In this document: positions 1 through 64,000 of the stretch, piece by piece
Layout of the letters: each line of letters begins with the position of its first letter
Numbering within the stretch: position 1 is the stretch's first letter
Source: Paractinoplanes atraurantiacus
GTDB taxonomy: Bacteria; Actinomycetota; Actinomycetes; Mycobacteriales; Micromonosporaceae
Direction: 5' to 3'
NCBI RefSeq assembly: GCF_900215205.1
Contig: NZ_OBDY01000032.1
Span: forward strand, 51,337-115,336
Length of the DNA stretch: 64,000 nt
Notes under the pieces: generated by a model
Seen by the model: the letters and a program-made list of their open reading frames with translations, nothing else
What the model was told of the DNA's origin: nothing
Database searches by the model: none
Translations under genes and position numbers: made by a program

Positions 1-2433
1 GCGACCAACCTGACCAGCCAGGTCCGCAACATCGCCTCGGTGACCACGGCGGTGGCCAAGGGCGACCTGTCGCAGAAGATCACGGTCGACGCCCGGGGCG
101 AGATCCTCGAGCTCAAGGACACCGTCAACACGATGGTCGACCAGCTCTCATCGTTCGCCACCGAGGTCACCCGGGTCGGCCGCGAGGTCGGCGTCGAGGG
201 CAAGCTCGGCGGTCAGGCCCAGGTCAAGGGCGTCTCCGGTACGTGGCAGGACCTCACCGACAACGTCAACCAGCTCGCCTCCACGCTGACCATCCAGCTG
301 CGCGCGATCGCCGAGGTGTCCACCGCCGTGACCCGGGGCGACCTGACCCAGAGCATCGCGGTCGAGGCGCAGGGCGAGGTCGCCGAGCTCAAGGACAACA
401 TCAACCAGATGATCGTCACCCTCCGGGAGACGACAAAGGCCAACGCCGAGCAGGGCTGGCTCGACTCCAACCTGGCCCGCATCGGCGGCCTGCTGCAGGG
501 CCAGCGCGACCTCGGCGAGGTCTGCCGCATGATCATGACCGAGGTGACGCCGCTGGTCGACGCCCAGCTCGGCGCCTTCTTTTTGGTCGACAACGAGCAG
601 GCCGTTATGCGGCTGAGGCTCGCCGCCTCGTACGGCTATGTCGCCCGCAACCACGAGGTCACCTTCGGGCCGGGCGAAGGCCTGGTCGGTCAGGCCGCGG
701 TTTCCCGCCGCACGATCCGGGTCCGCGCCACCCACGACGGCATCCTCACCATGCGCTCCGGCCTCATGTCGATGCCGCCGAACGACCTGGTGGTGCTGCC
801 GGTGCTGTTCGAGGGCGAGATGCTCGGCGTCATCGAGTTCGCCTCGGTGGCCGCCTTCTCCGGCCTGCACCTGACCTTCCTGGAGCGGCTGGTCTCCACG
901 ATCGGCGTCGCTCTGAACACCATTCAGGCCAACCGGCGTACGGAGGAACTGCTCTCCCAATCGCAGCGTCTGGCCCGCGAGATGCAGGACCAGTCGGCCG
1001 AGCTCCAGCGCACCAACGCCGAGCTCGAGGACAAGGCGCAACTGCTCAGCGAGCAGAAGGCCAACATCGAGACCAAGAACCGGGAGATCGAGCAGGCCCG
1101 GCGCGGCCTGGAGGAGAAGGCGCAGCAGCTGTCCCGGGCGAGCGCGTACAAGTCGGAGTTCCTGGCCAACATGAGCCACGAGCTGCGCACCCCGCTCAAC
1201 TCGCTGCTGCTGCTGGCCCGGCTGCTGGCCGACAACGCCGACACCAACCTGACCGAGAAGCAGATCGAGTTCGCCCGCACCATCCACAGTGCCGGTTCCG
1301 ACCTGCTGTCGCTGATCGACGACATCCTCGACCTGGCCAAGATCGAGGCGGGCCGGATGGACGTCGAGCCCGACCAGGTCGACTTCGACGGTGTGCGCAG
1401 TTATGTCGAGCAGGCGTTCGCGCCGCAGGCCGAGGAGAAAGGCCTGCAGTTCCGGGTGCAGGTCGAGAGCGGGCTGCCGGCCTCGATCGTCACCGACCCG
1501 CAGCGTTTGCAGCAGATCCTGCGCAACCTGTTGTCGAACGCGGTCAAGTTCACCGACAAGGGCTCGGTGACGTTGAACATCTTCGCGGCCCCGGCCAACA
1601 CCGATTTCGAGGTGCCGGCGCTGGCCTCGGCCCAGCAGGTGATCGCGTTCTCGGTCAGCGACACCGGGATCGGGATCAACGACGAGAAGCTGGCGATCAT
1701 CTTCGAGCCGTTCCAGCAGGCCGACGGCACGACCACGCGCAAGTACGGCGGCACCGGCCTGGGTCTGTCGATCAGCCGGGATCTGGCCGCACTGCTCGGC
1801 GGCACGATCGTGGTGTCGTCGCGGCCGGGTGAGGGCTCGACCTTCACCCTCTACATGCCGGACGCGCTGAGCGCCGAGGGCATCCCGGCCATCGCCCTGC
1901 CGACCCTGCCCACGGCGACCGTGGTGGTGCAGCCGGCCGCGGCGTCGCTCGACATGCCGCTGATGGAGATGCCCGTGCTCAGCCAGCGGGCCGACATCGA
2001 GAGCCACGTCGTCACCCCGGCCAGCCGCCAGCTCGACGGGGCCACCGTGCTGATCGTCGACGACGACGTCCGCAACGTCTTCGCCCTGACCAGCGCCCTC
2101 GAGATGCACGGGCTCAACGTCCTGTACTCGGACAACGGCGTCGACGGGGTCCGGGTGCTGGCCGAGCACCCCGAGATCGACATCGTGCTGATGGACGCGA
2201 TGATGCCCGACCAGGACGGCTACGAGACGACCCGGGGAATCCGGCGAAATCAGCGCTTCCAGGACCTCCCGGTAGTGTTCCTGACGGCGAAGGCGATGCC
2301 CGGCGACCGGGAGTCGGCCCTCGCGGCGGGCGCGAGCGACTACATCACCAAGCCCGTCGACCTCGATGAGCTGATCGAGCTGATGGCTCGTTGGGTGAAC
2401 GCGGACCCCGAGGAAAGGATCACGCGTGGCTGA
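1..2433 (+). CDS. HAMP-repeat hybrid sensor histidine kinase (5' truncated by window edge)
   Basis: The reading frame is open from base 1, so the N-terminus lies upstream. Counting from the first in-frame GTG (base 40), the order is: the end of one HAMP repeat, a second HAMP (about 78-132, with the repeated GDLTQSI and [10 protein letters not shown] pattern), a GAF-like domain (about 150-310), a coiled coil (310-368), a HisKA dimerisation domain with phospho-acceptor His380 in [10 protein letters not shown], a HATPase domain with the N box (NAVKFT), G1 (DTGIGI), F (FEPFQQ) and G2 (GGTGLGLS) motifs, and a C-terminal receiver domain with Asp719 in [11 protein letters not shown]. It should autophosphorylate and pass phosphate to its own receiver. 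No membrane segment lies in the visible part, so it may be cytoplasmic. It overlaps the next response regulator gene by 8 nt, which suggests coupling. The signal sensed is unknown. Confidence 0.93.
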
Positions 2434-2974
2434 GCGTGCCAAGGCCCTGCTCGTCGACGACCGGAAGGACAATCTGCTCGCGCTGGAAGCGATCCTCCAG
2501 GGCCTGCCGGTGACCCCGGTGGCCGTGCAGAGCGGCGAGGCGGCGCTGAAACAGCTGCTCACCGACGACTTCGCGGTCATCCTGCTCGACGCGCAGATGC
2601 CCAACATGGACGGCTTCGAGACGGCCAGCCACATCAAGCGGCGGGAACGCACCCGGCACGTGCCGATCCTGTTCCTGACCGCGGCCGACCGGGACGCGCA
2701 GCTCGCGCTCCGGGGCTACGCGGTGGGCGCGGTGGATTACCTGACCAAGCCGTTCGACCCGTGGGTGCTGCGGGCCAAGGTGTCCATCTTCGTCGAGCTG
2801 TGGACGAAATCGCAGCAGCTCAAGGCCCAGGGCGACGCGAGCCGTGAGCGTGAGGCGCAGTGGCAGCGGCTGACCGAGACGGTCGACGAGGCGGCCCGGG
2901 TGCTGCGCTCCGGCGGCGACGATGCCGCCGCCGAAGCGCTGGCCCTTCTGGAGAAGGCCCGCTGGGGCAATTAA
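2426..2974 (+). CDS. Single-domain response regulator with helical C-terminal tail
   Basis: This is a 182-aa protein. A CheY-like receiver spans about 5-125, with acidic residues in LLVDDRKDN, phospho-acceptor Asp55 in ILLDAQMPNMDG, the conserved Thr in FLTAAD and Lys in LTKPF. There is no DNA-binding domain. The last 55 residues are charged and helical (SREREAQWQRLTETVDEAA), probably a coiled coil. The GTG start lies inside the 3' end of the hybrid kinase gene, so translation is probably coupled. It is a likely phosphotransfer partner or output of that kinase, acting by protein-protein contact. The stop codon directly abuts the stop of the convergent thioredoxin gene. Confidence 0.92.
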   Translation: MAERAKALLVDDRKDNLLALEAILQGLPVTPVAVQSGEAALKQLLTDDFAVILLDAQMPNMDGFETASHIKRRERTRHVPILFLTAADRDAQLALRGYAVGAVDYLTKPFDPWVLRAKVSIFVELWTKSQQLKAQGDASREREAQWQRLTETVDEAARVLRSGGDDAAAEALALLEKARWGN

Positions 2975-3322
2975 TCACACATTGGCGTACGGGGTGAGGG
3001 TGTTCGCCAGGAGCAGCCGCAGGACTGACTTCGGGCGGGCGCCGACCGTCGCGCTGATCAGCGTGCCGTTGTCGTAGACGAGCAGCGTCGGCAACGACAT
3101 GATCCGGTGGGCGCGGGCAGTCTCCGGGTTCTCGTCGGCGTTGAGCGTGTAGATCCGCAGCCTGCCGTCGAACTCGGGCGCGAGCTCGGCCAGGGTGCGG
3201 GCCATCGGGCCGCAGGGCGGGCACCACTCGGCCCAGACGTCGACGACGACCGGGGTGGTGGCGGTGCGGATCGTCTCGGCGAAGGTGGCATCGGTCAGGG
3301 CTGGCAGGTGATGGTCAGGCAC
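2975..3322 (-). CDS. Thioredoxin
   Basis: This 115-aa protein has the thioredoxin fold, with the redox site W33-C34-P-P-C37 and the cis-proline loop SLPTLLVYDNG. The active site is WCPPC rather than the WCGPC of housekeeping TrxA, which suggests a different redox potential or partner. There is no signal peptide, so it should be a cytoplasmic disulfide reductase. The GTG start lies 28 nt inside the 3' end of the upstream merR-family gene on the same strand, so the two are very probably co-translated. The regulator carries four cysteines and may sense redox or metal stress. Confidence 0.93.
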   Translation of the reverse strand: MPDHHLPALTDATFAETIRTATTPVVVDVWAEWCPPCGPMARTLAELAPEFDGRLRIYTLNADENPETARAHRIMSLPTLLVYDNGTLISATVGARPKSVLRLLLANTLTPYANV

Positions 3323-3678
3323 AGGGACTCCTCGACGGCCTCGTTCAGCTGGGCGCGCAGACGCTGCCGGATGTCGGTGAGCTGCCCGATGTAGCCGTCC
3401 ACTTCGGCCAGCTTGCGGCGCAGCACCTCGACCGAGTCGGGGCAGACGTGCCCTAGCTCGTTACCGGCGCGCAGGCACGCGACGAAGGGCTTGATGTCCT
3501 CGAGACCGAAACCGGCCGCCAGCAGCGAGCGGATCTCGTGCACGACACGCAGCTCGGCGTCGTCGTACTGGCGATATCCGTTCGCGTCGCGGCCGGCGTG
3601 GACCAGTCCGTGCTGCTCGTAGTAGCGCAGCGTCCTCGTGCTGGTGCCGGCCTTCTCGGCCAGCTCTCCGATCAACAT
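3295..3678 (-). CDS. MerR-family transcriptional regulator, cysteine-containing
   Basis: The 127-aa protein has an N-terminal MerR winged helix (1-70; LIGELAEKAGTSTRTLRYYEQHGL, in two parts, then GYRQYDD) and a C-terminal dimerisation helix (82-115). Cysteines lie at 68, 79, 120 and 125, and the C-terminal CLTITC pair could be a thiol or metal sensor. The ATG is preceded by GGAGG at good spacing. The 3' end overlaps the thioredoxin gene by 28 nt, so the regulator probably controls its own operon with that effector. The palindromes just upstream are the likely operator. The inducer cannot be named from sequence; redox, thiol-reactive compounds or metal are all possible. Confidence 0.9.
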   Translation of the reverse strand: MLIGELAEKAGTSTRTLRYYEQHGLVHAGRDANGYRQYDDAELRVVHEIRSLLAAGFGLEDIKPFVACLRAGNELGHVCPDSVEVLRRKLAEVDGYIGQLTDIRQRLRAQLNEAVEESLCLTITCQP

Positions 3679-3692
3679 CGGCGCCCTCCATC

Positions 3693-3727
3693 CGTCAGCT
3701 GACGTTAGGCATTGACACCGGCGTCAA
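3693..3727 (-). promoter_or_regulatory. Probable MerR operator/promoter region (two palindromes)
   Basis: Upstream of the merR-trx pair are CGTCAGCTGACG (3693-3704, perfect 12-bp palindrome) and TTGACACCGGCGTCAA (3712-3727, one central mismatch). Read on the minus strand the second gives a -35-like TTGACG. MerR activators bind dyads in the promoter spacer, so this is the most plausible autoregulatory site. No convincing -10 was found. Confidence 0.5.
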
Positions 3728-3766
3728 GGCAAGGTTTTTGACCGCGCCAAGATCGGCCAGGGTGGG

Positions 3767-4093
3767 TCAGGCCGTGCTGCTGATCATCAAGGCGCTTCTG
3801 AGGCCGGTGATATCCAGCACTCGCATCAGGAAGTCGCCGACGTTGGCCAGGGCCAGCACCGCGCGGGCGTGCTGGGCCTTGCGGCTGAGCACGACCAGCG
3901 TGCCCAGGCCCTGTGAGTCGCAGAACGTGACACCCGCCATGTCGAGGACGATGCGGGCGGGCGGCTCGGCGAGCACTTCGTTGACGAGCGTCGACAGATT
4001 ATTGACCGTGAGCACGTCGATCTCCCCGGCGAGGTGGAAGACGACCTCGTCGGGGGCTCGCTGAACCGTGATCGACAGTTCGGGTCGCTCCAC
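3767..4093 (-). CDS. STAS-domain anti-sigma factor antagonist
   Basis: This 108-aa protein consists of a single STAS domain. Features are an N-terminal strand (LSITVQRAPDEVVFHLAGEID), the conserved DMAGVTFCDSQGLGTLV loop with Ser60 at the SpoIIAA/RsbV phosphorylation position, and the C-terminal helix. Members of this family switch sigma factors by binding anti-sigma kinases when unphosphorylated. No anti-sigma kinase or cognate sigma factor is adjacent, so the partner lies elsewhere. The GTG start at 4093 faces the hemL operon across about 160 bp that also holds hemL's promoter. It has its own stop about 40 nt before the MerR operator. Confidence 0.9.
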   Translation of the reverse strand: MERPELSITVQRAPDEVVFHLAGEIDVLTVNNLSTLVNEVLAEPPARIVLDMAGVTFCDSQGLGTLVVLSRKAQHARAVLALANVGDFLMRVLDITGLRSALMISSTA

Positions 4094-4251
4094 CGGGTCA
4101 GCCTATCGCCTATGCACCGGTTCGGCCCGTCGGGCGCGAGCGTAACCGGGCGTTCCGGACATCCCCGTGTGCCCCTTTACGGCATCCTCGGGTGATGTGA
4201 GGAACCCTCTTGCTCTTCTTGCCGGAGTGCGCTGACACAATGGGAGCCGCT

Positions 4252-5574
4252 GTGACCACCTCATACCGCGCCGAGGGCCTCCCCTACCCGGAGGACGCCC
4301 CGGCTTCCCAGGCCCTGTTCGACCGCGCCCAGGCCATCGTGCCGGGCGGGGTCAATTCACCCGTGCGTGCGTTCCGAGCGGTCGGTGGCACGCCCCGATT
4401 CATGGCGCACGGCTCGGGCGCATGGCTCACCGACGCCGACGGCCGGCGCTACGTCGACCTGGTCTGCTCGTGGGGCCCGCTCATCCACGGCCACGCACAT
4501 CCCGAGGTCATCGCCGCGATCCAGGCCGCCGCCGCCCGCGGCACCAGCTTCGGCACGCCCACCGCGGGCGAGGTCGACCTGGCCGAGGAGATCGTCCGGC
4601 GCACCGCTGTCGACGAGGTCCGCCTGGTCAACTCCGGCACCGAGGCCACCATGTCGGCCATCCGGCTGGCCCGCGGCTTCACCGGCCGCTCCAAGATCGT
4701 GAAGTTCGCCGGCTGCTACCACGGGCACGTCGACGCGCTGCTGGCCGCGGCCGGCTCCGGCGTGGCCACCCTCGGCCTGCCCGACTCGCCCGGCGTCACC
4801 GGCGCCGCCGCGAGCGAGACGCTCGTGCTGCCGTACAACGACGTCTCCGCGGTCGAGGCCGTCTTCCGGGAGAACGGCGGCGAGATCGCCGCGATCATCA
4901 CCGAGGCCGCGGCCGGCAACATGGGCGTCGTCGCCCCGCGCGAGGGCTTCAACCAGCGGCTGGCCGAGATCGCCCACGCGCACGGCGCGCTGCTGATCGT
5001 CGACGAGGTGATGACCGGCTTCCGCGTCTCGGCCGGCGGCTGGGCCGGGCTCGACCCGGTCGAGGCCGACCTGTTCACCTTCGGCAAGGTGATGGGCGGC
5101 GGCCTGCCCGCGGCCGCGTTCGGCGGGCGCCGCGACGTGATGTCGCGGCTGGCCCCGGCCGGCCCGGTCTACCAGGCCGGCACTCTGTCCGGTAACCCGC
5201 TGGCCTGCGCGGCCGGGCTCGCCTCGCTGCGGCTGGCCGACGACGCGGTCTACAAGCGGCTCGACGAGCTGTCGGCCACGATCGGCGCGCTCGCGTCCGA
5301 CGAGCTGACGAAGGCCGGCGTGCCCCACCGGCTGTCCTTCGCCGGCAACATGTTCTCCATCTTCTTCACCGAGGTCGACGTGGTCGACTACGACTCGGCG
5401 AAGACCCAGGACGCCGACGCGTTCAAGGCGTTCTTCCACGAGATGCTGTCGCGCGGTGTCTACCTGCCGCCGAGCGCCTTCGAGTCGTGGTTCGTCTCGA
5501 CCGCGATCGACGACGCGGCGCTGGAGCAGATCGCGACGGCGCTTCCGTACGCAGCGAGGGCGGCCGCACGATGA
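4252..5574 (+). CDS. hemL: Glutamate-1-semialdehyde 2,1-aminomutase
   Basis: HemL converts glutamate-1-semialdehyde to 5-aminolevulinate, the first tetrapyrrole precursor in the C5 pathway, using PLP. The 440-aa product is family length. It carries [12 protein letters not shown] near the N-terminus, the PLP-site motif [11 protein letters not shown], the VDEVMTGFR acidic loop, and Schiff-base Lys279 in [10 protein letters not shown] chose the GTG at 4252 because GGGAG lies 5-6 nt before it and homologues begin near here; an ATG at 4240 and a TTG at 4210 are also in frame. It heads an operon (ATGA overlap with the next gene) that ends in cytochrome c maturation, which links haem supply to its use. 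Confidence 0.95.
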
Positions 5575-6227
5575 GCGAGTCCACGAAGACCACGGTGCAC
5601 GTGCTGCGCCACGGCGAGGTCCACAACCCCGGCAAGATCCTGTACGGTCGCCTGCCCGACTTCCACCTCTCCGAGCTGGGACAGCAGATGGCCAAGGCGG
5701 CGGCCGAGGCCCTCAAGGACCGCGACGTGACGTACGTGGTCTCCAGCCCGCTCGAGCGGGCGCAGGAGACGGCGGCGCCGATCGCCGCCGAGTTCGACCT
5801 CGAGATCGCCACCGACGTGCGGCTGATCGAGAGCTCGAACTTCTTCGAGGGCAAGAAGGTGTCGGTCGGCGACGGCGCGTTCAGCAACCCGCGGCACTGG
5901 TGGGTGCTGCGCGACCCGATCACCCCGTCCTGGGGCGAGGCGTACATCGTGATCGCGCAGCGCATGTTCGCCGCGGTCCAGGCGGCCCGGGTCGCCGCCG
6001 AGGGCCACGAGGCCGTCTGCATCTCGCACCAACTGCCCATCTGGACGCTTCGGCGCTACGTGGAGAAGAAGCGGCTCTGGCACGATCCGCGTAAGCGGCA
6101 GTGCGGGCTGGCCAGCCTCACCTCGTTCCACTTCGAAGACTCCAAGGTCGTCGGGATCGACTACTCCGAGCCGGCCGCCCATCTGGTGGCCATGTCCGCG
6201 ACAGCCAAGACCGCCAAGGGAGCTTGA
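5571..6227 (+). CDS. Histidine phosphatase (phosphoglycerate mutase-like) family protein
   Basis: This 218-aa protein has the histidine phosphatase fold. The LRHGEV motif holds nucleophile His14, Arg13 precedes it, and the second catalytic His153 lies in [12 protein letters not shown] at 5571 overlaps the hemL stop as ATGA. The family includes phosphoglycerate mutases and many broad-specificity phosphatases; the substrate here is not deducible. A gene of this type at the same place between hemL and the thiol-disulfide genes is, as I recall, conserved in Streptomyces, suggesting a conserved but undefined link to haem or cytochrome assembly. It is cytoplasmic, with no signal peptide. Confidence 0.9.
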
Positions 6228-6229
6228 CC

Positions 6230-6784
6230 GTGCGTCGCCTCGCCATCGTCCTGGCCACCGCCGTCCTCTCGGCCGGTGCGTTAGCCGGGTGCGGCGGGGA
6301 CAGCTGGGCCGACAAGTGCTCCACGGCCTCCGGCGTGGTCGACTGCGCTCCCGGCCAGCGCACCGCGGTCAAGGAGGTCAAGGGTGAACTGCTCGACGGC
6401 AAGCAGTACGACCTGAAGTCCGACCTGGGCAAGGTGGTCGTGGTCAACTTCTGGGGCTCGTGGTGCGCGCCGTGCCGGGCCGAGGCCGACGACCTGGAGA
6501 AGACGTTCCAGTCGACCAAGGCGCAGAACGTGACCTTCATCGGCGTCAACACCCGTGACGACCGGGACGCGGCCATCCAGTTCGAGCGCAACCGGGTGAC
6601 GTACCCGAGCATCTACGACGTCGACGGCAAGGTCGCACTCCAGTTCGACGTGACGCAGACCAGCACGCCGGCCACGCTGATCATCGACCGGCAGGGCCGG
6701 ATCGCCGTCGCGATCCGCCAGGCCACCACGGTGACCCAGTTGCAGCCCCTGGTGGAAAAGGTGGCCGCGGAGGGGAACGGCTGA
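6230..6784 (+). CDS. TlpA/ResA-like thioredoxin lipoprotein
   Basis: This is a 184-aa membrane-anchored thiol-disulfide oxidoreductase. A signal peptide ends in the lipobox LAGC with Cys21 as the lipidated residue. The thioredoxin domain carries W78-C79-A-P-C82 in NFWGSWCAPCRAEA and the cis-proline region TSTPATLIID. ResA/TlpA proteins reduce apocytochrome c haem-binding cysteines on the outer face of the membrane. The GTG start lies 2 nt after the phosphatase stop, and its own stop overlaps the ccdA start (TGATG). The following ccdA, resB and ccsB genes make the role in cytochrome c maturation strong. Confidence 0.93.
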   Translation: MRRLAIVLATAVLSAGALAGCGGDSWADKCSTASGVVDCAPGQRTAVKEVKGELLDGKQYDLKSDLGKVVVVNFWGSWCAPCRAEADDLEKTFQSTKAQNVTFIGVNTRDDRDAAIQFERNRVTYPSIYDVDGKVALQFDVTQTSTPATLIIDRQGRIAVAIRQATTVTQLQPLVEKVAAEGNG

Positions 6785-7584
6785 TGGGCGAGCAGTTCGC
6801 CTCGATCGCCAGCGGCGGCCCGCTGATCCTGGCCCTCGCCGTGGCCGCGATCGCCGGCCTGGTGAGCATCCTGTCGCCGTGTGTCCTGCCCCTGCTGCCG
6901 GGCTACCTCTCCTATGTGACCGGGCTGGCCGGCTCCGACCTCGACTCGCGGCAGGCTTCGCAAGAGAGCGCGGCGGGCGGCGTCGCGACCATGACCAGGA
7001 TCCGGTCGAAGGGCCGCGTGCTGGCCGGCACGAGTCTGTTCGTGCTCGGCTTCGCGGTCGTCTTCATCCTGCTCAACGTGGTCGTGGTCAACGCCGGCTT
7101 CCTGATCCGTCACCAGGACGCGCTGAACGTCGCCCTCGGTGTCCTGATCATCGTGCTCGGCCTCGGCTACCTCGGCTGGATCCCATGGCTCCAGCGCGAG
7201 GCCCGCATCACCAAGCTTCCGGCCGCCGGCCTGCTCGGCGCGCCGATCTTCGGGGCGATCTTCGCCATCTCCTGGGCGCCCTGCGTGGGCCCGACGCTGG
7301 GCGCGGTCATGGCGCTGGGCGTGACGTCCGGTGAGACCGACCGAGCCGTGCTGCTCGCCGTGGCGTACAGCCTGGGCCTGGGTCTTCCGTTTGTGCTCTT
7401 CGGGCTTTTCTTCAGCAAGTTGATCGGGGTCTTCCGGACGATCCGGCGCAACAGCCGGTGGGTCACGCGGGTCGGCGGTGTGCTGCTGATCCTGGTCGGC
7501 CTGGCGCTGGTCACCGGCGGCTGGGGCGACTTCCTGATCTGGCTGAAGACCACCTTCGACCTGGGAGCGGAGGGCATCCTGTGA
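6784..7584 (+). CDS. ccdA: Cytochrome c biogenesis protein CcdA
   Basis: The 266-aa polytopic membrane protein belongs to the DsbD/CcdA transmembrane family, with about six hydrophobic segments. The two essential cysteines are visible: Cys33 in LSPCVLPLLPGYLSY and Cys167 in ISWAPCVGPTLGA. CcdA moves electrons from cytoplasmic thioredoxin across the membrane to ResA-type proteins, here presumably the upstream lipoprotein. There is a longer loop between helices 1 and 2 (about 50-75) than in minimal CcdA proteins. It starts on the last base of the preceding stop and ends overlapping resB (GTGA). Confidence 0.94.
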   Translation: MGEQFASIASGGPLILALAVAAIAGLVSILSPCVLPLLPGYLSYVTGLAGSDLDSRQASQESAAGGVATMTRIRSKGRVLAGTSLFVLGFAVVFILLNVVVVNAGFLIRHQDALNVALGVLIIVLGLGYLGWIPWLQREARITKLPAAGLLGAPIFGAIFAISWAPCVGPTLGAVMALGVTSGETDRAVLLAVAYSLGLGLPFVLFGLFFSKLIGVFRTIRRNSRWVTRVGGVLLILVGLALVTGGWGDFLIWLKTTFDLGAEGIL

Positions 7585-9188
7585 CGATCGTCGAGGAGCG
7601 GGAGGCGCCACCGGCCGCCCCGCCACCCCGCCGGGGTAACCGGATCTGGGCGCTGCTGCGCAACTCCTGGCGTCAGCTCACCAGCATGCGTACGGCGCTG
7701 GTGCTGCTCTTCCTGCTCGCCGTCGCCGCGATTCCCGGCTCGGTCTTCCCGCAGCGCGCGGTGAACGCCGAGAAGGTCACGCAGTACTACACGGCTCATC
7801 CGAAGCTGGCGCCCTGGCTGGAGAAAATCGGCGGGTTCGAGGTGTACGCCTCGCCGTGGTTCGCCTCGATCTACCTGCTCCTGTTCGTCTCGCTGATCGG
7901 CTGCGTCGTGCCGCGGCTGATCGACCACGTGCGGGCGCTGCGGATCGCCGTCCCGGACGCGCCGAAGCGCTTCGAGCGCCTGCCGCAGCACAGCGACGAG
8001 TGGACCAGCGGGCAGGAGCCGGCCGCGGCCGCCGCCGTGATCGCCCAGCAATTGCGCAAGCGCCGATTCCGGGCCAAAGTGCGCGAACAGGCCGACGGCA
8101 GCTTCACCGTCTCGGCCGAGAAGGGCTACCTCAAGGAGACCGGCAACCTCCTGTTCCACATCAGCATGCTGGCCGTGCTGATCGGGGTCGGCTTCGGTCA
8201 CTGGTACGGCTGGCACGGCAACCGCATCCTCGTCGGCGGCGCCGACCAGGGCTTCTGCAACTCGCTGACGCAGTACGACGACTCGTCGCTCGGCCCACGC
8301 GTCACCGCGGCCGACCTGCCGAACTTCTGCCTCAAGCTCACCGACTTCGACGCCACCTTCCAGAGCACCGGCCAGCCCAAGACATTCGCGGCGACCGTCT
8401 CGGTCACCCAGAACGGCGGAGCGGCCGAGACCCGCAAGTTCACGGTCAACGACCCGCTGCGGCTCGACGGGGCCAGCGTGCACCTGCTCGGCCACGGCTA
8501 CGCGCCGATCCTGCGCTACACCGACCGCTACGGCGTCGCGCAGACCAAGGTCGTGCCGTTCCTGCCGGTCGACGCCATGCAGACCAGCGAGGGCGTCGCC
8601 CAGTTCCCGGACGTCAACATCGACCCCAAGACCGGCCGGCGGGACACCAAGCTCCAGATGGCCTTCGAGGGCCGCTACCTGCCGACCGTGGCCAAGGACG
8701 GCAGCGCCACCTCGGCCTTCCCGGCCGAGAACGACCCCGCCCTCTACCTCACCGCCTATCAGGGCGATCTCGGGCTCGACGTGGGCACGCCGCGCTCGGT
8801 GTACTCGCTCGACCAGGGCCAGATCGCCACCGGCGAGCTGAAGAACATCACCGGCGCCCGGCCGCACCCGCTGCGGGTCGGCGAGACGTGGACCCTGGAC
8901 GACGGCAGCAAGCTGGAGTTCCTCGGCACACGGCCGTTCGCCACGCTCTCCATCCGGTACGACCCGACGCAGTCGCTGGCCCTCGTCGGCGCGGTCCTCG
9001 GCCTCAGCGGCCTCATGCTCTCGCTGTGGGGGCAACGGCGCCGGGTCTGGTTCCGCGCCCTGCCAGGTACGCCGGCATCGTCCGGCGGTACGTTGTTGGT
9101 GGCCGGTGGGCTGCCGCGCACCGACTATCCCGGTTTTCCCGATGAATTCGCATCTTTGGTCAAAACCGCCGAGGAAGGGACGTCCTGA
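7581..9188 (+). CDS. resB: Cytochrome c biogenesis protein ResB (Ccs1)
   Basis: The 535-aa membrane protein has three N-terminal hydrophobic segments (about 35-55, 90-112, 190-212), a large extracytoplasmic domain (about 215-465) and a final membrane helix (about 470-490). With CcsB it forms the System II haem exporter and cytochrome c synthetase. The GTG at 7581 overlaps the ccdA stop as GTGA and gives the usual proline-rich cytoplasmic lead (EEREAPPAAPPPRRG) before TM1. Its stop overlaps the ccsB ATG. Length and position agree with the actinobacterial ccdA-resB-ccsB order. Confidence 0.93.
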   Translation: MTIVEEREAPPAAPPPRRGNRIWALLRNSWRQLTSMRTALVLLFLLAVAAIPGSVFPQRAVNAEKVTQYYTAHPKLAPWLEKIGGFEVYASPWFASIYLLLFVSLIGCVVPRLIDHVRALRIAVPDAPKRFERLPQHSDEWTSGQEPAAAAAVIAQQLRKRRFRAKVREQADGSFTVSAEKGYLKETGNLLFHISMLAVLIGVGFGHWYGWHGNRILVGGADQGFCNSLTQYDDSSLGPRVTAADLPNFCLKLTDFDATFQSTGQPKTFAATVSVTQNGGAAETRKFTVNDPLRLDGASVHLLGHGYAPILRYTDRYGVAQTKVVPFLPVDAMQTSEGVAQFPDVNIDPKTGRRDTKLQMAFEGRYLPTVAKDGSATSAFPAENDPALYLTAYQGDLGLDVGTPRSVYSLDQGQIATGELKNITGARPHPLRVGETWTLDDGSKLEFLGTRPFATLSIRYDPTQSLALVGAVLGLSGLMLSLWGQRRRVWFRALPGTPASSGGTLLVAGGLPRTDYPGFPDEFASLVKTAEEGTS

Positions 9189-10186
9189 TGGCGGAGTTGT
9201 CGAATCAGTTACTGGCCGCCGCTGTCCTGGCGTACCTGTTCGCGATGATCTGCTACGCGGGGGAGTACGCGTTCGGCAAGCGCAGCCACATCGGCAAGGC
9301 GGCCGCCCGGCCGGCCCGCCAGCTCGTGGGCGCGGGCGCTCCGGCCCCTTCCTCCGTGGCGCCTTCCTCCGTGGCCGATGACGTCGTGCCGGACGACATC
9401 GTGCCGCCTCCGGCCCGGCGCGACCGGGCCGAGCTCATCGGCCGGATCGCGGTCGGCCTCAACGTGCTCGCGCTCCTGCTCCACCTGGGCGCCCTGGTCA
9501 CCCGCGGGGTCGCGGCCGACCGGATGCCGTGGGGCAACATGTACGAGTACATCCTGTCGACGACCTTCGTCGCCTCGGCGGTGTGGGCCGGCGTCGTCCT
9601 GACCCGTCCCAAGGTGCGCCATCTGGGCCTGTTCGCGACGCTGGCGCTGGTCGTCATGCTCGGCGCGGCCAGCCTCATCGCGTACACCCCGGTGGGCCCG
9701 CTGGTGCCGGCGCTGAACTCGTACTGGTTCATCATCCACGTCTCGACGGTCATCATCGGCTCCGGCATCTTCCTGATCGGCGCCGTGCCGGCCGCGATGT
9801 TCCTCATCCGCAACGGGTACGACGAGGGCAAGCGCAGCTTCCCGTACACGCTGGGCAAGCGGGTGCCCGAGGCCGCGCTGCTGGAGCGGCTGACGTTCCG
9901 CCTGCACGCCTTCGCCTTCCCGCTGTTTACCTTCGGCGCCCTGATCGCCGGCCCGATCTGGGCCGAGGCGTCGTGGGGGCGTTACTGGGGCTGGGACCCC
10001 AAGGAGGTGTGGGCGTTCATCTCCTGGATCGTCTACGCCGGATATCTGCACGCGAGGGCCACGCCCAGCGTGAAGCGGACGGTGGCGACGTGGATCGCGC
10101 TGATCGGCTTCGTGACCATGCTGATGAACCTCTTCGGGGTCAACCTGTTCTTCGAGGGCCTGCACTCGTACGCGAACGCGGGCTGA
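9188..10186 (+). CDS. ccsB: Cytochrome c synthase CcsB/CcsA (ResC), haem-handling subunit
   Basis: The 332-aa polytopic protein has about eight membrane helices. The tryptophan-rich WWD-type haem motif is at 263-277 (WGRYWGWDPKEVWAF), the signature of the CcmC/CcmF/CcsA haem-handling family. An insertion of about 50 residues between helices 1 and 2 (about 40-85, Pro/Ala/Asp-rich) is probably a flexible cytoplasmic loop. It is the last gene of the hemL operon: all junctions overlap or nearly touch, and a strong hairpin terminator follows 21 nt after the stop. Confidence 0.94.
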   Translation: MAELSNQLLAAAVLAYLFAMICYAGEYAFGKRSHIGKAAARPARQLVGAGAPAPSSVAPSSVADDVVPDDIVPPPARRDRAELIGRIAVGLNVLALLLHLGALVTRGVAADRMPWGNMYEYILSTTFVASAVWAGVVLTRPKVRHLGLFATLALVVMLGAASLIAYTPVGPLVPALNSYWFIIHVSTVIIGSGIFLIGAVPAAMFLIRNGYDEGKRSFPYTLGKRVPEAALLERLTFRLHAFAFPLFTFGALIAGPIWAEASWGRYWGWDPKEVWAFISWIVYAGYLHARATPSVKRTVATWIALIGFVTMLMNLFGVNLFFEGLHSYANAG

Positions 10187-10206
10187 GCCCTCTCATCCGC
10201 TCGTGG

Positions 10207-10233
10207 GCGCGGCGCCGGTCTCCGGCGCCGCGC
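10207..10233 (+). terminator. Rho-independent-type terminator of the hemL-ccsB operon
   Basis: A perfect 12-bp stem GCGCGGCGCCGG (10207-10218) pairs with CCGGCGCCGCGC (10222-10233) across a 3-nt TCT loop, followed by TTTCGTG. It begins about 20 nt after the ccsB stop. The short T run is usual for actinobacterial terminators. Confidence 0.85.
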
Positions 10234-10263
10234 TTTCGTGTGTCCGGGCTCGCCGGCCTCGGC

Positions 10264-10450
10264 GCTGAGCTTTCCGCCGGGCCTTGGTGCCTTAGTGGCT
10301 GGCCGGCCTTCGTGCGCTGAGCTTTCCGCTGGGCCTTTGTGCGTTCCCGGCTGGCCGGCCTTCGTGCGCTGAGCCTTCCGCCGGGCCTTTGTGCGTTCGT
10401 GGCTAGCTGGCCTTCGTGCGCTGAGCCTTCCGCCGGGTTTCGTGTGCCTA
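10264..10450. repeat. 52-bp tandem repeat, three full copies plus a partial
   Basis: Units begin GCTGAGC at 10264, 10316, 10368 and 10420, a constant 52-bp period. Three full copies and a fourth that decays after about 20 nt are present, and copies are roughly 85 percent identical. Units carry TTCCGCYGGGCCTTTGTGCG and, in two, GGCCGGCC. The array lies between two converging genes and ends at the stop codon of the minus-strand gene. It does not encode an obvious peptide, as 52 is not a multiple of three. Function is unknown. Confidence 0.85.
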
Positions 10451-11731
10451 AGGCTCGTCGATTTTCGGCGCCGGGCTTTCGTAGGCGTAGGGCTCGCCGA
10501 TCACGTCGGCGTCGCCCCGCGGTGGTGGCAGGGGAGCCGCCGGGCTGAGCAGGCCGCGGGAGCAGTCGCCGGCCGTCCAGGTGTCGTAGCGGGTGCGCCA
10601 GTCCAGGCAGAAACCGCCGCGCTGCTGCCGCTGGGTGGGGTCGGTGCCGGTCAGGGTGGGCACGTCCTCACGCCACAGACGCGGCTCGCCGCCGTCGGCC
10701 GGGCGCAGGCGCACGTTGTCGACGGTCACCGGTGGAACGTCGATCAGACCCGGTCGGCCGGCGTCGACGTGAACCTCCACGTACTGCTCGATGACGGCGG
10801 TCGAGCCGAGCGGCAGGCGCTGGGCGGTCAGCAGGTTCCACCGGTTGCCCCACCACAGCCAGGCGCTCCACACCCCGTCGGGGTCGCTGTGCAGGTCGAG
10901 CCAGACCTTGTCGCCGGGCCGCAGCGCGTATTGGTCGTAGAACTGCCAGGTCTTGGTGTTGGTGTTGAAGGTGTAGATGTGCTGCCGCCCGGTACCGGCC
11001 CAGCCGGTCTCGGCCCACCCGGCCTCGAGCCAGTTGATGACGCCACGGCCCAGGTTGCGCTTGACCATGAAGCGCCCGGCCACGAAGTCGTACGACCGCG
11101 GCCGAATAGACCCGTCGACGATCGACATGCGCCCGGAGACCCCACCCCACTCGCCGGCGGTGTTCGCACCCAGATGGTGATAACCGCTCGGCGTGAACCC
11201 AGCCTCCCCCCGCCGCGGAAGCCTGACCCCCGACTCGACAATGGGACTCGTAGCCGCCCGGCACGCCCCAGGCGCCCCGGCCCCCGCCGGCACAGTGGGC
11301 GCCCGCGTCGAACGCCCAGCCGGCGAACACACGGGCAGACCACCCCGCCCGCCCAGCGCCGCAACGGCCGCCCCCGCAGCACCTTCTCGCGCGGCACCTT
11401 CTCGGCCGGCACCCGCTTGCGCGGCACCCGCTCGCGCGGCGCCCTGGCCCGCGGCGCTTCGGCCCGCGGCACCTTCCTCTTGCGCGGCGCCCCCACCCGC
11501 GGCGCCCTTTCCTGCGCCGGCCTGGCCCGCGTGGGTCTGGGGTGCGGCGTCCCGGGCCGCGGTGGGGCCGCCCGCGACCTCTTCTGTGGCAGCCTGGCCT
11601 GCGGGACCTTTCTCCTGCGCGGCGCCCCCGCCCGCGGCGGTTGGTCCGGCGGAAAGGGCCGGGGTTGCGCTGATCAGCGCGGTGGCCAGTGCCGCCGCGG
11701 CATACCAGCGCGCCACGTTCCGGACCTTCAC
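10448..11731 (-). CDS. Secreted protein of unknown function with Ala/Gly-rich N-terminal segment
   Basis: I do not recognise the family. The 427-aa product has a Sec signal peptide (about 1-28, ending ATPALSA), then about 110 residues very rich in Ala, Gly, Glu and Arg with repeated GAAREG/AGAAQ units, and a folded part from about 130. The folded part is rich in Trp and Tyr (AGWAETGW, WQFYDQYAL, WSAWLWWGNRWN) and reads as a beta-sandwich, possibly carbohydrate- or surface-binding. Cys pairs at about 133/153 and near the C-terminus suggest extracellular disulfides. GTG start; the Shine-Dalgarno GGAGGTGATCC is almost fully complementary to the 16S 3' end, suggesting high translation. It has no operon partners. 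Confidence 0.8.
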   Translation of the reverse strand: MKVRNVARWYAAAALATALISATPALSAGPTAAGGGAAQEKGPAGQAATEEVAGGPTAARDAAPQTHAGQAGAGKGAAGGGAAQEEGAAGRSAAGQGAARAGAAQAGAGREGAAREGAAGAAVAALGGRGGLPVCSPAGRSTRAPTVPAGAGAPGACRAATSPIVESGVRLPRRGEAGFTPSGYHHLGANTAGEWGGVSGRMSIVDGSIRPRSYDFVAGRFMVKRNLGRGVINWLEAGWAETGWAGTGRQHIYTFNTNTKTWQFYDQYALRPGDKVWLDLHSDPDGVWSAWLWWGNRWNLLTAQRLPLGSTAVIEQYVEVHVDAGRPGLIDVPPVTVDNVRLRPADGGEPRLWREDVPTLTGTDPTQRQQRGGFCLDWRTRYDTWTAGDCSRGLLSPAAPLPPPRGDADVIGEPYAYESPAPKIDEP

Positions 11732-11846
11732 CGGATCACCTCCGCTTCAAGGGAACAATCGCCCACTCCAACTCGAATCGGACATCGCGAGTGACGGTGA
11801 TCGCCCCGGCTCGGAACTGCCGGACCCGTGGTGAAGACTGGGGTGC

Positions 11847-13307
11847 ATGGCGCCGCGTGGGTTTCCCTATGAAGATCTGCAGAGCTTCGTTGCCGCCCTC
11901 GAGGCGGCCGGTGAGCTGCGCCGGGTGACCGTTCCGGTCGACCCGACGCTGGAGATCAGCGAGGTGGTGACGCGCACGGTCCGGGCCGGTGGCCCGGCGC
12001 TGCTGTTCGAGCGGCCCACCCGGGGCGACATGCCGGTGGCGATCAACCTGTTCGGCACCGAGAAACGCATGGCCATGGCCCTCGGCGTCGAGTCGCTCGA
12101 CGAGGTCGGCGACCGCATCGGCGCCATGCTCAAGCCCGAGCTGCCGGTCGGCTGGTCCGGCATCCGCGAGGGCATCGGCAAGGTGCTCCAGCTCAAGTCG
12201 CTGCCGCCCCGCAAGGTGAAGACCGCTCCCTGCCAGGAGGTCGTACTCAAGGGCGATGAAGTTGACCTGAACCTTTTGCCCGGTCTTCAGGTCTGGCCCG
12301 GCGACGGCGGCATCTTCCACAACTTCGGTCTCACCCACACCAAGCACCCCGAGACCGGCAAGCGCAACCTCGGGCTCTACCGGCTGCAGCAGCACTCGCG
12401 AAACACGCTGGGCATGCACTGGCAGATCCACAAGGATTCGACCGCCCACCACGCGGTGGCCGAGCGACTGGGGCAGCGCCTGCCGGTGGCCATCGCCATC
12501 GGCTGCGACCCCGTGGTGTCGTACTCGGCAAGCGCTCCTCTCCCGTCCGACATCGACGAATACCTTTTCGCGGGCTTCCTGCGCGGCGAGCGGGTCGAGA
12601 TGGTCGATTGCCTGACGGTCCCGCTTCAGGTGCCGGCGAACGCCCAGATCATCCTCGAGGGCTACATCGAGCCCGGCGAGCGGATGCCCGAGGGGCCGTT
12701 CGGCGACCACACCGGCTTCTACACCCCGGTTGAACCCTTCCCGGTGCTGCACGTCGAAACGATGACGATGCGCAAGAAGCCGATCTACCACTCGATCATC
12801 ACGTCGAAGCCGCCGCAGGAGGACCACGGCCTGGGCAAGGCGACGGAGCGCATCTTCCTGCCCCTGCTGCGGATGCTGATCCCCGACATCGTCGACTACG
12901 ACCTGCCGGCGGCCGGCGTCTTCCACAACTGCGCGATCGTCTCGATCCGCAAGCGGTACCCGAAGCACGCGCAGAAGATCATGAACGCGATCTGGGGCGC
13001 CCATCTGATGTCGCTCACCAAGCTCATCGTGGTCGTCGACGAGGACTGCGACGTCCACGACTACAACGAGGTCGCGTTCCGGGCGTTCGGCAACGTCGAC
13101 TACGACCGCGACCTGATGCTGGCCCAGGGGCCCGTCGACCACCTCGACCACGCCTCCTACCAGCAGTTCTGGGGCGGCAAGGCCGGCATCGACGCCACCC
13201 GTAAGCTGCCGAGCGAGGGCTACACCCGCGGCTGGCCGGAAGAGATGACGATGTCGCCTGAAGTCGTGGGCCTGGTGGACAAGCGCTGGAAGGAATACGG
13301 CATATGA
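11847..13307 (+). CDS. ubiD: UbiD-family decarboxylase (late futalosine menaquinone pathway)
   Basis: The 486-aa protein has full UbiD length. Prenylated-FMN enzymes of this family decarboxylate aromatic acids; with UbiA- and UbiX-type neighbours it should decarboxylate the prenylated dihydroxy-naphthoate intermediate of the futalosine pathway (called MqnL in that context). Visible are the cofactor-binding region NLGLYRLQQHSRNTLGMHWQ (about 175-194) and the catalytic acid region with Glu282 in MPEGPFGDHTGFY. The ATG start lies about 115 bp from the divergent secreted-protein gene. Its stop overlaps the prenyltransferase start (ATGA), indicating one transcript. It needs the flavin prenyltransferase encoded at 15839. 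Confidence 0.93.
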   Translation: MAPRGFPYEDLQSFVAALEAAGELRRVTVPVDPTLEISEVVTRTVRAGGPALLFERPTRGDMPVAINLFGTEKRMAMALGVESLDEVGDRIGAMLKPELPVGWSGIREGIGKVLQLKSLPPRKVKTAPCQEVVLKGDEVDLNLLPGLQVWPGDGGIFHNFGLTHTKHPETGKRNLGLYRLQQHSRNTLGMHWQIHKDSTAHHAVAERLGQRLPVAIAIGCDPVVSYSASAPLPSDIDEYLFAGFLRGERVEMVDCLTVPLQVPANAQIILEGYIEPGERMPEGPFGDHTGFYTPVEPFPVLHVETMTMRKKPIYHSIITSKPPQEDHGLGKATERIFLPLLRMLIPDIVDYDLPAAGVFHNCAIVSIRKRYPKHAQKIMNAIWGAHLMSLTKLIVVVDEDCDVHDYNEVAFRAFGNVDYDRDLMLAQGPVDHLDHASYQQFWGGKAGIDATRKLPSEGYTRGWPEEMTMSPEVVGLVDKRWKEYGI

Positions 13308-14200
13308 CAGCGGTCGCCGCGGCCGGGGAACGACCGGGCAAGGTGAAGTCGTTCCTGCGACTGGTCACCATCGAGCACTCGGTCTTCGCGCTGCCCTTCG
13401 CCTATCTGTCGGCCGCGGTCGCGCTCGACCGCGAGGGCACCGGCATCCACTGGATCGACCTGCTGCTCATCACGATCGCGATGGTCTCCGGCCGTACGTT
13501 CGCGATGGCGGCCAACCGCATCCTCGACCGCAAGATCGACGCCCAGAACCCGCGGACCCGCAACCGGGAGCTCGTCACCGGGGCTGTCTCCCCGCGTACG
13601 GCGTGGACCGGCGCCATCGTCTCGCTGGTCGTGATGGCGGTGGCGGCCGGGCTGCTCAACTGGCTCTGCCTGGTGCTCTTCCCGCTCGCCGTGATCCCGT
13701 TGGTCGTCTATCCGTACGCCAAGAGGTTCACGAACTTCCCGCATTACGTCCTCGCCCTGGCCCAGGCGGTCGCCCCGGTCGGCGCCTGGCTGGGCATCAC
13801 CGGCACGTTCTCCGGATCCGGGCCGGCCTGGCTGCTCGGCGTCGCGGTCGGCCTGTGGATCGGCGGCTTCGACATCATCTACGCCTGCCAGGACGTGGAG
13901 ATCGACCGCAAGATCGGCGTGCACTCGACGCCGGCCCGCTTCGGCGTGCCCACCGCGCTGCACATCTCGACCGCCACCCACGTGGTGACGTTCGCGCTGT
14001 TCGTCTGGTTCGGCCAGGTCGTGGGCCTCGGCTGGCTGTGGTGGATCGGCCTCGCGCTGGCCGCGGCCGCCTTCATCTACCAGCACGTCATCGTGACGCC
14101 CACCGACCTCTCCAAGGTCAACCGGGCCTTCTTCACCTCGAACGGCTTCGTCGGCATCGCGCTGTTCCTGTTCGCCTTGCTCGATCTGATCCTGCTGTAA
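13304..14200 (+). CDS. mqnP: UbiA-family prenyltransferase MqnP
   Basis: The 298-aa membrane protein has about eight or nine helices. It carries both aspartate-rich motifs of UbiA prenyltransferases: N71-R-I-L-D75-R-K-I-D79 and D197-V-E-I-D201. These bind Mg2+ and the polyprenyl diphosphate. In this context it should attach the isoprenoid chain to dihydroxy-6-naphthoate, the MqnP step. It is translationally coupled to the UbiD gene (ATGA). UbiA family members also make ubiquinone, menaquinone (MenA) and haem O; the neighbouring UbiD/UbiX-type genes, needed only in the futalosine route, favour MqnP. Confidence 0.92.
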   Translation: MTAVAAAGERPGKVKSFLRLVTIEHSVFALPFAYLSAAVALDREGTGIHWIDLLLITIAMVSGRTFAMAANRILDRKIDAQNPRTRNRELVTGAVSPRTAWTGAIVSLVVMAVAAGLLNWLCLVLFPLAVIPLVVYPYAKRFTNFPHYVLALAQAVAPVGAWLGITGTFSGSGPAWLLGVAVGLWIGGFDIIYACQDVEIDRKIGVHSTPARFGVPTALHISTATHVVTFALFVWFGQVVGLGWLWWIGLALAAAAFIYQHVIVTPTDLSKVNRAFFTSNGFVGIALFLFALLDLILL

Positions 14201-14231
14201 CCGCCCGGGCATCGGCCTCCGTCTAATCCGC

Positions 14232-14762
14232 GTGAGCGACAAAGAGGCCGAGTTCCGGGAGTTCGTCGGCGCGCAGATGGAATCGCTGCGCGGGCTGGCC
14301 TACCTCACGTGCGGCGACTGGCAGGTGGCCGAGGACGCGGTCCTCGCCGCCCTGGCCCGGCTGTACGTGAAATGGAACCGGGTCGACAAACCCGACGCGT
14401 ACGCCCGTACGGCGGTGGTGCGAGCCGCGATCGACGAGACGCGGCGCCCGTGGTGGCGCCGCGAGCAGTCCCACAGCCACGCCGCCCTGCCCGAAGAGGT
14501 GGCGCCCGACCCGATCCCGCACGCCGACGACCGGGTGCAGCTGCGCCAAGCGCTGTCGCGTCTGCCGGTGAAGCAGCGGGCCGTCCTGGTGCTGCGCTTC
14601 CTGGAGGGCCAGAGCGTCCAGCAGACGGCGGCCGCCCTGCGGTGCCCGGAAGGCACGGTCAAGGTGTACACGGCCCGTGGGCTCGACGCGCTGCGCCGCG
14701 TCCTCGGCGTGCGTCTCGGCATCGACGAGCAGACCGGAGGCCGTCATGAAGCAACTGTCTGA
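14232..14762 (+). CDS. ECF-type RNA polymerase sigma factor (SigE-like family)
   Basis: The 176-aa protein has sigma region 2 (about 8-80; FREFVGAQMESLRGLAYLTC and DAYARTAVVRAAID) and region 4 (about 105-158; RLPVKQRAVLVLRFLEGQS then TAAALRCPEGTVKVYTARGL, the helix-turn-helix). The order matches actinobacterial SigE-type ECF factors. The GTG start is about 30 nt after the prenyltransferase stop. The 3' end overlaps the next gene, a single-pass membrane protein, by 17 nt, so the two form a likely sigma/anti-sigma pair. No binding motif for it can be inferred from this window. Confidence 0.9.
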   Translation: MSDKEAEFREFVGAQMESLRGLAYLTCGDWQVAEDAVLAALARLYVKWNRVDKPDAYARTAVVRAAIDETRRPWWRREQSHSHAALPEEVAPDPIPHADDRVQLRQALSRLPVKQRAVLVLRFLEGQSVQQTAAALRCPEGTVKVYTARGLDALRRVLGVRLGIDEQTGGRHEATV

Positions 14763-15822
14763 TCTGTTGGAAGAGGCCGCCCGGCAGGACGCGCCGCCGC
14801 TGCGCCACACCGTCGACGACGTGGTGATCGCGGGCAAACGCCGGACGACGCGGCGCAATTTCGGGTGGGCGTCTGTGGCCGCGGTGGCAGTGGCCGCCGC
14901 GATCGGGGTGCCACAGCTCCTCATCCCACGCGCCCCCGAGCCGGTGCCGCTGTTGGTCGCGCCCGCCACGACCACCTCGGCGCCTTCCGCTGCCGCGGCG
15001 CCGAAGGCGGCCTACAGCTTCAAGGGGTACGCCGCCGGGAGGCTCCGGGTCGCCGATCCGACCGGATGGCGGCTCGCCGACCAGAACGCCGAGATCCGCC
15101 GAGGCGCAACGACCGTCGGCACGCTGACCGTCTACAACGGCGGGGTCGATCCTCGCCGCGTCTACCGTGACGGCACGGTCACCACGACCGACCCGGTCGG
15201 CGGCCACCCGGCCGTCCTGATCGTGCCCAAGGACGGCGAGGCGGCTGACGCGATGCTGGCTTGGGAGTACGGGAGGGGCGCCTGGGCCACGGTCGCGATG
15301 CTGGAGCCGAACGCCGAACGCGACGCGCGGCAGGTGGCCGAGGCGTTCCGGTCCTCGCCGGCCTACGACGTCACCATCCCGTTGCGGGCGGGCACGGTGC
15401 CGCCGGGCTACCAGATCATGTCGGTCACCGTCGGCGGCGGCGAGGCGACGGTGCTGGTCGCTCCCGCGGCGGCTGTCCGCCTGATGCTGCTCGACCCCGA
15501 CCGGCGATATCCGTCAGCGAAGTTCGGCAACGCGTTCTCCGGGCTCGTCTTCGAACTTCACCCGCGGACCACCGGCTTCCTCAAGCCGACCGGGTCCAAG
15601 GTCGTCTGCGAGACGTACGAGAACGCCACCAACGGGCAGCCCTGCGCCAAGCTGGCCGCAGACGGCCGCTACGTCGTCGAGGCGCACGGCCCGGCCACGT
15701 CGAAGCGGGCGGACGCGATCGCGATGCTCGGCGGCGTCACGGTGGCCGACCCGGCCGATCCGTCGACCTGGTATCCGCTGGACAAGGCATTCCCGGCATC
15801 GGCGCAGCCCTACCGGGACTGA
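14746..15822 (+). CDS. Single-pass membrane protein, probable anti-sigma partner
   Basis: The 358-aa product has a 40-residue cytoplasmic N-terminus (MKQLSDLLEEAARQDAPPLR), one membrane helix (about 41-60) and a large extracytoplasmic region of about 295 residues without a motif I recognise. This topology and the 17-nt overlap with the ECF sigma gene are typical of membrane partners of SigE-like factors. No HxxxCxxC zinc anti-sigma motif is visible, so it is not a canonical ZAS protein. ATG at 14746 has GGAGG 5 nt upstream. It sits between mqnP and ubiX but on the same strand, so it could share their transcript. Confidence 0.82.
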   Translation: MKQLSDLLEEAARQDAPPLRHTVDDVVIAGKRRTTRRNFGWASVAAVAVAAAIGVPQLLIPRAPEPVPLLVAPATTTSAPSAAAAPKAAYSFKGYAAGRLRVADPTGWRLADQNAEIRRGATTVGTLTVYNGGVDPRRVYRDGTVTTTDPVGGHPAVLIVPKDGEAADAMLAWEYGRGAWATVAMLEPNAERDARQVAEAFRSSPAYDVTIPLRAGTVPPGYQIMSVTVGGGEATVLVAPAAAVRLMLLDPDRRYPSAKFGNAFSGLVFELHPRTTGFLKPTGSKVVCETYENATNGQPCAKLAADGRYVVEAHGPATSKRADAIAMLGGVTVADPADPSTWYPLDKAFPASAQPYRD

Positions 15823-15838
15823 CGTGCACACTTGAGGC

Positions 15839-16477
15839 ATGCGTGAACCGTGGATCGTCGGTGTCTCAGGGGCGTCCGGTACGCCGTACGCCAAAGCGGT
15901 CTTGACCTCGCTCCTGGACGCCGGCGAAGCGGTCGACCTGGTGATCTCGCGGGCGGCGCGGCTGACCCTGCTCGACGAGACCGGCGCGACCGTGCGGGAC
16001 GCGCACTGGAAGGACGACGTCGGCGCCTGGCTCGAGCGCGATCTGGGTGACCTGACATATTGGCCGGCCGGTGACCTGGCGGCCGGGCCGAGCAGCGGCT
16101 CGTACCCGGCCAAAGGCATGATCGTGGTGCCGGCCAGCACCGCGGCCTGCGCCGGCATCGCCATCGGGCTGTCCAAAGACCTGCTCCAGCGGGCGGCCGA
16201 GGTCAACCTCAAAGAACGGCGACGCACGGTGATCGTGCCGCGGGAAACTCCCGTCACGCGCAGTCACCTCGAGCACCTGATTGCTCTGCTCAACGCCGGT
16301 GCGGTGGTCCTGCCGGCGAGCCCCGGCTTCTACGGATCCGGGGCTCAGGCGACCGCGCAGCAGCTCATCGACTTCGTGGCAGGCAAAGCGCTGGACGCTC
16401 TCGGCGTACCCCACACGCTTCTGACCCGTTGGAAGGGTGAGCTGAATGCTCAGCGCAACCCGTTGGGCGGGCCGTAA
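15839..16477 (+). CDS. ubiX: UbiX-family flavin prenyltransferase
   Basis: The 212-aa protein makes prenylated FMN from FMN and dimethylallyl phosphate, the cofactor of UbiD decarboxylases. It begins with the flavin loop GVSGASGTPYA (8-18), has the PASTAACAGIAIGLS helix, and the conserved KERRRTVIVPRETP segment followed by the C-terminal SPGFYG loop. ATG at 15839. It serves the UbiD gene 2.5 kb upstream, completing the late futalosine set (MqnM role). Its last 28 nt overlap the convergent BldC-like gene. Confidence 0.93.
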   Translation: MREPWIVGVSGASGTPYAKAVLTSLLDAGEAVDLVISRAARLTLLDETGATVRDAHWKDDVGAWLERDLGDLTYWPAGDLAAGPSSGSYPAKGMIVVPASTAACAGIAIGLSKDLLQRAAEVNLKERRRTVIVPRETPVTRSHLEHLIALLNAGAVVLPASPGFYGSGAQATAQQLIDFVAGKALDALGVPHTLLTRWKGELNAQRNPLGGP

Positions 16478-16725
16478 CCCATGCCCGGGTTGCTCGGTCC
16501 GGCATTACGGGGCCGGTTGGCGGCGTCGTCCTCGCGCATCTCCTCGACGACGCCATCGCCCTCCAGAAGGGCCCTGACCTCGGATTCGCGAAACCGGCGG
16601 TGGCCACCCGGAGTGCGGATGCTGCCGATGCGCCCGGCGGCTGCCCATCGCGTGACCGTCTTAGGGTCGACGCGGAACAACGCGGCCACCTCGCCCGGTG
16701 TCAGCAGACGATCTCCAGTGTCCAC
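16450..16725 (-). CDS. BldC-like MerR-type helix-turn-helix DNA-binding protein
   Basis: I place the start at the GTG at 16725, which has GAGGAGG 5 nt upstream, giving 91 aa; an in-frame upstream start at 16767 is possible. Residues 7-55 closely resemble Streptomyces BldC as I recall it (LLTPGEVAALFRVDPKTVTRW and the TPGGHRRFRESEVRALL wing, in two parts). BldC proteins bind direct repeats cooperatively and control development. The C-terminal 35 residues (after VVEEMREDD) are an unstructured tail longer than in BldC. The 3' end overlaps ubiX tail to tail by 28 nt. Confidence 0.88.
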   Translation of the reverse strand: MDTGDRLLTPGEVAALFRVDPKTVTRWAAAGRIGSIRTPGGHRRFRESEVRALLEGDGVVEEMREDDAANRPRNAGPSNPGMGYGPPNGLR

Positions 16726-16757
16726 AACCCCCTCCTCGCGTCGGTGTTCTGGAGCGG

Positions 16758-16769
16758 CCGTGATCACGG
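16758..16769. promoter_or_regulatory. 12-bp perfect palindrome upstream of the BldC-like gene
   Basis: CCGTGATCACGG is a perfect palindrome 33-44 nt upstream of the chosen GTG start of the BldC-like gene, in the 212-bp divergent region shared with the AsnC-type regulator. It may be an operator for an unidentified regulator. Confidence 0.35.
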
Positions 16770-16937
16770 TGAGTGTCGGCGTGCTCGATCGGGACGTAAA
16801 GCCATTAGAGCATTGCCCCGGAACCGAGTCCCTGGAATGCGGAAAAAGCCCTAATTGCGACAGTGATCGTTATCCTGCCGACGATTCATCGCTACCGGGC
16901 GTGAGTGGCGATCTGCCACCCGATTAGGGTCATCAGC

Positions 16938-17387
16938 ATGGACTCCATCGACCTGCGGCTGATCGAGCTGCTACGGGAGAACGCCCGCTCGTCGTACGCG
17001 GAGCTCGCCCGCAAGGTCGGGCTTTCGGCGCCCGCCGTGCACGAGCGCGTCGGCAAGCTCGAGGCGGCCGGCACCATCCGCGGCTACCGGGCCGAGGTCG
17101 ACCACGAGGCGCTGGGCCTGGGCGTCACGGCGCTGATCGGCATCATCGAGGACTCCGGGGCCGACACCGACGACGTGCTGGCCGCGGTGCGGGCCATGCC
17201 CGAAGTGGAGAGCTGCTACTTCATGGCCGGCGTGGAGTCGTACCAGCTGACCGTGCGGGTCGGCACGATCGCCGAGCTGGAGCAGCTGATCGTCCGCATC
17301 AACCGCACACCGGGCGTCGCCTCGACCCGCACGGCGATCGCCCTGTCCACGAAGTGGGAGAACCGCCCCCAGCCCGGTCTGGCGTAG
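16938..17387 (+). CDS. Lrp/AsnC-family transcriptional regulator
   Basis: This 149-aa protein has an N-terminal winged helix-turn-helix (1-60; SIDLRLIELLRENARSSYAELARKVGLS in several parts, then APAVHERVGKLEAAG) and a C-terminal RAM ligand-binding domain (about 65-140; GVTALIGIIEDSG, VESCYFMAGVESYQLTVRVG). The ATG at 16938 has AGGG upstream; an in-frame GTG at 16905 is less likely. An AsnC-type gene next to the ubiX gene is also what I recall from Streptomyces, so it may respond to an amino acid or an intermediate linked to menaquinone synthesis. The effector is unknown. Confidence 0.92.
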   Translation: MDSIDLRLIELLRENARSSYAELARKVGLSAPAVHERVGKLEAAGTIRGYRAEVDHEALGLGVTALIGIIEDSGADTDDVLAAVRAMPEVESCYFMAGVESYQLTVRVGTIAELEQLIVRINRTPGVASTRTAIALSTKWENRPQPGLA

Positions 17388-17427
17388 CGTTCCGCCTCGC
17401 CCGGCGCGGTTCTCTGGCAGGCTGGGT

Positions 17428-18072
17428 TCAGCCGGATTTGCCGTCGGAGCGGGCGGCCAGGCCCGGATAGTCGATGACGAAGCCGTCGTCGTCGATGCTC
17501 AGGTCGGCGCTGAACGTCTCGCTGGCGTAGCGGATGCGGCCGTCCGGCAGCGCCGTGTAGATCTGATCGGCCTGCACCACCTCGAGGCTGGGCAGAAGGA
17601 CCCAGGCCACGCTGAGGCGATGGGCCACGCCGATCTCCGCCCCTTGCGCCTGGTGAAGACCGAGACGGCGTACGGGCAAAGTGTTCGTCAGCGGCGATCC
17701 GCCGAGATCGACGTCGAACGCCCCGAAGAGCCGATCAGGGTCCTCGATGCCGGGAAGCCCGGCGCCGGCGTGCCCGGCCGACGACAGCACGGCGTCCAGA
17801 TCGCCCTGCTCCCTCGTGGTGGCCCGCCACCGGCCGGCGGCCAGCTCGAGCCGTACGCCGCGCGACCAGCTCGCCCCTTCGGCGATGACGTCGAGATATC
17901 CGGTGATCCAGTCGTCATCGGTGCGCAGCTCATAACGGCACGTGTACGGAATCGGGTCGACGGCGAGGGCGGTGCCCCGCGCGTAGAGCCCGGCCGACGA
18001 GTCGACGAGGGCGTGCTCGGCCCCCGAGGTGTCTTTGCGTTCCCAGAACAGAGACTGCGGCAGCGGCGACAT
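17428..18072 (-). CDS. Putative glycolipid-binding domain protein
   Basis: The 214-aa protein resembles the Pfam glycolipid-binding family: an N-terminal FWERKDTSGAEHALV, a central LTNTLPVRRLGL, the AWVLLPSLEVVQADQIYTAL segment and the C-terminal DDDGFVIDYPGLAAR. The name comes from a Pseudomonas protein; most members are uncharacterised, and the binding claim is weak here. It has no signal peptide. The ATG at 18072 has AGGAGG only 1 nt upstream, so the true start could be slightly different. It converges on the AsnC gene with about 40 nt between stops. Confidence 0.75.
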   Translation of the reverse strand: MSPLPQSLFWERKDTSGAEHALVDSSAGLYARGTALAVDPIPYTCRYELRTDDDWITGYLDVIAEGASWSRGVRLELAAGRWRATTREQGDLDAVLSSAGHAGAGLPGIEDPDRLFGAFDVDLGGSPLTNTLPVRRLGLHQAQGAEIGVAHRLSVAWVLLPSLEVVQADQIYTALPDGRIRYASETFSADLSIDDDGFVIDYPGLAARSDGKSG

Positions 18073-18117
18073 GCCTCCTGTGTACCCGCGCCGGCCCACT
18101 CGCAACAGCCGGGAACG

Positions 18118-18155
18118 CCGGAAGCCCGGCACGATCGCTCGTGCCGGGCTTCCGG
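18118..18155 (-). terminator. Strong hairpin terminator after the DEAD-box helicase gene
   Basis: CCGGAAGCCCGGCACGA (18118-18134) pairs perfectly over 17 bp with 18139-18155 across a TCGC loop. It starts 13 nt past the stop of the minus-strand helicase gene. There is no T tract on the minus strand, which is common in actinobacteria. Confidence 0.75.
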
Positions 18156-18168
18156 GTGGAACCGTGGA

Positions 18169-20025
18169 TCAGTAGGTGCGCGCCGGGCGCGGGCTGCCGT
18201 AGCGGCCCGCCGAGCCGCCCTCACGGCGGTCGTTGCGCTGGTTGCTGCCGCGGAAGCCGCCGGTGCGCTCCGCGTTGCGGCCGTAACCACCGCGGTCGCC
18301 GGCGGGACGGTCGCTGTAGCCGCCGCGGTCGCCGGTGGGACGGTCGCTGTAGCCGCCGCGGTCGCCCACGGGACGGTCGCCGTATCCGCCGCGGTCGCCG
18401 GCGGGGCGGTCGCCGTAGGAGCGCTGCGGGCGGTCGCCGTATGAGGGGCGGTCGCCGTACGAACGCTGCGGGCGGTCACTGCCCGTGCGGTCGTCGTAGG
18501 AACGCTGCGGACGGTCACCGTACGAGCGCTGCGGACGGTCACCGCGGGGGCGGTCACCGAAGCCGCGACGGTCGCCACGGTCGCCGCCGCCGAAGCGGCC
18601 ACGCGAACCGCCACGCTCGCGGCGGGGCTCCGGCTCGTCGACCACGGGGACGCCGCTCGGCTCGCGGGCGCCGGTCACCTCGGCCAGCTTCTCGTCGCCG
18701 AGGCGGACGCGGACCTCGCCCGGGTTGACGCCGGCCTTCGACATCATCGCCTGGGTGCTGCGGCGCTGCTTGGGCAGCACCAGCGTCACCACGGCGCCCG
18801 ACTCACCGGCCCGGGCCGTACGGCCGGCACGGTGCAGGTAGTCCTTCGGGTCCTTCGGCGGGTCGACGTGCATGACCAGCGAGATGCCGTCGACGTGGAT
18901 GCCGCGGGCGGCCACGTCCGTCGCCACGAGGACGCTGGTGCGGCCCTCCTTGAACTCGGCGAGCGTGCGGGTGCGGACCCGCTGGGTCTTGCCGCCGTGC
19001 AGCCCGCCGGCGCGCACGCCGACCTGCCGCAGCTGCTCGACCAGCCGGTCGACGCCCATCTGGGTGCGGGCGAAGACGATGGTCTTGCCCTCCCGGTTGG
19101 CGATCGAGGCGGCGATCGGGAACTTGTCGTGCGGCGGAATCAGCAGCATGTGGTGGTCCATGGTGGACACGCTGGCCTCGGCCGGAGCCGTGGAGTGCGT
19201 GACCGGGTCGTGCATGAACCGCTTGACCAGCGCGTCGACGTCACCGTCGAGAGTGGCCGAGAAGAGCAGCCGCTGCGCGTTCTCCGGCGTCTTGGCCAGC
19301 AGCTCGGTGACCTCGGGCAGGAAGCCCATGTCGGCCATCTGGTCGGCCTCGTCGAGCACCGTGATCTCGATGTCGTCGAGCTTGCAGGCGCCCCGCTCGA
19401 TCAGGTCGCCGAGGCGGCCCGGGGTGGCGACCATGACCTCGACGCCGCGGCGCAGCGCGTCCATCTGACGGTCGTACGGAACGCCGCCGACAGCGGTCTT
19501 GAGGAAGACGCCGACCGAACGGCCGAGCGGCATCAGCGCGTCGGCGACCTGCATCGCCAGCTCGCGCGTGGGCACCAGGATCAGCGCCTTGGGGTGGTGC
19601 GGGCGGGCGCGGCCGCCCTGCGCGACGCGGGCCAGCAGCGGCAGGCCGAAGGCCAGCGTCTTGCCGGAGCCGGTCTGGCCACGGCCGAGGACGTCACGGC
19701 CGGCGAGCGCGTCGGGCATGGTCGCGGCCTGGATCTCGAACGGCTGCGTGATGCCCTCACGGTTGAGGACGCGGACCAGCTCGGCGGGGAGGCCGAGCTC
19801 GGCGAAGGTCTTCACCGGCGCCGGAGTTTCCTCGGAGGTCTCGACAACAGCCTCGGGGGTCTCGACGGCAGCCTCGGTGGTCTCGACGGCTGCGGTCTCG
19901 GTCGCCTCGGGCTCAGCGACGGGGGCGTCGGTGACGGGCGTCTCGGTGACCGCGGTCTCATCGGCGGTCTCGGTGGGGTTTTCGAAGACGGACGGGAACG
20001 TGCTGGGATCAGCGAAAGTGGTCAA
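18169..20025 (-). CDS. DEAD-box ATP-dependent RNA helicase with RG/GY-rich tail
   Basis: It unwinds RNA duplexes. With the proposed TTG start (20025, preceded by AGAGAGG) it is 618 aa; in-frame upstream starts at 20049 and 20133 exist without good ribosome sites. Order: an acidic Thr/Val/Glu-rich N-terminal extension (1-95), Q motif (PFEIQAATMP), Walker A GQTGSGKT, PTRELA, TPGRLGD, the DEAD box in VLDEADQM, SATLDGD, then the helicase C-terminal motifs VATDVAARGI and HRAGRTARAG. A tail of about 170 residues holds repeats of GGYSDRPAGDR and RSYGDRPQ, which should bind RNA non-specifically and may promote condensation. A perfect 17-bp hairpin ends the transcript. Confidence 0.92.
   Translation of the reverse strand: MTTFADPSTFPSVFENPTETADETAVTETPVTDAPVAEPEATETAAVETTEAAVETPEAVVETSEETPAPVKTFAELGLPAELVRVLNREGITQPFEIQAATMPDALAGRDVLGRGQTGSGKTLAFGLPLLARVAQGGRARPHHPKALILVPTRELAMQVADALMPLGRSVGVFLKTAVGGVPYDRQMDALRRGVEVMVATPGRLGDLIERGACKLDDIEITVLDEADQMADMGFLPEVTELLAKTPENAQRLLFSATLDGDVDALVKRFMHDPVTHSTAPAEASVSTMDHHMLLIPPHDKFPIAASIANREGKTIVFARTQMGVDRLVEQLRQVGVRAGGLHGGKTQRVRTRTLAEFKEGRTSVLVATDVAARGIHVDGISLVMHVDPPKDPKDYLHRAGRTARAGESGAVVTLVLPKQRRSTQAMMSKAGVNPGEVRVRLGDEKLAEVTGAREPSGVPVVDEPEPRRERGGSRGRFGGGDRGDRRGFGDRPRGDRPQRSYGDRPQRSYDDRTGSDRPQRSYGDRPSYGDRPQRSYGDRPAGDRGGYGDRPVGDRGGYSDRPTGDRGGYSDRPAGDRGGYGRNAERTGGFRGSNQRNDRREGGSAGRYGSPRPARTY
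18270..18545 (-). repeat. Coding tandem repeats in the helicase tail (33-bp and 24-bp units)
   Basis: Within the helicase gene, a 33-bp unit encoding GGYSDRPAGDR-like 11-mers recurs about four times, followed (towards the N-terminus) by a 24-bp unit encoding RSYGDRPQ-like 8-mers. Copies differ mainly at third positions and at one or two residues (A/V/T, S/G). Confidence 0.75.
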
Positions 20026-20289
20026 GAGAACCTCTCTACGGGGGCGCATGCTCGCGAATGGCCCGCCGCGGCTGCCTTGAGCCGACCGCTGAAATGCCCG
20101 CAAGAACGCCCGTGGCGTGCTCCGCAAGGGCACGCCGCGTCAATAACTGTCATAAGTGTACGGCTCAACGTTTTGCGCGCCGACCGCATTCCACGCCTGT
20201 AGTGGGCAGGCTCACCCACGGCGCAACCTCGCCAGCTTAGGGTCAGGCGAGGTCCATCACCAAAAAAGTCGGATAACGGTCAGTGTGCG

Positions 20290-22623
20290 TTACTCGAACA
20301 TCTTGCCGATCATGTCGCTGAACGAGCTGCCCGCGGTGAGCAGGAAAACGACGCTGACCGCCACCAACAGGCCTAGCACGATCAGCATGGCCACGGCCAC
20401 CTTGAGGTTGCCGCGACGGCGGTCGACGACCTCGTCGTGCCAGCCCTGGGCCAGGATGTGGCCGGTCAGGGAGCCGGAATTCTCCACCGCGCTCATGGAG
20501 ACGGGCATGGTTGTGTCGATCGTCTCGTATCCGCCGGTGCCGTAGAGCGTGCCGTTCAGCCGCTGCTGCGGGACGGCCATGGTCGCGTCGATGTCGTCAC
20601 CGTGCGCCTCGAAGGCGGTGGTGGCCGGCGATCCGAAGACGGTGCCGGCGGGAACTCCGGTCGGCTGAGAAGAAGTCGGCCCGAACGGCCGGGCGGACGG
20701 GGCCGGCTCGCCGACCCCGAAGGGGGTGGTCACGCTGCGTGCGCTCGCTTCCGGGGGCATTGAGTACGCCGGGAGACCGGCGCCGTTGGACGGGATCATA
20801 GGTGGCGGCGGCACGATCGGCGCCGGCGGCCCTGGCACGGGGCTGGGACCGGGCGGCGGAGGTACCGGGCTGGGCCCCGGACCCGGAGGCACGGGGAAGG
20901 GGCCCGGGCCGGGGGGAACCGGCGACGGACCAGGGCCGGGCGGAACCGGCGAGGGGCCGGGACCCGGCGGCACCGGCCCGGGCGGCACCGGACTCGGGCT
21001 GGGCGGCACCGGACTCGGGCTGGGCGGCGCCGGGCTCGGGGTCGGGCTGGGTGAAGGTGCAGGTGTCGGGAACGGGCCGGGCGGCGGTCCCGGGAAGGGG
21101 CCGGGCGCGGGCGGGGCCGGGAACGGGTCCGGCGGCTCGATCGGCTCGGGGCGACCCGGCTCGGGGCGCGCGGGCTCCGGCTTCTGTGGCGGGGTGGGAA
21201 CCGGCGGGGCCGGAACGGGTGGCGTCGGAGCCGGGCCCGGCTCAGGCTTGTCCGGGTCGGGCGTGGGTTCGCCGGGCTCGGGCTCGGCGGGCTCCGGCTC
21301 ACCCGGCGCGGGGTCGCTCGGCTGCGGCGGGTCGGCGGGCTTCGGGTCGGCCGGCTGGGGCTCGCCCACCGAGACGGCGGACGGGGCCTTGGGGGTCGCC
21401 GAGCCCACCACAGGAGCGGCCGGGGCCGTCTCGATCGGGGTCTCGGGTGTGCCGGGAGGGGTGACCAGCTTGGCCTTTGCCCCGTAGAGCTTCGACTCAC
21501 CGGTCGGCCGGGTCAGCGCACGGGCCACCTCGCCGGCATCGGGCGCGACCGCTCCGGGCACGGTGGCCCGGGCGGCGCCCGACCCGAGAGTGGGGGAGAG
21601 CTGACGACTCGACCCGTCGACCCGCTCGGGCACAAGGCTCGAGCCGCCCTGCTTCGCCGCTCCGTCAGACACCTCATCGGCCGATTTGTCCGAATCAGCG
21701 ACAGCGGGCTTAGAGGGCGCAGCCGATACAGGCGCGGATCCGGAGTACGCCGATCCCGAGACGGGTGCGGAGGCCGATGCGGGAGCCGCTGACATGGGCG
21801 CCGACCCGGAGGCCGGTGCTGCCGATACAGGCGCGGAGGTCGATACCGGTGCCGCCGAACTAGATGCAGAGGCCGACGACGGTGCCGTCGACACGGGCGC
21901 TGCCGACACGGGCGCTGCCGACACGGGCGCGGAGGCCGAGGCGGGCGCTGCCGACACGGGCGCGGAGGCCGAGATGGGCGCTGCTGACACGGGCGCAGAT
22001 CCGGAGGCGGGGGGCGTCGAGACGGGTGCGGAACCCGAAACCGGAGCTGCTGAGACCGGCGCGGAGGCCGAGGCGGGCGCTGCTGACACGGATCCGGAGG
22101 CAGAGGATGCCGAAACGGGCGCGGAACCCGAAACGGGAGCTGATGGAACGGGCGTGGAACCGGAAGCTGGTGCTGCCGACACGGGTGCGGGAGCCGCGGA
22201 TACAGGCGCGGAGGCCGAGACCTGGGCCGGCGCCGCTGACACTGAGGCGGAGGCTGAGAAGGAGGCCGGAGCCGCTGACACGGGTGCGGAAGCCGAGACC
22301 GAAGCCGGCGCTGCCGAGGTGGGGGCCGACGAGACCGGGGCCGAAGCGGAGCCCTTGGGCGGGACCGGAAGCGAACCGGAGACCGAGGCGCGGCCGCTCG
22401 CGGCGCCGCTCACCGGGGCGCTGCTGGGTGCTCCGCTGGTTGCCGGGGCGCTGCTGGGTGCTTCGCTGCTTGCCGGGGTGGCGCCCGGCGAGGCGGGGGT
22501 GGCCCACAGGGCGCCGTCGGCGGGCGGTGGTGGGGGTGAGAACCAGTCGTCGCTGCTCGACGGCGTCGGGTCAGCGGGCGGCTTGGTGCCGCTGCTGTCC
22601 GGTGTCGCCTGCCGCTCGTCCAT
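20290..22623 (-). CDS. Large low-complexity Pro/Ala/Ser-rich tail-anchored membrane protein
   Basis: I do not recognise an enzymatic domain. The 777-aa product starts at an ATG with GGGAGG upstream and begins with an acidic DDWFSPPPPP element. Residues about 45-330 are repeats such as SAPVSAAPAS. About 330-440 are mixed. About 440-640 are Pro/Gly/Glu-rich (PSPVPPGPG repeats). About 640-735 are less biased and include QGWHDEVVDRRRGNLK just before a single membrane helix (about 740-762), leaving a tail of about 15 residues. Positive charges before the helix predict a cytoplasmic disordered region of about 735 residues anchored by its C-terminus. A scaffold or wall-synthesis linker role is conceivable but not supported directly. 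Confidence 0.75.
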   Translation of the reverse strand: MDERQATPDSSGTKPPADPTPSSSDDWFSPPPPPADGALWATPASPGATPASSEAPSSAPATSGAPSSAPVSGAASGRASVSGSLPVPPKGSASAPVSSAPTSAAPASVSASAPVSAAPASFSASASVSAAPAQVSASAPVSAAPAPVSAAPASGSTPVPSAPVSGSAPVSASSASGSVSAAPASASAPVSAAPVSGSAPVSTPPASGSAPVSAAPISASAPVSAAPASASAPVSAAPVSAAPVSTAPSSASASSSAAPVSTSAPVSAAPASGSAPMSAAPASASAPVSGSAYSGSAPVSAAPSKPAVADSDKSADEVSDGAAKQGGSSLVPERVDGSSRQLSPTLGSGAARATVPGAVAPDAGEVARALTRPTGESKLYGAKAKLVTPPGTPETPIETAPAAPVVGSATPKAPSAVSVGEPQPADPKPADPPQPSDPAPGEPEPAEPEPGEPTPDPDKPEPGPAPTPPVPAPPVPTPPQKPEPARPEPGRPEPIEPPDPFPAPPAPGPFPGPPPGPFPTPAPSPSPTPSPAPPSPSPVPPSPSPVPPGPVPPGPGPSPVPPGPGPSPVPPGPGPFPVPPGPGPSPVPPPPGPSPVPGPPAPIVPPPPMIPSNGAGLPAYSMPPEASARSVTTPFGVGEPAPSARPFGPTSSQPTGVPAGTVFGSPATTAFEAHGDDIDATMAVPQQRLNGTLYGTGGYETIDTTMPVSMSAVENSGSLTGHILAQGWHDEVVDRRRGNLKVAVAMLIVLGLLVAVSVVFLLTAGSSFSDMIGKMFE
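21700..22400 (-). repeat. Degenerate coding repeats encoding Ser-Ala-Pro-Val arrays
   Basis: Short units built on the 15-bp motif GACACGGGCGCTGCC (as read on the plus strand; two adjacent copies near 21893-21922) alternate with GACACGGGCGCGGAGGCC-like units. They encode APVS/AAPAS-type repeats in the 777-aa protein. Irregular spacing suggests slippage followed by drift. Confidence 0.7.
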
Positions 22624-22822
22624 GGAACCTCCCGACGCCGCGTGCCGACGGTTGGGGAACGTCGGGCGCTGACCATAACCGTGCCATATCCGCGCGCGTC
22701 ATCGCACCCGGCATCAACCGGACCACGCCCCCGGACGGGCCCTGACCACCGGAAAGACGGTTTTCATCGCCCTGCGGGGCAACTCTTGATCAGACCCCGA
22801 TACCGAAGAGGACGACGAGCGT

Positions 22823-24670
22823 TTACGACCCGGAAGCGGACGGTTTCGCCGACTCGGACGAAGCCGCCGACGACGAGGACGAGCTCGACGAAGAAGACGA
22901 AGACGAAGACGAGGTCGCGGCCGACGAGCTGGACGACGACGAGCTGGACGACGAACTGGACGAAGAACCGGACGACGAGCTGGAGTCGCCACCGGACGGG
23001 CTCGTCTCGGTGTCACCGCTCGAGCTGGAACCGCCGCCCGACGGCTGCTCGGTCGCCGGGTTCGTCGTGGCCGGCGGCGGGTTGGTCGTCGTCGGCGGGT
23101 TCGTCGTCGGGTCGGTCGAGGGCTCCTCGGTCTCCGGCGGCGGGTTGGTGGTCGCCGGCGGCGGGTCGCTCGGGGTCGTGATCGGCGGCTTGGTGGGCGT
23201 GCTCGGCGTGCCCGGCTTGGTCGGTGCCGTGGGCGTCGTCGGCTTGGTCGGCGTGCCCGTGCCGGGGTTGCTCGGCGTGCCGGGGGTGCCCGGGGTACCC
23301 GGAGTGCCGGTGCCCGGGTTGGTCGGCGTGCCCGTGCCGGGGTTGGACGGCGTGCCGGGAGTGCCCGGGGTGCCGGTGCCGGGGTTGGTCGGCGTCGTGC
23401 CGCCGTCGGTCGGGTCGGGGTCGGGCGCACCCAGGTTGGGGCCCTGGACGATGCCCTCGACCGAGCCGAAGACCCGGGTCGCCTGGAACAGCCGCGTCCA
23501 GCGCACGGGCGTCAAGCGCACGTTGAGCCCGGTGCGCGGTGCCTCGACCATCATGCCGTTGCCCGCATACATCGCCACGTGGTGAATGCCGCGCCAGCTG
23601 CTCGACGAACTGAAGAACAGCAGGTCGCCGGGGAGCAGGGAGTAGCGGTCGACCACCTTGTTGCGGGTCTGCCAGTACTGGTCGCGGGAGACGCGGGTCA
23701 GCTGGAAGCCGACCGAGCGGTACGCCGCATACATCAGGCCGGAGCAGTCGTACTGGTCCGGGCCCTCCTCGGACCAGACGTACGGGTCGCCGCGCTGGGC
23801 CAGCGCGAACTCGAGCGCCTGGATGGCCCGGGCGTCGGCGCCGCGGCCCGCTTCCTCGCCGGCCAGGTAGGACTGGCCGAGCTGGCTGTCCTGCGCGGTC
23901 TCGGTCGCCTCGAAGGCGTTCAGCTCGTCCTGGTGGGTGAGCTCGAGGGCCTGCTGTGCCGTCTGCTTGGTGGTGAGCTGCTTGTTGAGGGCGTCGTATT
24001 TGGCGGCCAGCTCGGCGTAGCGCGCGGCGCTCAGCGTCTGCTCGTCGAGCGCGATCTGGGCGTTGATCTGCGCCTGCTCGATCTGGCGGGTGATGGCCGT
24101 CTGGGTGTCGACCTGGCCGCGCTGGAGCCGGGCCAGGTCGCCGAGCCCGCTGAGGCCGGAGTCGAGCATGCCGGGCGGCATGGCGGCGGCCTCGCGCACG
24201 GCCTGGGCGGCGGCGTCGGAGGCGGCGGTCTGCGCCTGGCGGAGCGATTCCTCGGCCTGGGTGTACCTGACCTGGGCGGCGGACTGCTGGTCACGGGCCG
24301 CGTCGCGGTCCTGCCCGACCTGGATGAGCTGGTCGCCGAGGCTGGAGATCTCGTTGCGGCCCTTTTCGATGGCCTGGAGCGCGGGGCTGGTCGGCGTGGG
24401 CGTCGCGATCGGGAGCGCGGTGACCTTCTGCCCCGGGAGGGCCAGGGTGCCGAGCGCCATCGGGCGGGAGCCGATGTCGGGCACGGCCACGGCCAGGTTG
24501 TTCGGCGGGGCGGCCGGGGCGCCGGGCGGGGCCGCCACCGGATCGGCGAAGGCGGGCGCCGGCGAGAGCAGCGGGGTCAGGAAGGTCGCGACGACGGCGG
24601 CCACGGCGGAATACACGACGGGGCGCCACCACGGGCGCGATCGCCGAGAACCGAGTCGTGCAGTCGCCAT
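22823..24670 (-). CDS. Secreted NlpC/P60 peptidoglycan hydrolase with coiled coil and polyserine tail
   Basis: It probably cleaves peptidoglycan stem peptides outside the membrane. The 615-aa product starts at ATG 24670 (GGGGAG upstream; an in-frame GTG at 24685 is possible). It has a signal peptide (about 1-43, ending PAFA), a long coiled coil (about 95-285) like that of PcsB/RipC-type hydrolases, and an NlpC/P60 domain (about 285-400) with the catalytic Cys in QYDCSGLMY and His in GIHHVAMYAG. A Pro/Thr/Gly repeat follows (GTPTNPGTGTPGTP), then a C-terminal polyserine tract of about 60 residues. The coiled coil may keep the enzyme inactive until activated; the tail may span the wall. The next gene downstream is the 777-aa protein. 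Confidence 0.9.
   Translation of the reverse strand: MATARLGSRRSRPWWRPVVYSAVAAVVATFLTPLLSPAPAFADPVAAPPGAPAAPPNNLAVAVPDIGSRPMALGTLALPGQKVTALPIATPTPTSPALQAIEKGRNEISSLGDQLIQVGQDRDAARDQQSAAQVRYTQAEESLRQAQTAASDAAAQAVREAAAMPPGMLDSGLSGLGDLARLQRGQVDTQTAITRQIEQAQINAQIALDEQTLSAARYAELAAKYDALNKQLTTKQTAQQALELTHQDELNAFEATETAQDSQLGQSYLAGEEAGRGADARAIQALEFALAQRGDPYVWSEEGPDQYDCSGLMYAAYRSVGFQLTRVSRDQYWQTRNKVVDRYSLLPGDLLFFSSSSSWRGIHHVAMYAGNGMMVEAPRTGLNVRLTPVRWTRLFQATRVFGSVEGIVQGPNLGAPDPDPTDGGTTPTNPGTGTPGTPGTPSNPGTGTPTNPGTGTPGTPGTPGTPSNPGTGTPTKPTTPTAPTKPGTPSTPTKPPITTPSDPPPATTNPPPETEEPSTDPTTNPPTTTNPPPATTNPATEQPSGGGSSSSGDTETSPSGGDSSSSSGSSSSSSSSSSSSSSSAATSSSSSSSSSSSSSSSAASSESAKPSASGS
22850..23420 (-). repeat. Low-complexity coding region: polyserine and Gly-Thr-Pro repeats
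   Basis: The polyserine part is written with mixed codons (TCG, TCC, AGC, AGT, TCT), so it is not a single expanding trinucleotide. The Gly-Thr-Pro part holds two long copies of PTNPGTGTPGTPGTPSNP-type units in tandem (about 23230-23400). Confidence 0.75.
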
Positions 24671-24874
24671 GTGCTCCCCGTCCACCGCGACGCCGGAGCG
24701 CCGCTCGTCGTTCCCCCCTAATTGAATACCTCACGTCTCACATTCCTGTCGATTGATCCGAGATGAAAGAAGACTGGGAATCTGGGTTACGGCGACATGA
24801 TCAACACCCGCCCGGCGCTTCCTGTCGGAGGTGCGCCGTACTCTCGACGCCGAGGCAAGTTGAGAGGGGCGCAC

Positions 24875-26044
24875 ATGGATGCCGGCTTGAAGCGAGAGCT
24901 CGAGGCCAAGGTCTACGCAGGTGAGAGGCTCACGCGGTCCGACGGCGTGGCCCTTTACGAGAGCGACGATCTCGCCTGGCTCGGCCGGCTCGCCCACCAC
25001 AAGCGCACCGAGCTCAACGGCGACCGTGTGATGTTCAACGTCAACCGCCATCTGAACCTGACCAACGTCTGCTCGGCCAGCTGCGCGTACTGCTCCTTCC
25101 AGCGCAAGCCGGGCGAGAAGGACGCGTACACGATGCGCATCGACGAGGCCGTGGCCAAGGCCAAGGAGATGGAGGACGAGCAGCTGACCGAGCTGCACAT
25201 CGTCAACGGCCTGCACCCGAGCCTGCCCTGGCGTTACTACCCCAAGGTGCTGCGGGAGCTGAAGGCCGCGCTGCCCGACGTGAAGCTCAAGTGCTTCACC
25301 GCCACCGAGGTGCAGTGGTTCGAAAAGATCAGCGGCCTGCCCGCGAGCGAGATCCTCGACGAGCTGATGGACGCCGGGCTCGAGTCGCTGACCGGCGGCG
25401 GCGCCGAGATCTTCGACTGGGAGGTCCGGCAGCACATCGTCGACCACGACACCCACTGGGAGGACTGGTCCCGCATTCACCGGCTCGCCCATTCCAAGGG
25501 CATGAAGACCCCGGCCACCATGCTGTACGGGCATATCGAGGAGCCGCGGCATCGTGTGGACCACGTGATGCGCCTGCGCGAGCTGCAGGACGAGACCGGT
25601 GGCTTCGCCGTCTTCATCCCGCTGCGCTACCAGCATGATTTCGTCGACTCGCAGGACGGCAAGGTCCGCAACCGCATCCAGGAGCGGACCACGATGGCCG
25701 CGCCGGCCGAGTCGCTCAAGACGTTCGCGGTCTCCCGGCTGATGTTCGACAACGTGCCCCACGTGAAGTGCTTCTGGGTCATGCACGGCCTGTCGGTGGC
25801 CCAGCTGTCGCTGAACTTCGGAGCGGACGATCTGGACGGTTCGGTGGTCGAGTACAAGATCACCCACGACGCCGACTCGTACGGCACGCCGCACACCATG
25901 CACCGTGACGACCTGCTCAACCTGATCTGGGACGCGGGTTTCCAGCCGGTCGAGCGCAACACGCGCTACGAGGTCGTCCACGAGTACGACAAGGCGCCCT
26001 CGCTCGCGAGCCGCCGCGCCGAGCCGCAGAAGGTGTGGGCATAG
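24875..26044 (+). CDS. mqnE: Aminodeoxyfutalosine synthase
   Basis: MqnE is the radical SAM enzyme that joins the MqnA product 3-[(1-carboxyvinyl)oxy]benzoate to SAM-derived adenosyl, forming aminodeoxyfutalosine. The 389-aa protein has the [4Fe-4S] motif C66-SAS-C70-AY-C73 after NRHLNLTNV and the family-typical LTGGGAEIF and TPATMLYGHIE segments. The ATG at 24875 follows GAGAGGGG; an in-frame upstream ATG (24797) lacks support. It is about 190 bp from the divergent NlpC/P60 gene. MqnE and MqnC are similar; FIPLRYQHDF and the spacing here fit MqnE, while the gene at 47235 fits MqnC. Confidence 0.93.
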   Translation: MDAGLKRELEAKVYAGERLTRSDGVALYESDDLAWLGRLAHHKRTELNGDRVMFNVNRHLNLTNVCSASCAYCSFQRKPGEKDAYTMRIDEAVAKAKEMEDEQLTELHIVNGLHPSLPWRYYPKVLRELKAALPDVKLKCFTATEVQWFEKISGLPASEILDELMDAGLESLTGGGAEIFDWEVRQHIVDHDTHWEDWSRIHRLAHSKGMKTPATMLYGHIEEPRHRVDHVMRLRELQDETGGFAVFIPLRYQHDFVDSQDGKVRNRIQERTTMAAPAESLKTFAVSRLMFDNVPHVKCFWVMHGLSVAQLSLNFGADDLDGSVVEYKITHDADSYGTPHTMHRDDLLNLIWDAGFQPVERNTRYEVVHEYDKAPSLASRRAEPQKVWA

Positions 26045-26068
26045 CGGGCGCGTACCCTGCTTGTTGTC

Positions 26069-26503
26069 ATGTCGGATACCCAGAGTGCGCGCCGCCCGCG
26101 CCGCGACGCCAGCGGACGCCTGGCCACGATCGGTGACCTTCTCGGCACCGCGATGGCCGGGCTGGTGACCGGCGCCGTCGTCCTGTTGCTGCTCGAGGCC
26201 GTGCTGTCGCTGACGCACGTCTCCGAGTTCGGCAACACGAGCGGCTGGCTCGCGGTGATCCTTCCGGTGTGGCTGTTCGTCGAGGAGTTCCGGGCCGAGG
26301 GCTTCGGCGCGCCTCGGGTCGTGGTCGCGCTGCTGGCCACCGGCTTCGGCGTGGCCGCCGGGATGACCCTGGCCGGCTTCGCGTCGTCCCAGTTCGCCTT
26401 CCCCACCCTGGTGAGCGGGCTGCTCGGCGCGCTGGGCGCCACCGTCGTCTACTGCCTGATCTGGTTCTACGGCCTGCGGTGGCTCGACCACCGCACGGGC
26501 TAG
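26069..26503 (+). CDS. Small polytopic membrane protein of unknown function
   Basis: The family is not recognised. The 144-aa product has a basic cytoplasmic start (ARRPRRDASGR) and four hydrophobic segments (about 24-48, 58-72, 82-104, 112-135). It lies 24 nt after mqnE and 6 nt before the DUF4229-type gene on the same strand, so it is probably cotranscribed with both. A gene of this kind next to mqnE could have a membrane role around menaquinone, but this rests only on position. Confidence 0.75.
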   Translation: MSDTQSARRPRRDASGRLATIGDLLGTAMAGLVTGAVVLLLLEAVLSLTHVSEFGNTSGWLAVILPVWLFVEEFRAEGFGAPRVVVALLATGFGVAAGMTLAGFASSQFAFPTLVSGLLGALGATVVYCLIWFYGLRWLDHRTG

Positions 26504-26509
26504 GGAGAA

Positions 26510-26923
26510 ATGATGAACCCCGCCGTCAAGTACTCGCTGGGCCGCCTCGGACTGTTCGTGGTCGTCTTCGCGGCGCTTCTGCCGGTCCCGCTCAACTTCC
26601 TGGTCCGGGCCATGGTCGCGCTGGTGGTCTCGGCCGTCGCGTCGTACTTCCTGCTCGCCTCCTGGCGCAACCAGATGAACGAGCAGCTGGTCGGCGCGGC
26701 CTCCCGGCGCACGGCCGAGAAGCAGCGGCTGCGCGCCGCCCTGGCCGGCGACGAGGACGCGGCCGCGGCCGGCGACCGCGCCGCGTCGAAGGACGAGGTG
26801 CCGGCGGCTGACGCCAAGGTGCCGGCGGCGGCTGACGCCAAGGTGCCGGCGACGGCTGACGCCACGGTGGAGGACGACGCCGAGGCCGCTGACCGCAAGG
26901 CCGCGGCCGACGCCGACAAGTAG
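26510..26923 (+). CDS. DUF4229-type small membrane protein with repetitive acidic tail
   Basis: The 137-aa product has two adjacent hydrophobic segments (about 12-50), then RNQMNEQLVGAASRRTAEKQRLRAA and an Ala/Asp/Lys-rich tail with a near-exact repeat of ADAKVPAA. It resembles the actinobacterial DUF4229 proteins as I recall them, whose function is unknown. The start is ATGATG (26510/26513) after GGGAG. It probably ends the mqnE transcript, since a new lipoprotein gene begins 56 nt later. Confidence 0.75.
   Translation: MMNPAVKYSLGRLGLFVVVFAALLPVPLNFLVRAMVALVVSAVASYFLLASWRNQMNEQLVGAASRRTAEKQRLRAALAGDEDAAAAGDRAASKDEVPAADAKVPAAADAKVPATADATVEDDAEAADRKAAADADK
26807..26870 (+). repeat. 24-bp coding tandem repeat
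   Basis: Two full copies (26807-26830 and 26831-26854, one base different) and a partial third of GCTGACGCCAAGGTGCCGGC plus four bases encode ADAKVPAA units in the DUF4229-type protein. Confidence 0.8.
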
Positions 26924-26979
26924 GAGCCGGCCGGTAGGACCGGGGGAGGGCTCGACAAACCCGGCCGACTGGAGGATCC

Positions 26980-27909
26980 ATGAAACGTATGCTCACCGCC
27001 GCCCTGGCGGCCACCGCCCTGCTGCTCGCCGGTGGGTGCGGCGACGACGGCGACACGTCGGCGACGACGACCACCACGTCCAGCGCCGCGGTCTCCTATC
27101 CGGTGACCGTCGGTGATCTGACGCTGGACGCCCGCCCCGAGAAGATCGTCTCGCTGACGCCGACCGCCACCGAGATGCTGTTCGCCATCGGCGCCGGGTC
27201 GCAGGTCACGGCGGTCGACGACCAGTCGACGTACCCGGCCGAAGCTCCGAAGACGGACCTTTCCGGCTTCAAGCCGAACGCCGAGGCGATCGCCGCCAAG
27301 GACCCCGACCTGGTCGTTCTCTCCGACGACATCGACAAGATCGTGTCGCAGTTGGACAAGCTGAAGATCCCGGTCTTCGTGACGCCGGCCGCGAAGAGCC
27401 TCGACCAGACCTACCAGCAGATCGAGCAGCTCGGCACGCTGACCGGCCACAGCTCCGAGGCCGGCGCGCTGACGACTCAGATGGCGAACGACATCGACAA
27501 GATCGTCGCCGGCGTCCCGAAGCGGACGACGCCGCTGAGCTACTACTACGAGCTCGACCCGACCTTCTTCACCGTCACGTCCAAGACCTTCATCGGCGAG
27601 GTCTTCTCGCTGTTCGGCATGACGAACGTCGCCGACCCGGCCGACGCCGACGGGTCCAAGGGCGGATATCCGCAGCTCTCGCAGGAGGCGATCGTCAAGT
27701 CCAACCCGGACACGATCTTCCTGGCCGACAGCAAGTGCTGCCAGCAGTCGGCGGCGACGGTCACGAAGCGTACCGGCTGGAGCACGATCACCGCGGTGAA
27801 GACCGGTCAGATCTACGCGCTCGACGACGACATCGCCTCGCGCTGGGGCCCCCGCACCGTCGACCTCGTGCGCTCCGTCGCCGACGCGGTGGCCAAGGTC
27901 CCCGCGTGA
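26980..27909 (+). CDS. BtuF-type ABC transporter substrate-binding lipoprotein
   Basis: The 309-aa product is a lipoprotein: the signal peptide ends LLAGGC with Cys20 lipidated, followed by a Thr/Ser linker. The binding fold is of the BtuF/FhuD helical-backbone type, with the BtuF-like lead PEKIVSLTPTATEMLFAIGAG and NAEAIAAKDPDLVVLS. It should capture a corrinoid, haem or chelated iron for the coupled permease and ATPase. BtuF-like wording favours cobalamin, but the 56-nt leader is too short for a cobalamin riboswitch, so the ligand is uncertain. Its stop overlaps the permease GTG (GTGA). Confidence 0.88.
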   Translation: MKRMLTAALAATALLLAGGCGDDGDTSATTTTTSSAAVSYPVTVGDLTLDARPEKIVSLTPTATEMLFAIGAGSQVTAVDDQSTYPAEAPKTDLSGFKPNAEAIAAKDPDLVVLSDDIDKIVSQLDKLKIPVFVTPAAKSLDQTYQQIEQLGTLTGHSSEAGALTTQMANDIDKIVAGVPKRTTPLSYYYELDPTFFTVTSKTFIGEVFSLFGMTNVADPADADGSKGGYPQLSQEAIVKSNPDTIFLADSKCCQQSAATVTKRTGWSTITAVKTGQIYALDDDIASRWGPRTVDLVRSVADAVAKVPA

Positions 27910-28973
27910 CCGTTCGGGTCCGGCCGGCCGGCTTACGGCCGGCCTGGCTCGTCGCCGGCGTGGTCGCCGTGCTGGTCGCGCTGATCGCGGGGCTGGCCTT
28001 CGGATCGGTCTCGCTCCCGCTGTCCGGCGTGGCCCTGGAGCTTCTCAATCTCATTCCGGGTGTACGGGTTCACAGCGGCCTCACCGAGCGGGAGGTCGCC
28101 ATCCTCACCGAGCTCCGACTGCCCCGGGTCGTGCTCGGCCTGCTGGTGGGCGCGATGCTCGCCCTGGCCGGCGCCGCCTATCAGGGCGTGTTCCGCAACC
28201 CGCTGGCCGATCCGCACCTGCTCGGCGTGGCGGCCGGCGCCGGTCTCGGCGTCACCGCCGTGATCTCACTGCGGGCCGGGACCACGGGCGGCGACGCCAC
28301 GGCCAACCTGCCGTTCGGCGTTCCGGTGGCCGCCTTCGCCGGCGCGCTGCTGGCCGTGGCCCTGACCTGGCTGCTCGGCGCGGCCGGCGGGCGCGACCGC
28401 ACACCGTCCACGTTGATCCTCTCCGGGGTGGCGGTGTCGTCGTTCCTCGCCGCCGGGCAGACCTATCTCATGCAGCAGCACGTCGAGACGTTGCGCGAGG
28501 TCTACTCGTGGCTGCTCGGCCGGCTCGCCACCGCCGGCTGGCACGACGTGCTGGTGATGCTTCCCTACGCGGTGGTGACCGGCGTGATCGTCCTGTCGCA
28601 GCGGCGTGAGCTCGACGTGCTGACCGTCGGTGACGAGGAGGCGAGCGCGCTCGGCCTGCATCCGCAGCGTTCCCGCTATCTGCTGATCGTGGCCGCCTCG
28701 CTCGGCACCGCGGCGGCGGTCTCGGTCTCCGGCCTGATCGGCTTCGTCGGCATCATCGTCCCGCACACGATGCGGCTGCTGGCCGGCCCGAGCTACCGCT
28801 CCATCCTGCCGCTGTCGGTGCTGTTCGGCGGCGCCTTCCTCGCCCTGGCCGACCTGCTGGCCCGCACGGCCGGCGGCCAGGCCGAGATCCCGATCGGGGT
28901 GGTGACGGCCTTCTTCGGCGCACCGTTCTTCATCGTCGTGCTGCGCACGAGCCGGCAGGCGGCTGCGACGTGA
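27906..28973 (+). CDS. BtuC/FecCD-type ABC transporter permease
   Basis: The 355-aa FecCD-family permease has about nine or ten helices. It carries the conserved LRLPRVVLGLLVGAMLALAGA helix start, the GVFRNPLADPHLLGVAAGAGLG segment and the ATPase-contact loop GLIGFVGIIVPH. The GTG at 27906 overlaps the binding-protein stop. Its last 12 codons lie in the first copy of a 47-bp tandem duplication, and its stop overlaps the start of a 16-codon mini-ORF rather than the ATPase gene itself. Confidence 0.9.
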   Translation: MTVRVRPAGLRPAWLVAGVVAVLVALIAGLAFGSVSLPLSGVALELLNLIPGVRVHSGLTEREVAILTELRLPRVVLGLLVGAMLALAGAAYQGVFRNPLADPHLLGVAAGAGLGVTAVISLRAGTTGGDATANLPFGVPVAAFAGALLAVALTWLLGAAGGRDRTPSTLILSGVAVSSFLAAGQTYLMQQHVETLREVYSWLLGRLATAGWHDVLVMLPYAVVTGVIVLSQRRELDVLTVGDEEASALGLHPQRSRYLLIVAASLGTAAAVSVSGLIGFVGIIVPHTMRLLAGPSYRSILPLSVLFGGAFLALADLLARTAGGQAEIPIGVVTAFFGAPFFIVVLRTSRQAAAT

Positions 28974-29030
28974 GCGCGATCCGCGTGCTGCGCACGAGCC
29001 GGCAGGCGGCTGCCGCGTGAGCGCGATCCG
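28937..29030 (+). repeat. 47-bp tandem duplication across the permease/ATPase junction
   Basis: Copy A 28937-28983 and copy B 28984-29030 agree at 45 of 47 bases; the only differences are two adjacent bases just before each GTGA. Each copy contains the last codons of the permease, a GTGA stop/start overlap and the first codons of the ATPase. Confidence 0.92.
28970..29020 (+). other. 16-codon mini-ORF created by the tandem duplication
   Basis: A GTG at 28970 overlaps the permease stop and opens a frame MSAIRVLRTSRQAAAA that stops at 29018-29020, overlapping the real ATPase GTG (29017) as GTGA. It is therefore a perfectly coupled relay between permease and ATPase. Its peptide is the ATPase start fused to a frame-shifted piece of the permease end, so no function is expected of the peptide itself. 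Confidence 0.6.
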
Positions 29031-29787
29031 CGTCGAAGGCCTGCGTGTGAGCCTCGACGGCACGCCGATCGTGCTCGGCGTGGACCTCGACGTCGAGCGG
29101 GGCGAATGGGTCACGGTGATCGGGCCCAACGGCGCCGGCAAGTCGACGGCGCTGCGCGCGATCGGCGGGCTGCTCCCGTTCGACGGGACGGTCGAGCTGG
29201 ACGGCAGCCCGATCGACCGGCTGCACCGGCGCGAGCGCGCGAAGACGATCGCCACGGTCGCGCAGTCGCCCGTGGTCCCGCCCGGCATGCGCGTCTTCGA
29301 CTACGTGCTGCTCGGGCGTACGCCCTATGTCCCGCCCCTGGGTCGTGAGTCGGCTAACGACCTGGCCGTCGTCGAGCAGGTGCTGGAGGAGCTCGACCTC
29401 ACCCGGTTCGCCGGCCGGCGGCTCGACACCCTGTCCGGCGGCGAGCGGCAGCGGGCCTTCCTGGCCCGCGCGCTGGCCCAGGGCGCCGGGATCCTGCTGC
29501 TGGACGAGCCCACCAGCGCCCTCGACATCGGCCACCAGCAGGAGGTGCTCGAACTGGTCGACCGGCTGCGGGCCGAGCGCGCCCTCACCGTGCTGGCCAC
29601 GATGCACGACCTCACCACCGCCGGCGAATACGCCGACCGGATGGTGCTGCTGGCCGGAGGCCGGGTGGTGGCGGCCGGAACGGCCCGCGACGTGCTGACC
29701 GAGGAGAACCTGGCCAAGCACTACCGGGTCCGGGTCCGCGTGATCGAGGGCGAGCACGGCCCACTGGTCGTCCCGGTGCGTGGGTAG
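29017..29787 (+). CDS. BtuD/FepC-type ABC transporter ATPase
   Basis: The 256-aa ATPase energises the upstream permease. Walker A is GPNGAGKST (36-44), the signature LSGGE at 139-143, Walker B LLLDEP with Asp163-Glu164, and the H-loop in ATMHDL. Start GTG 29017 is the second-copy start in the tandem duplication; initiation at the first-copy GTG (28970) would give only the mini-ORF. It converges with the VOC gene, with 4 nt between the stops. Confidence 0.92.
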   Translation: MSAIRVEGLRVSLDGTPIVLGVDLDVERGEWVTVIGPNGAGKSTALRAIGGLLPFDGTVELDGSPIDRLHRRERAKTIATVAQSPVVPPGMRVFDYVLLGRTPYVPPLGRESANDLAVVEQVLEELDLTRFAGRRLDTLSGGERQRAFLARALAQGAGILLLDEPTSALDIGHQQEVLELVDRLRAERALTVLATMHDLTTAGEYADRMVLLAGGRVVAAGTARDVLTEENLAKHYRVRVRVIEGEHGPLVVPVRG

Positions 29788-29791
29788 CCGG

Positions 29792-30541
29792 CTAACGGTT
29801 GCCGGCGAGGACCGCGAACATCCCGCCCTGCGGGTCGCTCAGTACCGCGTACCGGCCGATGGAAAGGCTTCTCGGGCTGTGCAGGACGTGGCCGCCGAGC
29901 GCCAGCGTGTGTTCGGCGGCGGTGTCGCAGTCGTGGACCGCGAAGTAGACCATCCAATGCGGGCCCATGTCGTCGGGCCACAGCTCGGGGACCATGGGCT
30001 GGATGCCGCAGACCGGCGTCTCGCGCACCTTGGCCACGACGTACGGCACGCCGTCCATCCGGCTGTTGCGGAACTGCCAGCCGAACACGGCCTGGTAGAA
30101 CGCCATCGAGCCGTCCAGGTCGCGGGTGTTCAGCTCGTTCCAGGTGAGCGCGCCGGGCACGTCGAACAGCTCGGCGCCGCGCATCGCCCACGGCTGCCAG
30201 ACGCTGAACGGCGCCCCGCCCGGATCGAGGAAGGCGGCCATCCGCCCCTGATCGGCCACGTCGAACGGGGGCACCAGCACCTTGCCGCCGGCCGCCGCCA
30301 CTCGGGCCGACACCGCGTCGGCGTCGTCGGTGCCGATGTAGGTGCTCCAGGCCGTCGGCTGCCCCACGCCGTAGAGCGGGCCGGCGCCGGCCACCGGCCG
30401 CCCGTTGCGGCAGAAGGTGATGTATTCGCCGGAGACCTCCGACGTCCACCCGAACAGCTCGGTGTAGAACCTCTCGGCGTCGGCGAGATCGGCGGTTCCG
30501 AGATCGACCCAGCTGGGCGTCCCGGGCGTCGATGCGGTCAT
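29792..30541 (-). CDS. Two-domain VOC (glyoxalase/bleomycin-resistance fold) protein
   Basis: The 249-aa product has two VOC modules (about 8-120 and 130-245), each beginning with a W.(D/E)L.T.D...  A..FY...FGW pattern (TPSWVDLGTADLADAERFY, LTWNELNTRDLDGSMAFYQ) and ending with DPxG(A/G)xF. It resembles the mycobacterial CFP30B/27-kDa antigen type. The specific substrate or enzymatic role is unknown; such proteins can bind metal and small molecules or do nothing catalytic. ATG at 30541 has a candidate promoter just upstream. Confidence 0.88.
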   Translation of the reverse strand: MTASTPGTPSWVDLGTADLADAERFYTELFGWTSEVSGEYITFCRNGRPVAGAGPLYGVGQPTAWSTYIGTDDADAVSARVAAAGGKVLVPPFDVADQGRMAAFLDPGGAPFSVWQPWAMRGAELFDVPGALTWNELNTRDLDGSMAFYQAVFGWQFRNSRMDGVPYVVAKVRETPVCGIQPMVPELWPDDMGPHWMVYFAVHDCDTAAEHTLALGGHVLHSPRSLSIGRYAVLSDPQGGMFAVLAGNR

Positions 30542-30561
30542 CGCCGCATCATCACACCGCG

Positions 30562-30587
30562 TATCTAAACACAGCCTTAAGTGTCAA
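30562..30587 (-). promoter_or_regulatory. Candidate promoter of the VOC gene
   Basis: On the minus strand a TTGACA (30582-30587) is followed by an AT-rich stretch holding TAGATA (30562-30567). The 14-nt spacing is shorter than optimal, so only the -35 is convincing. It begins next to the stop of the upstream ABC permease, so the VOC gene probably has its own transcript. Confidence 0.4.
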
Positions 30588-30591
30588 TGTT

Positions 30592-31332
30592 CTAGCTGAA
30601 ACGGCGACCCTCGTCGCGCCGATAGGCCCAGGTGGCGAACCCCGCAAGGGTGGCCGTCCAGCCGATGAGGGCCAGGATGGACAGCGGCTCGAGCGGGTAG
30701 TCGCCGGCCGCGGCCCACATCAGCCGCGCGGCGCCGCCGGTCGGCAGGTAGGGCGCCAGGTCCTCGACGATGCCGGGGGCGGCGCCGGGCGCGGTCATCA
30801 GTCCGCCCAGGAAGGCGAGCGGGAAGAACAGCACCTGCGCGACCACGATGGCCGCCTTCTGCGGCAGCGAATATCCGATCGCGAGGCCCATGAGGGTGAA
30901 CGGGATCGAGATGAGCACGGTGACCGAGGCAGTGAGCAGGAACTGCTCCCCGCTCAGCGTGGCCTCGGTGAACAGCGCCGCGATGACGATCACCGGGATC
31001 AGCGAGAGCACCATCAGCACCAGGCCGGCGAGGACCCGGCCGGAGAACCGGGCCAGCGGCCCGGTGGGCAGCGTGCGGACGTAGGGATCCCAGGGCTGGG
31101 CGCGGTCCTCGGAGACACCCACGCCGTACTGGAAAAGGTTGGTCGTCATCACCGAGAAGGTGATCATCGAGACGGTCGCGTAGGTCGCGGCGACGGGGTC
31201 GCCGCCGGCGAACGGCACGACGAAGGCCAGCATCGCGGCGGCCGGGAAGAAGGCGCTGCCGAAGATCGCGATCGGGATGCGGACGGTCTCGACGAGCTGG
31301 AAACGGGCATGGGTCAGAGCGAGGGACGACAT
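30592..31332 (-). CDS. ABC-2 type transporter permease
   Basis: The 246-aa protein has six hydrophobic segments and the ABC-2 permease layout (N-terminal LALTHARFQLVETVR, then TM segments, ending with a basic RRDEGRRFS). The ATG at 31332 has GGAGG 7 nt upstream; a GTG at 31350 is also in frame. It is the last gene of a four-gene operon (membrane protein, regulator, ATPase, permease). It most likely exports a drug, lipid or peptide with the adjacent ATPase; the substrate is unknown. Confidence 0.88.
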   Translation of the reverse strand: MSSLALTHARFQLVETVRIPIAIFGSAFFPAAAMLAFVVPFAGGDPVAATYATVSMITFSVMTTNLFQYGVGVSEDRAQPWDPYVRTLPTGPLARFSGRVLAGLVLMVLSLIPVIVIAALFTEATLSGEQFLLTASVTVLISIPFTLMGLAIGYSLPQKAAIVVAQVLFFPLAFLGGLMTAPGAAPGIVEDLAPYLPTGGAARLMWAAAGDYPLEPLSILALIGWTATLAGFATWAYRRDEGRRFS

Positions 31333-31346
31333 CTTCGGACCTCCGG

Positions 31347-32225
31347 TCACGCTGCGATCGGCGTACGCGTGAGGCTCAGGAACGCCTCCTCGAGCGAGGT
31401 CGGCCGCACCTCGAGATCGGTGAACGGGACTTCGCGCGTGACCAGCTCGCGCACCAGGCCGTCGGCGTCACCGGTCAGCAGGTGGGTGCGCCCGCCGTCG
31501 TGCTCGACGCCGACCAGGCCGGCCAGCTCCGGCAGCGGCGCCGTGGTGGTGAGACTGACCCGGCGGACGGCGACCAGGCCCCGTACGGCCTCGACGGTGT
31601 CGTCGGCCAGCACCCGGCCGCCCCCGATCACCACCACCCGCCGGGCCAGGGCCTCGATTTCCTCCAGGTAGTGGCTGGTCAGCACGACCGTGCCGCCGTC
31701 GGCGTGGAACGCGCGGACGGCCTCCCAGAGCGCGTGCCGGGCCTCCACGTCGAGCCCGGTGGTGGGCTCGTCCAGGAAGACGATCTCGGGCCGGCCGGCG
31801 AAGGCCAGGGCCACGGCGACGCGGCGCTTCTGACCGCCGGACAGGCCACCGGTCTGCCGGCGTACGAGGTCGGTCAGCCCGAAGCGGTCCAGCAGCTCGT
31901 CGCGGGAGATCGGGTCGGCGTAGTGGGCCCGTACGAAATCAACGACCTCGCCGACGCGAAGCGAGGCGGGAAGCCCCGTCTCCTGTGGAGTGACGCCCAG
32001 GGTCCGGCGGCTCGCCGGCCGGCGCGGATCGCCACCGCAGAGCTCGACCCGCCCCGAGCTCGGCCGGCGCAGGCCGGTGAGCAGGTTGACCAGGGTGCTC
32101 TTGCCGGCGCCGTTCGGGCCGAGCAGGCCGACCAGCTCGCCGGCGGCGACGTCGAGACTGACACGGTCGAGCGCCAGGGTGTCGCCGTAACGCCGGCTCA
32201 CCTCGGCGGCGCGGGCCAGGATCAT
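31347..32225 (-). CDS. ABC transporter ATP-binding protein (efflux type)
   Basis: The 292-aa ATPase has Walker A GPNGAGKST (36-44), the signature LSGGQKRR, Walker B EIVFLDEPTTGLD and the H-loop LTSHYLEE, with a DrrA-like C-terminal extension (about 215-292). Proteins of this kind pair with ABC-2 permeases for export. The ATG overlaps the stop of the upstream winged-helix regulator gene and its stop precedes the permease ATG by 14 nt. Regulation is probably by that local regulator through the paired dyads near 33190. Confidence 0.92.
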   Translation of the reverse strand: MILARAAEVSRRYGDTLALDRVSLDVAAGELVGLLGPNGAGKSTLVNLLTGLRRPSSGRVELCGGDPRRPASRRTLGVTPQETGLPASLRVGEVVDFVRAHYADPISRDELLDRFGLTDLVRRQTGGLSGGQKRRVAVALAFAGRPEIVFLDEPTTGLDVEARHALWEAVRAFHADGGTVVLTSHYLEEIEALARRVVVIGGGRVLADDTVEAVRGLVAVRRVSLTTTAPLPELAGLVGVEHDGGRTHLLTGDADGLVRELVTREVPFTDLEVRPTSLEEAFLSLTRTPIAA

Positions 32226-32545
32226 TGCTCCTCCAGCGGGTCGAGCAGGGCGCGGAGCGCGGCGGTGTAGTCCTCGAAGGCGAGCCGGCCCCGGCGGGTG
32301 AGCCGGACCAGCGTGGCCGGCGTACGGCCGTGGTGGGTCTTGGTGACCTCGACGTAGCCGGCGTCCTCGAGTTTGCGCAGGTGGACGGAGAGGTTGCCGG
32401 CGGTCATGCGCAGGCTCTCCTGGAGCCGGGGGAAGGTGACGCTGTCGTCGTCGCGCAGCACCGAGAGGGCCGAGACGACCCGCAGCCGGGCCTGCGCGTG
32501 GATGACCGGGTCGAGCTCGGTGACACGGGGATCGATCTCGGTCAT
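32222..32545 (-). CDS. Winged-helix transcriptional regulator (ArsR/MarR-like, HTH_34 type)
   Basis: The 107-aa protein is nearly all DNA-binding domain: LRVVSALSVLRDDDSVTFPRL, then ESLRMTAGNLSVHLRKLEDAGYVEVTK (recognition helix and wing in several parts) and a C-terminal dimer helix LAFEDYTAALRALLDPL. No ligand or metal site is visible. ATG 32545 overlaps the stop of the upstream membrane-protein gene (ATGA), and its own stop overlaps the ATPase start. It is the likely repressor of this operon, with the ACTTT-N7-AAAGT dyads 630 bp upstream as the best candidate sites. Confidence 0.9.
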   Translation of the reverse strand: MTEIDPRVTELDPVIHAQARLRVVSALSVLRDDDSVTFPRLQESLRMTAGNLSVHLRKLEDAGYVEVTKTHHGRTPATLVRLTRRGRLAFEDYTAALRALLDPLEEQ

Positions 32546-33165
32546 CGCAGTCGCAGCCAGCCGATCAGGCCGGCGACGATCATCCCGCCACCGCCGGCCA
32601 CGCAGACGATCAGCGAGTGCCAGCCGGGCCCGATGAGGATGCCGACGACGTCGGCCAGCAGCGTCCAGGCGCCGAGGAAGTAGAGGTCGCGGTCGTTCCA
32701 CAGCGCACCACCGGCCATGTGCAGGACGCCGGTCACCGCGACCATGCCGCCGGCCCAGAGCAGGCCGGACTCGGGCTCCGGAAGCACGTCGCTGATGCGG
32801 GCGAAGAGCACGGCGAAGGCGGTGATCGCGGCCGACCAGGTCACGCCGTAGAGGAGGCCCTGACGGGAGGTGGGGCCGGAGACCTGGCGGCCGGCGCGGG
32901 CGCCCATGACGCCGGTGGTGACGCCGGCCGCGAGGATCAGCGTCATCAGCACCAGCAAGGGCAGCCAGTCGGGCAGGTCGACGAAGACCCGGCCGTCGGG
33001 ACCGTAGCGCAGGAAGAACAGGGCGAAGCCGACCAGCCAGGCGATGCCCCAGGGCCAGAGCATCCACCGTGGGTCGGGGGTGATGTCGCGCTCGAGGTTG
33101 GCGCGCTCGCGCTCGATCAGCGCGAGCGATTCCGCCGGGTTGCCGAGAGGGACGTCGTCATCCAT
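32542..33165 (-). CDS. Membrane protein of unknown function, first gene of ABC operon
   Basis: The 207-aa protein has an acidic N-terminus (DDDVPLGNPAESLALIERERANLERD) and about six hydrophobic segments. I know no function for it, but such proteins are commonly encoded beside this type of small winged-helix regulator. The ATG at 33165 lacks a good ribosome site; GTG codons just upstream (33174) and a TTG (33192) are in frame, and translation from a short-leader transcript is possible because the operator ends only 8 nt upstream. It overlaps the regulator gene by 4 nt. Confidence 0.78.
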   Translation of the reverse strand: MDDDVPLGNPAESLALIERERANLERDITPDPRWMLWPWGIAWLVGFALFFLRYGPDGRVFVDLPDWLPLLVLMTLILAAGVTTGVMGARAGRQVSGPTSRQGLLYGVTWSAAITAFAVLFARISDVLPEPESGLLWAGGMVAVTGVLHMAGGALWNDRDLYFLGAWTLLADVVGILIGPGWHSLIVCVAGGGGMIVAGLIGWLRLR

Positions 33166-33172
33166 GCAGACC

Positions 33173-33212
33173 ACTTTACGGCACAAAGTCAAAGAAGTTT
33201 GTGCCGTAAAGT
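33173..33212 (-). promoter_or_regulatory. Paired dyad operator of the ABC efflux operon
   Basis: Two 17-bp dyads lie back to back: ACTTTACGGCACAAAGT (33173-33189) and AGTTTGTGCCGTAAAGT (33196-33212), centres 23 bp apart. Together they form a perfect inverted repeat with 15-bp arms (33173-33187 and 33198-33212) around a 10-nt spacer. The block is AT-rich against its surroundings, follows the HelD stop by 4 nt and precedes the first operon start by 8 nt. A -35-like TTGACT lies at 33187-33192 on the minus strand. Confidence 0.65.
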
Positions 33213-33216
33213 TGAC

Positions 33217-35217
33217 TCAGGCCAGCGGGGCCGGCAGCGGCTTCGCGTGGACGACCGACAGGCGGGACACGGCCCGGGTCAGCACCACGTAGAGGCGGTT
33301 GAGGCCCTTCGGCTCGGCCGCGACGATGTCGGCCGGCTCGTGGACGACCACATGGTCGTACTCCAATCCCTTGACCACCGTGGCCGGCACCACCGTGACG
33401 CGCGCCTCGGAGTCGACGTCGTCGGGCGTCGCGTGCTCGATGCCCGCGGCCGTGAGATGACCGCGCAGCCGTTCCACAGCGGCGTCCGCCGCGATCACCG
33501 CGACCGAGCCCTCGTGGGTGAGCGCCGCCGTGATCTCGGCCAGCGTCTCCGTGTCCAGATCGGACGGCGGGGCGACCGGCACGATCACCAGGTCGCCGTC
33601 GCGGCGCAGGGAGACCGCCTCGGGCACGTTCACGCCCAGCGCCGGCAACAGACGGTTGGCCAGCTCGACCACCGCGGCCGGCACCCGGAAGCCGACGGTG
33701 AGCGGGACGACTCTTGTTTGCGGCTTGCCGAGGTGGTTGAGGATTTCCGGCCACTCAGGCGCCGCCCACGGCGCCGTGCCCTGGGCCAGGTCGCCGAGCA
33801 CCGTGATCGAGCCGTGCTCGCTGCGCCGGGCGATCGCCCGCGCCTGCATGGGCGAGAGGTCCTGCGCCTCGTCGATGACCACGTGGCCGAAGCTCGCCTC
33901 GCGCTCCAGCAGCCCGGCCGCCTCGTCGATCAGCACCAGGTCGGCCGCCGTGAACTTCGAGGCCTTGACCGTACGCGGCGGCTTGCCCCAGCGGATCGCC
34001 TCCTGCTCCTCGGCGGTCAGCAGGTCGCCGGCCACGAACGGGTCGGTGAGCACCTCGGCCACCAGCGACTCGGGGGTCACCGCGGGCCACGCCTTCTCGA
34101 GGAACTCGGTGACCGGGGCGACCTTGCTCATCCGCCGCAGCCAGCCGTCGGTCGGCGAGTTGCCGGTGCGGTACTCCGACTGCCGCTGCAGGAGACCGAC
34201 GACCCGGGCTTTGACCCTTTCCCGGCCCACCGCGTACGGAAGGCCCTCGCGCCGGGCCTCGTCGACGATCCGGCGCAGCGGCTCGGCGTCGATCCGCCAG
34301 CGGTACGAGCCGTCCGACACCATGATCGGATCGGTCGGCTTGGTCAGCCGGCTCCACAGCGTCCTGCGCAGCACCTCGGCCATCCGGGCGTCGTTCTTGA
34401 CCAGCGCCGCCGCCGGACTGTCGACCGCACGGACCGGCACGCGCCCGATCAGCTCGTCCACCGTGGACTGGTGGACCTCCACCTCGCCCAGGGCGGGCAG
34501 GACGGCCGAGATGTACGACAGGAAGGCCGTGTTCGGCCCGACGATCAGCACGCCCGAGCGCCGCAGCCGCTCACGATGCAGATAGAGCAGGAACGCGGCC
34601 CGGTGCAGGCCGACGGCGGTCTTCCCGGTGCCGGGGGCGCCCTGCACGCAGATCGAGTCGGTCAGCTCGGCCCGGACCAGCTCGTCCTGCTCGGGCTGGA
34701 TGGTGGCCACGATGTCGCGCATCGGCCCGACGCGGGGGCGCTCGATCTCGGCGGTCAGGATGCGGCTTTTCGTTCCCAGCTCCTCGCCGCGGTCGAGATG
34801 CTCGTCCTCGAAGCTGGTCAGCTCTCCTCTCACGAATCCGAACCGGCGGCGGACGCTGACGCCCTGCGGGTCGCGGACGCTGGCCCGGTAGAACGAGCGG
34901 GACAGCGGGGCGCGCCAGTCGAGCACCATCGGCTCGCCGGCGTCGTCGGTGACGTGCCGCCGGCCCACGTGATAGGCCGACTCCTCGATGTCGAGCCGGC
35001 CGAAGAACAACGGCGTCGTCGGGTCGTCGGCGAGCTCCTTGACCCGGCGGGCCATGTGCCGGCCGAGCTGCTCGGCCGTGTAGGCGTCGCCGGCCACCTT
35101 GTCGCCGGTCGAGAAGAGCGCCTCGGCGCGCCCCCGCATCCGGCCGAGCGCGGCGCGCGACTCGCTCAGGTGGTGTCTCTCGGCTGCTAGTTCGGTGTCC
35201 AGGTCGAATGCGGGCAC
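33217..35217 (-). CDS. HelD-like RNA polymerase-associated ATPase/helicase (UvrD superfamily)
   Basis: The 666-aa protein has the HelD layout: a coiled N-terminal arm (1-60), a split superfamily 1 helicase core with Walker A GAPGTGKT (193-200), the Walker B/DEAQ motif VVIDEAQDLSPMQ (near 430), VTVLGD-type motif III (ITVLGDLAQGT), and C-terminal VVKGLEYDHVVV and LYVVLTRAVS motifs. HelD proteins enter RNA polymerase and release stalled or drug-bound enzyme. GTG 35217 follows GAGGAT. It is divergent from the ArsR-like gene across about 170 bp. Whether this copy protects against rifamycin, as HelR does, cannot be told from sequence. Confidence 0.88.
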   Translation of the reverse strand: MPAFDLDTELAAERHHLSESRAALGRMRGRAEALFSTGDKVAGDAYTAEQLGRHMARRVKELADDPTTPLFFGRLDIEESAYHVGRRHVTDDAGEPMVLDWRAPLSRSFYRASVRDPQGVSVRRRFGFVRGELTSFEDEHLDRGEELGTKSRILTAEIERPRVGPMRDIVATIQPEQDELVRAELTDSICVQGAPGTGKTAVGLHRAAFLLYLHRERLRRSGVLIVGPNTAFLSYISAVLPALGEVEVHQSTVDELIGRVPVRAVDSPAAALVKNDARMAEVLRRTLWSRLTKPTDPIMVSDGSYRWRIDAEPLRRIVDEARREGLPYAVGRERVKARVVGLLQRQSEYRTGNSPTDGWLRRMSKVAPVTEFLEKAWPAVTPESLVAEVLTDPFVAGDLLTAEEQEAIRWGKPPRTVKASKFTAADLVLIDEAAGLLEREASFGHVVIDEAQDLSPMQARAIARRSEHGSITVLGDLAQGTAPWAAPEWPEILNHLGKPQTRVVPLTVGFRVPAAVVELANRLLPALGVNVPEAVSLRRDGDLVIVPVAPPSDLDTETLAEITAALTHEGSVAVIAADAAVERLRGHLTAAGIEHATPDDVDSEARVTVVPATVVKGLEYDHVVVHEPADIVAAEPKGLNRLYVVLTRAVSRLSVVHAKPLPAPLA

Positions 35218-35386
35218 GCTTCATCCTCAGGCAGGTGTTTCCTGGCTGCTCGCGTATCCGGCTCTCGCGAAGAGAAAGTCGCCGGCGCGGAGGGGACGTC
35301 CGCTGCGGTGCATGCTCACCACGGCCGTCGAGCGGGCACCCACACTACGCGCAACCTTTCGGGCACTCCACCGAATAATGGTGGCC

Positions 35387-35959
35387 ATGACGGACGGGCA
35401 GAGCAGGCGGATCTCCGAACCCCAGGTCATGCGGGCGCTGGCCCATCCGGCCCGCATCGAGATCATGGAATATCTGAACAACACCGGCGCCGCGATCACC
35501 GCGACCGAGTGCGCCGAGCTGGTCGGCCTCTCGCCCAGCGCCACCAGCTATCACCTGCGCGAGCTGGCGAAATACAAGTTGATCGAGGAGGCGCCGAGCC
35601 GCGGGGACGGGCGCGAGCGGGTGTGGCGCAGCACCAGCACCGGGCTGCGCATCGAGACCGAGGGCGCCGACCCGGCCGCCATCTCGGCCGCGCTGGCCCT
35701 GGTCGACGTCTTCCTCGAACGTGACGTGCGCCGGGCCCGCGAGTGGGTGGAGCGCCAGCCCGACGAGCCGGAGCCGTGGCGCGACGCGGGCGGCATGACC
35801 AGCCTCGAGATGCTGGTCACGGCCGAGGAGCTGAAGTCGCTGACCGCCAAGATCAATGCTCTCGTGGAGCCTTTGCGAGCCCGCGATCGGAAGGCTCCCC
35901 CCGAGGCTCGGCGCGTGCACTTCAACTACTTCGCCTTCCCCGTCGAGCAGGAAGGCTAG
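35387..35959 (+). CDS. ArsR-like winged-helix transcriptional regulator
   Basis: The 190-aa protein has an N-terminal winged helix (about 8-85; QVMRALAHPARIEIMEYLNN, then ECAELVGLSPSATSYHLREL) and a C-terminal helical region (about 105-190) with an acidic W-containing stretch, a layout often seen in regulators encoded beside MFS transporters. ATG 35387 is preceded by GGTGG; ATG 35378 is an alternative. There are no metal-binding cysteines, so it is not a metal sensor of the classic kind. It lies 12-33 nt before the MFS gene, which it probably represses. Confidence 0.88.
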   Translation: MTDGQSRRISEPQVMRALAHPARIEIMEYLNNTGAAITATECAELVGLSPSATSYHLRELAKYKLIEEAPSRGDGRERVWRSTSTGLRIETEGADPAAISAALALVDVFLERDVRRAREWVERQPDEPEPWRDAGGMTSLEMLVTAEELKSLTAKINALVEPLRARDRKAPPEARRVHFNYFAFPVEQEG

Positions 35960-35971
35960 CGATCAAGAAGT

Positions 35972-38064
<2,093 letters not shown>

Positions 38065-38127
38065 TCTTCCTGAGCGGAGACTCTACGCTCCCGGGACTCT
38101 CAGCTGATTCCTAGGAACCGGTGCTCA

Positions 38128-39612
38128 ATGCGTCTCCGCTCTCTGGCCTTCCCGGCCGCTCTCGCCGCCGCGGCCCTCGGCGGACTCGCCGCACCGGCTC
38201 AGGCCGCGCCGTCCGACGACGCGCCGTTCGTCGACTTCTACCTGCCCGAGCAGGTGTCGGTGATCCAGGGCAAGACCAAGACGTTCAAGGCGGAGCTCTT
38301 CAACGCCGGACCGGGCGACGCGAAGGGCGTCGTCATGTCGTTCAGCAACGTCGACCCGAGCCTCGGCCTGACGCTTCCGGCCGGCTGCGACGCGACCAGC
38401 TGCAAGATCGACCTCAAGGCCGGCAAGCGGGGCAACCTGGCCATCACGCTGAAGCCGACCGGCGACAAGCTCGTCTCGCACTTCACGGCCACGGTCGACG
38501 GCTACAGCAGCGACGTCACCGTCGTGCGCTCCACCGGCGGCGTCGACCTCGAGACCGACCCGATCGACGACATGAAGCTCAACCGCGGGCAGTCCGCCGA
38601 CGTGCCGATCGTCGTGCGCAACACCGGCAGCGAGACCGTCGACGCGATCGGCGTGGCCCTGGTCGCCGAGGACGGCCTCGAGGCGCTCAGCAAATATCGC
38701 AACTGCCTCACCGAGGTCGAAGGCGAGAAGATCCCCGGCGTCATCTGCTTCTTCCAGCAGGAGTTCGCCCCGGACACGACGTTCACCGTGCCGGCGGCCA
38801 CCCCGGTGAAGATCAAGCTGCGGGCGGACGCCGGCGGTCCGTACACGTACAGCGCCGCGGTCTCGGTCGTCGGCGTGAAGGAGTCGGCCGCCGCCGCGCT
38901 CGCGGCCAAGACCGGGCCGGTGCTCAAGCTCGAGGCGCAGCGCAAGGCCGCCGCCGACATCCCCGACGAGAGCCAGCTCCCGGACGACCTCAACGAGGAC
39001 GACAACGTCGCCTTCTTCGGCGTCGAGGCCGGCAAGTCGGCCGCGGACAGCGCGGCGATCGGCGGCGCCTTCGCCGGCGCGATCGGCGACGAGACGACCG
39101 TCGAGGTCGGCGTCCGCAACCTCGGCCCGACCAGCCTCGTGCCGGCCACGATCGACTGGTACCAGACCGTGCAGGTCACCGTGCCCACCGGCCTGAAGCT
39201 CACCGAGGTCGACGAGGCGTGCTTCCCCGGTCGCGGGGTGCCCACCGACTTCGACGACATCGACAAGGACAGCAACATCAACGGCCGGGTCTACACCTGC
39301 CTGCCCGGTGACGGCCTGGTCAAGGGTGAGGAAGCGCGCTTCTCCTTCACCGGCACCATCACCGAGGAGAAGGTCACGGCCGGCTCGGTCACGGTCGACG
39401 GCGGCCCGCAGGACGGCAACACCAAGAACAACAAGGCGGCTCTCACGCTGAAGCTGACCGGCGGCGGTCAGGGCGGTGGCGACGACGAGCCCGGTCTGCC
39501 GGTCACCGGCGCCCCGACGGGATGGGTCGCGCTCGGCGGCGCCCTCCTGCTCCTGGTGGGCGGCGCGGCGGCGTACCTCTTCCGGCGCCGCCGGATCATC
39601 ACCACGATCTGA
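38128..39612 (+). CDS. Secreted LPXTG-type surface protein with Ig-like/CARDB-like domains
   Basis: The 494-aa product has a signal peptide (about 1-27, ending AQAA), two or three beta-rich extracellular modules (for example VIQGKTKTFKAELFNAGPGD and EVGVRNLGPTSLVPATIDW, conserved-repeat style), and a C-terminal sorting signal: LPVTG at 457-461, a hydrophobic segment, and the basic RRRR tail. A sortase should attach it to the wall, although no sortase is encoded nearby. ATG 38128; a hairpin terminator follows 16 nt after the stop. The target or adhesion role is unknown. Confidence 0.85.
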   Translation: MRLRSLAFPAALAAAALGGLAAPAQAAPSDDAPFVDFYLPEQVSVIQGKTKTFKAELFNAGPGDAKGVVMSFSNVDPSLGLTLPAGCDATSCKIDLKAGKRGNLAITLKPTGDKLVSHFTATVDGYSSDVTVVRSTGGVDLETDPIDDMKLNRGQSADVPIVVRNTGSETVDAIGVALVAEDGLEALSKYRNCLTEVEGEKIPGVICFFQQEFAPDTTFTVPAATPVKIKLRADAGGPYTYSAAVSVVGVKESAAAALAAKTGPVLKLEAQRKAAADIPDESQLPDDLNEDDNVAFFGVEAGKSAADSAAIGGAFAGAIGDETTVEVGVRNLGPTSLVPATIDWYQTVQVTVPTGLKLTEVDEACFPGRGVPTDFDDIDKDSNINGRVYTCLPGDGLVKGEEARFSFTGTITEEKVTAGSVTVDGGPQDGNTKNNKAALTLKLTGGGQGGGDDEPGLPVTGAPTGWVALGGALLLLVGGAAAYLFRRRRIITTI

Positions 39613-39627
39613 CCTCCGTACGCGATC

Positions 39628-39660
39628 AAGACCGTCCTGGTCACATGCCAGGGCGGTCTT
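39628..39660 (+). terminator. Hairpin terminator after the LPXTG-type gene
   Basis: AAGACCGTCCTGG (39628-39640) pairs with CCAGGGCGGTCTT (39648-39660) over 13 bp with one G-U pair, loop of 7 nt. It ends in TTCGTGTTCG and lies just after the stop. Confidence 0.75.
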
Positions 39661-39711
39661 CGTGTTCGTTGGCTAAAGTCCCCGATCAAGGTCATTTCAG
39701 GGGGAGATCGC

Positions 39712-40506
39712 ATGGGCTACCAGTTCGACGCTGACACCGCGGTGAGCGGCGACGACGGGCGATGGTCGGCGACGCTCACCGACGACTGGTCGATCGCGAG
39801 CGGCGTGCCCAACGGGGGCTACCTGTTCGCCGTGGCGCTGGCCGCGGCCGGGCAGGTCGTGCCCGAGCAGCGGCTCATCACGGCGACCGCGCACTACGTG
39901 CGTCCCGGCCAGGACGGCCCGGCCGACCTGGCCGTGGAGCCGGTCAAGCGGGGCCGGCTGACCAGCACGGTCGCGGTCGCGCTGAACCAGGACGGCAAGG
40001 AGCGGGTGCGCGTCGTCGCCACCTACGGCGACCCGGCCTTGCAGGACGCTCCGGTCGAGCACCCGATCCCGGCCCCGGCGATCGCGTCGCCGGACGAGTG
40101 CCGGTCGACCCACTCCGAGCTGGCCCTCGCGATCGGCGCGACGATCGCCGAGCGGTTCGACTACCGGGTGCTGCCGGTGTCGCGCTGGGTGGGCGGCGAA
40201 GGTCCCGGCGAGGCCCGCATCGACGGCTGGATCCGCTTCGCCGACGGCCGTGAGCCCGACCTGGCCGCGCTGCCGTTCTTCGTCGACGCCTTCCCGCCGG
40301 CGCTGGGTGAGCTCGTCGGTCCGGTGACCGTGCCGACCCTCGAGCTCACCGTGCACGTCCGCAAGCAGCCCGCGCCGGGCTGGGTTCAGGCCCGGATCGA
40401 GGCCCGGCACATCGCGCCGGGCCTCGTCGAGGAGGACGCCTACCTCTGGGACAGCACCGGAGAGCTGGTGGCCCTGTCCCGTCAGCTCGGCCTCTGGAGG
40501 CCTTAG
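39712..40506 (+). CDS. Acyl-CoA thioesterase family protein (double hotdog)
   Basis: The 264-aa protein resembles the TesB-like/4HBT_3 thioesterases: an N-terminal hotdog (about 10-105) with SIASGVPNGGYLFAVALAAA and the ATAHYVRPGQDGPADLAVE strand, and a C-terminal hotdog (about 135-262) with DGWIRFADGREPDLAALPFFVDA and EEDAYLWDSTGELVALSRQL. Members hydrolyse fatty acyl-CoAs; the chain length cannot be stated. ATG 39712 follows AGGGGGAGA. Its stop overlaps the stop of the convergent GH64 gene. Confidence 0.85.
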   Translation: MGYQFDADTAVSGDDGRWSATLTDDWSIASGVPNGGYLFAVALAAAGQVVPEQRLITATAHYVRPGQDGPADLAVEPVKRGRLTSTVAVALNQDGKERVRVVATYGDPALQDAPVEHPIPAPAIASPDECRSTHSELALAIGATIAERFDYRVLPVSRWVGGEGPGEARIDGWIRFADGREPDLAALPFFVDAFPPALGELVGPVTVPTLELTVHVRKQPAPGWVQARIEARHIAPGLVEEDAYLWDSTGELVALSRQLGLWRP

Positions 40507-42089
40507 GACGTCCGCCACTTCTGATTGGCGGCGCCGACGCAATCCCACAGGTGCAGCCGGGCGCCGTCGGCGGGGTTGACCTCCTTGATGTCGACGCACC
40601 GGTTGGCCTGCGGGTTGACCAGATCGCCGGCGCCCGAGAGGACGAACTGCTGCGCGGCGGTGCCGTTGCAGGCGTACAGCTGAATGGGTGTGCCGTTGGC
40701 CGTGCCCGCCGCCGCCACGTCCATGCACTTGTTGTTCTGGCTCCTCAGGGTGCCGCCGGTGAACGTCCATTTCTGGGCGCTCGTGTTGTTGCAGCCCCAC
40801 ATCTGCAGCGGCGCGCTGTCGACGAAGTTCGAGCTGGGCACGTCGATGCACTTGTTGTTCAGCGCGCTGATGAGCGGAACGCCGCTGCCCGACGGCGGGG
40901 GTGTCGTGCCGCCGCCGCTGAACGGCGTCAGGACGAGGCCGGCCGACCGCGGGTCACCGTCGTGCACGAGCGACTCGAAGGCGCCGACGTCGTCGAAGGC
41001 GAACGCGTAGGCCTTGCCGTCGGCCATGTTCGCGTGGATCACCTTGGCGTACACATTGGTCGGGTTGTTGCGGTAGAAGTCGGCCGCATTGGTGCTCGGC
41101 TGGGTGTCGATGGTGCCGAGCGTGCCCCGGTTCAGGGCCGCGCAGAGAGTCCGCGAGATCGGGCCCACGACCTGGTCGTTCGGCGCCGGCAGGTCGCCGT
41201 CGCAGCCCCACACGCTGGACGACGAGGGCCGGTTGAACGACGCCACCTGCGCGCCCGACGAGTTCGTGAAGACCATCGTGTTGCCCGAGGTGCGCCCGAA
41301 GTAGCGCGTGTTGGGCTGGTCGCCGAACGGCACCACGGTCAGCGTCTTGGAGGCGTAGGCGTTCCAGGCCGAGGCGATGTACGAGTCGAGGTAGTTGGCG
41401 CTGAGCAGGCCGGCTCCGGCCGCCTTGCCGGGCGCGAGCACTCGCAGCACGGTTCCGTCGGAGCGGGTGTAGACCGTGTTCGCCCACCCCGAGGTGCCGC
41501 GGATGGTGTTGATGACGGCGTCGCGGCCGTTGGCCACGAGATCGCCCGTGCGCTTGGTGGCACCGGAGGCGCCGGTGACCGTGACGGCGTGCGGCACGGC
41601 GAACATGTCCACCTGTGAGCTGTTGAGCCACAGCCCGGCGTCGTTGTAGGTGAATTCGCTCCAGTCGAACAGGATGTCGCGGTTGGCGTCGCCGCCCGCC
41701 CATGGCGCCGGCTGCACGAGCCCGTCCGGCGTGAGGAAGAACTTCAGCTTGGCGCCGAGCGAGAAGTAGACGCGGCCGGAGAATCCGCGCGGGAACTGAA
41801 TGGTCGAGGTGCCGCCGTTTCCGGCGCCGGGAATCGACACGTCCGGAGCGGCCACGGGCGGAAGCGCCCCGCCGGTCCACGGCGTGAAGGCGCCGGACTG
41901 GTTCACATATCCGAGCCGGCCGGACGACAGCTGCACGCCGATCACGTACAGGTAGACCGCGTCGCCGCGCCCGGTGTTGTTGGTGACGGTGACGGGCAGC
42001 AGCGAGGGACCGACGGCCGAGGCCGCCGGTGGGGAGACGAGGGGCGCGGCCAGGACCGCGGCGGCCAGCAGACCCAGGACTTTTCGCAC
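40503..42089 (-). CDS. Secreted GH64 beta-1,3-glucanase with C-terminal ricin-type CBM13
   Basis: The 528-aa enzyme should hydrolyse beta-1,3-glucan such as fungal wall laminarin. It has a signal peptide (about 1-26, ending ASA), a GH64/thaumatin-like catalytic domain (about 28-395) with DWSEFTYNDAGLWLNSSQVD, a short Gly/Thr/Pro linker (about 395-408) and a beta-trefoil carbohydrate-binding domain (about 410-527) with three QxW-type motifs (QKW, QQF, QKW). The protein is exported and probably induced by glucan, since a LacI-type operator lies in its promoter. No transporter for the product is adjacent. It converges on the thioesterase gene. Confidence 0.9.
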   Translation of the reverse strand: MRKVLGLLAAAVLAAPLVSPPAASAVGPSLLPVTVTNNTGRGDAVYLYVIGVQLSSGRLGYVNQSGAFTPWTGGALPPVAAPDVSIPGAGNGGTSTIQFPRGFSGRVYFSLGAKLKFFLTPDGLVQPAPWAGGDANRDILFDWSEFTYNDAGLWLNSSQVDMFAVPHAVTVTGASGATKRTGDLVANGRDAVINTIRGTSGWANTVYTRSDGTVLRVLAPGKAAGAGLLSANYLDSYIASAWNAYASKTLTVVPFGDQPNTRYFGRTSGNTMVFTNSSGAQVASFNRPSSSSVWGCDGDLPAPNDQVVGPISRTLCAALNRGTLGTIDTQPSTNAADFYRNNPTNVYAKVIHANMADGKAYAFAFDDVGAFESLVHDGDPRSAGLVLTPFSGGGTTPPPSGSGVPLISALNNKCIDVPSSNFVDSAPLQMWGCNNTSAQKWTFTGGTLRSQNNKCMDVAAAGTANGTPIQLYACNGTAAQQFVLSGAGDLVNPQANRCVDIKEVNPADGARLHLWDCVGAANQKWRTS

Positions 42090-42125
42090 GGGACACCTTC
42101 CGTTCGGGGACGACGGCAGGGCGGG

Positions 42126-42172
42126 GAGAGCGCTCTCAGGTGAGCGTCGGATTTGTTAACAACCCGTGTCAA
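42126..42172 (-). promoter_or_regulatory. Glucanase promoter with LacI-type operator
   Basis: GAGAGCGCTCTC (42126-42137) is a perfect palindrome of the CebR/LacI class (core GAGCGCTC). On the minus strand a TTGACA -35 lies at 42167-42172, and a second palindrome TTGTTAACAA is at 42153-42162. No good -10 is seen, but the operator falls where the start of transcription is expected, so a LacI repressor would block it. Confidence 0.7.
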
Positions 42173-42238
42173 TAGATCGACGACGATGTAACCCCGTCCC
42201 GGGCAAACGAGGGTACGAACGGGCATAGGGTCATGCTC

Positions 42239-43195
42239 ATGAGTGAGATGAGCTACCGCCGGCTGGGCACCTCGGGCCTGGTCGTCTCCGTCGTCGGCAT
42301 CGGCTGCAACAACTTCGGCCGCAAGCTGGACGCCGACGGCACCCGTGAGGTCGTCGACGCCGCCTTCGACGCCGGCATCACGCTGTTCGACACGGCCGAC
42401 ATCTACGGCACACCGCACGGCGCCTCCGAGGAGTGCCTGGGCGCCGCGCTCAAGGGCCGCCGCGACGAGGTGGTGCTGGCCACCAAGTTCGGCATGAACA
42501 TGGAGGGCCTCAACGGCAACGACTTCGGCGCCCGCGGCTCCCGCCGCTACATCGTGCGCGCCGTCGAGGCCTCACTGCGCCGGCTCGAGACCGACTACAT
42601 CGACCTCTACCAGATCCACGAGCCCGACCCGCAGACCCCGATCGAGGAGACCCTCTCCGCCCTCGACGACCTGGTCCGCTCGGGCAAGGTGCGCTATCTG
42701 GGCAACTCCAACTTCGCCGGATATCAGATCGCCGACGCCGACTGGACCGCCCGCGCGGCCGGCCTCACCCCGTTCATCAGCGCGCAGAACCGCTACAGCC
42801 TGCTCCAGCGCGACGTCGAGACCGAGGTCGTCCCCGCGTGCGAGCACTACGGCCTCGGCCTGCTGCCGTTCTTCCCGCTCGACTCCGGCCTGCTCTCCGG
42901 CAAATACCGGCGCGGCGAGAAGCCGGCGGCCGGCACCCGCCTTTCCCAGGACCGCTACCAGCGCTTCCTCGACGCCGCCGACTGGGACAAGATCGAGGCG
43001 CTGTCGTCGTTCGGCGCCGAGCGCGGCCACAGCCTGCTCGACGTCGCGATCGCCGGCCTGGCCGCCCGTCCGGCCGTGAGCAGCGTGATCGCCGGTGCGA
43101 CCAGCGCCGAGCAGGTTCAGGCCAACGCCGCGGCCGGTGCGTGGGAACTCTCCGGGGACGAGGTCGCGGCTCTGGACGACATTCTTACGGCGTAG
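42239..43195 (+). CDS. Aldo/keto reductase
   Basis: The 318-aa protein is an NADPH-dependent aldo/keto reductase with the catalytic tetrad Asp51 (FDTADIYG), Tyr56, Lys83 (ATKFGMN) and His127 (YQIHEPDP), plus the cofactor-binding C-terminal region SVIAGATSAEQVQANA. Substrates for this subfamily (YhdN/Kv-beta-like) are broad. I chose ATG 42239 (AGGG at 8 nt); ATG 42233 and 42248 are also in frame. Its last 11 nt overlap the 3' end of the convergent SWIM gene. There is no pathway context. Confidence 0.88.
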   Translation: MSEMSYRRLGTSGLVVSVVGIGCNNFGRKLDADGTREVVDAAFDAGITLFDTADIYGTPHGASEECLGAALKGRRDEVVLATKFGMNMEGLNGNDFGARGSRRYIVRAVEASLRRLETDYIDLYQIHEPDPQTPIEETLSALDDLVRSGKVRYLGNSNFAGYQIADADWTARAAGLTPFISAQNRYSLLQRDVETEVVPACEHYGLGLLPFFPLDSGLLSGKYRRGEKPAAGTRLSQDRYQRFLDAADWDKIEALSSFGAERGHSLLDVAIAGLAARPAVSSVIAGATSAEQVQANAAAGAWELSGDEVAALDDILTA

Positions 43196-44030
43196 CTTCT
43201 CCGGTCGATCCATCGTGGAGGTCCCGGTAGGCCGGTCGCAGCAGATCGACAAGCGGGATGTGGCGCACCTTGACCGGCGGCGCGTCCAGCGCCCGTAACA
43301 GCAGCTCAGGTGGCACGGTCACCCGGGACGGCCGCTCGCGCAGCCGTCCCAGGCTGATCGCGGGCGCGTAGAAGTCGCCGAGCCGTTCGTCCAATGGGGA
43401 CTCCTCGACCGCGAGCGGGTCGACCGCCGGCGCCGGCTCGGGCGTGCCGCGCAACGCGTCCAGCAGCGCCTCGCGGTCACGCCCGCGCCACGCCAGCACC
43501 AGGAACGGGTCGTCGTCGAACGCCTCGGCCAGCACGTAGAGCACGGCCGAGCCGTGCTTGCACGGCACTCCCCAATCAGGACAGTTGCACCGGATGTCGA
43601 GCCGGTCGGGGAACAGCGGCGCGTCGTGGGCCGCGAAAAGCTCCACGATCTCGTGCGGCATCTCGCCCGCCAGCAGCGCCGCGCGATAGAGCGCCTGCGC
43701 GCCGAGCGCCTCCGTCAAAACGGTCCACTGTGCTTTGTCAAAGGCCGAGATCTCGACATTGACCTCGTACGGCTGCGGCCGCGAACCCTGCACCCGGGCG
43801 GTGACCCGCCCGGCGGCCAAGGTGAAGTTCATGACCTGGCCCTTGCGCGCATAGGCGCGGCCACGGGCGAGGCGGCCACCGTCGCAGACCTGTTCCAGCA
43901 CGTCGACGAAGCGGCGCGACCACCACTGCTCGCCGATCTTGCCGCGCTTGGCCCGCACGGCGATGCCACCGTCCACTTCGATCGGACGGCCGCCGCCCTC
44001 GAAGAACCGCCCCTTCGGATCGGTCGGCAT
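43185..44030 (-). CDS. SWIM zinc-finger protein
   Basis: The 281-aa protein carries the SWIM zinc finger C148-N-C150-x6-C157-K-H159 in RCNCPDWGVPCKHGSAVLY. Before it lie a basic RAKRGKIGEQWWSRRFVDVLE segment and beta-strand regions, after it a helical tail. SWIM domains bind DNA or proteins. ATG 44030 is only 1 nt after the stop of the SNF2 gene, so the two are cotranscribed and probably translated together. This pair of SNF2 helicase and SWIM protein recurs in actinobacteria as I recall, and its function is not established. Confidence 0.88.
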   Translation of the reverse strand: MPTDPKGRFFEGGGRPIEVDGGIAVRAKRGKIGEQWWSRRFVDVLEQVCDGGRLARGRAYARKGQVMNFTLAAGRVTARVQGSRPQPYEVNVEISAFDKAQWTVLTEALGAQALYRAALLAGEMPHEIVELFAAHDAPLFPDRLDIRCNCPDWGVPCKHGSAVLYVLAEAFDDDPFLVLAWRGRDREALLDALRGTPEPAPAVDPLAVEESPLDERLGDFYAPAISLGRLRERPSRVTVPPELLLRALDAPPVKVRHIPLVDLLRPAYRDLHDGSTGEATP

Positions 44031-44031
44031 G

Positions 44032-47000
44032 TCACCTCACCGCCGCGGGGTCGAGCGCGAACAGCTCGCGCAGCTGATCGGTGCTGAGATCGGTGATCCA
44101 GTCCTCGCCGGTGCCGACGACCGAGGAGGCCAGCGCCTTCTTCCGCTCGATCATCGCGTCGATCTTCTCCTCCAGCGTGCCGGTGCAGATGAACTTGCGC
44201 ACCTGCACGTTGCGCGACTGTCCAATCCGGAACGCCCGGTCGGTCGCCTGGTTCTCCACGGCCGGATTCCACCACCGGTCAAAGTGGACGACATGGTTGG
44301 CGGCGGTCAGATTCAGGCCCGTACCGGCCGCCTTGAGGGAAAGCAGGAAAAGCATCGGCTCGTCGTCGTTCTGGAAACGCTCGACCAGATCATCACGCTT
44401 GGCCTTCGACAGTCCACCGTGGAGCCACAACACCGGGCGGTCGAGATGGGCGGCCAGATAGGGCTGCAACAGTGCGCCCCACTCGGCGTACTGAGTGAAG
44501 ATCAAGGCTTTGTCGCCGTCCTCGATGATCTCCTCGGCGAGTTCCTCGAGCCGGGCCAGCTTGCCCGAGCGCGCCGGCAGCCGCGAGCCGTCCTTGAGCA
44601 GGTGGGCCGGGTGGTTGCAGACCTGCTTGAGCTTGGTCATCGCGGCCAGCACGTTGCCGCGGCGCTGGATGCCCTCGCTGCCCTCGATCTCGGACAGCAT
44701 GTCCTCGACCACGGCCTGATAGAGCGTGGCCTGCTCGGCGGTGAGCGTGCACCAGACCTTCATCTCGTTCTTCTCGGGCAGGTCCGAGATGATCGTCTTG
44801 TCGGTCTTGAGGCGGCGCAGCACGAACGGGCCGGTGGCGCGCTTGAGGGCGGCGGCCGCGTCCTCGTCCTGGTGGATCTCGATCGGCTCCTGGAAGCGGC
44901 GGCGGAACCGTTTGGCCGGGCCGAGGATGCCGGGGTTGCAGAAGTCCATGATGGACCAGAGCTCGGCCAGGTGGTTCTCAACCGGAGTGCCGGTCAGGGC
45001 GAGGCGTGTGCGGGCCGGCACGGCGCGGACGGCCTGGGACTGACGGGTGCCGCTGTTCTTGATCGCCTGGGCCTCGTCGCAGACCACGCGGCCCCAGTCG
45101 ACCTTCTTCAGCGTTTCCAGGTCACGGGTCGCGGTGCCGTAGGTGGTGATGACGACGTCCGAATTGTCCACAGTGTCGAAAAAGTCGTCACCGCGGACAC
45201 GGGTGCCGCCGTGATGCACGTACACGCGAAGCGACGGGGCGAATCGGGCGGCTTCCTTCTGCCAGTTGCTGACCAGCGACATTGGACAGATGAGAAGAGT
45301 CGGATTTATCCGGCGGTGGGATGGGATGGCGGCGGGAGCGGGGGCGGTGGCCGAGGGGTCGGTGCCGTGTGTGGTGGCTCGCTCGGCCAGGAGGAGGGAC
45401 AAGGTCTGTGCCGTTTTGCCCAGGCCCATGTCGTCGGCGAGGATGCCGCCCAGGCCCAGGCGGGTGAGGAAGTGCAGCCAGGAGAGGCCGCGTTCCTGGT
45501 AGGGGCGCAGCGCGCCCTGGAAGGAGGCCGGGGTCGGAACCGGCTCCATGCGGTCGGCCGCCTGGCCCGACAGGAGGTCGCCGAGCATGCCGTCGGCGTC
45601 GGCGTCGACCTCGACCAGGGGCAGATCCTCCTCGCCGCCGTCCACCACCTGCCGGAGCACCTCGCCGGCGGTCAGTTCGCCCTCGCGCCGCTTGGTGACG
45701 GCCTTGAGGGCGGCCCGCAGCTGGCGGTCGTCCAGCTCCACCCACTGGCCGCGGACCCGGACCAGCGGCACCTTGAGCCGGGCCAGTTCGGCCAGCTCCT
45801 CGGCGCTGACCACGCCGTCGCCGATCACCAGGTCGAGGCGGAAGTCGACCAGCTCCTGGAGCCCGAAGCCGGAGTCGGCGGCGGCCCGGGTCGAGGTGCC
45901 CTTCGGCTTGCGGGAGCGGGTGGTGAGCTTGAGGCCGACCGCCTTGCGCCCGGCCCAGGCCGGCAACTGAACGCCGAAGCCGGCCGCCTGGAGCAGCGGC
46001 GCCGCGCTCCGCAGGAACTCGTGCGCCTCGGCGGTGTCGATCGCCATCCGGCCCGGCTCCTGGTCGCGCAGGGCCACGTGGAGCTGCGGGAAGAGCCGGA
46101 TGGCCCGGCCCAGCCCGGCCAGCAGCGTCTCGTCCGGGCGGGCGGGCAGCCCGGGGAAGCGGCCACCGGCCCAGACCTCCTCGGCCGGCAGGTAGAGGCT
46201 CGGGTCCTCGGCCGACTGGAGGGCGAACTCGAGGCCCCACTCGTCGGTGTCGGGCTCGGGCTCGAACAGCCGGAAGCTCACCCTCACCGGGCCGTTGGCC
46301 TCGTGGGCGGCGCGCAGCCAGTCGTCGAGCGCTTGGCGCAGCTCACGCACCTCGGCCGGCCGGGCGCCGGGCAGGGTGGGGTCGTCGGCGGTCAGCGCGG
46401 CGATCCAGCGGTCGGGCAGCGGCGCCCTGGGGCCGGCCCGATGCCCGTGCAGGATCCGCTCGGGCATCACTGAGCGTGCCCCCGAGTCGACGAGGTGATC
46501 GAGCCCGTTGCGCAGCGTCACCGCCACGCCGTCGCCGGCGGCCCGCACCGAGGGCGGCATGCCGGCCCCGAAGTCGCGATAGGTGGCCGCGTCGGCCCCG
46601 GTGAGAACGGGCCGCCACCGAGCGGTGGCCACGCCGTCCTCGGTGACGAGCTGCGGCAGCATCCGGCCGCGGCGGGCCAGGTCGCAGGCGTATCCGGCCA
46701 GAACGCAGAGATAGCGCAGGTCGGAGCTGGCCAGCCAGTCGTCGGACGGCTCGGCCAGCTCGCCGAGCACGGCCATCGCCTCGGACCCGGGAACGACAAG
46801 CACCGGCACTCGCCAGGGAGAAAGCTTGATCCCGCGCCCGGCGGCCTCGATACCGGTCTCGGGCGACGGCACCGGCCCGCGCGCAGTGCTGGGCAGCAGA
46901 AGCACGGCCGTCCCCGCGCCTTCGCGCCCGGCGCGGGCCTCACCGTCGCGCCCCGCGCTGCCTTCGCTCCCTGCGCCGCCCTCCGCGCTTTCCGCGGACA

Positions 47001-47151
47001 AATGGGGCAAGTCCTCGGCTGGCGCCGCGAATGGATGTGGGCGGTCGGCTGCCCGGGAGGAAGTGGTCAGCGGGCGGGTTGGGTCTTCGGCCCAGAGCAT
47101 CAGTTGGCCGCTTGCCCAACCACCATGTACGACCAGCACAGCCACCCCCAC
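44032..47151 (-). CDS. SNF2/SWI2-family DEAD/DEAH helicase
   Basis: This 1039-aa protein has an N-terminal SNF2-associated region (about 1-530; a Glu/Gly/Arg/Ser-rich insert near 40-75) and a SNF2 motor: DMGLGKT (574-580), CDEAQAIKN (motif II, DEAQ), LTGTPVENHLAELWS, then the helicase C domain with FTQYAEWG and the Q-A-T-D-R-A-FRIGQ motif VI. Such motors translocate on duplex DNA and remodel protein-DNA complexes, as RapA does for RNA polymerase. The start GTG 47151 is one of several in-frame GTGs (47145, 47139 region). It is coupled to the downstream SWIM gene. Confidence 0.92.
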   Translation of the reverse strand: MGVAVLVVHGGWASGQLMLWAEDPTRPLTTSSRAADRPHPFAAPAEDLPHLSAESAEGGAGSEGSAGRDGEARAGREGAGTAVLLLPSTARGPVPSPETGIEAAGRGIKLSPWRVPVLVVPGSEAMAVLGELAEPSDDWLASSDLRYLCVLAGYACDLARRGRMLPQLVTEDGVATARWRPVLTGADAATYRDFGAGMPPSVRAAGDGVAVTLRNGLDHLVDSGARSVMPERILHGHRAGPRAPLPDRWIAALTADDPTLPGARPAEVRELRQALDDWLRAAHEANGPVRVSFRLFEPEPDTDEWGLEFALQSAEDPSLYLPAEEVWAGGRFPGLPARPDETLLAGLGRAIRLFPQLHVALRDQEPGRMAIDTAEAHEFLRSAAPLLQAAGFGVQLPAWAGRKAVGLKLTTRSRKPKGTSTRAAADSGFGLQELVDFRLDLVIGDGVVSAEELAELARLKVPLVRVRGQWVELDDRQLRAALKAVTKRREGELTAGEVLRQVVDGGEEDLPLVEVDADADGMLGDLLSGQAADRMEPVPTPASFQGALRPYQERGLSWLHFLTRLGLGGILADDMGLGKTAQTLSLLLAERATTHGTDPSATAPAPAAIPSHRRINPTLLICPMSLVSNWQKEAARFAPSLRVYVHHGGTRVRGDDFFDTVDNSDVVITTYGTATRDLETLKKVDWGRVVCDEAQAIKNSGTRQSQAVRAVPARTRLALTGTPVENHLAELWSIMDFCNPGILGPAKRFRRRFQEPIEIHQDEDAAAALKRATGPFVLRRLKTDKTIISDLPEKNEMKVWCTLTAEQATLYQAVVEDMLSEIEGSEGIQRRGNVLAAMTKLKQVCNHPAHLLKDGSRLPARSGKLARLEELAEEIIEDGDKALIFTQYAEWGALLQPYLAAHLDRPVLWLHGGLSKAKRDDLVERFQNDDEPMLFLLSLKAAGTGLNLTAANHVVHFDRWWNPAVENQATDRAFRIGQSRNVQVRKFICTGTLEEKIDAMIERKKALASSVVGTGEDWITDLSTDQLRELFALDPAAVR

Positions 47152-47234
47152 CGACAGACCGCCATCGAGAGTAACGACCCATCTGAGAGGTAGGCCGCTG
47201 ACGGTTCACCCCCGGCGGACGTACTCTTCGGTAC

Positions 47235-48476
47235 GTGACGGCGAACCGGGAGATCGACAGCATCCTGCAGCGCGCGGCCGACGGCGGGCGGATCACGCCC
47301 GAGGAGGCGCTGCTGCTCTACACCGAGGCTCCGTTCCACGCGCTGGGCGAGGCCGCCGACACGGTGCGCCGCCGCCGTCACCCGGACGGCATCGTCACCT
47401 ATCTGATCGATCGCAACATCAACTACACGAACGTGTGCGTCACCGCGTGCAAGTTCTGCGCCTTCTTCCGTGCCCCCAAGCACAAGGAGGGCTGGTCGCA
47501 CCCGATGGAGGAGATCCTCAACCGCTGCGGCGAGGCGGTCGATCTCGGCGCCACCCAGGTGATGCTCCAGGGCGGCCACCACCCCGACTACGGCGTGGAG
47601 TACTACGAGAACCTCTTCTCCTCGGTCAAGCAGGCGTACCCGCAGCTCGCGATCCACTCGATCGGCCCCAGCGAGATCCTGCACATGGCCAAGGTCTCCG
47701 GCGTCTCGATCGAGGACGCCGTCCTGCGGATCAAGGCGGCCGGCCTCGACTCGATCGCCGGCGCGGGCGCCGAGATGCTGCCCGACCGTCCCCGCAAGGC
47801 GATCGCCCCGCTGAAGGAGAGCGGCGCCCGCTGGCTCGAGGTGATGGCTGTCGCGCACCGCAACGGCCTCTCGTCGACCGCGACCATGATGATGGGCACC
47901 GGCGAGACGCACGAGGAGCGCATCGAGCACATCCGCATGATCCGAGACGTGCAGGACCTCGCCGTGGAGCGTGGCTACCGCGATGACGCCGTCGAGACCG
48001 GTCAGGAGATCGGAGGCTTCCGGGCCTTCATCCCGTGGACCTACCAGCCGGAGAACAACCACCTGAAGGGCCGCACGCAGGCCACGACGATGGAATACCT
48101 GCGCTTCCTGGCCATGTCGCGGCTGTTCTTCGACAACGTGTCCCACCTTCAGGCCTCGTGGCTGACCACGGGCAAGGACGTGGGCCAGCTCTCGTTGCAC
48201 CTCGGCGTCGACGACCTGGGCTCGATCATGCTGGAGGAGAACGTGATCTCCTCGGCCGGCGCCCGTCACCGGTCGAACCTGCACGAGCTGATCTGGATGA
48301 TCCGTACGGCCGACCGCATCCCGGCCCAGCGCGACACGCTCTACAAGCATCTGGCCGTGCACTACACGCCCGAGGACGACCCGACCGACGAGCGTGTCGT
48401 GTCGCACTTCTCCTCGATCGCGATGCCGGGCGGCGGCGCCGGCCGCAAACAGCTGCCGGTGGTCGGCGTCTCGTAA
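47235..48476 (+). CDS. mqnC: Cyclic dehypoxanthine futalosine synthase
   Basis: MqnC is the radical SAM enzyme that cyclises dehypoxanthine futalosine to the spiro product, a late step in the futalosine route. The 413-aa protein has the cluster motif C68-VTA-C72-KF-C75 after NINYTNV, the SGVSIEDAVLRIKAAGLDSI and TMMMGTGETHEERI segments and the FRAFIPWTYQPENN stretch typical of MqnC. GTG 47235 is about 80 bp from the divergent SNF2 start. Its stop lies in a 12-bp direct repeat. It needs the products of MqnA and MqnE (both in this window) and of MqnB, which is absent here. Confidence 0.94.
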   Translation: MTANREIDSILQRAADGGRITPEEALLLYTEAPFHALGEAADTVRRRRHPDGIVTYLIDRNINYTNVCVTACKFCAFFRAPKHKEGWSHPMEEILNRCGEAVDLGATQVMLQGGHHPDYGVEYYENLFSSVKQAYPQLAIHSIGPSEILHMAKVSGVSIEDAVLRIKAAGLDSIAGAGAEMLPDRPRKAIAPLKESGARWLEVMAVAHRNGLSSTATMMMGTGETHEERIEHIRMIRDVQDLAVERGYRDDAVETGQEIGGFRAFIPWTYQPENNHLKGRTQATTMEYLRFLAMSRLFFDNVSHLQASWLTTGKDVGQLSLHLGVDDLGSIMLEENVISSAGARHRSNLHELIWMIRTADRIPAQRDTLYKHLAVHYTPEDDPTDERVVSHFSSIAMPGGGAGRKQLPVVGVS

Positions 48477-48811
48477 AGGGTCTCGTAAAGGTAAAGAAAG
48501 TCACAGGCCGATATCGAGAACGCCCTGTTCGGGGGGTCGCCGTTGACCGTTCGGTCAGGTGCCCCTCGGCGAACCGGGGAGGGCGGATTGCCACTTCGTA
48601 ACGAGCGACGTGAACCTCTGTTCCGAGCTTTCCGCGCTGGTTACGTTGCCCTCGTAAGACCTGAGAACTTCTTGAATCTCTACCGGGCCAGCACTGCCTC
48701 GGTACGGATTTGCGGACCCGACCGATGGCGGTCGTATATATAACGCACAAGGAACCGGGCGGGATGGGTGACCATCCCGCCCGATCTGTCTGTGCAGGTA
48801 GTTTTGAGCGC
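48477..48811 (+). promoter_or_regulatory. 335-bp intergenic region with menG promoter and leader hairpin
   Basis: Contents: GTCTCGTAAAGG twice in tandem (48468-48491, overlapping the mqnC stop); a TGACCG-TT-CGGTCA palindrome of TetR-operator type at 48544-48557; a TATATATAAC run with -10-like TATAAC (48739-48744), without a clear -35; and a 12-bp perfect hairpin CGGGCGGGATGG (48756-48767), loop GTGA, partner 48772-48783. The hairpin would be in the menG leader about 30 nt before the start. No further gene was seen. Confidence 0.55.
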
Positions 48812-49507
48812 GTGACGCGCGCAGATCTGGACAAGCAGCCGCATGAGGTCGCCGAGATGTTCGACGGCGTGGCCAAGCGGTACGACCTGACCAACACGGT
48901 GCTCTCCTTCGGGCAGGACCGTGGCTGGCGGCGGGCCACCCGCGCGGCGCTCGGTCTGCGGCCGGGGGAGCGGGTGCTCGACGTAGGCGCCGGCACCGGG
49001 GTCTCCACCGAGGAGCTGGGCCGGTCGGGCGCTTTCGCGGTCGGTGCGGATCTGTCCGTCGGCATGCTGCGGGTGGGGCGTCAGGCCCGGCCGGTGGTGC
49101 CGCTGGTGGCCGGCGACGCGCTGAAACTGCCGTTCCCGGACGGCACGTTCGACGCGGTCACCATCTCCTTTGCGCTACGCAACGTGGTCGACACCGGCGC
49201 TGCGCTGCGTGAGCTCGGCCGGGTGACCCGTCCCGGCGGGCGCCTGGTGGTGTGCGAGTTCAGCCACCCGACGAATGGGCCGTTCCGCACCGTCTACTTG
49301 CAGTACCTCATGCGCTCGCTGCCGGCGGTGGCGCGGACCGTGTCGAGCAACCCCGACGCGTACGTCTATCTCGCCGAATCGATTCGTGCCTGGCCGGATC
49401 AGGAGGCCTTGGCCGGGCGCATCGCGGCGTCGGGATCGTGGGGCCGCGTCGGCTGGCGGAACCTGACCGGCGGCGTCGTCGCGCTCCACCGGGCCACTCG
49501 TCTCTAA
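48812..49507 (+). CDS. menG: Demethylmenaquinone methyltransferase
   Basis: MenG (UbiE family) adds the final methyl group from SAM to demethylmenaquinone. The 231-aa protein has the family start [25 protein letters not shown] (in parts), SAM motif [10 protein letters not shown], the UbiE motif [17 protein letters not shown] and the ALRNVVDTG and [12 protein letters not shown] segments. GTG 48812 gives the usual homologue start; an ATG at 48764 within the leader hairpin would add 16 residues. It ends the menaquinone pathway begun by MqnA and leads towards the quinone-dependent nuo genes 1.8 kb later. Confidence 0.93.
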
Positions 49508-49564
49508 AGGGGACAAGTCGCACGTTTCCGCCCATCTACGGCGAGTTCCTGTTTTCCTCGGAGA

Positions 49565-49813
49565 ATGACCACTTTCGGGCATCTCGAGGACACCGACATC
49601 GACATCGCGATCGACGACCGTGACGCCGGCGAGCGCCGTGGCATGGAGCTGGCCGCCCGTATCCGAATGGTGGCCGCTCAAGATCCTGAGCTGGCACAAG
49701 ATCTCGTCGAGCAGTTGATCTCCGCGTTGGAGAAGGCGACCGGCGGTACCTTCCGTCAGTTCCTGGACTCCGAGGGGGAACCGTCCGTCAATTCACCGGA
49801 CCGAAACAGTTAG
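49565..49813 (+). CDS. Small acidic protein of unknown function
   Basis: I do not recognise it. The 82-aa product is acidic (TDIDIAIDDRDAGE) with two predicted amphipathic helices (RRGMELAARIRMVAAQDPEL and AQDLVEQLISALEKA). It has no signal peptide or membrane segment. The ATG at 49565 follows CGGAGA very closely, so the start is provisional. It lies between menG (57 nt) and the Rex-like operator of the MenJ-like gene, on the same strand. A small regulatory or adaptor role is possible. Confidence 0.65.
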   Translation: MTTFGHLEDTDIDIAIDDRDAGERRGMELAARIRMVAAQDPELAQDLVEQLISALEKATGGTFRQFLDSEGEPSVNSPDRNS

Positions 49814-49870
49814 GGTTCCCTTACCCGAACGAGCTTCGATGGCCGTCTTAGACTCCGACTTGGGCGCGCT

Positions 49871-49886
49871 TGTGAACTGTTTCACG
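49871..49886 (+). promoter_or_regulatory. Near-consensus Rex operator upstream of the MenJ-like gene and nuo genes
   Basis: TGTGAACTGTTTCACG matches the S. coelicolor Rex operator pattern TGTGAAC-N3-TTCACA at all but the last base. It lies 26 nt upstream of the MenJ-like start and just after a -10-like TAGACT (49849-49854), where a bound repressor would block transcription. Rex releases DNA when NADH rises. Rex sites control nuo operons in Streptomyces. Confidence 0.75.
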
Positions 49887-49911
49887 AGCCGCTGCGAGAC
49901 GGAGGTGTGGT

Positions 49912-51207
49912 GTGCGCAACGAGGTACTATCCGGTCCGATCGCCGACGAAGCGGATGTGATCGTCGTCGGGGCAGGGCCGGGCGGGTCCGCGGCCGCTTA
50001 TCACATGGCGCGCCACGGCTTGCGCGTTCTGCTTCTGGAGAAGACCGAGTTCCCGCGCGAGAAAGTGTGCGGTGACGGTCTGACCCCGCGCGCCGTCCGG
50101 CAGCTGGTCCGGATGGGCGTCGACACCTCCGAGAAAGCCGGCTGGCTGCACAACCGCGGCCTGCGGGTGATCGGCGGCGGCGTCCGGCTCGAGCTCGACT
50201 GGCCCGACCTGGCCAGCTTCCCCAACTACGGCCTCGTGCGCACCCGGCTCGACTTCGACGACATGCTGGCCAAGCGCGCGGTCGAGGCCGGCGCCATTCT
50301 GCGTACGTCGGTGAACGTGACCGGCCCGGTGCTCGACGACGACGGCCACGCGATCGGTGTCGAGGCCAAGGTCGGCCCCGGCAAGGAGCCCGTGCAGTTC
50401 CGGGCGCCCCTGGTCGTCGCCGCCGACGGCGTCTCCGGCAAGCTGCCGCTCGCCATGGGCCTGACCAAGCGCGACGACCGGCCGCTCGGCGTGGCGGTCC
50501 GGCGCTACTACACCTCGCCCGTGCGGGCCGACGACGACTACCTCGAGTCCTGGCTGGAGCTGCGCAGCTCCGAGGACTCCTCGCGCCTGCTGCCCGGCTA
50601 CGGCTGGATCTTCGGCATGGGCGACGGCCGGGTGAACGTCGGCCTCGGCATCCTCAACTCGTCCAGCGCCTTCGGCAAGACCAACTACCGGTCGATGCTC
50701 ACCGACTGGCTGGCCGGCACCCCGGCCGACTGGGGTTTCCGCGACGAGGCCAACGCGGACGGGCCGATCCTGGGCGCCGCGCTGCCGATGGGCTTCAACC
50801 GGGTGCCGCATTACACGCGCGGTCTCATGCTGGTCGGCGACTCCGGCGGCATGGTCAACCCGATGAACGGCGAGGGCATCGCCTACGCCATGGAGTCGGG
50901 TGAGCTCGCGGCCGAGGTCGCGGTGCAGGCGCTGGCCCGGCCCGAGGGCGCCGATCGCGAGCGTGCGCTGCGGGCGTACCCGTCGGAGCTTAGTCTGCGG
51001 TTCGGCGGCTACTACCGACTCGGCGGAGTGTTCGTGAAGCTCATCGGCAACCCGCAGATCATGCGGATCGCGACGAAGCACGGCATGCCGCATCCGACGT
51101 TGATGCGGTTCGTTCTGAAACTGCTGGCCAACCTCACCGACCCGCGCGGCGGTGACGCGATGGACCGGGTCATCAACGGCCTGACGAAGGTGGCTCCGGC
51201 CGTCTGA
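49912..51207 (+). CDS. menJ: Geranylgeranyl reductase family flavoprotein, probable menaquinone reductase MenJ
   Basis: The 431-aa FAD protein has the dinucleotide site VVGAGPGGSAAAYH (from residue 18), the C-G-D-G-L-T-P motif after REKV, a GDSGGMVNPMNGEGI FAD motif and a C-terminal GG reductase tail. The family saturates isoprenoid double bonds; MenJ in mycobacteria reduces one double bond in the menaquinone side chain. Position between menG and nuoA favours menaquinone over other isoprenoids. GTG 49912 has GGAGG 6 nt upstream. A Rex-like operator precedes it. There are 76 nt before nuoA that may hold a second promoter. Confidence 0.85.
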   Translation: MRNEVLSGPIADEADVIVVGAGPGGSAAAYHMARHGLRVLLLEKTEFPREKVCGDGLTPRAVRQLVRMGVDTSEKAGWLHNRGLRVIGGGVRLELDWPDLASFPNYGLVRTRLDFDDMLAKRAVEAGAILRTSVNVTGPVLDDDGHAIGVEAKVGPGKEPVQFRAPLVVAADGVSGKLPLAMGLTKRDDRPLGVAVRRYYTSPVRADDDYLESWLELRSSEDSSRLLPGYGWIFGMGDGRVNVGLGILNSSSAFGKTNYRSMLTDWLAGTPADWGFRDEANADGPILGAALPMGFNRVPHYTRGLMLVGDSGGMVNPMNGEGIAYAMESGELAAEVAVQALARPEGADRERALRAYPSELSLRFGGYYRLGGVFVKLIGNPQIMRIATKHGMPHPTLMRFVLKLLANLTDPRGGDAMDRVINGLTKVAPAV

Positions 51208-51283
51208 CCCGTACCCCCGCTAGACCAAGAACAAATCGGACGAATAGTGTAATACGGCTAATAGTCGAAGCAGGAGTCCTGAG

Positions 51284-51649
51284 ATGTCGGTCAACCCATA
51301 CGTCCCGATCGTCGGGTTACTCATCCTCGGCGCGCTCTTCGCGTTGTTCTCCGTGTCGATCGCGCCGATCGTCGGTCCACATCGCTACAACCGCGCCAAG
51401 CTCGACGCGTACGAATGTGGCATCGAGCCCGCCCCGCAACCCGTCGGCGGCGGCCGGTTCCCGGTGAAGTTCTACCTGACCGCGATGCTCTTCATCATCT
51501 TCGACATCGAGACCATCTTCCTCTATCCGTGGGCCGTCTCCTTCAACGCGCTCGGCCTGTTCGGCTTCGTCGAGATGGTCCTGTTCATCGTCACGGTCTT
51601 CATCGCCTACACCTACGTGTGGCGGCGTGGCGGCCTCAACTGGGACTGA
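51284..51649 (+). CDS. nuoA: NADH-quinone oxidoreductase subunit A
   Basis: NuoA is a small membrane subunit near the quinone channel of complex I. The 121-aa protein has three helices and the family motifs [15 protein letters not shown] and [19 protein letters not shown] 51284 follows AGGAG. It is the first of twelve nuo genes visible here in the standard order A to L. The 76-nt gap after the MenJ-like gene is long enough for its own promoter, but it has no Rex-type palindrome. Confidence 0.96.
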
Positions 51650-51683
51650 TCCGCGGCAACTGGTCTTAACAGGAGACACAGCC

Positions 51684-52352
51684 ATGGGAATCGAAGAGAA
51701 ACTACCGGCCGGCATCCTGCTGACCTCCGTCGAGAAGTTGTCGAACTGGGCCCGCAAGTCCTCGTTCTGGGGTGCCACCTTCGGACTGGCCTGCTGCGCC
51801 ATCGAGATGATGGCGGCCGGCGGTCCGCACTACGACCTCGGTCGCTGGGGCATGGAGGTCTTCCGGGCCTCGCCCCGGCAGGCCGACCTGATGATCGTGG
51901 CGGGCCGGGTGAGCCAGAAGATGGCGCCCGTCGTCCGCCAGATCTACGACCAGATGCCCGAGCCGCGCTCGGTGATCTCGATGGGCGTGTGCGCCTCGTC
52001 CGGCGGCATGTTCAACAACTACGCGATCGTGCAGGGCGTGGACCACATCGTGCCGGTCGACGTCTACCTGCCCGGCTGCCCGCCGCGGCCGGAGATGCTG
52101 ATCGACGCCATCCTCAAGATGCGCGAGAAGGTGATGGCCCAGCCGCTCGGCCCCAACGGCCGCAAGATGCTCGAGCAGCGCAAGGCCGAGGGCAAGGTGC
52201 CGGTCGTCGCGCCGGGCGCGATGCCGTCGTCGTACCGCGTCGACAAGGTCCGCCGGGCCGAGTGGACGCAGGCGGTCAAGGAAGGCCGCGAGGAACAGCT
52301 GCGCATCGAGAACTGGATGAAGCTGCAGCCGCACCTGCGGGAGGGCAAATGA
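51684..52352 (+). CDS. nuoB: NADH-quinone oxidoreductase subunit B
   Basis: NuoB carries the terminal iron-sulfur cluster N2 that reduces quinone. The 222-aa protein has the tandem cysteines C37-C38 in [10 protein letters not shown], plus C103 ([11 protein letters not shown]) and C132 (PGCPPRPE). The last 45 residues (after [10 protein letters not shown]) form a basic/acidic extension that is longer than in minimal NuoB. ATG 51684 follows AGGAG and its stop overlaps nuoC (ATGA). Confidence 0.96.
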
Positions 52353-53053
52353 GCATCGCACCACAGGACGGCCCCCAGCCGGTCGGCGCCGACATCGACG
52401 CCCCGGCGCAGGCGCCGGCCAGCCCGCAGAAGGGCATGTTCGGCATCACCGGCACCGGCGACGTCTCCGGCTTCGGCGGCCTGGTCCGCCGGCGTCCCGA
52501 GGTGGTCGGCAGCCCGAAGCCGTACGGCGGGTACTTCGACGAGGTCACCGACGCGCTCGAGGAGGCGTACCCCGGGTTCGCCGACGCGATCGAGCGGGTC
52601 GTGGTCGACCGGGGCGAGCTGACCCTGCACATCAAGGCCGAGCGGATCGCCGAGGTCGCGCAGATCATGCGGGACGACGAGTCGCTGCGCTTCGAGCTCT
52701 GCTCGTCGGTGTCCGGCGTGGACTACCTCAACAGCGACGCCCGCCGGCTGCACGTCGTCTACCACCTGGCGTCGATGACCTACCGGCGCCGCGTGCGGCT
52801 CGAGGTCGCCGTGCCCGACGGCGTCAGCGTCCCCAGCGTGACCAGCGTCTACCCGACCGCCGACTGGCAGGAGCGGGAGACGTACGACATGTTCGGCGTG
52901 GTTTTCGCGGGTCACCCCAACCTGACCCGGGTGCTGATGCCGGACGACTGGGAGGGCCACCCCCAGCGCAAGGACTACCCGCTCGGCGGCGTGCCCGTCG
53001 AGTACAAGGGTGCCGAGATTCCGCCTCCTGACCAGCGGAGGGTCTACCAATGA
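52349..53053 (+). CDS. nuoC: NADH-quinone oxidoreductase subunit C
   Basis: NuoC is the 30-kDa peripheral-arm subunit. The 234-aa protein has a Pro/Ala-rich N-terminal extension (1-60; [18 protein letters not shown]) followed by the conserved domain, with the signature region [19 protein letters not shown]. It is separate from nuoD, unlike the NuoCD fusion of E. coli. It overlaps nuoB and nuoD by 4 nt each. Confidence 0.95.
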
Positions 53054-54375
53054 CACAGTCCGGATACGCAACCGAGCGCGAGACCACCGAGGGCCGCGTC
53101 TTCACCGTCACCGGCGGCGACTGGGACACCGTCACCGGCAGTGTCGACCCGTTGAGCAACGAGAAGATCGTCGTCAACATGGGCCCGCAGCACCCGTCGA
53201 CGCACGGCGTCCTGCGGCTCGTGCTCGAACTCGAGGGCGAGACCGTTCAAGAGGTACGGCCGGTCGTCGGTTACCTGCACACGGGCATCGAGAAGAACCT
53301 CGAATACCGCAACTGGACGCAGGGCACCACCTTCGTCACCCGGGCCGACTACCTCGCGCCGCTGTTCAACGAGGCCGGTTACTGCCTCGCCGTCGAGAAG
53401 CTGCTCGGCATCACCGACCAGATCACCGAGCGGGCGAACACCATCCGGGTGCTCTTCATGGAGCTGAACCGGATCTCGTCGCACCTGGTCTGGCTGGCCA
53501 CCACCGGCATGGAGCTGGGCGCCATCTCGATGATGCTCTACGGCTTCCGCGAGCGTGAGTACATTCTCGACATCTTCGAGGAGACCTCCGGCCTGCGGAT
53601 GAACCACGCCTACTTCCGCCCGGGCGGAGTGGCGCAGGACGTACCCGAGTCGGCGATCAAGAAGATCCGCGACTTTCTGGTCTACCTGCCCAAGAAGCTC
53701 AAGGAGTACGAGGCGATGCTCTCCGGCCAGGTGATCTGGCAGGAGCGCACCCAGGGCGTCGCCGTGCTCGACGTGACCGGTTGCCTCGCGCTCGGCATCA
53801 CCGGGCCCGTGCTGCGTTCCGCCGGACTGGCTTGGGACCTGCGGAAGACGATGCCCTACTGCGGCTATGAGAATTATGAGTTCGACGTCCCGACCGCGAC
53901 GACCGCCGACGTCTGGGGGCGGTACCAGGTTCGTCTCGCCGAGATCCGAGAGTCTCTCAAGATCATAGAGCAGGCCCTCGACCGTCTCCGGCCGGGTCCG
54001 ATCTTCATCGCCGACAAAAAGATAGCCTGGCCTGCGCAATTGGCCGTCGGGCTGGACGGCATGGGCAACTCGCTCGAGCATGTGGCCAAGATCATGGGCC
54101 AGTCGATGGAGTCCCTTATCCACCATTTCAAGCTCGTGACCGAGGGCTTCCGGGTACCGGCGGGCCAGGTCTACGTCGCGATCGAACACCCGCGCGGAGA
54201 GCTCGGCGTGCACGCCGTCTCCGACGGTGGCACCCATCCCTACCGGGTGCACATGCGCGACCCGAGCTTCGTGAACCTCCAGGCCATCCCCGCGATGGCC
54301 GAGGGTGCGCTTCTGGCCGACGTCATCGCCGGTGGCGCGTCATTGGACCCCGTGATGGGTGGGTGTGACCGGTAA
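53050..54375 (+). CDS. nuoD: NADH-quinone oxidoreductase subunit D
   Basis: NuoD (49 kDa) forms the quinone-binding cavity with NuoB. The 441-aa protein has GPQHPSTHG (45-53), GYLHTGIEK (74-82) and the C-terminal RDPSF and G-G-C-D-R end typical of the family. ATG 53050 is inside the end of nuoC. The N-terminal 35 residues are a short non-conserved lead. Its stop TAA shares its last base with the nuoE ATG. Confidence 0.96.
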
Positions 54376-55391
54376 TGACTGATACAACGGTGGATTTCTC
54401 CCCCGCCGCCGCCCCTCTGGCCGAGAAGCTGCTCGGCCAGGCAACTGAGATCCTCGCTCGCTACCCCGCCGGTCGCGAACGGTCGGCCCTGCTGCCGCTG
54501 CTGCACCTGGTGCAGACGGTCGAGGGCCACGTCAGCCCCAACGGCGTGGCGTTCTGTGCCGAGATCCTGGGCATCAACAAGGCCCAGGTCGGCGCGGTCG
54601 CGACGTTCTACACGATGTACAAGCGCCGGCCGACCGGCGAGTACCTCGTGAGCGTCTGCACCAACACGCTGTGCAACACGCTCGGCGGCCAGGAGGTCTA
54701 CGACCAGCTGTCCGAGCACCTCGGCGTCGGGCACGACGAGACCACCGGCGACGGCCGCATCACGCTGGAGCACGCCGAGTGCCTGGCCGCCTGCGACTAC
54801 GCGCCGGTGGTGACGGTCAACTACGACTTCGCCCTCGACGAGGCCACCCCGGAAGCCGCGGTCGGCCTGGTCGAGAAGCTGCGCGCCGGCGAGTCGTACA
54901 CACCGGCCCGGGGTGCGCGGATCTGCTCCCTCAAGGAGATGCAGGTCCAGCTGGCCGGCTTCGCCGACCCCCGCGAGGGCGCGGTCGGCGACGGCCGGGC
55001 CGGAGCGCCGACGCTGCGCGGCGTGACCCTCGCCCAGGAGCACGGCGTGGCGGTGCCGAACTTCAACCCGGACACTCCCATCACCAAGACCAAGCCCTCC
55101 CCGCGTGAGGAGAGCAAGGGCACGGTGGCCACCGTCGTCGACAAGGTCAAGTCGGCGGTGACCTCGCACGCGGGCAAGCCGGTCAAGGCCGGCGACGCCA
55201 AGGACCCTGAGGTCCGTACGGCCCAGCAGCGCAACCCCGACGCGAGCACCCCCGACGAGACGGGCGACGCCAAGGCCACGCCGCCGGCGCCGAGCAATCC
55301 GGCCGAGGCGGCCGGTGCCTCGGCCAACCAGCCCGCCGGTGACGGCAAGCCCGCCGGCGACACCGCCCGCGGCAGCGAGGAGGCGAAGTGA
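54375..55391 (+). CDS. nuoE: NADH-quinone oxidoreductase subunit E with long disordered tail
   Basis: NuoE (24 kDa) holds the [2Fe-2S] cluster N1a. Cluster ligands are C95, C100, C136 and C140. The catalytic fold ends near 190, but the protein is 338 aa: the last 150 residues or so are Lys/Ala/Pro/Glu-rich (VKAGDAKDPEV, PPAPSNPAEAAGASANQ), absent from E. coli NuoE (166 aa). The tail is probably disordered; its role is unknown. It overlaps nuoF (GTGA). Confidence 0.95.
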   Translation: MTDTTVDFSPAAAPLAEKLLGQATEILARYPAGRERSALLPLLHLVQTVEGHVSPNGVAFCAEILGINKAQVGAVATFYTMYKRRPTGEYLVSVCTNTLCNTLGGQEVYDQLSEHLGVGHDETTGDGRITLEHAECLAACDYAPVVTVNYDFALDEATPEAAVGLVEKLRAGESYTPARGARICSLKEMQVQLAGFADPREGAVGDGRAGAPTLRGVTLAQEHGVAVPNFNPDTPITKTKPSPREESKGTVATVVDKVKSAVTSHAGKPVKAGDAKDPEVRTAQQRNPDASTPDETGDAKATPPAPSNPAEAAGASANQPAGDGKPAGDTARGSEEAK

Positions 55392-56704
55392 CCCAGCCAC
55401 GGCGTGAGCTTCTGGAAAAGCTGACCCCGGTCCTCACCAAGCGCTGGCTCTCGCCGAACGCGTGGCAGATCGGCGTCTACGAGCAGCTGGACGGATACCG
55501 GGCGGTCCGCAAGGCGCTCGACGTCCACCCGGACGACCTGATCCAGCTCATCAAGGACTCGGGCCTGCGCGGCCGCGGCGGCGCCGGCTTCCCGACCGGT
55601 CTCAAGTGGGGCTTCATCCCGCAGGGCGATGGCAAGCCGCACTACCTCGTGATCAACGCGGACGAGGGCGAGCCGGGCACCTGCAAGGACCTGCCGCTGA
55701 TGACCTACGACCCGCACTCGCTGGTCGAGGGCGCGATCATCGCGGCGTACGCGATCCGGGCCAACCGGGCCTTCATCTACATCCGTGGCGAGGCGGTGCA
55801 CGCCGCTCGCCGGCTGCGCAACGCGGTCGAGGAGGCGCGCGCCGCCGGATACCTGGGCGAGAACATCCTCGGATCCGGGTTCGACCTCGAGTTGGTCGTG
55901 CACAGCGGCGCCGGCGCGTACATCTGTGGCGAGGAGACCGCCCTGCTGGACTCGCTCGAGGGCTTCCGCGGCCAGCCGCGGCTGCGGCCGCCGTTCCCGG
56001 CGATCGCCGGCCTCTACGCGAGCCCGACGGTGGTCAACAACGTCGGCACCATCGCCAGCGTGCCGTACATCGTGCTCGGCGGCGCCGACTGGTGGAAGAG
56101 CATGGGCACCGAGAAATCGGCCGGCCCGATGATCTACTCGCTCTCCGGCCGGATCGCCAACCCGGGGCAGTACGAGTGCGGCCTCGGCATCACCCTGCGC
56201 GAGCTGATCGAGCTGGCCGGAGGGATGAAGCCCGGGCACAACCTGAAGTTCTGGACGCCCGGCGGGTCGTCGACGCCGCTGCTCACCGCCGAGCACATCG
56301 ACACGGCGATGGACTTCGAGGGCGTCGCCGCGGCCGGCTCCATCCTGGGCACCACGGCGATGCAGATCTTCAGCGACCAGGACTGCCCGGTCTACTCGAC
56401 CTGGCGGTGGCTGGAGTTCTACCACCACGAGTCGTGCGGCAAGTGCACCCCGTGCCGCGAGGGCAACTACTGGATGGTCCGCACCTATCGCCGGATCCTG
56501 TCCGGCGAGGGCACGTACAAGGACCTCGACACCCTGCAGGACACCGCCGACAACATCTTCGGCCGGTCGTTCTGCGGTCTCGGCGACGGCGCGGCCACCC
56601 CGGTCATGTCCACGTTGAAGTTCTTCCGCCAGGACTACCTGGACTATATCGAGGGCCGGACAGCTCCGCGCTTGTCCGCCAAGGCTCTGGTTGGAGCTCA
56701 CTGA
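55388..56704 (+). CDS. nuoF: NADH-quinone oxidoreductase subunit F
   Basis: NuoF (51 kDa) binds NADH and FMN and holds cluster N3. The 438-aa protein has the NADH-site glycine loop [18 protein letters not shown], the FMN region [12 protein letters not shown] and the [4Fe-4S] ligands C350, C353, C356 ([12 protein letters not shown]) and C396. Start GTG 55388 overlaps the nuoE stop; the stop overlaps nuoG (TGATG). Together with nuoE and nuoG it forms the NADH dehydrogenase module. Confidence 0.96.
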
Positions 56705-59181
56705 TGACGGACGTAGCCAAGAAGGCCGACACTGTCACGCTCACGATCGACGGGATCGAGGTGACCGCGGAGAAGGGCGAGCTCGTCATCCGCGTCGCCG
56801 AGCGGATGGGCATCGCGATTCCCCGGTTCTGCGACCACCCGCTGCTCGCGCCGGCCGGCGCCTGCCGGCAGTGCCTGGTCGACATCGAGGGCCAGCGCAA
56901 GCCGGTCGCCTCCTGCACGCAGACGGTGGCCGAGGGCATGGTCGTCAAGACCCAGCTCACCTCGCCGGTGGCCGCCAAGGCGCAGGGCGGCGTGATGGAG
57001 CTGCTGCTCGCCAACCACCCGCTCGACTGCCCGACCTGCGACAAGGGCGGCGAGTGCCCCCTGCAGAACCAGGCCATGACCAACGGCCGCGCCGACTCCC
57101 GCTTCCACGAGCACAAGCGCGAGTACGAGAAGCCGATCCACATCTCCAGCCAGGTGCTGCTGGACCGCGAGCGGTGCATCCTGTGCCAGCGCTGCACCCG
57201 GTTCTCCGAGGAGATCGCCGGCGACAAGTTCATCGACCTGATGGACCGCTCGTCCGGCGAGCAGATCAACGTCTACCGGGACGACTTCTTCGGCGGGCGC
57301 GGCACCGGTGACGGCCAGGTCGGCGAGGGCGAGGGCGACGTCGCCTTCAACTCGTACTTCTCCGGCAACACCATCCAGATCTGCCCGGTTGGCGCGCTCA
57401 CCGGTGAGCAGTACAGGTTCCGGGCCCGCCCGTTCGACCTGGTCTCCACTCCGACCGCGTGCGAGCACTGCGCGGCCGGCTGCTCGATGCGGGCCGACCA
57501 CCGCCGGGGCAAGGTGCTGCGCCGGCTGGCCGGCGACGACCCGGCGGTCAACGAGGAGTGGAACTGCGACAAGGGTCGCTGGGGCTTCCGCTACACGACG
57601 GCGAACGACCGCATCACCACGCCGCTGATCCGCGGCGCCGACGGTGAGCTGCGGGAGGCGTCCTGGAGCGAGGCGCTGCTGGCGGCGGCCGAGGGTCTGA
57701 CCGCGGCCCGGACGGCGGGGGTCGGCGTGCTCACCGGCGGCCGGCTCACCGTGGAGGACGCGTACGCGTACGCCAAATTCGCCCGTCTCGCCCTCGGCAC
57801 CAACGACATCGACTTCCGGGCCCGCCCGCTCAGCGCCGAGGAGGCCGACTTCCTGGCCTCGTCGGTGGCCGGGCTGGCCGACGTGACCTACGAGGACGTC
57901 GAGAACGCCGGCTCCGTGGTCATCGCCGGGCTGGAGCCGGAGGAGGAGTGCCCGATCCTCTTCCTGCGCCTGCGCAAGGGCTTCACCCGCAAGCGGCTGA
58001 AGGTCACGGCCGTCGCGCCGTACCTGACCCGGGGCTTCACCAAGCTCGGGGCTTCGCTGGTCGCCGCGGTGCCCGGCGAGGAGGCCCGGCTGCTGGCCGA
58101 GGACCCGGCCGTCACCGCCGCGCTCTCGGAGCCGGGCGCGGTCCTGATCGTCGGCGAGCGCCTGGCCACGGTGCCCGGCGGTCTGTCCGCGGCGGCGGCG
58201 CTGGCCGCTCGCACCGGCGCGCGTCTCGCGTGGGTGCCCCGCCGGGCCGGTGACCGCGGCGCGATCGACGCCGGCTGCCTGCCCAACCTGCTGCCGGGCG
58301 GCCGCCCGGTGAGCGACCCGGCCGCGCGGGCCGAGCTCACGCGGGCGTGGAAGACCACTGAGGACGCGCTGTCCGGCACGGCCGGCCGCGACACCGACGC
58401 CATCATCGCGGCGGCGGCCGAGGGCAGGCTCGGCGGCCTGCTGGTCGCCGGCGTCGACCCGGGCGACCTGGCCGACCCGCGGCTGGCCGAGCAGGCGCTC
58501 GAGACGGCCGGCTTCGTGGTCAGCCTGGAGCTGCGGCAGAGCGCGGTCACCCGCCGCGCCGACGTGGTGCTGCCGGTGGCCCCGGCGGCCGAGAAGTCGG
58601 GCACCTACCTCGACTGGGAGGGCCGGCTCCGGTCCTTCGGAACGGTGCTGCCGACCAGCACGGCGATGACCGACGGCCGGGTGCTCGAGGCCATCGCCGC
58701 CCTCATGGACGTGACGCTCGGCACCGGTGACGTGATGGCGATCCGGCGCGAGCTCGGCGCCATGCCGGCGAGCAGCGCGGCCCGCCCGGCGCAGCCCTCG
58801 GTCGCTCCGGCGCCGTTGCCCTCGGTTTCCACCACGGAGGCCGTCCTCGCCACCTGGCACCACCTGATCGACCTCGGCTCGCTGACCGAGGGCGACGCGG
58901 TGCTCGCCGGCACGGCCCGCACGCCGCTGGCCCGCATCGGCAAGGACCTGGCCGAGGAGCTGGGCGTGGCCGACGGCGACGCGCTCACGGTCGGCACCGG
59001 CCGCGGGGCGATCACCCTGCCGGTCGCGATCACCGACCTGCCGCCGCGGGTGGTGTGGCTGCCCACGAACTCGCCGGGCTCGACGCTGCGCCGCAGCCTC
59101 GGGGTCACCGCCGGCGCGGTTGTCCGGCTCTCGGCCGGCCGGCCCGGACCGATCCTCGCCTCCGCGGGAGCGAACGCATGA
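56704..59181 (+). CDS. nuoG: NADH-quinone oxidoreductase subunit G
   Basis: NuoG (75 kDa) is the largest peripheral subunit. The 825-aa protein has the [2Fe-2S] N1b cysteines C43, C54, C57 and C71, the H-x3-C-x2-C-x5-C set ([15 protein letters not shown]) for N5, [10 protein letters not shown] for N4, and [10 protein letters not shown] plus a later Cys (EWNCDKG) for an N7-type cluster. The C-terminal half is the molybdopterin-oxidoreductase-like fold without a Mo site. Ala-rich loops interrupt it. It overlaps nuoH (ATGA). Confidence 0.95.
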
Positions 59182-60554
59182 AGTCGACCATCCTGGCGGC
59201 CCACGCCGTCGACCCCACCCTCCAGACGTTCGAGGACGACATCTGGTGGATCACGCTGATCAAGCTGTTCGGCGTCTTCGTCCTGCTGCTCCTGTTGACG
59301 CTCTTCACGATCAACTATGAGCGCAAGGTCGTGGCCCGGATGGCGGTCCGCCCCGGTCCCAACCAGGTCGGTCCCAAGGGCTGGCTGCAGAGCCTCACCG
59401 ACGGCGTGAAGCTGCCGTTCAAGGAGGAGATCATCCCGAAGACCGCCGACAAGGTGGTCTACTTCATCGCCCCGGTGATCTCGGCGACGACGGCCTTCAC
59501 CGCCTTCTCGGTGATCCCGTTCGGCGGCGTGGTCAACATGTTCGGCCAGACGACGGCGCTGCAGCTCACCGACGTGCCGGTCTCGGTGCTGGTGCTGCTC
59601 GCCTGCTCCTCGATGAGCGTCTACGGCGTCGTGCTGGCCGGGTGGGCGTCCGGCTCGACCTATCCGCTGCTGGGCGGCTTGCGGTCGAGTGCGCAGATGA
59701 TCTCGTACGAGGTCGCCATGGGTCTGTCGATCGTCGCTGTCTTCATGACGGCCGGCACCATGAGCACCTCGCAGATCGTGAAGGCGCAGGCCGAGGGCAA
59801 CCCGGTGAACATCTTCGGCTGGGAGGCGACGACACCCAGTTGGTACGCCATCCTGCTGCTCCCGAGCTTCGTCATCTACTGCATCGCGGCCGTGGGCGAG
59901 ACCAACCGGGCGCCGTTCGACCTGCCCGAGGCCGAGTCCGAGCTGGTCGGTGGCTTCCACACCGAGTACTCGTCGTTCAAGTTCGCGCTGTTCTTCCTGG
60001 CCGAGTACATCAACATGATCACCGTCTCGGCGTTCTGCACGACGCTGTTCCTCGGCGGCTGGCGCGCGCCCTGGCCGATCACCACGATCTGGGAAGGCGC
60101 CAACGCCGGCTACTTCGGCCTGATCTGGTTCTTCGCCAAGGTGCTGCTGCTGCTCTTCGGCTTCATCTGGCTGCGGGCCACGCTGCCCCGCATGCGCTAC
60201 GACCAGTTCATGCGGTTCGGCTGGAAGGTCCTCATCCCGGTCAACCTGGTGTGGATCCTCTTCCTGGCCTACGTCAAGGTCGCCAACAACGAGCTGTCGC
60301 AGCAGGCCAAGTGGATCTCGATCGTCGGCATCGTCGTGGTGGTCCTGCTGATCGCCATGCTCTGGCCGGCCACCCGCAAGCCACGGCAGCTCTCCCTCGA
60401 GGAACAGCTGGCCGCGCGACCACCGGGCAGCTTCCCGGTGCCACCGATCGACCTTCAGGTTCCCCCCAGCCCACGGGCCCGCCGCGCGGTGGCCGAACGG
60501 GCGCCCGCCACGGTGGGCGGCGACCCCGCCCCCTCGGAAAACAAGGAGGTGTGA
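59178..60554 (+). CDS. nuoH: NADH-quinone oxidoreductase subunit H
   Basis: NuoH links the quinone site to the membrane arm. The 458-aa protein has about eight helices and the quinone-cavity motif [12 protein letters not shown] (240-251), with [18 protein letters not shown] after it. About 60 C-terminal residues after the last helix (Pro/Arg-rich: [18 protein letters not shown]) form a cytoplasmic tail absent from E. coli NuoH (325 aa). It is followed after 1 nt by nuoI. Confidence 0.95.
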
Positions 60555-60555
60555 C

Positions 60556-61149
60556 GTGGGTACGTTCACCGGCTCCTTCAAGGGCTTCGGGGTGACCTTC
60601 GCGCACATGTTCCGCAAGGTCATCACGACCGACTACCCGTTCACACCGCCGACGCCGGCCCCGCGATACCACGGCCGGCACATCCTCAACCGGCACCCGG
60701 ACGGGCTGGAGAAGTGCATCGGGTGCGAGCTGTGCGCCTGGGCCTGCCCGGCCGACGCGATCTACGTCGAGGGTGCCGACAACACCGACGAGCAGCGCTT
60801 CTCGCCCGGTGAGCGGTACGCGGGGATCTACCAGATCAACTACGCGCGGTGCATCTTCTGCGGTCTGTGCATCGAGGCCTGCCCGACCCGCTCGCTCACC
60901 ATGAGCAACGAGTACGAGCTGGCCCGCGACAGCCGGCAGGACCTGATCTTCACGAAGAAGGAGCTGTTGGCCCCGCTGCTGGAGGGCATGGAGCAGCCGC
61001 CGCACCCGATGCGCCTGGGCGAGACCGACAAGGACTACTACGTCGGCGCTCTCACCAACCCGGGCACCTCGGTCGGCGCCGAGCGGGCCCCCTGGGCGAC
61101 CAACGACGCCGAGGACGCGACGGGCGCCGCCTCCAAGGAGGCGGTGTGA
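60556..61149 (+). CDS. nuoI: NADH-quinone oxidoreductase subunit I
   Basis: NuoI is the 8Fe ferredoxin-like subunit with clusters N6a and N6b. The 197-aa protein has two CxxCxxCxxxCP motifs: C54, C57, C60, C64 and C99, C102, C105, C109. The C-terminal 60 residues hold an Ala/Asp/Glu-rich end. GTG 60556; the ribosome site AAGGAGG overlaps the nuoH stop region. It overlaps nuoJ by 1 nt. Confidence 0.96.
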
Positions 61150-61892
61150 TGGACACCGTCTCCACCGGCGAGGCCGTCGCCTTCTGGATCCTCGGCTCGA
61201 TCGCGGTCATCGGCGCGCTCGGCATGGTGATCGCCCGCAACGCCGTGCACTCCGCGCTCTGGCTCGTGCTGACGATGCTCTGCCTGGGCGTGCTCTACGT
61301 GGTCAACGCGGCGCCGTTCCTCGGCATGGTGCAGATCATCGTCTACACCGGCGCGATCATGATGCTCTTCCTCTTCGTGCTCATGCTGGTCGGCCGGGAC
61401 GCCTCGGACTCGCTGATCGAGACGTTGCGCGGCCAGCGGGTCGCGGCGATCGTGCTCGGCGTCGGTTTCGCGATCCTGGTCGGCACCGGGCTGGCCCGGT
61501 CGCTCGGCGACACCCCCACGGTCGGCCTGACCGAGGCCAACGCCAACGGGAACGTGCAGGGCCTGGCGTCCCTGCTGTTCACCCGCTACGTCTTCGCCTT
61601 CGAGGTCACGTCGGCCCTGCTCATCACGGCGGCGGTCGGCGCGATGGTCCTGGCCCACGTCGAGCGGGCCAAGGCCGACGTCGTCGACCAGCTGACCCGG
61701 ATGAAGCAGCGCTTCCGCCCCGGTAACTACCCCGGACCGAAGCCGGGACCCGGCGTGTACGCCAACACGATGTCGGTGGCCGCGCCCGCCCGCCTGCCGG
61801 ACGGCAACGGCGCCGAGCGGAGCATCTCCCCGATCCTGCCTCTCCGCGAGCTCACGGCGGACGAGGCAGCCCCGAAGGGAACAGAGAAGTGA
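61149..61892 (+). CDS. nuoJ: NADH-quinone oxidoreductase subunit J
   Basis: NuoJ is a membrane-arm subunit with five helices. The 247-aa protein has the family's [21 protein letters not shown] helix-3 region (given in the gene near residue 57-77 in two parts) and a polar C-terminal tail of about 60 residues (after [19 protein letters not shown]) of low similarity. ATG 61149 overlaps the nuoI stop; its stop overlaps the nuoK GTG. Confidence 0.94.
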
Positions 61893-62188
61893 CTCCTGAC
61901 TACTACCTCGTTCTGGCGGCCATCCTCTTCACCATCGGCGCCTCCGGGGTGCTCGTCCGCCGCAACGCGATCGTGCTCTTCATGTGCATCGAGCTGATGC
62001 TCAACGCCGCGAACCTCGCCCTGGTCACCTTCAGCCGCATCAACGGCAGCCTCGACGGCCAGATCATCGCGTTCTTCGTGATGGTCGTCGCGGCGGCCGA
62101 GGTCGTGGTGGGTCTCGCGATCATCATGTCGATCTTCCGTACGAGGCGCTCCGCGAGCGTCGACGACGCGAACCTCCTCAAGTACTAA
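61889..62188 (+). CDS. nuoK: NADH-quinone oxidoreductase subunit K
   Basis: NuoK is a three-helix MrpC-like proton-channel subunit. The 99-aa protein has both conserved membrane glutamates, Glu35 ([13 protein letters not shown]) and Glu71 ([11 protein letters not shown]). It is exactly of family length. GTG 61889 overlaps nuoJ. A GGGG-containing ribosome site for nuoL follows its stop. Confidence 0.96.
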
Positions 62189-62200
62189 AGGGGCCTTCAC

Positions 62201-64000
62201 GTGGAACACGCAGTGGAGTACGCCCCCGCGTCGGGGGTGCTGAGCGGAATCTGGCTGCTCGTGGCCATTCCGCTCGCCAGCGCGGCGATCCTGCTGCTGC
62301 TGGGCAAGCGGGCCGACAAGTGGGGACACTGGCTCGGCGTCCTCGCCGTCGCCGCCTCGTTCGTGCTGGGCCTGATCTTCTTCATCAGCCTGGCCGATCT
62401 CGAAGAGGGCGGGCGCACGGCGCAGCAGAGCCTCTGGGACTTCATCGTGGTCGGCAACCTGCATGTCGACTTCGGACTTCTCTTCGACCCGCTCTCCGGT
62501 GTCTTCGTCCTACTGATCACCGGCGTCGGCTCGCTCATCCACATCTACGCCGTCGGCTACATGGAGCACGACCCCGGCCGCCGGCGGTTCTTCGGCTACT
62601 TCAACCTGTTCGTCGCGGCGATGCTCCTGCTCGTCCTCGGCAACAACTACGTGATGCTCTACTTCGGCTGGGAGGGCGTCGGCCTGGCGTCGTACCTGCT
62701 GATCTCCTTCTGGTACACCCGGCCGTCGGCGGCCACCGCCGGCAAGAAGGCGTTCCTGATGAACCGGGTCGGCGACGCCGGCCTGGCCATCGGCATCTTC
62801 ATGCTCTTCGCCTACCTGGGCACCACGCAGTACGACGAGGTCTTCAACAGTGTGGGCGGGCTCAGCTCGACCGTGACACTGATCCTCGGCATCCTGCTGC
62901 TGCTCGGCGCGGCCGGCAAGTCCGGTCAGTTCCCGCTGCAGGCCTGGTTGCCGGACGCGATGGAGGGCCCGACCCCGGTCTCGGCCCTCATCCACGCGGC
63001 GACGATGGTCACCGCCGGCGTCTACCTCATCGCCCGGTCCAACCCGATCTTCTCGGCCAACCAGACGCTTCAGGTGATCGTGGTCAGCGTCGGCGCCCTG
63101 ACGCTGCTCATGGGCTGCATCATCGGCGCCGCCAAGGACGACATCAAGCGGGTGCTGGCCTGGTCGACGGTGAGCCAGATCGGCTACATGTTCGTCGGCG
63201 TCGGTCTCGGCGGCGGGGCGTACGCCCTGGCCATCATCCACCTGCTGGCGCACGGCTTCTTCAAGGCCAACATGTTCCTCGGCGCCGGCTCGGTCATGCA
63301 CGGCATGCACGACCAGGTCGACATCCGGCGCTTCGGCGGCCTGCGCAAATACATGAAGTGGACCTGGCTGACCTTCGCCACCGGCTGGCTGGCCATCATC
63401 GGCATCCCGCCGCTGTCCGGCTACTTCTCGAAGGAGCCGATCATCGCGGCCGCCTTCGAGCGCGGCGACTGGACGTCGTGGCTGTTCGGCCTGGCGGCGC
63501 TGCTCGGGGCCGGGCTGACCGCGTTCTACATGACGCGGCTGTTCGTGCTGACCTTCCACGGGCCCGAGCGGTACACCGAGGACAACAAGCATCCGCACGA
63601 GTCGCCGTACATCATGACCGTGCCTTTGATGATTCTGGCTCTCGGCTCGATCGTCGCCGGTGGCCTGATGGTCTGGACGGATGTGCCGCACTGGCTCGAG
63701 CCGGTGCTCGGCCCCGAGGTCGAGCACGAGGCGGTCCTGTCGCACAGCCTGATCACCGTGCTGAGCCTGGTCGTCACGGTGCTCGGCGCGGGCCTGGCCT
63801 GGGCGATGTTCCGCAACGGCACCGCGCTCGAACCGCAGCAGGCCGGTGTGGTCGTCACCGCGGCCCGCCGCAACCTCTACACCGACGCGTTCAACGAGGC
63901 GGTGTTCGAGCGGCCCGGCATCTACCTCACGCGGGCGCTGGTCTACCTCGACAACAAGGGCATCGACGGGCTGGTCAACGGAATCGCGGCCGGTGTCGGC
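62201..64000 (+). CDS. nuoL: NADH-quinone oxidoreductase subunit L (3' truncated by window edge)
   Basis: NuoL is an antiporter-like proton-pumping subunit. The frame is open for exactly 600 codons from GTG 62201 (AAAGGGG upstream, 7 nt) to the last base, so the C-terminus is missing. Visible motifs: FGWEGVGLASYLLI, KSGQFPLQAWLPDAMEGPTP and VSALIHAATMVTAGVYL, with the conserved channel Lys and Glu. The rest should include the long lateral helix. It is followed by nuoM and nuoN outside the window if the usual order holds. Confidence 0.94.
   Translation, partial: MEHAVEYAPASGVLSGIWLLVAIPLASAAILLLLGKRADKWGHWLGVLAVAASFVLGLIFFISLADLEEGGRTAQQSLWDFIVVGNLHVDFGLLFDPLSGVFVLLITGVGSLIHIYAVGYMEHDPGRRRFFGYFNLFVAAMLLLVLGNNYVMLYFGWEGVGLASYLLISFWYTRPSAATAGKKAFLMNRVGDAGLAIGIFMLFAYLGTTQYDEVFNSVGGLSSTVTLILGILLLLGAAGKSGQFPLQAWLPDAMEGPTPVSALIHAATMVTAGVYLIARSNPIFSANQTLQVIVVSVGALTLLMGCIIGAAKDDIKRVLAWSTVSQIGYMFVGVGLGGGAYALAIIHLLAHGFFKANMFLGAGSVMHGMHDQVDIRRFGGLRKYMKWTWLTFATGWLAIIGIPPLSGYFSKEPIIAAAFERGDWTSWLFGLAALLGAGLTAFYMTRLFVLTFHGPERYTEDNKHPHESPYIMTVPLMILALGSIVAGGLMVWTDVPHWLEPVLGPEVEHEAVLSHSLITVLSLVVTVLGAGLAWAMFRNGTALEPQQAGVVVTAARRNLYTDAFNEAVFERPGIYLTRALVYLDNKGIDGLVNGIAAGVG

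Follow-up and report, generated by a model that had tools for sequence, protein, structure and literature searches.

Our results suggest that positions 49810-49911 of the window form a composite promoter of a menJ-nuo unit, which would be blocked by Rex and is likely activated by IdeR. We put the probability of this reading at roughly 0.7. The Rex and IdeR sites together probably make the production of complex I and of a quinone-modifying enzyme depend on iron supply as well as redox state. The proposal is built on the sequence of the region and its conservation, on the fixed spacing of its elements, on the presence of rex and ideR genes, and on an operator whose position tends to follow the gap between menJ and nuoA. 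The window is the whole 64,000-nucleotide stretch that was analysed, and it comes from a genome of 10.9 Mb. The order on its plus strand is menG, an ORF of 82 amino acids, the MenJ-like gene and nuoA, and the features are as follows.

48710..49507, plus strand: menG/ubiE, demethylmenaquinone methyltransferase (NCBIfam NF001241, 384 bits, cut-off 327)
49565..49813, plus strand: ORF of 82 aa in the menG-menJ interval; its stop codon overlaps the iron half-site
49810..49823, no strand assigned: predicted IdeR/DtxR-type half-site, TTAGG-GTTC-CCTTA, one mismatch to TTAGGNNNNCCTAA, 25 bp 5' of the -10
49849..49854, plus strand: -10 hexamer TAGACT (TAGACT in 59/77 sequences, TACACT in 18/77)
49870..49887, no strand assigned: predicted Rex operator TTGTGAACTGTTTCACGA, 15 bp 3' of the -10 and 24 bp 5' of the start codon
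49901..49905, plus strand: GGAGG, likely ribosome-binding site, judged from the sequence
49912..51207, plus strand: MenJ-like flavoprotein of the geranylgeranyl reductase family, 431 aa, GTG start at 49912
51245..51250, plus strand: TAGTGT, conserved -10-like element in the menJ-nuoA gap, possibly an extra nuoA promoter
51284..51649, plus strand: nuoA, first complex I gene (NF005922, 207 bits, cut-off 155)

The true start of menG may lie 3' of 48710. The ORF at 49565-49813 had no match in Pfam or NCBIfam; homologues of it were seen in Actinoplanes-like relatives and a few others, and went undetected in nearly all Micromonospora loci.

MenJ is the menaquinone reductase of mycobacteria and belongs to the geranylgeranyl reductase family. 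The protein encoded here had been called MenJ-like by an earlier, sequence-only reading of this DNA. The family assignment stood (TIGR02032, 249.7 bits, cut-off 158.8), but the protein cannot be certified as MenJ, as it scored 236.7 bits with the MenJ equivalog model NF045655, under the cut-off of 700. It shares its family with mycobacterial MenJ, and its gene adjoins menaquinone genes, but it differs from the mycobacterial enzyme in falling under the equivalog cut-off. The closest named record among the best 80 of 571 relatives is a MenJ-like protein of Paractinoplanes deccanensis (98% identity).

The sequence-only reading placed a Rex-type site at 49871-49886, and the 16-mer TGTGAACTGTTTCACG lies at exactly this position, with the -10-like TAGACT just before it at 49849-49854, as that reading had also noted. 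The full 18-base operator TTGTGAACTGTTTCACGA at 49870-49887 differs by a single mismatch, where up to two were allowed, from the 18-base consensus TTGTGAANNNNTTCACAA, the motif used for Rex of Streptomyces avermitilis (PMC5355995). The 64-kb window by itself would not reveal the operator, since the 16-mer with up to three mismatches matched five times within it, no excess over shuffled sequence (mean 4.37). A motif scan of the whole genome, which the earlier reading had proposed and which we ran with the 18-mer, was more telling: 51 places matched with up to three mismatches vs 15 for the reversed pattern, and the 16-mer with up to one mismatch gave 6 places vs 1 for the control. At one mismatch the 18-mer has three places in the whole genome, and these precede rex itself, a WhiB-family gene and the menJ gene described here. 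The WhiB-family gene (84 aa, minus strand, Pfam Whib E 2.9e-27) is a candidate wblE counterpart, and we read the gene after rex as a putative hemA. The Rex targets reported as verified in S. avermitilis include rex-hem, wblE and nuo (PMC5355995). The genome contains one rex gene (a single PF06971 hit, 69.5 bits), and the protein passes the NCBIfam model NF003992 (355 bits, cut-off 226).

Conservation of the operator was followed in the best 80 of 571 confirmed relatives, which comprise 76 Micromonosporaceae and 4 Streptomycetaceae loci. A one-mismatch operator stands before menJ in 76/76 Micromonosporaceae loci, beginning 15-80 bp 5' of the codon that corresponds in the alignment to the first residue of the MenJ-like protein. 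Across the same 76 regions the reversed pattern reached three mismatches in 1/76 and never fewer, and block shuffles reached three mismatches in 5/1520 and never fewer. Within the half-sites, variation is confined to two positions: position 2 is T in 75/76, and position 17 is G in 73 loci, T in 2 and A in 1. The four spacer bases are variable. The single mismatch at position 17 (TTCACGA) is itself kept in 73/76 loci, and it is mirrored in Longispora (L080). Genome counts, conservation in the Micromonosporaceae and the controls rule out a chance match, and 49870-49887 looks like a real, strongly conserved Rex binding site. The observation that no Rex-like palindrome precedes nuoA extends to the family: in each of the 76 loci, nothing closer than four mismatches was found in the menJ-nuoA gap and the final 150 bp of menJ. 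The four Streptomycetaceae loci have no operator before menJ (best match, six mismatches) and a two-mismatch operator that starts 63-119 bp before nuoA.

Placement before menJ is the commoner arrangement among the actinomycetes sampled. Of 118 genomes in a class-wide sample, 112 had a match, and 80 regions were used, taking for each genome its best-scoring match if this reached about 470 bits and leaving out weaker matches, second copies, split fragments and the window's own genome. An order-wide sample of 140 genomes contributed 62 loci; excluded from it were the genomes of family f2, the majority of further genomes belonging to the window's family, and some from the remaining families. An operator with up to two mismatches precedes menJ in 65/80 class-wide loci. 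In the 142 wider loci it stands before menJ and/or nuoA in 131, namely before menJ only in 101, before nuoA only in 24 and before both in 6; it was found at neither place in 11, although nuoA was out of reach in 8 of these, and the menJ upstream region of L217, counted among the 11, runs off the end of a contig. The menJ side (107/142 with up to two mismatches) compares with 0/142 for the reversed pattern and 1/710 for shuffles, and the nuoA side (30/134) with 0/134 and 0/670. The sequence-only reading had remarked that the site precedes menJ rather than nuoA itself, and such a placement is not unusual (101/142 loci menJ only vs 24 nuoA only); a placement peculiar to this genome is ruled out by the two samples. 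The exceptions, with placement before nuoA, are the Streptomycetaceae, family f44, which is probably Pseudonocardiaceae, and part of family f45. Family f17 we infer to be Streptomyces-like.

The position of the operator tends to follow the distance between the two genes. Loci with it before menJ only have a median menJ-nuoA gap of 86 bp (maximum 445), whereas with an operator before nuoA only the median is 600 bp and the minimum 150 (Mann-Whitney p 1e-12 with relatedness ignored; the loci are related by descent and the counts are not independent). The trend is also seen within f45, where gaps of 150-238 bp go with an operator before nuoA (4 loci) and gaps of 24-93 bp with one before menJ (3 loci). 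Exceptions, with the menJ placement in spite of a wider gap, are nine f16 loci (115-422 bp) and one f36 locus (445 bp). The simplest reading is that the operator would have to cover nuo, and would include menJ when both genes lie on one transcript. Thus, the trend supports the shared menJ-nuo switch that the sequence-only reading had put forward.

That reading missed a second conserved site in this promoter, an IdeR-type iron half-site. When the promoters were aligned, a palindrome, TTAGG-N4-CCTAA, appeared 5' of the -10 (searched for as TA[GC]ACT). Compared with TTAGGNNNNCCTAA, the 77 sequences (76 loci and the window) are exact in 38 cases and have one mismatch in 31, two in 7 and four in 1. 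With up to one mismatch the half-site is present in 68/76 loci, vs 1/76 for the reversed control and 6/1520 for shuffles. The distance from its end to the -10 is 25 bp in 70/77 and 26 bp in 4/77, and that from the -10 to the Rex operator is 13-16 bp among the 77 sequences. After near-identical loci were removed, a TANNNT stood at 25 bp in 20 loci and at 26 bp in 3, 23 in all, with only one elsewhere across 69 offsets. In the aligned promoters no conserved -35 element was apparent and no TTGACA-like, sigma-70-type match was found. The genome has one DtxR/IdeR gene by PF02742, and its product scores 323.7 bits with NF053665 (cut-off 290). The exact half-site pattern occurs at 4 places in the genome vs 1 for the control, but with up to one mismatch it is not enriched genome-wide (17 places vs 30). 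The four exact copies lie at genes for a siderophore transporter, an FAD reductase, a DUF3159 protein and an aconitase. The FAD reductase looks like FprA, its NCBIfam matches being weak and to related models only. The copy at L108:1501-1514 precedes the gene for aconitase, another iron-sulphur enzyme. Neighbours of 8 of the 13 one-mismatch copies are mixed, with an FTR1 iron permease among 10 proteins. Thus, the genome counts alone do not support the half-site; its conservation and spacing do.

The Rex operator is much wider spread than the half-site. Both occur together, the half-site with up to one mismatch, at 30/142 wider loci: 5/5 of the window's own family, 3/4 in f35, 1/6 in f36, 1/2 in f37, 5/5 in f43 and 15/20 in f44. 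The other families of this 142-locus sample yielded no such pair, and outside the window's own family most loci with a Rex operator before menJ are without a half-site. Of 28 non-redundant half-sites before menJ or nuoA in the wider sample (4 from the own family, about half from f44), all but 1 are followed by a TANNNT, which starts 24 bp 3' of 1 half-site, at 25 bp for 8 of them, at 26 bp for 15 and at 37-39 bp for 3. It thus falls at 24-26 bp in 24/28, against a background of 298 of 83,241 positions. In six f44 loci (L249-L253 and L255) the half-site lies 3' of Rex operators and keeps its 25-26 bp to the -10. In three f34 loci (L247, L272 and L273) the half-site and -10 stand before nuoA and the Rex operator before menJ, so that the two sites are separable. 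In both the f44 and the f34 arrangements, then, the half-site moves together with the -10 rather than with the Rex operator. In one genome (G069, locus L216), an exact half-site lies 24 bp before a TAGACT 5' of menJ and the Rex operator is absent there; Rex of this genome is 50% identical to that of the window's genome.

The menJ and nuoA genes of the window lie on the same strand, 76 bp apart (51208-51283), and Rex could in principle govern menJ alone, with nuo expressed mainly from a promoter of its own in this gap. We regard this as unlikely. A -10-like TAGTGT does lie 35-91 bp before nuoA in 68/77 loci; its fuller form, A[AC]TAGTGT[GTA]A, is present in 67/77 menJ-nuoA gaps (the window, L008-L082 and L085), and among non-redundant copies CC is found exactly 30 bp 5' of TAGTGT in 21/21 and a third C in 20/21. 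The three f34 loci with a half-site and -10 right before nuoA, and the nine f16 loci whose operator stays at menJ across wider gaps (115-422 bp), point the same way. Against Rex control of menJ alone stands the behaviour of the operator, which seems to follow nuo, being often before nuoA where the gap is long (24 loci with this site only, 6 with both) and switching sides with the gap within f45. Additionally, in three loci of one genus of the window's own family (L288-L290) only 3-4 bp separate the menJ stop from the nuoA start, and the ribosome-binding site AAAGGAGG sits within the end of menJ, so that a nuoA promoter between the genes is hardly possible there. No terminator-like site was found in 51208-51283, and across 49500-51700 there were two terminator-like matches, both within menJ and at about the level of shuffles. 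The single redox switch of the sequence-only reading is partly supported: the gap trend and the 3-4 bp spacing favour one operator for menJ and nuo. TAGTGT is likely an additional, Rex-free nuoA promoter with an upstream element; Rex bound at menJ would not block it, and the switch may be partial.

Each of the two palindromes before menJ might also belong to a different regulator or be used differently. The core of the one at 49870 is compatible with a Crp-type pattern and could be a Crp/Fnr-family site (TGTGA-N6-TCACA) instead of a Rex site, which we consider very improbable. The inner AA and TT pairs, which a Crp site would leave free, are the same in 76/76 Micromonosporaceae sites, and among 65 class-wide sites AA is kept in 65/65 and TT in 64/65. 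We rejected the Crp-type site on these invariant pairs. Moreover, rex itself is preceded by a one-mismatch site. A search for rex covered 80 genomes, the window's own plus 79 class-wide ones (G004 left out), and found it in 77/80. Where it went undetected, two genomes (G006 and G019) are without a menJ operator, and the third, G059, which has one, is an incomplete genome (94% complete, 380 contigs). The palindrome at 49810 leaves more room for doubt. IdeR is mainly known as a repressor, and the site could serve IdeR in that role or belong to another regulator; we give this somewhat less than an even chance. It would fit with the lack of genome-wide enrichment and with the f44 half-sites that lie 3' of Rex operators. 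However, in several families the distance to the -10 varies by no more than about one base, also at those f44 loci, and no -35 is seen. A repressor would not need such a fixed spacing, which points to an activator. Two of the four exact copies are at siderophore transporter and aconitase genes, and DtxR of Corynebacterium glutamicum has been reported as both repressor and activator (PMC1382209). We therefore favour IdeR as an activator at this promoter, with the following model.

We propose that RNA polymerase would use the -10 TAGACT and start at about 49861. When NADH/NAD+ is low, Rex would bind at 49870-49887, which corresponds to about bases 10-27 of the transcript, and block transcription. 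As NADH accumulates, Rex would be released, and the MenJ-like reductase and complex I could be made, complex I coming from the menJ promoter by presumed read-through into nuo. The second part of our model concerns iron. One IdeR-Fe2+ dimer may sit on 49810-49823, centred about 44 bp 5' of the start, where it would most likely aid the binding of polymerase (proximal activation) at a promoter in which no -35 is recognised. When iron is sufficient, IdeR would thus support initiation, and the iron-sulphur-rich complex I could be made. The fullest form of the model, to which we give close to even odds, is that the IdeR-Fe2+ dimer on its half-site replaces the missing -35, with Rex downstream as a brake, so that both iron and NADH would be needed, and that this applies in many actinomycetes.

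Family f2, which is probably the Mycobacteriaceae, differs in its arrangement. Its best matches to the window's MenJ-like protein are about 35-41% identical, and no menJ homologue lies within 1.5 kb of any of the 24 nuoA places in 21 f2 genomes (2 of the 24 are distant NuoA relatives). At these places no Rex operator with up to three mismatches was found, and a half-site with up to one mismatch was seen at 2/24, neither with a -10-like hexamer 15-43 bp 3' of it. Three more half-sites had two mismatches, each with a -10-like hexamer 30 or 32 bp 3' of it. An induction of nuo by iron has been mentioned for mycobacteria (PMC8464063). We considered the half-site module as its source and found no supporting arrangement in f2.

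The closest known system on the redox side is nuoA1-N1 of S. avermitilis, where a Rex operator in the complex I promoter has been reported from gel shift, ChIP, footprint and deletion-mutant data (PMC5355995). That site lies directly 5' of nuoA (footprint -42 to -16), whereas the window's lies before menJ, and it has two mismatches to the consensus where the window's has one (PMC5355995). Because its position appears to be 3' of the start, the window's site would instead resemble that of S. avermitilis cydA1, with a footprint of -3 to +25 (PMC5355995). On the iron side, IdeR of Saccharopolyspora erythraea is reported to bind a nuo half-site as a single dimer with an apparent KD of 102 nM (PMC8464063). 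The same paper proposed TTAGGNNNNCCTAA as the half-site consensus and stated that the role of IdeR at half-sites was still to be investigated (PMC8464063). The S. erythraea nuo site and ours are alike in having a half-site of the TTAGGNNNNCCTAA type at complex I genes; the main text of that paper mentions neither Rex nor menaquinone (PMC8464063). What distinguishes the window is that a Rex operator accompanies the half-site 5' of menJ, with a fixed spacing from the half-site to the -10. Rex has also been reported in Saccharopolyspora spinosa, with no nuo operator given in the passages covered (PMC4172946), and the main text of a transcription-start paper on Actinoplanes SE50/110 is without nuo, NADH and Rex (PMC7682106). 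Among the open-literature matches listed, judged by titles and the starts of abstracts, none joined Rex and IdeR at nuo, and none joined Rex and a geranylgeranyl or menaquinone reductase at nuo. A comparative study of the Rex regulon was reportedly made by Ravcheev et al. in 2012.

Rex control and IdeR binding at nuo were thus previously known each from a different actinomycete. New here are the presence of both sites in one promoter, their fixed spacing and the extension to a quinone-modifying enzyme. If the model is correct, the supply of complex I would be linked to iron and redox state jointly, and IdeR as a -35 substitute would answer what IdeR does at half-sites. Rex control of this operon was established at the Streptomyces nuo promoter, whose layout is not the one met most often among the genomes sampled.

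Two further observations concern Rex operators at other places. In family f44, 16/20 loci (L249-L253, L256-L263 and L265-L267) have two Rex operators before nuoA, 32 bp apart, or about three helix turns. In the window's genome, TGTGAACGAGTACACA at L004 (G000:C40:391099-391114), with one mismatch to the 16-mer and three to the 18-mer, lies right before a gene that looks like one for polyphosphate kinase 2.
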